Source: a virus
Virus record (IMG/VR): IMGVR_UViG_3300030382_000726
Coordinates: 1 to 23,216 of that record
DNA: 23,216 nucleotides
Reading direction: 5' to 3' (one strand)
In this document: piece by piece, positions 1-23,216 of the stretch
How positions within the stretch are numbered: the first letter of the stretch is position 1
Layout of the letters: every line of letters begins with the position of its first letter
The notes under the pieces: model-generated
The model's input: the letters and a program-made list of their open reading frames with translations, nothing else
Database searches by the model: none
What the model was told of the DNA's origin: nothing
Made by a program: the position numbers and the translations under genes

Positions 1-15
1 TAATATATATAGAGA

Positions 16-2643
16 ATGGCAACAAATACAGAAAAGATAGTAGTACAGGTAGTCGTAAAAGGACAAAAGCAATTAGAAGACCTTAGCGGTAAAACTAGCA
101 AAGCAACTAAGGGTGTTGGTGGATTAACAAAAGGATTTACTAAAATGGCTGCAGGTATTGGACTTGCAATAGCTGCGTTTAGACAAATAAATCAGTTAAT
201 AGGTGGCTCTATTAAGACTTTTTCAAAATTTGAGTTTGAAATGGCTAAAGTTAAAGCTATTACAGGTGCTACAGAAAAAGATTTTCAAAAATTAACATCT
301 ACAGCACAAAAACTAGGTAGAACAACATTCTTTACTGCAACACAGGTAGGGGAACTACAGGTAGCTTTTGGTAAGTTAGGGTTTACAACAAGAGAAATAT
401 TAGATGCTCAGGAAGCAACATTAATGTTAGCTACAGCTACACAGTCAGACTTAGGTAGAGCAGCAGTAGTTGCGGGTGCGGCAGTAAGAGGATTTGGATT
501 AGATGCCAGTGAAACACAAAGAGTGGTAGATGTTATGGCTGTAGCTTTTACTTCATCAGCATTAGATATTGAGAAGTGGCAAACATCTATGACTAAAGTT
601 GCCCCTATTGCAAATGCCGCAGGAATAGAAATAGAATCAACTGCAGCAGTTATGGGTACACTTACAGATGCAGGTATTGAAGCATCTATTGCAGGTACAT
701 CATTAAGAAATATATTCTTAAAAATGCAAGACCCAACATCTGAACTAGCAAAAAAGATAGGGTTTACAGTTAGTAGTGGAGAGGATTTAGAAAAAGCATT
801 AGTACAATTAAATGCATCAGGACTTACAAATGCAGAGATGATGGAACTTGTTGATTTAAGGCAAGTTGCTGCTTTTGCAACAATGGTTAATGGTGCTGAT
901 AGAATAGTTGATTTAACTGATGCTTTAGATGATGCTAATGGAAAGGCTCAGGAAATGGCTGATATTATGAAAAACACATTACAAGGAGATATTTTAGAAG
1001 CTAAGTCTGCTTGGGAAGGTCTTGAAATTGCTATTTTTACTGGAAGCAATAATATATCTAGGTGGCTTAGAGATGCTATTGATGTTTGGACATTCCTTCT
1101 AAATAAATTTGCTGATTCATTAAAAACATCAGAAGATGTTGCTATAGATATTTTTTCAAAAAGAATGGGTATTGCTAAGACTCAATTTAAAGAATTACAA
1201 GAATTAGCAGAAATAAATGCAGACCCAGATATAAGTCAAACATTAAGTGAGTCTATAAGAATAGCTGCAGATGACCTAGAGAAAGATATTGAAAGACTAA
1301 AAAAACAAACAAATGAAGCAAAAGAAACATGGGATAATGCTTGGACAAATGCCCCAGTAGGATTTGGAACAGAATCTTATGAAGAAACATACAATAGATT
1401 AAAAAGACAGACAGATGCGTCAATACTAGCATTAACTGATTTAAGAGATGAGCAACAAAAACAGGCAGATTATGAAACACAGCAAATTAAAGATTCTGAG
1501 TTAGAAGCAGATATAGCAGCAGAAAAGAAAAGGAGAGCAAAATTAAAAGAAAACCAAGATGAATTAAAAGAAATAGAAAAAGCAAACAGAGATAAACAAC
1601 GACTAGAAAAACAAGACTTTAAAGATTCAGAAACAAATCTAAAAAATGCTTTAAAAGAAGAATTAAATGCAGATAAGCAAAACCTTATAGATGGATTAAT
1701 AACTGAAGAAGAATACAACACTAGAGTTTTTGAAGCAGAACAGGCTCATCTTGATATGATGAGAGATTTAAGAAACGCATATGGTCTGGATGTTGCTTCT
1801 ATTAATGGTAAAATATTAGACAATGACTTAAAGAGAATATCAGAAGCAGCGAAAGCAGAATTAGACAGATTTAAACAAGACCAAGAGATTAAGAAAAGTC
1901 AGGTAGACTTAGCAGTAGAAGCAGCAGATGCTATTATAACCATAACAACACAAAATATTGATAGGAGAGCAGAAAGAGAGAAAAAACTTTTAGAAGAAAG
2001 AAAAGAAGCAGGTCTTATAACTCAAGAAGAATACGAAGCAGGAGTTGAAAGAATATCAAGAAAGGCTTTTCAGCAAAAGAAGAAATTAGCATTGATGGAG
2101 ATATTAGTAGATACTGCGGCAGCAGTTGCTAAAATAAAAATACAGGCAGCAGTATTAGCAGCAACTCCTATTATTGGTCATGCTATGGCAGCATCAGCAT
2201 TAGCACAAATCCCTTTTGTTATAGCATCTGGACTAATACAAGCAGCAGTTATAAATGCTCAGAAATATGCATTAGGAGGATTAATTGAAGAATTTGCAAA
2301 TGGTGGTATGGTACAAGGTAAATCTCATGCACAAGGAGGAGAGAAGTTTGCAGTAGGAGGTAGAGTAGTTGAATTAGAAGGAGGTGAAGCAGTTATCAAT
2401 AAAAGAAGTACGTCAATGTTTAGAGGTCAACTGTCAGCAATGAACGCAGCAGGAGGTGGTGTTAAGTTTGCAGATGGTGGATTACTTAATCAACCTTCAT
2501 TCTCACAACAACAATTCAATGCTTTAAATCAAAACCAGATGGTTGGGGCTATGGGTTCTAGCAGAAAAGTAGTTGTAGTAGAATCTGACATTACAGATAC
2601 TCAAGAAGCAGTAAGTGTAATACAATCACAAGCAACATTATAA
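16..2643 (+). CDS. Phage tail tape measure protein (TP901 family)
   Basis: This 875-residue protein would set tail length and line the tail tube lumen. Residues about 70-310 resemble the TP901-1 tape-measure core, with motifs such as FEFEMAKVKAITGATE and IAGTSLRNIFLKM. Residues about 380-690 are charged and heptad-rich, so likely coiled coil. Hydrophobic stretches follow at about 695-750, and the C-terminus is Gly-rich with GEAVINKRST, a motif common near tape-measure ends. At roughly 0.15 nm per residue (known rule) the length implies a tail near 130 nm. The ATG follows an A/T-rich leader without a Shine-Dalgarno, as in Bacteroidetes. The family call is firm; the exact domain edges are approximate. 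Confidence 0.93.
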   Translation: MATNTEKIVVQVVVKGQKQLEDLSGKTSKATKGVGGLTKGFTKMAAGIGLAIAAFRQINQLIGGSIKTFSKFEFEMAKVKAITGATEKDFQKLTSTAQKLGRTTFFTATQVGELQVAFGKLGFTTREILDAQEATLMLATATQSDLGRAAVVAGAAVRGFGLDASETQRVVDVMAVAFTSSALDIEKWQTSMTKVAPIANAAGIEIESTAAVMGTLTDAGIEASIAGTSLRNIFLKMQDPTSELAKKIGFTVSSGEDLEKALVQLNASGLTNAEMMELVDLRQVAAFATMVNGADRIVDLTDALDDANGKAQEMADIMKNTLQGDILEAKSAWEGLEIAIFTGSNNISRWLRDAIDVWTFLLNKFADSLKTSEDVAIDIFSKRMGIAKTQFKELQELAEINADPDISQTLSESIRIAADDLEKDIERLKKQTNEAKETWDNAWTNAPVGFGTESYEETYNRLKRQTDASILALTDLRDEQQKQADYETQQIKDSELEADIAAEKKRRAKLKENQDELKEIEKANRDKQRLEKQDFKDSETNLKNALKEELNADKQNLIDGLITEEEYNTRVFEAEQAHLDMMRDLRNAYGLDVASINGKILDNDLKRISEAAKAELDRFKQDQEIKKSQVDLAVEAADAIITITTQNIDRRAEREKKLLEERKEAGLITQEEYEAGVERISRKAFQQKKKLALMEILVDTAAAVAKIKIQAAVLAATPIIGHAMAASALAQIPFVIASGLIQAAVINAQKYALGGLIEEFANGGMVQGKSHAQGGEKFAVGGRVVELEGGEAVINKRSTSMFRGQLSAMNAAGGGVKFADGGLLNQPSFSQQQFNALNQNQMVGAMGSSRKVVVVESDITDTQEAVSVIQSQATL

Positions 2644-2645
2644 AT

Positions 2646-2873
2646 ATGGAAGAAATACTAAAACTTATTGAAGGTTATGGATTGCCATTAGTTTTACTTT
2701 TAGGTGCTTTATATGCGTTATATAGATTTCTTGTTTTTAGTTTATATGAAGTAAAGAACGAGTTTGGAAGAAGACATGAAGATAATGCTAAGGCAATGTC
2801 AGAATTAAAAATATCAATAGCACAATTAAAAGAAAAGGTTAATACATTACTAGATTTTGAAAAAAGAAAATAA
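2646..2873 (+). CDS. Small membrane protein with coiled-coil tail (holin-like topology)
   Basis: A 75-residue protein starting 2 bases after the tape measure stop, so almost certainly translated from the same mRNA. Residues about 10-33 form one hydrophobic membrane segment (GLPLVLLLGALYALYRFLVF). The rest is charged and amphipathic, ending in a heptad-like helix with KISIAQLKEKVNTLL. One TM plus a C-terminal helix resembles small holin or XhlA/BhlA-type phage membrane proteins, but a better three-TM holin lies at 11458-11850. It could instead be a tail-associated or superinfection protein. Function is not established from sequence. Confidence 0.7.
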   Translation: MEEILKLIEGYGLPLVLLLGALYALYRFLVFSLYEVKNEFGRRHEDNAKAMSELKISIAQLKEKVNTLLDFEKRK

Positions 2874-2882
2874 TATAAACAT

Positions 2883-3077
2883 ATGTTTGTTAATAAAAAA
2901 ACCAAATTAGAAAGACTAAGTATATGTAAAAGTTGTAATATGTATCGCAACTTTATGTTACTTAGAAAGCCAATAATAACAATAGGGTCAAGGTGTGCAG
3001 AATGTAAGTGTTTCCTAGATGCAAAAACATCTTTGACAAAAGAGTTTTTTGGGAAATGCCCTTTAAATAAATGGTAA
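2883..3077 (+). CDS. Small Cys-rich zinc-ribbon-like protein
   Basis: A 64-residue basic protein with paired cysteines C15/C18 (ICKSC), C38/C41/C43 (CAECKC) and C59 (KCPLNKW). The spacing suggests one or two zinc sites. Short proteins with CxxC, CxxCxC and a C-terminal CPLxKW motif recur between tail and head genes of Bacteroidetes phages, generally with unknown role. It sits 9 bases after the membrane gene and 10 before the next gene, in a tight operon. Metal binding is inferred from cysteine spacing; no catalytic motif is seen. Confidence 0.75.
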   Translation: MFVNKKTKLERLSICKSCNMYRNFMLLRKPIITIGSRCAECKCFLDAKTSLTKEFFGKCPLNKW

Positions 3078-3087
3078 AAAAATAAAA

Positions 3088-3399
3088 ATGGATATAAAAG
3101 AAATCGCTAAAAATTATAGCAAAGACAAAAAAAGAATGATGACTGATGCTGTTGTTAAGAATCAGCATCACATGAGAAACTTTACTTCTTATCACACATA
3201 CTCTTTAAACTTAATGTATGCTGAATGGGATTTATTATTCCCAACACAAAAGCAAGATATTAATTGTAGTTCTTGCAGAAAAGCAGTAAATAAGTTTTGG
3301 GAAACAATGGTAGATGAGTGGATAGAAGAAGAATCAAAACCTACACCAGAACCAAAAACAAAAAAGAAAGTTGGCACAAAAAAAAGAAAGGCAAAATAA
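3088..3399 (+). CDS. Hypothetical phage protein, Lys-rich C-terminus
   Basis: A 103-residue protein not recognised. It carries an internal NCSSCRK motif and a conserved-looking NKFWETMVDEWIEEE segment, then a Pro/Lys-rich tail (KPTPEPKTKKK) resembling a flexible nucleic-acid-binding extension. The tail region overlaps the next gene by 29 bases, across a run of eight A (3378-3385). That overlap makes either translational coupling or slippage possible. Its place between zinc-ribbon and DNA-binding-like proteins gives no clear role. Confidence 0.65.
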   Translation: MDIKEIAKNYSKDKKRMMTDAVVKNQHHMRNFTSYHTYSLNLMYAEWDLLFPTQKQDINCSSCRKAVNKFWETMVDEWIEEESKPTPEPKTKKKVGTKKRKAK

Positions 3400-3703
3400 G
3401 ATAGATGTAGTTTATGACTACATTGAAATTGTTGGGGTTGAACTTGAAAGAAGGTTTGGAGAATCCCCCACCTGTAAAGACATGATAAAACATCTTGTTG
3501 AGAGAGGTATGATTGAGCCAAAGAGAGTTAGGAACTATATGATTATTGCTGACTTTGATAGAATGTTAGTTGGTAATGAAGGAAGCAGAACACATACGTT
3601 TATGGACTTATCTATTAAATACGAGATAAGTGAAAGTCAAGCACAAAATATTGTTTATAAGGAGAGAAAAAAATCTACCCCAATGAATAATATATCATTC
3701 TAA
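3371..3703 (+). CDS. Hypothetical HTH-like protein, TTG start
   Basis: A 110-residue protein whose only plausible in-frame start is TTG at 3371, because the next in-frame Met is 38 residues in. The body is mostly helical (KIDVVYDYIEIVGVELERRFG, then DLSIKYEISESQAQNIVYKERK), and the last part looks like a helix-turn-helix. Small terminase subunits can look like this, but the terminase candidate at the right window edge is better placed. The gene overlaps its upstream neighbour by 29 bases. The coding frame looks real; the start is the uncertain part. Confidence 0.65.
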   Translation: MAQKKERQNKIDVVYDYIEIVGVELERRFGESPTCKDMIKHLVERGMIEPKRVRNYMIIADFDRMLVGNEGSRTHTFMDLSIKYEISESQAQNIVYKERKKSTPMNNISF

Positions 3704-3731
3704 AAGTTTTGTATCAAAATTAGGTAACTAT

Positions 3732-3755
3732 AAAATACATTTAAGTGTATTTTTG
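3732..3755 (+). promoter_or_regulatory. 22-bp palindrome overlapping a -7-like element before the head module
   Basis: Bases 3732-3753 form an AT-rich inverted repeat with one mismatched pair. As RNA it gives a 9-bp hairpin with a UUAA loop and a T tail, so it could terminate the upstream transcript. The right arm also holds TATTTTTG (3748-3755), matching the Bacteroidetes -7 form TAnnTTTG, just before the protease ATG at 3761. I find no well-spaced -33 TTG. Terminator, operator and promoter readings all remain open. Confidence 0.35.
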
Positions 3756-3760
3756 CAGCT

Positions 3761-4795
3761 ATGAACAAAAATTGGTATAGTATTCAAAACAAAGCAGGTA
3801 AAACTGCTGATGTCTATATCTTTGATGAGATTGGAATGTATGGTGTAACTGCACAAGATTTCATTGGAGAGATAAAAGACTTAAAAGACACGCCAATCAA
3901 TTTACGCATAAATAGTTTAGGAGGAGATGTGTTTAATGGAATGGCGATATATAATGTAATCAAAAAAAGAGAATCCAGAACTACAGTTTATGTTGAGGGA
4001 ATAGCTGCAAGTATTGCTACTATTATTGCTCTTGGTGCAGATGAAGTTGTTATGTCTGAAAATTCTCTATTTATGATTCATAACGCTTGGGGTGGAACTA
4101 TGGGTGATTCAAAAGATATGCGTAAATCTGCTGACACTCTTGATAAGATTTCAAACGAACTTACAGAAATCTATGTAAAGAAGACAGGATTGGCTTACAA
4201 TAGAGTTACTGAGATGATGGATGAAGAAACTTGGTTGAGTGCTGAAGAAGCATACGAACTTGGTTTTGTTGATACTATTTCAGATGCTATTAAGGTTGCT
4301 GCTAAGTATGATGTTTCTAAATTTAAAAACATAACAAACGAGGAAATACAAAACAAATTTAATATTAACATAAAAAACAAAAAAATGACTAACGATTTAA
4401 AAGAATGGTTCAACAGTAAAGTCGATGAAATTGTTGCAGCAGTTAAATCTGATGTAAAAGTTTCTAAAGACGTTATTGAAGATACTACAGTTACTGTTAA
4501 TCTTGGTGATAAGGAAGAAATTATGAATAAAATTTCTAGCTTTGAAACTAAGAATATAGAGTTAACAGAAAAGATTACTTCTTTAGAAGAAGAATTAGTG
4601 AACGCAAAAGGAACTAATGAAACTTTAACAGGAGAAGTAGAAACCTTAAACACAAGACTTAAAAAAGCAGATGCTACTGGTACAGAAATAGAAACTGATG
4701 GCGACCCTGTAGTAGTTGAAAACAAAAAAGAAGATGCTAATGCACACTTTTACAATGCAATGGCTGATAGAATAAAAAATAGATTTAATAATTAA
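3761..4795 (+). CDS. ClpP-like prohead (head maturation) protease with C-terminal scaffold
   Basis: A 344-residue protein. Residues 1-180 have the ClpP/crotonase serine-protease pattern: NSLGGDV (51-57, oxyanion turn), GIAASIA with nucleophile Ser84, MIHNAWG with His107, and ETWLSAEEAYELGFVD, where Glu156 takes the place of the ClpP Asp as is usual in phage relatives. Residues about 209-344 are acidic and coiled-coil-like (LTEKITSLEEELVNAK), as expected of a scaffold removed during capsid maturation. The major capsid gene follows 15 bases later. Protease identity is strong; the scaffold role is inferred from position and composition. Confidence 0.92.
   Translation: MNKNWYSIQNKAGKTADVYIFDEIGMYGVTAQDFIGEIKDLKDTPINLRINSLGGDVFNGMAIYNVIKKRESRTTVYVEGIAASIATIIALGADEVVMSENSLFMIHNAWGGTMGDSKDMRKSADTLDKISNELTEIYVKKTGLAYNRVTEMMDEETWLSAEEAYELGFVDTISDAIKVAAKYDVSKFKNITNEEIQNKFNINIKNKKMTNDLKEWFNSKVDEIVAAVKSDVKVSKDVIEDTTVTVNLGDKEEIMNKISSFETKNIELTEKITSLEEELVNAKGTNETLTGEVETLNTRLKKADATGTEIETDGDPVVVENKKEDANAHFYNAMADRIKNRFNN
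4385..4795 (+). CDS. Possible nested scaffold protein (internal start in protease gene)
   Basis: An in-frame ATG at 4385 (residue 209 of the protease ORF) is preceded by an A-rich stretch very like the leaders of true starts in this genome, and it falls exactly where the protease domain ends and the coiled-coil region begins. Translation from it would give a 136-residue free scaffold. Phages such as lambda (C/Nu3) use this arrangement. The sequence shows only the start context; production of the shorter protein is inference. Confidence 0.4.
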   Translation: MTNDLKEWFNSKVDEIVAAVKSDVKVSKDVIEDTTVTVNLGDKEEIMNKISSFETKNIELTEKITSLEEELVNAKGTNETLTGEVETLNTRLKKADATGTEIETDGDPVVVENKKEDANAHFYNAMADRIKNRFNN

Positions 4796-4810
4796 AAAAA
4801 ATAAAAGAAA

Positions 4811-5818
4811 ATGGCAAACGTAGCAAATAAAGGAACATTCGCAACTTATTCAGGGGCGAATTTAAATGAGATTTTTTATGAGCCAGTATTTAGAAGTGAT
4901 GATATTATGCGTAACTATAGAGTTATTCCTAATGTAAAGCACAAAATGAATGTGTTTACTTCTGCTGCTCTAACAAAAATAGTACAAAAATATACTGCCT
5001 GTTCAGCGACAAGTGGTTCAACTCAATTTGATATTGATGAGAAGACAATTACAGCAGGTAGAATGAGAGTTGCTCTTGAGCAATGTACTGATGAGTTCTT
5101 TGGAACTTACATTGAAGAAATGTATAGAAATGGTGTAGATGTAATGAATCTTGAAGGTACTCAATTAGCAGATGCGATTGTAAATCGTGCTGTAAAAGGT
5201 ATTGGACAAGATGTTGTAAGATTAGCATGGGGTGGAGATAGTGCAACTGCTAACTATGACCAAATGTCTGGTTGGATGAAATTAATGGGAGATGATGCAA
5301 CTGTATTGGCAGCAAGAACTGAGTATAGTGCAGTAGCACCTACAACACCAACTTCAGCAGAAGCACTTGGAGTATTAAGAACTATGTATGATAATGCACC
5401 TGCAGCACTACAGCAGATAGCTTCAGCAGACAAGAAAATCTTTGTTTCACCAAAGACTTTTAATGCTTATCTACAAAACTTAGAAGGAACATCTGCTGAC
5501 TTAGCAATCGTTAATCAACAAGATGGATTGCGTAGAGTGATGTTTAGAGGTGTTGAATTAGTACCTATGTATGAGTGGGACACTATTTTAGCAGACACAG
5601 ACCCTGCAATGTTCTTGAGAGGTGGTGTTAATGGAACAGAAGGTGCTTGTTATTGTGCAGTAGAGAACTTAATTATTGGTTCTGATGTAACTGACCCAGA
5701 AGGTTCTTTTAAAGTATTCTATGATGATTTAGAAGAAAAAATGTTCTTTAGAGGATATTTCAAGTTAGGAGTACAATTCTTGTACCCTTCTCTTGTTCAA
5801 TGGGGAATCTTCTACTAA
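4811..5818 (+). CDS. Major capsid protein
   Basis: A 335-residue protein directly after the protease/scaffold gene and before a terminator hairpin, the usual position of the most abundant virion protein. The N-terminus (MANVANKGTFATYSGANLNE) and segments such as EFFGTYIEEMYRNGVD and KIFVSPKTFNAYLQNLEG resemble major capsid proteins of Bacteroidetes siphoviruses. The C-terminus (FRGYFKLGVQFLYPSLVQWG) is typical of a shell-forming domain. An HK97 fold is expected from family knowledge but is not shown here. ATG 4811 follows an A-rich leader with no Shine-Dalgarno. Confidence 0.88.
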   Translation: MANVANKGTFATYSGANLNEIFYEPVFRSDDIMRNYRVIPNVKHKMNVFTSAALTKIVQKYTACSATSGSTQFDIDEKTITAGRMRVALEQCTDEFFGTYIEEMYRNGVDVMNLEGTQLADAIVNRAVKGIGQDVVRLAWGGDSATANYDQMSGWMKLMGDDATVLAARTEYSAVAPTTPTSAEALGVLRTMYDNAPAALQQIASADKKIFVSPKTFNAYLQNLEGTSADLAIVNQQDGLRRVMFRGVELVPMYEWDTILADTDPAMFLRGGVNGTEGACYCAVENLIIGSDVTDPEGSFKVFYDDLEEKMFFRGYFKLGVQFLYPSLVQWGIFY

Positions 5819-5833
5819 AAATAATGTAATAAT

Positions 5834-5857
5834 AGAGAGAGTGTAAAAACTCTCTCT
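5834..5857 (+). terminator. Hairpin terminator after the capsid gene
   Basis: A perfect 9-bp stem (AGAGAGAGT/ACTCTCTCT) closes a 6-base loop 16 bases after the capsid stop. Only TTAATTACTCTT follows, so the T tract is weak. It could partly terminate transcription or protect the 3' end of the abundant capsid mRNA. Confidence 0.65.
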
Positions 5858-5894
5858 TAATTACTCTTAAATAACAATATAAAATAATAATAAA

Positions 5895-6473
5895 ATGGCA
5901 ATAGATAAAGGAATCGGTGTTGAATGTAGTAATTTACAGGCTACTGGTGGCATCACTCAAATACTTTTAAGAACTTGGTTAACTCCTGATGCAGTTGTTT
6001 ATGGTAATGCTGCTGGTGAGCATGATATAGATAGTATTCTTTCAGGGGGGGCTGCAAACTGGTTTGTTTTTGAGTGTAAAAATGAAACTGGTGCATTAAC
6101 AGTAAACGCTACTAAAGAAAATGGCTCAACTGCTTTTGAGTGTACTCTAACTTTTATGATACCACAGATTAACAGTGATAGATTTGCTGAGATTCAAGCA
6201 ATGCTAGATACTTGTATGATGGGGGCAGTAAAAGATACTAATGGCACTTGGTGGGTAATTGGTGCTAGTGAAAAATATGCTAACGAAGATGTGGCTGCAA
6301 AAAGTCAAACTTACTTAAACTTCACTTCTGCGGAAGGAGGAACAGGGGCTGCTTATTCTGATGAAAGTGGAATGACAGTTACTTTAACTGCAAGACAGTT
6401 TGAGTTACCTAGAAAGTATATTGGGACTATTACAGTTGATACTTCAGCATTAACAGCAACTTCAGCAGCGTAA
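5895..6473 (+). CDS. Probable major tail tube protein
   Basis: A 192-residue, beta-rich, weakly charged protein directly downstream of the capsid gene. The middle (FECTLTFMIPQINSDRFAEI, then GAVKDTNGTWWVIG) and the C-terminal part (MTVTLTARQFELPRKYIG) follow the pattern of tail tube proteins in Bacteroidetes phages, where a conserved NG-W/Y turn precedes the last strands. Ala/Thr-rich ends are typical of virion proteins. The call rests on pattern and position, so a minor capsid protein is the main alternative. The gene sits alone between the hairpin at 5834 and a 139-base spacer. Confidence 0.6.
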   Translation: MAIDKGIGVECSNLQATGGITQILLRTWLTPDAVVYGNAAGEHDIDSILSGGAANWFVFECKNETGALTVNATKENGSTAFECTLTFMIPQINSDRFAEIQAMLDTCMMGAVKDTNGTWWVIGASEKYANEDVAAKSQTYLNFTSAEGGTGAAYSDESGMTVTLTARQFELPRKYIGTITVDTSALTATSAA

Positions 6474-6612
6474 TAATATTAAGGTATAATAATAGGTTGA
6501 ACTTTGTTCGTAAAAAGTTTTATAACATTTCCCTATTAATATCTTTTTTTATAAAATGTGTAATTGTGAAAAAAATACAATAGATTCACAACACTTAAAA
6601 ATATATACAATC

Positions 6613-6819
6613 ATGGCAAAATATAAAGCAAAATCATCAACAGGAACAATATATAAAGGTGATATTAAAATTAAATTATCATTAGCTACTCAGGAAGAAT
6701 TAGCATACATTTATGAAGATTTAGGTTTAACTTCATTAGTAGAAAAATTATCAACTACAACAAAAAAAGATGAGCCAAAGAAAACAAACAAGAAAAAGTC
6801 AAGTAAAGGCAAAGACTAA
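6613..6819 (+). CDS. Small hypothetical structural-module protein
   Basis: A 68-residue protein beginning MAKYKAKSSTGTIYKGDIKI, with a compact beta/alpha body (LATQEELAYIYEDLGLTSLVEKL) and a very Lys-rich tail. Short proteins with this N-terminus and the QEELxxIYEDLGL helix occur in head-tail modules of Bacteroidetes phages, with unknown role. An upstream in-frame ATG at 6556 would add 19 residues starting MCNCEKN. I prefer 6613 because the extension reads like an A/T-rich leader. The gene overlaps the portal gene by 50 bases. Confidence 0.65.
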   Translation: MAKYKAKSSTGTIYKGDIKIKLSLATQEELAYIYEDLGLTSLVEKLSTTTKKDEPKKTNKKKSSKGKD

Positions 6820-8086
6820 TACTTTTGAATTTGGGGTATTTAACTTAGCCATACCTGAACATATTGAAGAACCTTTAGACTTATCAAGAATAAGAACTAA
6901 GTTTATTCCTTTTGGAACAAACAATCTCTTTCCACAATACTTAGCAGAATTAAAAAGAAAGTCATCTACACATAGAAGTGTACTTGCACAGAAAACGATA
7001 TTCACAAGTGGGGCTAAGTTTGTTACAGGTAATGACGATTTAAAAGAATACATTAAAGATGTTAATGCTGATGGTGAAACATTAAGAGATGTCTTTAAGA
7101 AAATAGCAGATGATTACTATACATTTGGCAATGCTTATGTAGAGGGAGTGTTATATGATGGAGGGTTAAACCTATATCACTTAGACGCTACAACTGTTAG
7201 GATGTCTAAAAACAAAAAAGAAGTATATGTACATCCAGACTGGGCGAAGTACAATACTATGAAAGACAAATTGTCTATCATGCCTATATATCCAAATGTA
7301 AGCAGTAATAGATTTGTAATTCAATTTAAAGATTATGAGCCTACTTTTACTTTTTATGGTTTGCCAGATTATGTAGCTGCACTAGAGCATATTGCAGTTG
7401 ACTATGAAATTGGCAAATGGAATCATACTAAGTTTAAGAATGGGTTTCAACCTTCAGCAATCGTAGAGATTAGTGGAGATATGGGTGAGAAGGAAGCAAA
7501 AGAATTAGTAAGAGAAGCCCAAAAGAAATTTGTTGGGGATGGGAACAATGGTAAAGTAATGTTTATAGTTAAAAATGGTGATACTTCACCTGCTAATGTA
7601 AGCATCATTAAAGACGACCAAGAAGGAAGTTGGATAGATTTACAACGAATAACTGACCAAAATATTGTAACAGCACACAGGTGGCAACCATCTTTGAGTG
7701 GTTTAGTATCAAGTGGTAAAATGAATAATACTGGAAGTGAGATTAGAATTGCTTATGACTTAGCAATGACTACAGTAATTAAAGACACTTCTGATATGAT
7801 ACTTAATGTTCTTAAAAAAATATTATTTAAAGAATTAGGGTTTTCACCTGAAGATTTATTAATACAATACGAACCACCAATTAGTTTTGCTACTCAAATT
7901 GACCCTGCAAAAGTGCTTACTATAAACGAACAAAGAAGAATGTTAGATGAAGACTTGCCAATGTTAGAGGAAGGCAATATGTTTATAACAGATAGAGAAC
8001 AAATTATAGTAACAAGAGATGATGAAGATGGTAATGATGAAGACGCAAGTTTACAAGTAACTGAAACAGACACAAACAACGAATAA
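6770..8086 (+). CDS. Phage portal protein
   Basis: A 438-residue protein with portal-like segments: PFGTNNLFPQYLAELKRKSS near residue 48, then SVLAQKTIFTSGAKFV, then FKKIADDYYTFGNAYVEG and LDATTVRM, which match the stem/wing region of siphovirus portal proteins. The C-terminal 40 residues are acidic and probably disordered. The portal forms the dodecameric DNA gate at one capsid vertex. ATG 6770 is the only Met in a reasonable position and lies inside the previous gene. Portal genes usually lie upstream of protease and capsid, so this downstream location is unusual. Confidence 0.8.
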   Translation: MSQRKQTRKSQVKAKTNTFEFGVFNLAIPEHIEEPLDLSRIRTKFIPFGTNNLFPQYLAELKRKSSTHRSVLAQKTIFTSGAKFVTGNDDLKEYIKDVNADGETLRDVFKKIADDYYTFGNAYVEGVLYDGGLNLYHLDATTVRMSKNKKEVYVHPDWAKYNTMKDKLSIMPIYPNVSSNRFVIQFKDYEPTFTFYGLPDYVAALEHIAVDYEIGKWNHTKFKNGFQPSAIVEISGDMGEKEAKELVREAQKKFVGDGNNGKVMFIVKNGDTSPANVSIIKDDQEGSWIDLQRITDQNIVTAHRWQPSLSGLVSSGKMNNTGSEIRIAYDLAMTTVIKDTSDMILNVLKKILFKELGFSPEDLLIQYEPPISFATQIDPAKVLTINEQRRMLDEDLPMLEEGNMFITDREQIIVTRDDEDGNDEDASLQVTETDTNNE

Positions 8087-8090
8087 CATT

Positions 8091-8672
8091 ATGGCAAACG
8101 TAAATCAATATATACCTTTAGTAACTGCAGCAGAAGTTATAAGTAATAGTTTTACTAATGCAAATACAGATACTGCTTTAATTTCTAATAACACTATATT
8201 ACTGTCAGAGTTAGCACATATTAAACCTGCTTTTGGCAGAAAGTTTTATGAAGAAATTAAAACTCAACATAATAATGGAACTCTAACTACAGCGAATCAA
8301 ACTCTAGTAGATGATTTCTTAACTAGATGTTTATGTTGGTTTGTCAGATTTGAAGTTATTAATGAAGTGCAAAGTAATAGTACAAGTGCAGGTATTGTAC
8401 ATAACATTGATGAATTTGCTACTATAATAGACCCTGCAGAATTAAACGCATATAAACAAGATACTTATAGAAAATCAGAAATATATTTACAAGACATGAT
8501 TGATTTTATGGAGGGTGATGACCAGACTGGAGATTACCCAACTTATGAGTCTAATAGACCTGCAAGAGGTCAGGCATATAAAAATCATGGAATAATAATG
8601 TACGATAGTATATATTCAAAACAAAGAAATTACACAAGTTGGAGAGATTTCTGTCCTTGTGATGACTGTTAA
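8091..8672 (+). CDS. Probable head-tail adaptor/connector protein
   Basis: A 193-residue helical protein 4 bases after the portal gene. Segments such as ELAHIKPAFGRKFYEEI and LVDDFLTRCLCWFVRFEVINE resemble the gp6-like adaptor family of Bacteroidetes phages (DUF6712-type proteins), which dock under the portal. The C-terminus ends in a Cys motif (FCPCDDC). Adjacency to the portal supports the role; the family assignment is by pattern memory and moderately certain. Confidence 0.55.
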   Translation: MANVNQYIPLVTAAEVISNSFTNANTDTALISNNTILLSELAHIKPAFGRKFYEEIKTQHNNGTLTTANQTLVDDFLTRCLCWFVRFEVINEVQSNSTSAGIVHNIDEFATIIDPAELNAYKQDTYRKSEIYLQDMIDFMEGDDQTGDYPTYESNRPARGQAYKNHGIIMYDSIYSKQRNYTSWRDFCPCDDC

Positions 8673-8683
8673 TAATAAAAGAT

Positions 8684-9322
8684 ATGGCAAGTAACGAACA
8701 TAAAAATTTACAAGATGTTAATAGGCATAATCCTAAAGGGTTTGAACCTGCTACTAATGAAACTGTCCTGTCAAAAAGTATAGGTAGTGGGGCTACAGAT
8801 ACAGATGGTAATTTAGTATGGTTAAATAAAGGATTGCTTGGTGTTACAATATATAAAATGGCAGGGTATTGTGCTGCAACAACCAATTATCAATATGGAA
8901 CAGCTATAACTGATGACGAATCTCCTTATCAAATAGACAAAGATTTTGGAAGTACAAGTGCAACTGGGTCAACTATTACTCCTTCTCCATTAGTAAGAAT
9001 GGGGTTAGGTCAGGTGGTTACTGAAGACGCTAATGTATCTACTATTACAGGTTGGTTAACAAGTAATGGTGGTAATGTGGTAACAATAGCCCTTTGTAAA
9101 ATAACCCCTGTAGTAAACAACACCTCTGGAGTAGCACCAGTAGTTATTGACGAACTTACAGTAACAGGGCTGTCTAACAACAATAGATTAGTTGCTATAG
9201 AGGAAACAACTATAACTGCTAGTTCAATAACCGCAGGAGATATTATTTTCCCAATGGTAAAAGAAGCTAGTGGAGGTAGTGATATATATTTTAACACAAC
9301 AATAAAAACATACACCTATTAA
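8684..9322 (+). CDS. Putative virion surface/structural protein
   Basis: A 212-residue Thr/Ser/Gly/Asn-rich protein with almost no predicted helix. It starts MASNEHKNLQDVNRHNPKGF, an N-terminal signature I associate with minor structural proteins of Bacteroidetes phages. The rest looks like repeated beta strands (ITGWLTSNGGNVVTIALCKI, ELTVTGLSNNNRLVAIEE). It lies directly upstream of two related beta-rich proteins. Head fibre, decoration or tail-tip roles all fit; sequence alone does not choose. Confidence 0.6.
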   Translation: MASNEHKNLQDVNRHNPKGFEPATNETVLSKSIGSGATDTDGNLVWLNKGLLGVTIYKMAGYCAATTNYQYGTAITDDESPYQIDKDFGSTSATGSTITPSPLVRMGLGQVVTEDANVSTITGWLTSNGGNVVTIALCKITPVVNNTSGVAPVVIDELTVTGLSNNNRLVAIEETTITASSITAGDIIFPMVKEASGGSDIYFNTTIKTYTY

Positions 9323-9327
9323 AAAAC

Positions 9328-9347
9328 AAATAAATAAATAAATAAAT
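9328..9347 (+). repeat. (AAAT)5 microsatellite in translation leader
   Basis: Five perfect AAAT units run into the ATG of the first duplicated beta-rich gene, with the last unit overlapping the start codon. The tract forms most of the gap between two structural genes. Slippage here would change leader length without touching the coding frame. Confidence 0.8.
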
Positions 9348-9792
9348 GGCAACAACAGTAGTAGCAGCGAACTGCATAGTAACAGTAACAGAATCATATG
9401 ATTTGAATGGTGTTAGTTATGGGAACACAAAGAGTAAAAGTTTTACATCTAAAGGAAAGATTCTTCAAAGAATAATGAATGTAAGTACATCCGACCCTGC
9501 AATTATAAATTTTGGGGCTTCAGATAGTGCAGGTCAAGTAACTGTAGGAGATTATGCTTACTTTAGAATATCTAATTTAGATGATACTAATTTTATTATG
9601 CTGACACTATATAATGGTGCAGATTCTTTTTTCTATAAACTTTTAGCAGGAGATACTTTTTTACTTATGAGTAATGAAATGGATGCAATAGATGCTTCAA
9701 CATCTTTTGGTGCTTTTGCAGATATTACTCAAATAAAAGCAGATGCCAATACCGCAGCGTGTGATATAGAGATAATGGCAGTAACAACATAA
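9346..9792 (+). CDS. Beta-rich putative virion protein, copy 1 of tandem pair
   Basis: A 148-residue protein with a low-charge, Thr/Ala/Asp-rich beta pattern. It is clearly homologous to the next gene. Both share MATTV, ANC, VT, ESYDLNGV, YGNT, a KSF...KG segment, QRIM, DSAG, YAYFRI, NLDDTN and YNGAD, and both end VTT. The pair follows another beta-rich structural protein, which suggests a virion surface or decoration component. No enzymatic motif is visible. The only in-frame start fitting the alignment is ATG 9346. Confidence 0.75.
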   Translation: MATTVVAANCIVTVTESYDLNGVSYGNTKSKSFTSKGKILQRIMNVSTSDPAIINFGASDSAGQVTVGDYAYFRISNLDDTNFIMLTLYNGADSFFYKLLAGDTFLLMSNEMDAIDASTSFGAFADITQIKADANTAACDIEIMAVTT

Positions 9793-9805
9793 AAAGCTAG
9801 TAAGA

Positions 9806-10273
9806 ATGGCAACGACAGTAACTACAGCAAATTGTACAGTAACAATTACAGAGTCTTATGACCTTAATGGTGTTAACTATGGGAATACAACTGCTAAATC
9901 TTTTATAGATAAAGGGCAGGTTTCTCAAAGAATTATGGAAGTAGCAGGGAAGACAGGAGAAGGTACTGTTTTTACCGACATCCTTAATCTATCAACAGCA
10001 GATAGTGCAGGTACAGTAGTTAAGGGAGAGTATGCTTATTTTAGAATTACAAATTTAGATGACACTAACTCTGTATATTTAAGGATATACAATGGTGCTG
10101 ACTATCTGTATTTTGCTATAACAGCAGGAACATCTTTGTTCTTGATGAACGCTAATGTAGATGCCACTACTGCAGTAGGGGTGGTACATTTTGCAGAGAT
10201 TCAGGCAATAGCAGGACAGTCAAGTCATGCTACAGAAGGAGTAGATATTGAGTTTATAATGGTAACAACATAA
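9806..10273 (+). CDS. Beta-rich putative virion protein, copy 2 of tandem pair
   Basis: A 155-residue paralogue of the preceding gene, beginning 13 bases after it. The N-terminal 45 residues are nearly colinear between the copies. The middle differs, with a 7-9-residue insertion in this copy (around EVAGKTGEGTVF), and the C-terminal third is more diverged. This fits an old tandem duplication followed by divergence, giving two related subunits or alternative surface proteins. The role in the virion is inferred from context only. Confidence 0.75.
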   Translation: MATTVTTANCTVTITESYDLNGVNYGNTTAKSFIDKGQVSQRIMEVAGKTGEGTVFTDILNLSTADSAGTVVKGEYAYFRITNLDDTNSVYLRIYNGADYLYFAITAGTSLFLMNANVDATTAVGVVHFAEIQAIAGQSSHATEGVDIEFIMVTT

Positions 10274-10275
10274 TT

Positions 10276-10407
10276 ATGCCTAAGAAACGAAAATTAAACT
10301 CTAAGAACCCAAAATATGGGAATGTTAAAACTGAGGAAAGAGATTGTGAAAAGATATTTGTTAAAGAGGTGAGAGGAGTAAAAATTTACAAAATATATTA
10401 CAAATAA
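10276..10407 (+). CDS. Small basic protein, 43 residues
   Basis: An ATG at 10276 opens a 43-codon frame that fits the gap between its neighbours almost exactly: 2 bases after one stop and 1 base before the next start. The protein is very basic at its N-terminus (MPKKRKLNSKNPKYGN) and ends VKIYKIYYK. Tight packing and biased composition support a real gene. I do not recognise it; a virion-packaged or nucleic-acid-binding peptide would fit. Confidence 0.6.
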   Translation: MPKKRKLNSKNPKYGNVKTEERDCEKIFVKEVRGVKIYKIYYK

Positions 10408-10408
10408 A

Positions 10409-10804
10409 ATGTTAAATAAAAAAGGATATAAAAACGCAAAATCTCATATTAATGGAGATAAGATAGACCTGAAGTCTGATTGGTCTTTCTCTGCAGAGGA
10501 TGGTAATAAGTTGCTTGGAGAGAATGGGGATGACTGGAAAAACTATGCTAAGTGGTTCTTATATATAGATGTAGAAGCTAATGAAGAAACAAAAGATAGG
10601 TATAAGTTTCCTTTTGGTAAAAACGACAAGGTTTACAAAAGTGCTTTAAATGCTATCAGGCAAAGAGCAGCACAGTTTGATTATACTGATGTGTTTGATG
10701 CAGCAGGAGAATTATTAGAAATGATTGCAAAAAAAGAAGATGCTGAAAATAAAATAAAAGAAGAATTTAAAGGGGTTTTTGACAGGTTTATAGGTAAAAT
10801 TTAA
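10409..10804 (+). CDS. Hypothetical virion-associated protein (prohead-protease-companion-like domain)
   Basis: A 131-residue protein with segments SDWSFSAEDGNKLLGENGDD, WFLYIDVEA and YKFPFGKN..VYKSALNAIRQRAA, followed by a helical C-terminus. The pattern of a W-containing turn, YK(F/L)P, then ALxAIRQRAA resembles a domain often attached to or beside phage prohead proteases and capsid-associated proteins. The resemblance is from memory and the domain's function is unclear to me. The gene belongs to the late operon, after the paralogous pair. Confidence 0.5.
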   Translation: MLNKKGYKNAKSHINGDKIDLKSDWSFSAEDGNKLLGENGDDWKNYAKWFLYIDVEANEETKDRYKFPFGKNDKVYKSALNAIRQRAAQFDYTDVFDAAGELLEMIAKKEDAENKIKEEFKGVFDRFIGKI

Positions 10805-10818
10805 AAAATTATTTAAAA

Positions 10819-11091
10819 ATGACAAAAGAATTAAGCGAAAATACATCATTCAAATTAAGTGTAAAAAGCATTATTCTTTCAGTTGCAGGGATTTCAACTT
10901 TAATGGCAATGTGGTTTACCTTACAGGCAGAGATTGCTGAAGCAAAAGAACTGCCTAAACCAGATATTACAAGAATAGAGTATGAATTAAAAGACGAGTT
11001 GATTCGTAACACTATCCTTCAAACCCAAAAAGATATTCAAGCAATGCAAGAAACACTTGAAAGAATAGAGGATAAGGTTTATGAAAGATAG
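10819..11091 (+). CDS. Single-TM coiled-coil membrane protein, spanin-like topology
   Basis: A 90-residue protein. Residues about 14-36 form one TM helix (SIILSVAGISTLMAMWFTLQ) after a short basic N-terminus. Residues 37-90 are a charged heptad-type helix (ELKDELIRNTILQTQKDIQA). N-in, C-out with a periplasmic coiled coil is the inner-membrane spanin layout, but small membrane proteins of unknown role in Bacteroidetes phages look the same. It overlaps the next, secreted gene by 11 bases, as i-spanin/o-spanin pairs often do. It lies just before the holin and endolysin. Confidence 0.55.
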   Translation: MTKELSENTSFKLSVKSIILSVAGISTLMAMWFTLQAEIAEAKELPKPDITRIEYELKDELIRNTILQTQKDIQAMQETLERIEDKVYER

Positions 11092-11461
11092 TTTTCGTAT
11101 ATTCATTGTATATGCTATCTTGATATTGTTTGTGTTATTTTTTTCAATAACTTGCAATAGCCAGACTACTGTCAACGATAAAACATTTAACACTACACAA
11201 ACTGGTATAAGTATTGTTGAATTTTGTGCAGAATGGAATGAAGCTAACCAATGTAATTGGATTAAAGATATAGTAAACGCTAAAAGTTATCGTATAGACT
11301 TAGAAAGTCAAACAGCAAAAGATTATAAGATTAAAGTATTGCCTACATTAATTGTTTTTAATGATGGAGAAGAAATAAAAAGGTTTGAAGGGAATATTAG
11401 TTTTAAAATATGCCCCAAAAGAACACCAAAAAAAATACAAAAATTAGTAAATAATTTATGA
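11081..11461 (+). CDS. Thioredoxin-fold secreted protein or lipoprotein lacking CxxC
   Basis: A 126-residue protein. Residues 1-25 are a strong signal sequence ending FFSITC, so Cys25 may be lipidated, although the lipobox is imperfect. The rest follows a thioredoxin fold: IVEFCAEW (45-52), a central YRIDLES strand, VLPTLIVF with cis-Pro88, then NDGEEIKRFEG. The canonical WCGPC site aligns with WNEAN, so both redox cysteines are missing, while Cys49 and Cys58 flank the loop. A classic thioredoxin activity is therefore unlikely. It sits in the lysis block and overlaps the next gene by 4 bases. Confidence 0.65.
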   Translation: MKDSFRIFIVYAILILFVLFFSITCNSQTTVNDKTFNTTQTGISIVEFCAEWNEANQCNWIKDIVNAKSYRIDLESQTAKDYKIKVLPTLIVFNDGEEIKRFEGNISFKICPKRTPKKIQKLVNNL

Positions 11462-11850
11462 ATATTTTAGGAACAATATTTAGTAGTGGTGCAACTGAAC
11501 TTGTTAAAAGTGTTGGGGGTGTTATAGATAATTTAACAACCACAGATGAAGAAAGAGCAGAAGCAAAGCTAAAAATAGAAGAAATGGTTGGTAATCTTGA
11601 TATTCAAATGCAAAAAGAAGTAAGTGCAAGATGGACTCAAGACATGAATAGTGATAGTTGGTTATCAAAAAATGTTAGACCTCTAACCTTAGTATTCTTA
11701 ACTTTTATTTTTGTAATATTGTCGTTCTTTGATGGGAATGTTGGAGGGTTTGAAGTTTCAAAAGAGTATATACCTGTATATCAGACATTATTGATGGTGG
11801 TTTATGGGGCTTATTTTGCAGGTCGTTCAATAGAAAAAGTAAAAAAATAA
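11458..11850 (+). CDS. Holin, three-TM family (GTA-type)
   Basis: A 130-residue protein matching the 3-TM holin family (PF11351 pattern). An N-terminal amphipathic helix (LGTIFSSGATELVKSVGGVI) is followed by DEERAEAKLKIEEM, a conserved RWTQDMNSDSWLSKNVRPL segment, and hydrophobic stretches at about 75-92 and 103-122 ending in AGRSIEKVKK. It would permeabilise the inner membrane and release the endolysin encoded immediately downstream. The ATG overlaps the previous stop (ATGA). Confidence 0.85.
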   Translation: MNILGTIFSSGATELVKSVGGVIDNLTTTDEERAEAKLKIEEMVGNLDIQMQKEVSARWTQDMNSDSWLSKNVRPLTLVFLTFIFVILSFFDGNVGGFEVSKEYIPVYQTLLMVVYGAYFAGRSIEKVKK

Positions 11851-11852
11851 CT

Positions 11853-12206
11853 ATGACTTTAAAATATTTTACTAGCAAAGAATTTAATTGCAAGTGTGGA
11901 TGTGGAATCAATCTTATTGATGGAGAGTTATTGGAAATGCTAGATAAGGCTAGAGGGTATGCTAAAATACCATTTATTATTAATAGTGGATATAGGTGTG
12001 AAAAGCACCCTGAGAGTATAAAAAATCCTAAGAGTTCACATATTAAAGGATTAGCAGTAGATATTAAATGCGTAGACAGCATCACTAGAGCAAAGATTAT
12101 GGATGCTTTAGTATATGCAGGGTTTGAGAGGTTTGGATTGCACAAATCATTTATACATACTGATATAGATAAAGGAAAAGCCAGTCCTGTAATATGGCTA
12201 TATTAA
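11853..12206 (+). CDS. Endolysin, peptidase M15A family
   Basis: A 117-residue protein with the M15A zinc-peptidase pattern: SGYRCEKHP (45-53), SSHIKGLAVDI with His63 and Asp70, and FIHTDID with His102, forming the expected zinc triad. These enzymes cleave D-Ala-containing peptide bonds in peptidoglycan. The length is typical of a single catalytic domain, with no separate cell-wall-binding domain. An N-terminal CKCGCG motif is common in this phage subfamily. There is no signal peptide, so it relies on the holin 3 bases upstream. Confidence 0.92.
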   Translation: MTLKYFTSKEFNCKCGCGINLIDGELLEMLDKARGYAKIPFIINSGYRCEKHPESIKNPKSSHIKGLAVDIKCVDSITRAKIMDALVYAGFERFGLHKSFIHTDIDKGKASPVIWLY

Positions 12207-12235
12207 CTTAGTATTAATTTAAAATTATATATAAA

Positions 12236-12628
12236 ATGAAAAAAACATTATTAACAGCAGCGATTGCATTATGCACTTTAGCTGCATCAGCACAATTTAG
12301 TGTGATGACGACTATTGACCAACCTGCAGATGGTGAGAGTTGGGGAAGCGAAAACTTCACTAACAACATGGCAGTTGGTTATCAGTTGAATGACAAAATT
12401 ATGGTGGGTCTTAAATCTTCAGGTGAGGATTACAACTTTTTTGGTAGATATGGATTGGGTTCTAATCTATATGTGTCTGTGGAAAGTGGGGCTGAAATAT
12501 CTTTAGACAGTCTTGATTTTGGAGTAGGGTATTCTTTCCAATTAAACAAAAATATTTACATTGAGCCTTCTTATATTTTAAAAGAAGACGAGGGTGAATT
12601 TAAAATTGGAGTAGCATACAAATTATAA
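12236..12628 (+). CDS. Secreted outer-membrane beta-barrel-like protein
   Basis: A 130-residue protein with a clear Sec signal peptide (MKKTLLTAAIALCTLAASAQ, cleavage after ASA). The mature part alternates polar and hydrophobic residues in short strands (MAVGYQLNDKIMVGLKSS, LYVSVESGAEISL, DFGVGYSFQLNKNIYIEPSY) and ends with FKIGVAYKL, like a small OmpA/porin-type barrel of Bacteroidetes. Its size suggests about six to eight strands. A phage-encoded outer-membrane protein could block superinfection, alter the host surface or help lysis. It could be host-derived, since the signal peptide looks fully bacterial. The fold is inferred from pattern. Confidence 0.7.
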   Translation: MKKTLLTAAIALCTLAASAQFSVMTTIDQPADGESWGSENFTNNMAVGYQLNDKIMVGLKSSGEDYNFFGRYGLGSNLYVSVESGAEISLDSLDFGVGYSFQLNKNIYIEPSYILKEDEGEFKIGVAYKL

Positions 12629-12660
12629 AATAATTATTAATTAAAAAAAAAATAAAAAAA

Positions 12661-12885
12661 ATGGAAAATATATTTAACTTAGTAAATGGATTTATTGGTA
12701 AAATGACATCTTTATTTGTAGGATTGTTATCTTTTGGGGTAATGGCAGAAATATTATTTGGTAGTCCTGTTATGGGAATGTCAGTAATAGGGAATGTGAT
12801 GGATGTTATTAGTGTGTTGGGTGATAATGGTGTGGTTGGATTGATAGCACTTGTGATATTATATAATTTATTAGATAAAAAATAA
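12661..12885 (+). CDS. Small two-TM membrane protein
   Basis: A 74-residue hydrophobic protein. One membrane helix lies at about 14-36 (MTSLFVGLLSFGVMAEILFG) and a second at about 55-70 (GVVGLIALVILYNLL), joined by a Gly/Met-rich linker, with a short basic C-terminus. It is the last gene before the tandem terminators. It could be a second holin/antiholin or an immunity protein; no conserved catalytic residue is visible. The leader is an A-rich run ending in ATG. Confidence 0.7.
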   Translation: MENIFNLVNGFIGKMTSLFVGLLSFGVMAEILFGSPVMGMSVIGNVMDVISVLGDNGVVGLIALVILYNLLDKK

Positions 12886-12931
12886 ATTGATTAGTATTGG
12901 TAATTAGTAAAATTAATTATCTTTACTGAAT

Positions 12932-12954
12932 TGTAGGGAAACCTACATTGTTTT
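12932..12954 (+). terminator. Intrinsic terminator with GAAA tetraloop
   Basis: A 6-bp stem TGTAGG/CCTACA closes a GAAA tetraloop (12938-12941), followed by TTGTTTT. It lies 46 bases after the last late gene and is the first of two terminators ending the late module. Confidence 0.8.
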
Positions 12955-12979
12955 CGAGTGTTTTAGTTTTAGTTTCAAG

Positions 12980-13007
12980 AATGGGGTGTTAATAACATCC
13001 CATTTTT
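12980..13007 (+). terminator. Second intrinsic terminator of the late module
   Basis: An 11-bp stem (AATGGGGTGTT with AACATCCCATT, one G-T wobble) closes a 3-base loop and merges into TTTTT. It is stronger than the first hairpin. Together they insulate the late operon from the metallophosphoesterase gene. Confidence 0.88.
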
Positions 13008-13016
13008 GTGTAATAT

Positions 13017-13041
13017 TTGACTTGTTTTTTGTATAGATTTG
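13017..13041 (+). promoter_or_regulatory. Possible promoter for the metallophosphoesterase
   Basis: TAGATTTG (13034-13041) matches the Bacteroidetes -7 form TAnnTTTG exactly and lies 24 bases before the ATG, just past the two terminators. The nearest TTG at 13017-13019 is only 14 bases away, shorter than the usual 17-23. The -7 is convincing by position; the -33 is poor. Confidence 0.5.
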
Positions 13042-13065
13042 TGGAATAACCAATAAAAAAAGATT

Positions 13066-14157
13066 ATGTCAAAACAATATGGTAAGCGTATAAGACTGTC
13101 TGAGGAGGAAGTAGAAATGGTGTATGAGAACAGGGCAGAGAACACAACAAACATTAATGGAAACACAGCACTAGACATTCATCTTAATGAAAGAGGTATA
13201 GATAAAAAAGATGTTGTTAGTGTGAAGCATTGGCAATCTGCTAATGGAGAATTTAGATTTAGTATTGTTACAAAAGAAGACTTAGAAGTAAATGAAGGAG
13301 AGATACTAGACAGTATTACCGATTTAATAGAAACACACTCCCCTTATTATCCAGAAATAAAAAGAGATAAAAATGCTAATCACTTATTAGTTATTAATCC
13401 TGCAGACATACATATAGGTAAATATGCTAATGGGATGGAAACTGGGAGTGGTTATGATGTTGAAATCGCCTGTATGCGTGTTTTAGAGGGGTTAGAAGGG
13501 CTTATCTATAAAGCAGAAGGGTTTGATGTAGAGAGGGTTCTTTTTTGCGTAGGCAATGATATTTTACACATAGATAATGTGTACAATACAACCACTAAAG
13601 GAACAAGGCAAGATGTAGATGGTAAGTGGTGGGAACATTTTGAAATTGCTTTAGCTTTATACGTTAAATGTGTAGAGATATTAAGAGAGGTAGCCCCTGT
13701 AGATATTATTCACAGCATGAGTAATCATGATTACCAAAGTGGATTCCATTTGGCACACGCACTTAAAAGTTGGTTCAGGAATGAAAAAGAAGTATCGTTT
13801 GATATTGGTGTAGCACATAGAAAGTATTATCAATATGGAGAGAACTTAATTGGATTAGAGCATGGAGATGGTGCTAAGATGGACAAACTGCCTTTATTAA
13901 TGGCTCAAGAAAAACCAAAAATGTGGAGTGATACTAAATATAGGTACTGGTACTTACATCATTTGCATCACAAGGTTAAACATAAATGGTTAGATGCTAA
14001 AGATTTTATCGGAGTAACAGTAGAATACATGAGAAGCCCATCTGGCACAGACTCATGGCATAGTCGTAAAGGATTTTGTGGAGTTCCCAAAGCAGTTGAA
14101 GGATTTTTGCACGAAAAAACGAGTGGTCAAGTGGCACGATTAGTCCATTATTTCTAA
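13066..14157 (+). CDS. Metallophosphoesterase (calcineurin-like, possible nuclease)
   Basis: A 363-residue protein with the five metal-binding blocks of calcineurin-like phosphoesterases in order: PADIHIGK (D114, H116), FCVGNDILHID (D165), MSNHDY (N220, H221, D222), LEHGDG (H266, D268) and LHHLHHK (H299, H301). Such phage proteins are usually annotated as DNA repair exonucleases of the Mre11/SbcD type or as RNA/protein phosphatases; the substrate cannot be read from sequence. The first 100 residues form a separate N-terminal region with an HTH-like start (RLSEEEVEMVYENRA). It stands alone between the late terminators and the early promoter. Confidence 0.85.
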   Translation: MSKQYGKRIRLSEEEVEMVYENRAENTTNINGNTALDIHLNERGIDKKDVVSVKHWQSANGEFRFSIVTKEDLEVNEGEILDSITDLIETHSPYYPEIKRDKNANHLLVINPADIHIGKYANGMETGSGYDVEIACMRVLEGLEGLIYKAEGFDVERVLFCVGNDILHIDNVYNTTTKGTRQDVDGKWWEHFEIALALYVKCVEILREVAPVDIIHSMSNHDYQSGFHLAHALKSWFRNEKEVSFDIGVAHRKYYQYGENLIGLEHGDGAKMDKLPLLMAQEKPKMWSDTKYRYWYLHHLHHKVKHKWLDAKDFIGVTVEYMRSPSGTDSWHSRKGFCGVPKAVEGFLHEKTSGQVARLVHYF

Positions 14158-14184
14158 AATGTTACATAATTTTCATACAATTTA

Positions 14185-14229
14185 TATCTAGTAGATAAAC
14201 ATTTGTAAAAAAAATGTTAAAAAATGTTT
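14185..14229 (+). promoter_or_regulatory. Palindrome and AAATGTT repeats upstream of the early promoter
   Basis: TATCTA-G-TAGATA (14185-14197) is a perfect inverted repeat. An inverted pair AACATTT (14198-14204) / AAATGTT (14212-14218) and a further AAATGTT (14222-14228, overlapping the -33) follow; another AAATGTT lies at 14157-14163. The cluster abuts the early promoter and could bind one of the HTH proteins encoded downstream. In such AT-rich DNA some matches may be chance. Confidence 0.35.
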
Positions 14230-14257
14230 GGTGGTTAATTCCAATTTTATAACTTTG
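14227..14257 (+). promoter_or_regulatory. Early promoter, Bacteroidetes consensus
   Basis: TTTG (14227-14230), a 19-base spacer and TAACTTTG (14250-14257) match the Bacteroidetes -33/-7 consensus TTTG and TAnnTTTG exactly. Transcription would start a few bases downstream of 14257, leaving a short A-rich leader (AAACTAAAACTAAAACAC) before the ATG at 14283. It would drive the DNA-metabolism operon. Confidence 0.8.
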
Positions 14258-14282
14258 TCATCACAAACTAAAACTAAAACAC

Positions 14283-14504
14283 ATGTATAAGAATTTATTA
14301 TCAAGATTAAAGACCAATCACTTAGAATCTCTACACAGAGAAGAAGTTAAATACCCTATTGTAGTAAAAAAAATACTAACCACATTAGAAGAAAAAGAAT
14401 TTATTTCTGAACTAACAATTTCAGAAGTTATAGATATTGTAAATTTCTGTGATGCCCCAACAAATGACTATAATTATGTTTGGGAAATGTTTAACGATAA
14501 ATAA
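14283..14504 (+). CDS. Hypothetical early protein
   Basis: A 73-residue helical, acidic protein, the first gene after the early promoter. It has no Cys pairs, membrane segment or motif I recognise (YPIVVKKILTTLEEKEFISE; FCDAPTNDYNYVWEMF). First position after a strong promoter is typical for small host-takeover proteins, but that is only a contextual hint. It is followed 5 bases later by the zinc protein gene. Confidence 0.65.
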   Translation: MYKNLLSRLKTNHLESLHREEVKYPIVVKKILTTLEEKEFISELTISEVIDIVNFCDAPTNDYNYVWEMFNDK

Positions 14505-14509
14505 AAACT

Positions 14510-14812
14510 ATGAACTACGAAAATTGGCATAAAGCAACTTATCAAAACTGTGATGACCCAACAGTATGGAATGGTACAAACCCTTCTTGTAAACTTTGTG
14601 AGAAAGAAATAGAGCCACATGACGAATATTGTGAAGACCACCAAAGATGTATTATATGTGGAGATAATGATGATTGTGGATGTCAGGAGGAGTTCAGCCA
14701 ACTAAGTGGTTGTTGTGAAAAAAAATTTATACCTGAAACACAAAGGTGTTCAAGGTGCAATGAAACTGCTTCATCTTCTTGGGAAGATGCAGTAGATAAT
14801 TGTAAAAACTAA
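14510..14812 (+). CDS. Cys-rich multi-zinc-finger protein
   Basis: A 100-residue acidic protein with many paired cysteines: CKLC (27/30), C41 with H44, CIIC (47/50), CGC (56/58), CC (68/69) and CSRC (80/83). The spacing suggests two or three zinc knuckles or ribbons. Both acidic overall charge and zinc fingers point to protein-protein or RNA polymerase interaction as much as to DNA binding. I know no named family for it. It lies in the early operon before an HTH gene. Confidence 0.7.
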   Translation: MNYENWHKATYQNCDDPTVWNGTNPSCKLCEKEIEPHDEYCEDHQRCIICGDNDDCGCQEEFSQLSGCCEKKFIPETQRCSRCNETASSSWEDAVDNCKN

Positions 14813-14835
14813 CTATTAACTAAAACTATTTAAAA

Positions 14836-15066
14836 ATGACTAAAACACAAACGAGTGATATTCTACAACACTTAAAAGATGGTAGAAGATTAACACAGAA
14901 AGAAGCAATTAATATGTATGGTGCTTATAGATTGTCAAGCATTATTTATGGCTTGAGAAAGCAAGGTCATGATATTGTTTCAATACCTGTAGAAGTACCA
15001 ACAAGATATATGAAAATGGATGGTACTAAAAGAATGGCTAATATTGTTGAATATAAATATATTTAG
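14836..15066 (+). CDS. Helix-turn-helix protein (HTH_39-like)
   Basis: A 76-residue protein. Residues about 4-50 match the phage HTH_39 pattern (QTSDILQHLKDGRRLTQKEA, then YGAYRLSSIIYGLRKQGHDI), a compact winged HTH. A C-terminal wing (IPVEVPTRYM, IVEYKYI) completes the domain. Such proteins are frequent beside recombination genes in phages of Gram-negatives and probably act as small DNA-binding regulators. The next gene starts 2 bases after its stop. Confidence 0.8.
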   Translation: MTKTQTSDILQHLKDGRRLTQKEAINMYGAYRLSSIIYGLRKQGHDIVSIPVEVPTRYMKMDGTKRMANIVEYKYI

Positions 15067-15068
15067 TC

Positions 15069-15572
15069 ATGGGAAAAATGAAACAGCTTTACGAAGAACA
15101 ACAGAATAGTAATCAATTAAACAATAATAAAATGAGTAGAAAAACAAAAAAACAAGAAGAACAAGTTGAAACAATCCCTGAAACTAGGGAGGATGCTTTA
15201 AGAAGATTATTCAAAGAGAATAGTCTAGTTAAAGAAGATATATACAAAGACAAGAGAGGATTTGTAATTATCACTAGGTCTGGTATAGACAAGATTGTAA
15301 GCAAGAAGGGAATAACTGTTGCTTATGAGCCAGTAGTAATGGACTTAGATAAAACTCATGTAGTTTTAAAAGCAGTTGCTAACATGAAAGTTGGTAAAAC
15401 TGAAGTAAGGAACATGATGAGTTTTGGAGAAGCATCTGATGACAATCTAATGGGAGGTGGTAAAAAGTTCCCAGTAGCAATGGCAGAAAAAAGAGCAATG
15501 AGTAGAGTTGTTCTTAAAATTGCAGGGTTCTATGAGCATGGAGTGTTTGGACAAGATGAGATAGTGGATTAA
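15069..15572 (+). CDS. Putative single-strand annealing / recombination protein
   Basis: A 167-residue protein. The core has a beta-rich middle (DIYKDKRGFVIITRSGIDKI, AYEPVVMDLDKTHVVLKAVA) and a C-terminal motif PVAMAEKRAMSRVVLKIAGF resembling the conserved end of Erf/Rad52-like and related single-strand annealing proteins. It lies upstream of SSB and replication genes, which fits. ATG 15069 gives a Gln/Asn-rich N-terminus; ATG 15132 (residue 22) follows a leader-like AATTAAACAATAATAAA and may be the true start. Fold membership is inference. Confidence 0.55.
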   Translation: MGKMKQLYEEQQNSNQLNNNKMSRKTKKQEEQVETIPETREDALRRLFKENSLVKEDIYKDKRGFVIITRSGIDKIVSKKGITVAYEPVVMDLDKTHVVLKAVANMKVGKTEVRNMMSFGEASDDNLMGGGKKFPVAMAEKRAMSRVVLKIAGFYEHGVFGQDEIVD

Positions 15573-15838
15573 TGTCTGAAGACTGGTTAGATAATATTCT
15601 TGATGGTGAACCAACGCCTATTACATATAGGCAGTTGGTCATCATTGAGAGTATGATTGATAGGACAGCTATATGTTTAAGTGAAAAATCAAAGATACTA
15701 ACAAATTTAAACAACTATACAGAATTAGAAGCTGAAGAAATTATTAAAGAAATACTTGAAAATGAAATCAAAACAGACCCAAAAGACCAATGGAAAGAAA
15801 TGTTCAAATCAGGAATGTTTAATGATAAACCTGTATGA
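15572..15838 (+). CDS. Hypothetical early protein
   Basis: An 88-residue acidic helical protein whose ATG overlaps the preceding TAA by one base (TAATG), showing translational coupling. Segments: DGEPTPITYRQLVIIESMID and ELEAEEIIKEILENEIKTDP, then WKEMFKSGMF at the C-terminus. The layout resembles small accessory proteins beside recombination proteins in phages, but I recognise no family. Confidence 0.65.
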   Translation: MSEDWLDNILDGEPTPITYRQLVIIESMIDRTAICLSEKSKILTNLNNYTELEAEEIIKEILENEIKTDPKDQWKEMFKSGMFNDKPV

Positions 15839-16031
15839 ACACTTTTCAAAACCACACAGCTTTATCGCTTGGAATGGAGATAATTTATTAGGAGAAGTTA
15901 TTGAGGATGATATAATGAAAATTCTTAATAAAGAACAAGTGATAGATTTATACCACAGGGGTAAAAGTAAATTTAAAGTATGTTGTAATAAGATGAATAA
16001 GTTTTTAATCAAGCCAGATAACCATGACTAA
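15822..16031 (+). CDS. Hypothetical small protein
   Basis: A 69-residue protein starting MINLYEHFSKPHSFIAWNGD, with a basic C-terminal half (KSKFKVCCNKMNKFLIKP). I chose ATG 15822, which overlaps the previous gene by 17 bases, rather than the upstream ATG at 15756, because the extra 22 residues lie wholly inside the neighbouring gene and are Lys/Gln low-complexity. Function is not recognised. Confidence 0.5.
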   Translation: MINLYEHFSKPHSFIAWNGDNLLGEVIEDDIMKILNKEQVIDLYHRGKSKFKVCCNKMNKFLIKPDNHD

Positions 16032-16266
16032 CAAGTATTCAATGGTACAAATCAGAGAATCACGAAATGAATTTGAAGCATTGCTTAGGATTTATGGTGT
16101 ATCTAACCTGAAACTGTGCAGGATAATGAGGGTTAATCCTGCGACAAGTGCAAAATATATTAAAGACCCTACTTTAATTAGATTCGTTCATGCTAACAGA
16201 TTGGCAGAATTTATTGGATTAAAAGTACAAGATGTAGTTGATACAATAGTGTATGACTTAACTTAA
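16024..16266 (+). CDS. HTH DNA-binding protein (Cro/XRE-like)
   Basis: An 80-residue protein with a helix-turn-helix pattern at about 16-60: FEALLRIYGVSNLKLCRIMR, then NPATSAKYIKDPTLIRFVHA. The turn after GVS and the second helix fit Cro/XRE-type DNA binders of phages. Size is close to a minimal Cro. It might regulate the early promoter, whose upstream region carries palindromes. It overlaps its neighbour by 8 bases. Confidence 0.6.
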   Translation: MTNKYSMVQIRESRNEFEALLRIYGVSNLKLCRIMRVNPATSAKYIKDPTLIRFVHANRLAEFIGLKVQDVVDTIVYDLT

Positions 16267-16276
16267 AAACAAAAAC

Positions 16277-16753
16277 ATGGATAAAAAAACAAAAAAGAAA
16301 ATAGCGTATCAATTAATATTCAGCGAATCTTATAGCGATATAATCCTTAATGAGATAGCAGATATATATGATGTGGATAAAAACATAGTATTTAAAGGTA
16401 GTAGAAAGAAAAACATTATAAACGCTAAAAGAATGTTCATTTATATTTTAAGAAATATTTTTGGGCTAACTCTTTATGAAATAGCAGAAATAACTAACTT
16501 GCATCATGCTTCAGTAATACATCACAATAGAAAGTTTGAATTTTTTTATGGTAAGTATATAGAAGATACTGATATTTTTAAAAGAGTTGAAGCTAAGATA
16601 TTGTCTGTAGAGATTGATGAAATGATTAGAGTATTAGAATTAAAAAACAAAGAGATAAATAAAGAATTAACTAAATTGTATAACATAAAAAATCAAAAAT
16701 ATGTCAGAAAAGAAAGAAAAGATTTACTTGCCAAGCAGTATAAAAGAGATTAA
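16277..16753 (+). CDS. DnaA domain IV-like DNA-binding protein
   Basis: A 158-residue protein. Residues about 25-88 match the C-terminal DNA-binding domain of DnaA: VFKGSRKKNIINAKRMFIYI, then LRNIFGLTLYEIAEITNLHH and ASVIHHNRKF. The signature DHxTV of DnaA is replaced by HHASV. No AAA+ ATPase region is present. The C-terminal 70 residues are a Lys/Glu-rich helix. Such stand-alone domains occur in Bacteroidetes phages and probably recognise the phage or host origin. The iteron-rich region at 19701-20015 is an obvious candidate target. Confidence 0.8.
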   Translation: MDKKTKKKIAYQLIFSESYSDIILNEIADIYDVDKNIVFKGSRKKNIINAKRMFIYILRNIFGLTLYEIAEITNLHHASVIHHNRKFEFFYGKYIEDTDIFKRVEAKILSVEIDEMIRVLELKNKEINKELTKLYNIKNQKYVRKERKDLLAKQYKRD

Positions 16754-16955
16754 AACTAAATACGGAACAATGATTGTTGCTAATCTTAAAATTGATGACC
16801 TTCAAGCAAACTCAAAGAATGGTTGGATTTCAATGGTCATATCAGAAAGGAGAGAACCATCTGAAAAGGGGGCTACTCACTATGCTTATGTGAATGATTA
16901 CAAGCCTAAAGAAACTGTTGAAACTAAAAAAGATGATGACGATTTACCATTCTAA
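16701..16955 (+). CDS. Mini single-stranded DNA-binding protein with SSB-type C-terminal tip
   Basis: An 84-residue protein. Residues about 8-68 look like a small OB fold (YLPSSIKEIKTKYGTMIVAN, WISMVISERREP, GATHYAYVNDY). A short acidic linker ends in DDDDLPF, closely resembling the SSB C-terminal peptide (DDDIPF) that recruits replication and repair proteins. This suggests a phage SSB able to dock host partners. It is half the length of bacterial SSB. It overlaps the preceding gene by 53 bases in another frame, which is unusual, but the leader at ATG 16701 is good. Confidence 0.75.
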   Translation: MSEKKEKIYLPSSIKEIKTKYGTMIVANLKIDDLQANSKNGWISMVISERREPSEKGATHYAYVNDYKPKETVETKKDDDDLPF

Positions 16956-17109
16956 TGGCGTTGGTATAATAAGCATTATATTTTTATGTGTTTTGTTTGG
17001 AAGTATTTTAGGTGGTTTATTTATTTTCTATATACAAAAAAGATATATAGATAATTTAGAGAAAGAATTAGATTGTAAGAATAAAATAATTAACGATTAC
17101 AGTTTATAA
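16933..17109 (+). CDS. Small single-TM membrane protein
   Basis: A 58-residue protein starting MMTIYHSNGVGIISIIFLCV, with one strong TM helix (about 10-33) followed by a charged helix (YIDNLEKELDCKNKI). An upstream ATG at 16894 is possible, but the extra residues lie within the SSB gene and read as low-complexity. The gene overlaps the SSB end by 23 bases and ends on the first base of the next ATG. The role is unknown. Confidence 0.5.
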   Translation: MMTIYHSNGVGIISIIFLCVLFGSILGGLFIFYIQKRYIDNLEKELDCKNKIINDYSL

Positions 17110-17747
17110 TGAAACAACCAAATTACTATGCTATTATATCTGCTGAGGTTAGATATGATAAAAATTTAACACCTCATGCTAAATTATTATATGCAGAGAT
17201 TACAGCACTACTTAACATGAATGGAGAATGTTTTGCCACTAACAGATATTTCTCAGAACTTTATGGTAAGAGTGTTGTAACAATCTCTAAATGGATTAGT
17301 GAGTTGGTTGCAAATGGTTATGTGTCAACAACTTATACCTATAGGGAGGGTACTAAAGAAATTGATAGGAGGTATATAAGAATTATTAAAGGGGGTATTA
17401 AAGAAAAAGACAAGGAGGGTATTAAAGAAAAGTTTAAGGATAATAATACTAAGGTTAATAATAATATTACATATAGTAATAATAAGGGTCGCTTTAAAAA
17501 ACCAAGTATTAATGAAATTAATGATTATTGTTTAAAAAGAAAAAACACTATAGATGGCGAAACTTTTTTTGATTTTTATGAAAGTAAAGATTGGAAGATT
17601 GGAAAAACAAAAATGAAAGACTGGAAGGCTTGTGTTAGGACTTGGGAAAAAAGACAGAGTAAAAATGTAAAAGGAATGAGTAAGGTTCACATGCACTTAA
17701 ACTCACACTTACAAGCAAAAGAATTACTTAAAAAACAAAGGCAATGA
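17109..17747 (+). CDS. Replication organizer-like protein (winged HTH plus C-terminal domain)
   Basis: A 212-residue protein. Residues about 5-75 are a winged HTH of the HTH_36 type (YDKNLTPHAKLLYAEITALL, then TNRYFSELYGKSVVTISKWI). A low-complexity linker (90-130) contains a tandem 24-bp DNA repeat encoding GIKEKxK. The C-terminal part (FFDFYESKDWKIGKTKMKDW, then KACVRTWEKRQ) matches the conserved tail of phage replication proteins of the organizer/helicase-loader class. It probably binds the origin and recruits the helicase. It overlaps both neighbours by 1-4 bases. Confidence 0.75.
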   Translation: MKQPNYYAIISAEVRYDKNLTPHAKLLYAEITALLNMNGECFATNRYFSELYGKSVVTISKWISELVANGYVSTTYTYREGTKEIDRRYIRIIKGGIKEKDKEGIKEKFKDNNTKVNNNITYSNNKGRFKKPSINEINDYCLKRKNTIDGETFFDFYESKDWKIGKTKMKDWKACVRTWEKRQSKNVKGMSKVHMHLNSHLQAKELLKKQRQ

Positions 17748-18106
17748 TTAAACACAAAACAAAAGAACAATTAGAGGACTTGTGCTTGGAACTGCTAAGT
17801 AAAACATATATTGAGTTAGGACAGCACAATGTAGAAGCAGAAACTAAAGTTATTATGGCTCAAAGTTTAGCTGATGATTTAAGAAAAACTTATAAGAATT
17901 TTTATTTCTCAGATGCAGAAAATGCTTTTAACATTGGAGTAAGGAGTCAGCATAATGGAGATTTTATTCACTTAAATGTTCCTACATACATGAGGTGGTT
18001 AAGAAAACATAAGGATTTAATATGGGATGCAAGAGCCAAAGTTGATAGAGGTGATGACCCTAAGTCAGTTCCTTATTACCGACCAGAACCAAAATTATTA
18101 AAATAA
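17744..18106 (+). CDS. Replication-module hypothetical protein
   Basis: A 120-residue helical protein coupled to the organizer gene (ATGA overlap). The conserved-looking segments YFSDAENAFNIGVRSQHNGD and LNVPTYMRWLRKHKDLIWDA recur beside replication genes in Bacteroidetes phages. That adjacency suggests a helicase-loading or primase-associated accessory protein. No nucleotide-binding motif is present. Function is contextual only. Confidence 0.65.
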   Translation: MIKHKTKEQLEDLCLELLSKTYIELGQHNVEAETKVIMAQSLADDLRKTYKNFYFSDAENAFNIGVRSQHNGDFIHLNVPTYMRWLRKHKDLIWDARAKVDRGDDPKSVPYYRPEPKLLK

Positions 18107-18114
18107 ATATATAT

Positions 18115-18315
18115 ATGGATTACTTAACATTCCTAAAAAGAAACAAGATGCACCATTCCAACAGATGGATTGTAAAATATTCTGAAGACAAAGTTAGAGA
18201 AGTCAAATTAATATTTAATCCAGAGGAATATCGTAAAATGAAAAAGAGAAGACCTTTACATACACAAAAAGGATTAATTAAAATACTAGAGAAAGATAAA
18301 AACAAAAAACAATGA
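18115..18315 (+). CDS. Small basic hypothetical protein
   Basis: A 66-residue, strongly basic protein (MDYLTFLKRNKMHHSNRWIV, then EEYRKMKKRRPLHTQKGLIK) with no recognised motif. Charge and size fit a nucleic-acid-binding accessory protein. Its stop overlaps the next start by 4 bases. Confidence 0.6.
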   Translation: MDYLTFLKRNKMHHSNRWIVKYSEDKVREVKLIFNPEEYRKMKKRRPLHTQKGLIKILEKDKNKKQ

Positions 18316-18497
18316 AATTAAGTTATTTTATTTTATGTATTGTTTTTGTTGTTTTTTTTATTAAGTTTTTTATACATTGCTGCGAAATAAGATTATGTAA
18401 AAAATCGCATAAGAAGTTTGTAAAAAACGTAAATCAATATAAAAACACTATTGCAGGGGCATTAGAAAATGACAGAATCAATGACAAAACACAGTAA
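18312..18497 (+). CDS. Small membrane-anchored protein
   Basis: A 61-residue protein with an N-terminal TM helix (about 4-26, LSYFILCIVFVVFFIKFF) and a basic tail (CKKSHKKFVKNVNQYK). Its start overlaps the previous stop, and its end overlaps the next gene by 29 bases. The role is unknown. Confidence 0.6.
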   Translation: MKLSYFILCIVFVVFFIKFFIHCCEIRLCKKSHKKFVKNVNQYKNTIAGALENDRINDKTQ

Positions 18498-18813
18498 ATA
18501 TTACTACGAATTTAACAGAAATATGAGTACAACAGCAAAGATTAATCCAAAAATGTTTTTATCTAAAGAAGAATTAAAAGGAATAGATTATTCTAAAGAA
18601 AAAACCCCTTCTTATTATGTTGGTAAAACTTATGGCTATGAAGCACGAAAGGTTGTAGAAGATTTTAACTTATCTTATAATGTAGGAACATCAGTTACAT
18701 ACTTACTTAGGGCGGATAATAAGCACAACAATCCTATTGATTGCATACAAAAAGCAATTAATCATCTTGAGTTTGAATTAGATAAGATAAAAAATGAGAA
18801 AGCCAATCTTTAG
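18469..18813 (+). CDS. DUF3310 family protein (SaV-like)
   Basis: A 114-residue protein. The C-terminal 65 residues fit DUF3310: YGYEARKVVEDFNLSYNVGT, then SVTYLLRADNKHNNPIDCIQ and KAINHLEFEL. The family is widespread in phages near nucleotide-metabolism or replication genes and has no firmly known activity. Alternative starts at 18481 and 18523 are possible, since the first 20 residues look unconserved. It overlaps both neighbours. Confidence 0.75.
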   Translation: MTESMTKHSKYYYEFNRNMSTTAKINPKMFLSKEELKGIDYSKEKTPSYYVGKTYGYEARKVVEDFNLSYNVGTSVTYLLRADNKHNNPIDCIQKAINHLEFELDKIKNEKANL

Positions 18814-19036
18814 AGTATTCGTTAACTACACTATAAGTAGCAAAAAAAGAGTTAGAAAAACTAAAGGAAGTATAGATACTTTTGTTCTTACTGACGATAT
18901 TAATGAGATGAAGAAAGATAAGGATTTAATAAACAGGATATGTTATCTTAATAAAAGAAAACCTGAAGATGTTGAGATTATAATAGATAGTGTTGAGATT
19001 GAAAATCAATATGGAGAAACAACAGATAGATTTTAA
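18794..19036 (+). CDS. Hypothetical early protein
   Basis: An 80-residue alpha/beta protein, MRKPIFRVFVNYTISSKKRV then TFVLTDDINEMKKDKDLINR and DVEIIIDSVEIENQYG. Two beta strands flanking a helix suggest a compact ferredoxin-like fold, but I recognise no family. It overlaps the DUF3310 gene by 20 bases and is followed 2 bases later by an HTH gene. Confidence 0.6.
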   Translation: MRKPIFRVFVNYTISSKKRVRKTKGSIDTFVLTDDINEMKKDKDLINRICYLNKRKPEDVEIIIDSVEIENQYGETTDRF

Positions 19037-19038
19037 TT

Positions 19039-19335
19039 ATGCCAAAGATTAGAAAAATAAAATTAGAAGACAGAAAAGATATGAGGGGTGGAGGATATTC
19101 CAGAAGAAAGTTTAGTGCTGAAGAAGTAGATGTTATAAGAAAAGAATATGCTACAACCACAGAGAAAGTAACTATATCTGCTCTTGCCAGAAAATACAAT
19201 GTATCACAACCATTAATGTATCAATTAATTAAAGGTACAACCTACAATGAGGGGGATGTAGGGGGTATAGGGGGTACAGGAGGGTATGGGGGTACAAGGC
19301 GTAGGAGAGGTTCTGTTTACAATCATAACAAATGA
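19039..19335 (+). CDS. HTH protein with Gly-rich tail
   Basis: A 98-residue protein. Residues about 25-65 form a resolvase/Hin-like HTH (FSAEEVDVIRKEYATTTEKV, then SALARKYNVSQPLMYQLIKG). The last third is Gly-rich (DVGGIGGTGGYGGTRRRRG) and is encoded by a run of G tracts unlike any other coding sequence in the window. The HTH probably binds DNA; the tail looks flexible. It overlaps the nuclease gene by 4 bases. Confidence 0.75.
   Translation: MPKIRKIKLEDRKDMRGGGYSRRKFSAEEVDVIRKEYATTTEKVTISALARKYNVSQPLMYQLIKGTTYNEGDVGGIGGTGGYGGTRRRRGSVYNHNK
19251..19292 (+). other. G-quadruplex motif in coding strand
   Basis: Five G tracts, G5 (19251), G5 (19261), G5 (19270), G3 (19282) and G5 (19288), are separated by loops of 5, 4, 7 and 3 bases. 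This meets the classical G3+N1-7 rule with one tract to spare, in DNA that is otherwise about 70% A/T. The G-rich strand is the mRNA-like strand, so both DNA and RNA quadruplexes are possible. Confidence 0.85.
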
Positions 19336-19679
19336 AACAAGAAGCATTAGTTCAGTCTGCTTTTTGTACTTACCTTAAATATAACTACCCTAAAATAAGA
19401 TACTGTGCATCATTGGGTGGCATAAGAACATCCATGAAACAAGCTATACTAGCCAAAAAGACTGGCTATGTTAAAGGCTTTCCAGATATGCAGATACTTA
19501 AAGTCAACCATAAGTATGGTGGGTTATTCCTAGAAATCAAAGCAGACAAGAAGTGTTATCCATCCAAAGAACAGAAAGAATGGGTGGAATACCTCAACGA
19601 AGCAGGTTACTTTGCTAAGGTTGTTAAAGGACTTGATGAGTGTATCGAAATTGTTGATTGGTATTTAAAAATTCCATAA
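19332..19679 (+). CDS. VRR-NUC domain nuclease
   Basis: A 115-residue protein filling a VRR-NUC domain: QEALVQSAFCTYLK, KGFPDMQILK with Asp52, GLFLEIKADK with Glu68 and Lys70, and SKEQKEWVEYLNEAGYFAKV with Gln81, then a helix (ECIEIVDWYL). This is the PD-(D/E)xK nuclease fold; phage members are thought to process branched DNA, such as Holliday junctions. It closes the DNA-metabolism operon and directly borders the origin-like region. Confidence 0.88.
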   Translation: MKQEALVQSAFCTYLKYNYPKIRYCASLGGIRTSMKQAILAKKTGYVKGFPDMQILKVNHKYGGLFLEIKADKKCYPSKEQKEWVEYLNEAGYFAKVVKGLDECIEIVDWYLKIP

Positions 19680-19700
19680 TAAAATATTCTTATTATTTTT

Positions 19701-19741
19701 TGAAACTGCCTTGAAACTGCCCTGAAACTGCTGAAACTGCC
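19701..19741 (+). repeat. Four TGAAACTGC direct repeats (iteron-like)
   Basis: Copies of TGAAACTGC start at 19701, 19712, 19723 and 19732; three are followed by C. Spacings of 11, 11 and 9 bp keep sites on about one helix face. They lie in a 477-base gene-free stretch right after the nuclease gene. Iterons of this kind typically bind an initiator protein. Confidence 0.85.
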
Positions 19742-19944
19742 AGATATTTTAATAGGTAGGGGTGTTAAGAGGTGTGGGGAGGTCGTGAGATTTTGACAAA
19801 AATACAAATTTTGTTGAATATATCAAAACATTTTATTTGTTTTTTATTAACGAATTTTTGTTAATATCTTTTTTTAACAAATATTGTTTTTTTGTTGGCT
19901 ATTTAAAATATTTTGTTATCGCGTACATATATATATATTAGAAC
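19742..19944 (+). other. AT-rich gene-free stretch, candidate unwinding element
   Basis: A short G-rich piece (19755-19782: GG, GGGG, GG, GGGG, GG) is followed by about 150 bases that are almost entirely A/T. It contains inverted repeats ATTAAC/GTTAAT (19846-19865) and AACAA/TTGTT (19876-19888) and an alternating AT run (19926-19938). No ORF is present. It sits between two repeat clusters, as a DNA unwinding element would. Confidence 0.55.
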
Positions 19945-20015
19945 GACCAAAAAACGACCATAAAAAAAGACACTTTCCCACACTAGAAGACCAAAAAACG
20001 ACCAAAAAACGACCA
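19945..20015 (+). repeat. Phased GACC/A-tract repeats
   Basis: GACC occurs at 19945, 19956, 19989, 20000 and 20011, each followed by A-rich tracts (usually A6 then CGACC). The spacings are 11, 33, 11 and 11 bp, all multiples of 11. A larger unit, about 25 bp, is repeated 55 bp apart (19945 and 20000). Phased A6 tracts predict intrinsic DNA bending. Confidence 0.85.
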
Positions 20016-20095
20016 TAAAAAAACACATCATTTTAAAAAAAATACAAAAAATGTTAATTCTTCTCTAGTAAAATCAATATAAAAGTTTTTAACTA

Positions 20096-20130
20096 TTTGT
20101 TGTATAATGTTAAAATGTTTCTTATATTAG
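20096..20130 (+). promoter_or_regulatory. Possible promoter for the small-gene array
   Basis: TTG (20100-20102, or TTTG at 20096-20099) precedes TATATTAG (20123-20130), one mismatch from TAnnTTTG, with spacers of 20 or 23 bases. It lies 27 bases before the first gene of the array and downstream of the origin-like repeats. Confidence 0.4.
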
Positions 20131-20156
20131 CATTATAATAATTAAAACAAAAAACA

Positions 20157-20381
20157 ATGACAACAACAGAAATTAAAAAAGTAGAGTTAACAGCGTCAGA
20201 CTTAAGAATGATTAGATTGGCTATAAATGATAAAATATCTGCAGAACTAACAAAAGAAACAAACAGTCACTTATATAGGAGTAACAGGATTAAAGGACTA
20301 GAAAAGGCTTATGACAAAATAACAGATTTATTATTTTATAATAAAGAAGAACTAGAAATTATCTTAAAAAATAGAGATTAA
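20157..20381 (+). CDS. Small hypothetical protein, first of the array
   Basis: A 74-residue charged helical protein (VELTASDLRMIRLAINDKIS, then RIKGLEKAYDKITDLL). The leader AATTAAAACAAAAAACA is shared with other genes of the array. Its last two codons and stop (GAT TAA) form the 5' strand of stem I of the hammerhead ribozyme, so the ribozyme begins inside this gene. Function is not recognised. Confidence 0.65.
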   Translation: MTTTEIKKVELTASDLRMIRLAINDKISAELTKETNSHLYRSNRIKGLEKAYDKITDLLFYNKEELEIILKNRD

Positions 20382-20425
20382 CTGAAGAGTCTTCAATAGA
20401 CGAAACGCTGTGAAGCGTCTTAATC
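20376..20425 (+). ncRNA. Hammerhead ribozyme (open stem I)
   Basis: Every core element is present in order. Stem I strand GATTAA (20376-20381), core CTGAAGA (20382-20388), stem II GTCT/AGAC (20389-20392 with 20398-20401) with a 5-base loop, core GAA (20402-20404), stem III ACGCT/AGCGT (20405-20409 with 20414-20418) with a GTGA loop, cleavage base C20419, then stem I strand TTAATC (20420-20425), which pairs perfectly with the first strand. The invariant A15.1-U16.1 pair and a GUC cleavage triplet are seen. Self-cleavage after 20419 would free the downstream gene's mRNA with a 5'-OH. Cleavage itself is predicted, not shown. Confidence 0.92.
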
Positions 20426-20440
20426 AAAAAACAAAAAACA

Positions 20441-20641
20441 ATGAAAAAAGCAACCACAACAATTACAGAAAGAGATTATATTGTTATCAGCAAGGGATTA
20501 GCCCATTTGATAAGCGAATATAAAAACGATAAAAAAATTGACAAAAAATATATCAAAGAGATTGAAGAATTGAAATATAGACTAGTAAAACCATTTAATG
20601 GAATATCAATGAATAATTCAATAAATAAAAACACCCCTTAA
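20441..20641 (+). CDS. Small hypothetical protein after the ribozyme
   Basis: A 66-residue protein (MKKATTTITERDYIVISKGL, helical middle EYKNDKKIDKKYIKEIEELK). The ribozyme would leave it a 21-base leader (20420-20440) of mostly A with ATG at the end. It is basic and helical with no recognised motif. The next array gene begins 29 bases after its stop. Confidence 0.6.
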   Translation: MKKATTTITERDYIVISKGLAHLISEYKNDKKIDKKYIKEIEELKYRLVKPFNGISMNNSINKNTP

Positions 20642-20670
20642 GTAAATATTAATAATTAAAACAAAAAACA

Positions 20671-20943
20671 ATGAGAACGAACAGAGAAATTCAAAAAGAA
20701 ATAGAAGAACTAAAAGAACTAGACAGAATAACGACAATAAAAATAAATCAAGAATTTAAAGATAGAGCAGAGAAAGAAAAAACAGCAGATCAGACGATAA
20801 AAGAAGAAAAAGAAGAGGAAGAAAGGCAAAGGCTAAACGATTTATTTAATTGTTTTGCTCAAGCTCAATTAGAAACAATAAAAGAAACAGAAGAAACAAA
20901 AGATTTTGACAGAAGACTAAAACAATTTATTAACAAACTATAA
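20671..20943 (+). CDS. Small coiled-coil hypothetical protein
   Basis: A 90-residue, very Glu/Lys-rich protein predicted to be one long helix (EIQKEIEELKELDRITTIKI; KEEKEEEERQRLNDLF). The leader TAATTAAAACAAAAAACA is almost identical to that of the first array gene. Possible dimerising or anti-host factor; no family recognised. Confidence 0.6.
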   Translation: MRTNREIQKEIEELKELDRITTIKINQEFKDRAEKEKTADQTIKEEKEEEERQRLNDLFNCFAQAQLETIKETEETKDFDRRLKQFINKL

Positions 20944-20953
20944 AACAAAAAAA

Positions 20954-21247
20954 ATGGAAACAATCACTAAAGACAAAGCAAAAGAATTAATAAAAAAAAG
21001 CAATAATAAAATATTTACGGCTGAGTTTATAAAAAAAGATGGTACTCATAGATTAATGAACGCAAGACTTGGAGTAAAAAAAGGATTAAAAGAAAATGCA
21101 AAGCCACAACCATACGAGCCGAGCAAATACGGCTTAATATGCGTGTACGATATGCAAGTAAATAATTATAGAATGATAAATATAAATACGCTTTTAAAAT
21201 TAAATATTAATAAAACTAAATACAAAATAGAGAGATTACCTTTTTAA
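20954..21247 (+). CDS. SH3 beta-barrel-like phage protein
   Basis: A 97-residue protein with the pattern KIFTAEFIKKDGTHRLMNAR, LGVKKGLK, then YGLICVYDMQVNNYRMININ and TLLKLNINKTKYKIE. Proteins of this pattern are annotated in Bacteroides phages and crAss-like genomes as SH3 beta-barrel fold-containing. Their role is unknown but they are frequent in early regions. The leader is A-rich. This is the one array gene for which I recall relatives. Confidence 0.7.
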   Translation: METITKDKAKELIKKSNNKIFTAEFIKKDGTHRLMNARLGVKKGLKENAKPQPYEPSKYGLICVYDMQVNNYRMININTLLKLNINKTKYKIERLPF

Positions 21248-21266
21248 TAACTAAAAATAAAATAAA

Positions 21267-21575
21267 ATGAAAGCATACGAAATAAAAAACTATAGACAAA
21301 TTAAAGTCAAATACATAGGACCGACAAATCACAGAGGTTCAAGAATTTGCATCTATGAGCCAAAGCGATACAATGACGACACAACAAAAAGAATTTATTT
21401 ATCTTATGATTATGCAATAGGAGATGTTCAGCAACAAGCATTTGAATATTTGATAAGTAAAGGATTTAAAGTAATTTGCAGAGCATCAGAATTTGAAAAT
21501 TATTTATTCTTTGTTGATAATTGGGCAGAAGATTTTAAAGAGATAGACACGGGAAAAATAAGAGAATACAAATAA
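21267..21575 (+). CDS. Hypothetical protein found in mobile Bacteroidetes DNA
   Basis: A 102-residue alpha/beta protein (MKAYEIKNYRQIKVKYIGPT, then KRIYLSYDYAIGDVQQQAFE, YLISKGFKVICRASEF). The motif of a conserved GPTNxRGSRI loop followed by an SYDY helix reminds me of small proteins seen on Bacteroidetes plasmids and phages that modulate gene expression, without a known mechanism. It starts 19 bases after the SH3-like gene. Confidence 0.6.
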   Translation: MKAYEIKNYRQIKVKYIGPTNHRGSRICIYEPKRYNDDTTKRIYLSYDYAIGDVQQQAFEYLISKGFKVICRASEFENYLFFVDNWAEDFKEIDTGKIREYK

Positions 21576-21599
21576 ATATTAACTTAAATAAATAAAATT

Positions 21600-21686
21600 A
21601 TGAGCGGTAAACTACCTTTAACAAATTATACAGACTTTCAACTAACTATACTTTTTATATTAGCGTTAATCTTTGGAGGATGTTAA
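21600..21686 (+). CDS. Tiny single-TM protein, 28 residues
   Basis: ATG 21600 opens a 28-codon frame (MSGKLPLTNYTDFQLTILFI, then LALIFGGC) consisting of a short polar N-terminus and one membrane helix ending GGC. It fits between two array genes, behind an A/T-rich leader. Its stop codon adjoins the 40-bp leader repeat of the next gene. Composition favours a real membrane peptide. Confidence 0.45.
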   Translation: MSGKLPLTNYTDFQLTILFILALIFGGC

Positions 21687-21725
21687 ACAATTAAAACAAA
21701 TTAATAAATTAAAACAATTAAACAA
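21686..21725 (+). repeat. 40-bp leader repeat, copy 1
   Basis: An A/T-only leader rich in TTAAAACAA and ATTAAACAA motifs directly before ATG 21726. It matches 21954-21992 except for one substitution and a one-base indel. Similar shorter versions precede the starts at 20157, 20671 and 22207. Confidence 0.85.
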
Positions 21726-21962
21726 ATGAAAACAAAAGAATTAAATAAAATTACAAAACGACTAGAAGAACTAGAACTACAGTTAAGGGATGACTATGGA
21801 CTCACTAAGATTAGCGGTGGCTTTGTACATATAGATATGCAAGATTATGATAATAATTATATATATCTAACAATTAAGGATGGGATACAAAACGACTGTA
21901 CAAATAAAGTTAATCAAGAAGAACAAAAACTAAACAGAAAAACTTTAGAATTTAACAATTAA
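21726..21962 (+). CDS. Small hypothetical protein
   Basis: A 78-residue acidic protein (MKTKELNKITKRLEELELQL, then FVHIDMQDYDNNYIYLTIKD). A coiled-coil N-terminus precedes a beta-like segment. It lies between two copies of the leader repeat, and its last codons and stop overlap the second copy. No family recognised. Confidence 0.6.
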   Translation: MKTKELNKITKRLEELELQLRDDYGLTKISGGFVHIDMQDYDNNYIYLTIKDGIQNDCTNKVNQEEQKLNRKTLEFNN

Positions 21963-21992
21963 AACAAATTAATAACTAAAACAATTAAACAA
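21954..21992 (+). repeat. 40-bp leader repeat, copy 2
   Basis: Near-identical to 21686-21725, differing by one substitution and one deleted base. It begins in the last codons of the upstream gene and ends at ATG 21993. The similarity is too long to be composition alone. Confidence 0.85.
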
Positions 21993-22202
21993 ATGAATAA
22001 AAAAAACGTAATTAAATTAAATTCTGGCTGTTATTATTGCAGAGAAACAAAACAAATATATCCAATGTTAAAAGATGGAAGTATTTGCATTGGTGGTGGT
22101 GTTCATATTGCAGATATTACAGAAGAATTTTATGAATCGCTATTAGAAACTAACCCACTTATTGTATCAATAAATCTTCAGCCTGAAGATGCAAAACAAT
22201 AA
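21993..22202 (+). CDS. Small hypothetical protein with CYYC motif
   Basis: A 69-residue protein (KLNSGCYYCRETKQIYPMLK, then ISIGGG-like SICIGGGVHIADITEEF). C13 and C16 may bind metal or form a disulfide. The C-terminal helix ends LQPEDAKQ. No family recognised. It follows copy 2 of the leader repeat. Confidence 0.6.
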   Translation: MNKKNVIKLNSGCYYCRETKQIYPMLKDGSICIGGGVHIADITEEFYESLLETNPLIVSINLQPEDAKQ

Positions 22203-22206
22203 ACAA

Positions 22207-22392
22207 ATGAATAAAACAATATCAAAACAAAAAAGAAATTTAATACATGAATTATCTTTTTGGATGCTTGGAAGCATTGACAACAGTACAGAGATAGAAG
22301 AAAGTAAAAGAATTATTTTATCCTGTAAGCATTACACAAATAAAGAGATTAAGACATTAATAAATGATATTAAATATCAACTACCCTTTTAA
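22207..22392 (+). CDS. Small hypothetical protein, last of the array
   Basis: A 61-residue helical protein, MNKTISKQKRNLIHELSFWM then CKHYTNKEIKTLINDIKYQL. I chose ATG 22207, 4 bases after the previous stop and behind a leader-like AATAAACAA, over the upstream ATG at 22189 within the previous gene. It ends 23 bases before the terminator. The role is unknown. Confidence 0.55.
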   Translation: MNKTISKQKRNLIHELSFWMLGSIDNSTEIEESKRIILSCKHYTNKEIKTLINDIKYQLPF

Positions 22393-22415
22393 ATAACAAT
22401 GCTTTAAACACTATT

Positions 22416-22445
22416 AAAGAGAGCCAGAAACGGCTCTTTTTTTTT
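22416..22445 (+). terminator. Strong intrinsic terminator closing the array
   Basis: A 10-bp stem (AAAGAGAGCC with GGCTCTTTTT, one G-T wobble) closes a 6-base loop AGAAAC and is followed by a run of nine T. This is a textbook phage terminator, ending the early transcript 24 bases after the last small gene. Confidence 0.95.
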
Positions 22446-22593
22446 GCTTATTATTTGATTATGTTGGTTTGTATTGTGTTTTAATTTTGTTGTATGGTTT
22501 GCGTTTTTTCTTTTTACAGACAAAACGACAGAAAAAAAGATATATTTTTCAACAAATCATGTCAGATTGTCACAAACTTAAACTAGTTTTAGT

Positions 22594-22637
22594 TTTGAAC
22601 TGGTTTGAACTGGTTTGGGTTTGGGTTTGGTTTGGGG
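22594..22637 (+). repeat. G/T-rich tandem repeat with quadruplex potential
   Basis: GAACTGGTTT occurs twice in tandem (22597-22616), then GGGTTT twice, GGTTT and GGGG. Five G tracts (22612, 22617, 22623, 22629, 22634) are separated by exactly TTT, like a telomere-type repeat. Two-tier G-quadruplexes are likely; only three of the tracts have three or more G. It lies in a 583-base gene-free region. Confidence 0.8.
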
Positions 22638-22677
22638 TTTTAAATTCCGTAAAATTTTATATTCCAATGGTCTAGCC

Positions 22678-22975
22678 ACACACACGCAGACAGACAAAAC
22701 CAAAGTTCAATTTTATAAAAGCTATGTTTTATTTAAACATCTATTTTAAAAGGTTGGTACACACTTTGCGATATGAGCAATGATGTTTACTATAAGAAAG
22801 AGGACGATTATAAGACTTTAGAAATATGCATACTCTTATAAGAGGACGAAGTTAGTGTTTTAAAAATTAAGTATTGCATAGTTTCTATACAATTGGAATT
22901 AAAGTTAACAACTGGATGTTCAATTTTATATAATTATTATGGAAGCAGTTTAAATGTTTTTTATATATTGGCAAA
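22678..22975 (+). other. Gene-poor spacer before the next late block
   Basis: No convincing gene. The stretch holds a 13-bp exact direct repeat GTTCAATTTTATA (22705-22717 and 22918-22930), a hairpin ATGTTT/AAACAT (22724-22740), AGAGGACGA at 22799 and 22841, and TATAAGA at 22791, 22809 and 22837. A 22-codon frame (22773-22841) may be a leader peptide but is weak. A packaging site or regulatory RNA would fit its place before a probable terminase gene. Confidence 0.5.
22833..22844 (+). promoter_or_regulatory. 12-bp perfect palindrome
   Basis: CTCTTATAAGAG is fully self-complementary, and its right half is followed by GACGAA, as in the upstream copy AGAGGACGA (22799). Perfect palindromes of this size suit a dimeric DNA-binding protein. 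It lies 131 bases before the partial gene. Confidence 0.5.
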
Positions 22976-23216
22976 ATGAAAGAAGAAAAGAAAGTTGTTG
23001 GAAGTGAAGCAATGAAAAAGAAGACTTGGTCAAGTGGAAAGATTGATGAGCATTATAATAAAACAGATAAAGCACTACAACCAAAAAACACAGAGGTAAG
23101 ACAGGTAGCAAGAATGACACGCAAGTCATTAGCTTACGCATTAGAAGGACAGCCAGTTAAGATTAAGATGGCATTAGATATTTTATTTGATGAAGACCCT
23201 CGTGCCTACATAGATG
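22976..23216 (+). CDS. Partial gene, possible terminase small subunit
   Basis: An open frame from ATG 22976 to the window edge (80 codons, no stop). It begins with a Lys-rich region (MKEEKKVVGSEAMKKKTWSS), then an NxTDKAL segment and a helical stretch (VARMTRKSLAYALEGQPVKI, KMALDILFDEDPRAYID). The position, after the early terminator and ahead of where a late operon would start, and the helical DNA-binding-like character suggest a small terminase. This is an inference from position; the missing C-terminus prevents a firm call. Confidence 0.6.
   Translation, partial: MKEEKKVVGSEAMKKKTWSSGKIDEHYNKTDKALQPKNTEVRQVARMTRKSLAYALEGQPVKIKMALDILFDEDPRAYID

Follow-up and report, generated by a model that had tools for sequence, protein, structure and literature searches.

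Hammerhead ribozymes of prophages were described by Perreault et al. 2011 (PMC3088659), whose main text reports clusters of them on either side of one gene or a short block of genes and proposes that they process long phage transcripts. Phage-type members cleave in vitro and one cluster does so also in E. coli, according to the same text (PMC3088659). Neither the kind of element nor the processing idea is new for phages. A 2017 review (PMC6155905) regards the role of hammerheads in phages and prokaryotes as an open question.

The element considered here is an unusually clean example. It lies between two phage genes of the same direction, on their coding strand, in a stretch of viral DNA of 23,216 nt, analysed as a whole and referred to as the window. 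A sequence-only reading had proposed a complete type I hammerhead ribozyme, and at the level of sequence this identity is confirmed: the core (C3 U4 G5 A6 N7 G8 A9, G12 A13 A14, the A15.1-U16.1 pair and H17) is present in full, and three helices of 6, 4 and 5 bp pair with zero mismatches, II and III being closed by loops and I open (Table 1). The structure and coordinates given in that reading, including all invariant nucleotides and the stem I that spans the upstream stop codon, were found exactly in the sequence. Its predicted cut and the 21-nt leader up to the ATG at 20441 likewise stand on the sequence, and the type I assignment on the sense strand of a small-gene operon holds by core, stems and covariance-model score. 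The open end of stem I is flanked by A20375 and A20426-A20427. An Rfam search and a pattern scan returned no further ribozyme or hammerhead type elsewhere in the window.

Table 1. Coordinates of the hammerhead and its parts, of the surrounding operon and of the counterpart in Cellulophaga phage phi19:3 (window positions unless a record is named).
Feature	Position	Strand	Remark
Candidate Bacteroidota-type promoter, TTTG-N23-TATATTAG	20096-20130	+	near consensus TTTG/TAnnTTTG; pattern match only
Upstream gene (gene 1), 74 aa	20157-20381	+	no recognised family or relative
Hammerhead ribozyme, type I	20376-20425	+	
Stem I 5′ strand, GATTAA	20376-20381	+	final TAA (20379-20381) is the upstream gene's stop
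Core CUGAAGA, C3 to A9	20382-20388	+	G8 is 20387
Stem II, GUCU (20389-20392) with AGAC (20398-20401)	20389-20401	+	loop UCAAU (20393-20397)
Core GAA, G12 to A14	20402-20404	+	
Stem III, ACGCU (20405-20409) with AGCGU (20414-20418)	20405-20418	+	GUGA loop; includes A15.1-U16.1
C17	20419	+	cut predicted 3′ of C17 (20419/20420), from the hammerhead consensus
Stem I 3′ strand, TTAATC	20420-20425	+	closing pair G20376-C20425
Leader, A-rich, 21 nt	20420-20440	+	5′-OH expected after predicted cleavage
Downstream gene (gene 2), 66 aa	20441-20641	+	no recognised family or relative
Small gene of operon (gene 3)	20671-20943	+	co-directional
Small gene of operon, WYL_2-like	20954-21247	+	co-directional
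Small gene of operon	21267-21575	+	co-directional
phi19:3 hammerhead	NC_021789.1 (L317) 21767-21819	complement	cognate 5′-OH end predicted at record position 21774

The two proteins flanking the ribozyme found no relatives in viral contigs, and the neighbouring genes gave no match to a defence-related function. At the DNA level the surrounding 5-kb region has no similarity to isolate phages, whose matches were all remote and confined to portal, capsid and nuclease, and no relative of the window phage was found among prophages in bacterial genomes. Since a Shine-Dalgarno-like motif occurs in only one of the 36 window genes (gene starts are A-rich), a promoter-like pattern precedes the operon and the portal is a remote match to that of a Nonlabens (Flavobacteriaceae) phage, the host is likely a member of Bacteroidota. 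With the candidate promoter just upstream, the label 'early' that had been given to the operon genes is plausible. A leader with its start codon (TAATAATTAAAACAAAAAACAATG) recurs nearly identically over 29 nt at gene 1 (20136-20164) and gene 3 (20650-20678), and a shorter variant lies before gene 2, just past the ribozyme (20428-20452); such repeats could serve the recombination of gene cassettes. Upstream of the operon are two 31-nt repeats of 97% identity (AACGACCAAAAAACGACCATAAAAAAA, 19942-19972 and 19997-20027).

Relatives of the phage were gathered through the neighbouring VRR-NUC gene, giving 80 viral contigs of which 62 have at least 1 kb of sequence downstream. In the sequence covered, only two of the 80, L145 and L140, show a hammerhead in the corresponding place of the operon, and L129, 99% identical to the window over 14806-19741, has neither the ribozyme nor the two small genes, its operon starting with a homologue of the gene at 20671 behind a promoter-like sequence of its own; the ribozyme is therefore dispensable to the lineage. 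The L145 hammerhead occupies the first operon spacer, and its stem I contains the upstream gene's TAA. The L140 element is its homologue and has the same stem I and downstream flank; its stem III is longer, has another sequence throughout and nevertheless pairs, and its upstream stop lies about 12 nt before stem I. Judged by eye, the genes upstream of the ribozyme in L140, in L145 and in the window share no sequence relationship. The place in the operon is thus stable, and both cargo genes and ribozyme are gained and lost. The promoter-leader region (19990-20157) is about 70-80% conserved in nine relatives (L137, L144, L164, L167, L168, L179, L186, L190 and L205) and similarity to them ends around the start of gene 1, so that exchangeable first genes appear to sit behind a common promoter. 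The L140 hammerhead (6957-7079) has a 67-nt loop III with a further perfect hairpin (GGAGGTTGCAACCTC) in it, possibly an insertion inside the ribozyme loop, and a hammerhead match with a 51-nt loop II in L167 was judged to be due to chance. In L129, L140 and L145 the VRR-NUC gene is followed by a short repeat (GAAACTGCC) that differs from the 31-nt one of the window.

Viral contigs were also scanned for the pattern CUGANGAGUC...GACGAAAC...GUC, in which stem I is not required. At least 120 contigs matched, several of them with more than one copy. These matches, selected without regard to stem I, were used in place of covariation counts, because alignment rows had been chosen for pairing. A stem I of at least 5 bp was possible in 93 of the 112 non-redundant matches listed (mean with shuffled upstream partners, 3.75). 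The commonest geometry, with 6 bp in stem I, 4 bp in stem II and 5 nt in loop II (hereafter 6/4/5 geometry), is the window's own and was seen 39 times in a first sample, window included, and 34 times in a second, non-overlapping one, counted among the matches listed. Across these 73 listed hammerheads loop II reads U-N-A-N-U (UNANU): in the matches listed for the two samples, U stands at position 1 in 37/39 and 32/34, A at position 3 in 35/39 and 30/34, and U at position 5 in 37/39 and 32/34. The closing pair of stem I is G-C in 37/39 and 32/34, an A precedes the stem in 38/39 and 32/34 and another follows it in 37/39 and 32/34, again among the matches listed; the inner pairs of the stem are variable. 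UCAAU, the loop of the window, is the commonest loop II of this geometry among the phage hammerheads listed, and together with the G-C closing pair, the 5′ A and the 3′ AA it agrees with the conserved signature. The pattern points to a docking of loop II on the open end of stem I. It had been suggested that an open stem I might leave contact with stem II weak or absent; this is unsupported, the geometry of the window being the commonest among the phage type I hammerheads listed, with loop II and flanks conserved. Because the window carries every conserved loop II and flank feature, the worry over a missing loop-loop contact is probably unfounded.

Very likely, the ribozyme acts in cis to process the mRNA of a phage small-gene operon, in whose first spacer it lies, and self-cleavage at the first gene boundary, whether constitutive or translation-modulated, is the best-supported reading of the sequence. 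A processing site among tiny genes had been put forward at the outset as worth attention; it survives as the best-supported function and is not remarkable for phages (PMC3088659). The sequences themselves establish the motif, its conservation across the family, its strand and its position; from transcription to expression we infer the following course. The promoter just upstream of 20157 would give rise to a polycistronic RNA, of which the 44 nt past the first gene's stop would form stems II and III and, by pairing with the hexanucleotide that ends in that stop, stem I, docking of UCAAU on the open end of stem I aiding the fold. The RNA would then cut itself after C20419. Its 5′ product would be the mRNA of the first gene with a structured tail ending in a 2′,3′-cyclic phosphate, and its 3′ product the remaining operon with a 5′-OH and the short leader. 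Separate lifetimes and expression for the first gene and for the rest would be the likely outcome. Among the hammerheads listed, the next ATG that opens an ORF of at least 40 aa lies no more than 60 nt past the cut in 97/130 (random positions, 31%; opposite strand, 14/121), which speaks for such processing together with the stop-codon placement given below, the like arrangement in Cellulophaga phage phi19:3 and the cleavage of phage-type clusters (PMC3088659). The sub-threshold Rfam score, the rarity of the element among relatives and an equally stable competing fold count against this processing explanation, as would the transient melting of stem I by terminating ribosomes.

The same circumstance underlies an alternative in which cleavage is gated by termination. 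Ribosomes finishing the upstream gene would hold the ribozyme open, given the stop codon inside stem I or CUGA, so that it would act as a translation sensor instead of a constitutive scissor and cut mainly when the upstream gene is untranslated or after ribosome run-off. Its main support is the placement of stop codons in two independent samples. The upstream stop falls in stem I or at most 6 nt before it, or is the UGA of CUGA, in 79/129 matches listed for the first sample and 79/105 listed for the second, that is in 158 of the 234 phage type I hammerheads listed when pooled; for random positions the share is about 5%, and the opposite strand yields 4/114 and 7/98. Placement of the TAA is identical in Cellulophaga phage phi19:3, and L145 adds the stop inside its stem I. 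However, in genomes as compact as those of phages any spacer element would come to lie hard by a stop, and the control for stops consisted of random positions, not of matched intergenic spacers; compactness explains part of the bias and is less able to account for stops inside stem I or CUGA. Moreover, the stop is farther off in a sizeable minority, as in L140, and fast cleavage behind RNA polymerase could outrun the ribosomes. Gated cleavage is an unlikely alternative.

The placement itself appears to be a widespread phage habit, a general tendency that offers a specific, testable link to translation. The family-wide statistics of stop-codon overlap seem to be new here, stop codons being absent from the main text of Perreault et al. 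2011 (PMC3088659). We would only tentatively go further and speculate that phage type I hammerheads are built around the preceding stop, with terminating ribosomes timing the self-cut of the mRNA, a proposition that we hold to be doubtful. If true, self-cleavage would be coupled to translation termination across phages, and about 70 nt would combine stop codon, mRNA 3′ end and next leader in one gene-boundary device.

In another alternative the element would be mainly a spacer module, selfish or hitch-hiking, that travels with exchangeable cassettes of small genes and has little effect on expression. Its patchy presence, cargo genes that differ among relatives behind a shared promoter-leader region and the near-identical 29-nt leaders before genes 1 and 3 would be in line with this. 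Core, loop II and flanks are nevertheless strongly conserved across unrelated phages, and stem III pairing is kept between L140 and L145, both of which argue that activity is under selection; in addition, the bias in position and strand is tied to gene ends. We therefore consider a mainly selfish module quite improbable.

Self-cleavage at the gene boundary presupposes a genuine hammerhead, and here randomisation and covariance models bear on the case. Stems of at least 6, 4 and 5 bp appeared in 0/1,500 order-1 and 0/1,500 order-3 Markov windows searched on both strands, and even matches with 3, 3 and 3 bp numbered just 13 across all 3,000 randomised windows; with 0/3,000 windows equal to the real one, a chance motif is rejected. 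The covariance-model check suggested in the sequence-only reading comes out in favour of a hammerhead in substance, falling short at the Rfam cut-off. At curated thresholds Rfam returned nothing in the window. RF00163 (Hammerhead_1), the sole match at E ≤ 5, coincides exactly with the ribozyme and covers the model from end to end. It scores 26.8 bits (E = 0.0096 when the whole window is compared with every family, 2.3e-6 when it is compared with this family alone), which is below its gathering cut-off of 34 bits. A model (R1) made from 27 hammerheads, all from viral contigs other than the window, gave the ribozyme 70.3 bits (E = 5e-17), the second-best place reaching 10.4 bits. The 34-bit threshold serves curation and does not define the hammerhead fold: it recovers one of 35 scanner-defined type I hammerheads from 15 phage loci and misses the other 34. 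The Rfam shortfall reflects the model, which fits phage members of 6/4/5 geometry poorly, and since the threshold misses most of them their abundance is likely undercounted. The hammerhead fold has -11.2 kcal/mol against -11.3 kcal/mol for the minimum-energy fold, a competing alternative that is about equally stable, so that minimum-energy folding does not decide the matter. The score below the Rfam cut-off and the lack of a second hammerhead in the window might be read to mean that the hammerhead is degenerate or inactive, or resembles one by chance, and serves at most as a hairpin; this is highly implausible for an element with no core mutation, no stem mismatch, the R1 E-value above and no equal among the randomised windows.

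Among described families, the element has the topology, core and cleavage site of RF00163 in common. The RAGATH-1 hammerhead (RF03152) has a similar core and matches weakly (20.5 bits, cut-off 56.3), and its extra upstream hairpin is absent from the window. Like the prophage hammerheads of Perreault et al. (PMC3088659), ours is flanked by small genes on the coding strand; unlike those clusters, it is single in a 23-kb fragment that is possibly incomplete, belongs to a phage lineage without an annotated close relative, and its cleavage is predicted. Hammerheads of the same class occur in the uncultured pelagiphage MedDCM-OCT-S35-C6 (L319, AP013542.1) at 847-912 and 2995-3059, both scoring below the Rfam threshold.

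A cultured counterpart came from a 55-nt search of isolate phages, which led to Cellulophaga phage phi19:3 (83% identity over 54 nt). Its hammerhead, unannotated in record NC_021789.1, scores 50.8 bits with R1, and our literature search found no paper joining Cellulophaga with hammerhead ribozymes. The gene run that holds the hammerhead also has, about 1.4 kb further downstream, a pistol ribozyme above the Rfam threshold (20369-20436, complement). The phi19:3 element differs from that of the window in its 8-bp stem I, its 4-nt loop II, a stem III starting A-U-G and a 34-nt leader between the cut and gp050. As in the window, it fills a spacer between small genes and shows GATTAA-CUGA with a TAA stop, here that of gp051, ending stem I. 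The family-wide stop-codon tendency and this cultured twin are points worth follow-up, and phi19:3 on Cellulophaga baltica is a cultured phage-host pair that allows a direct test of processing.
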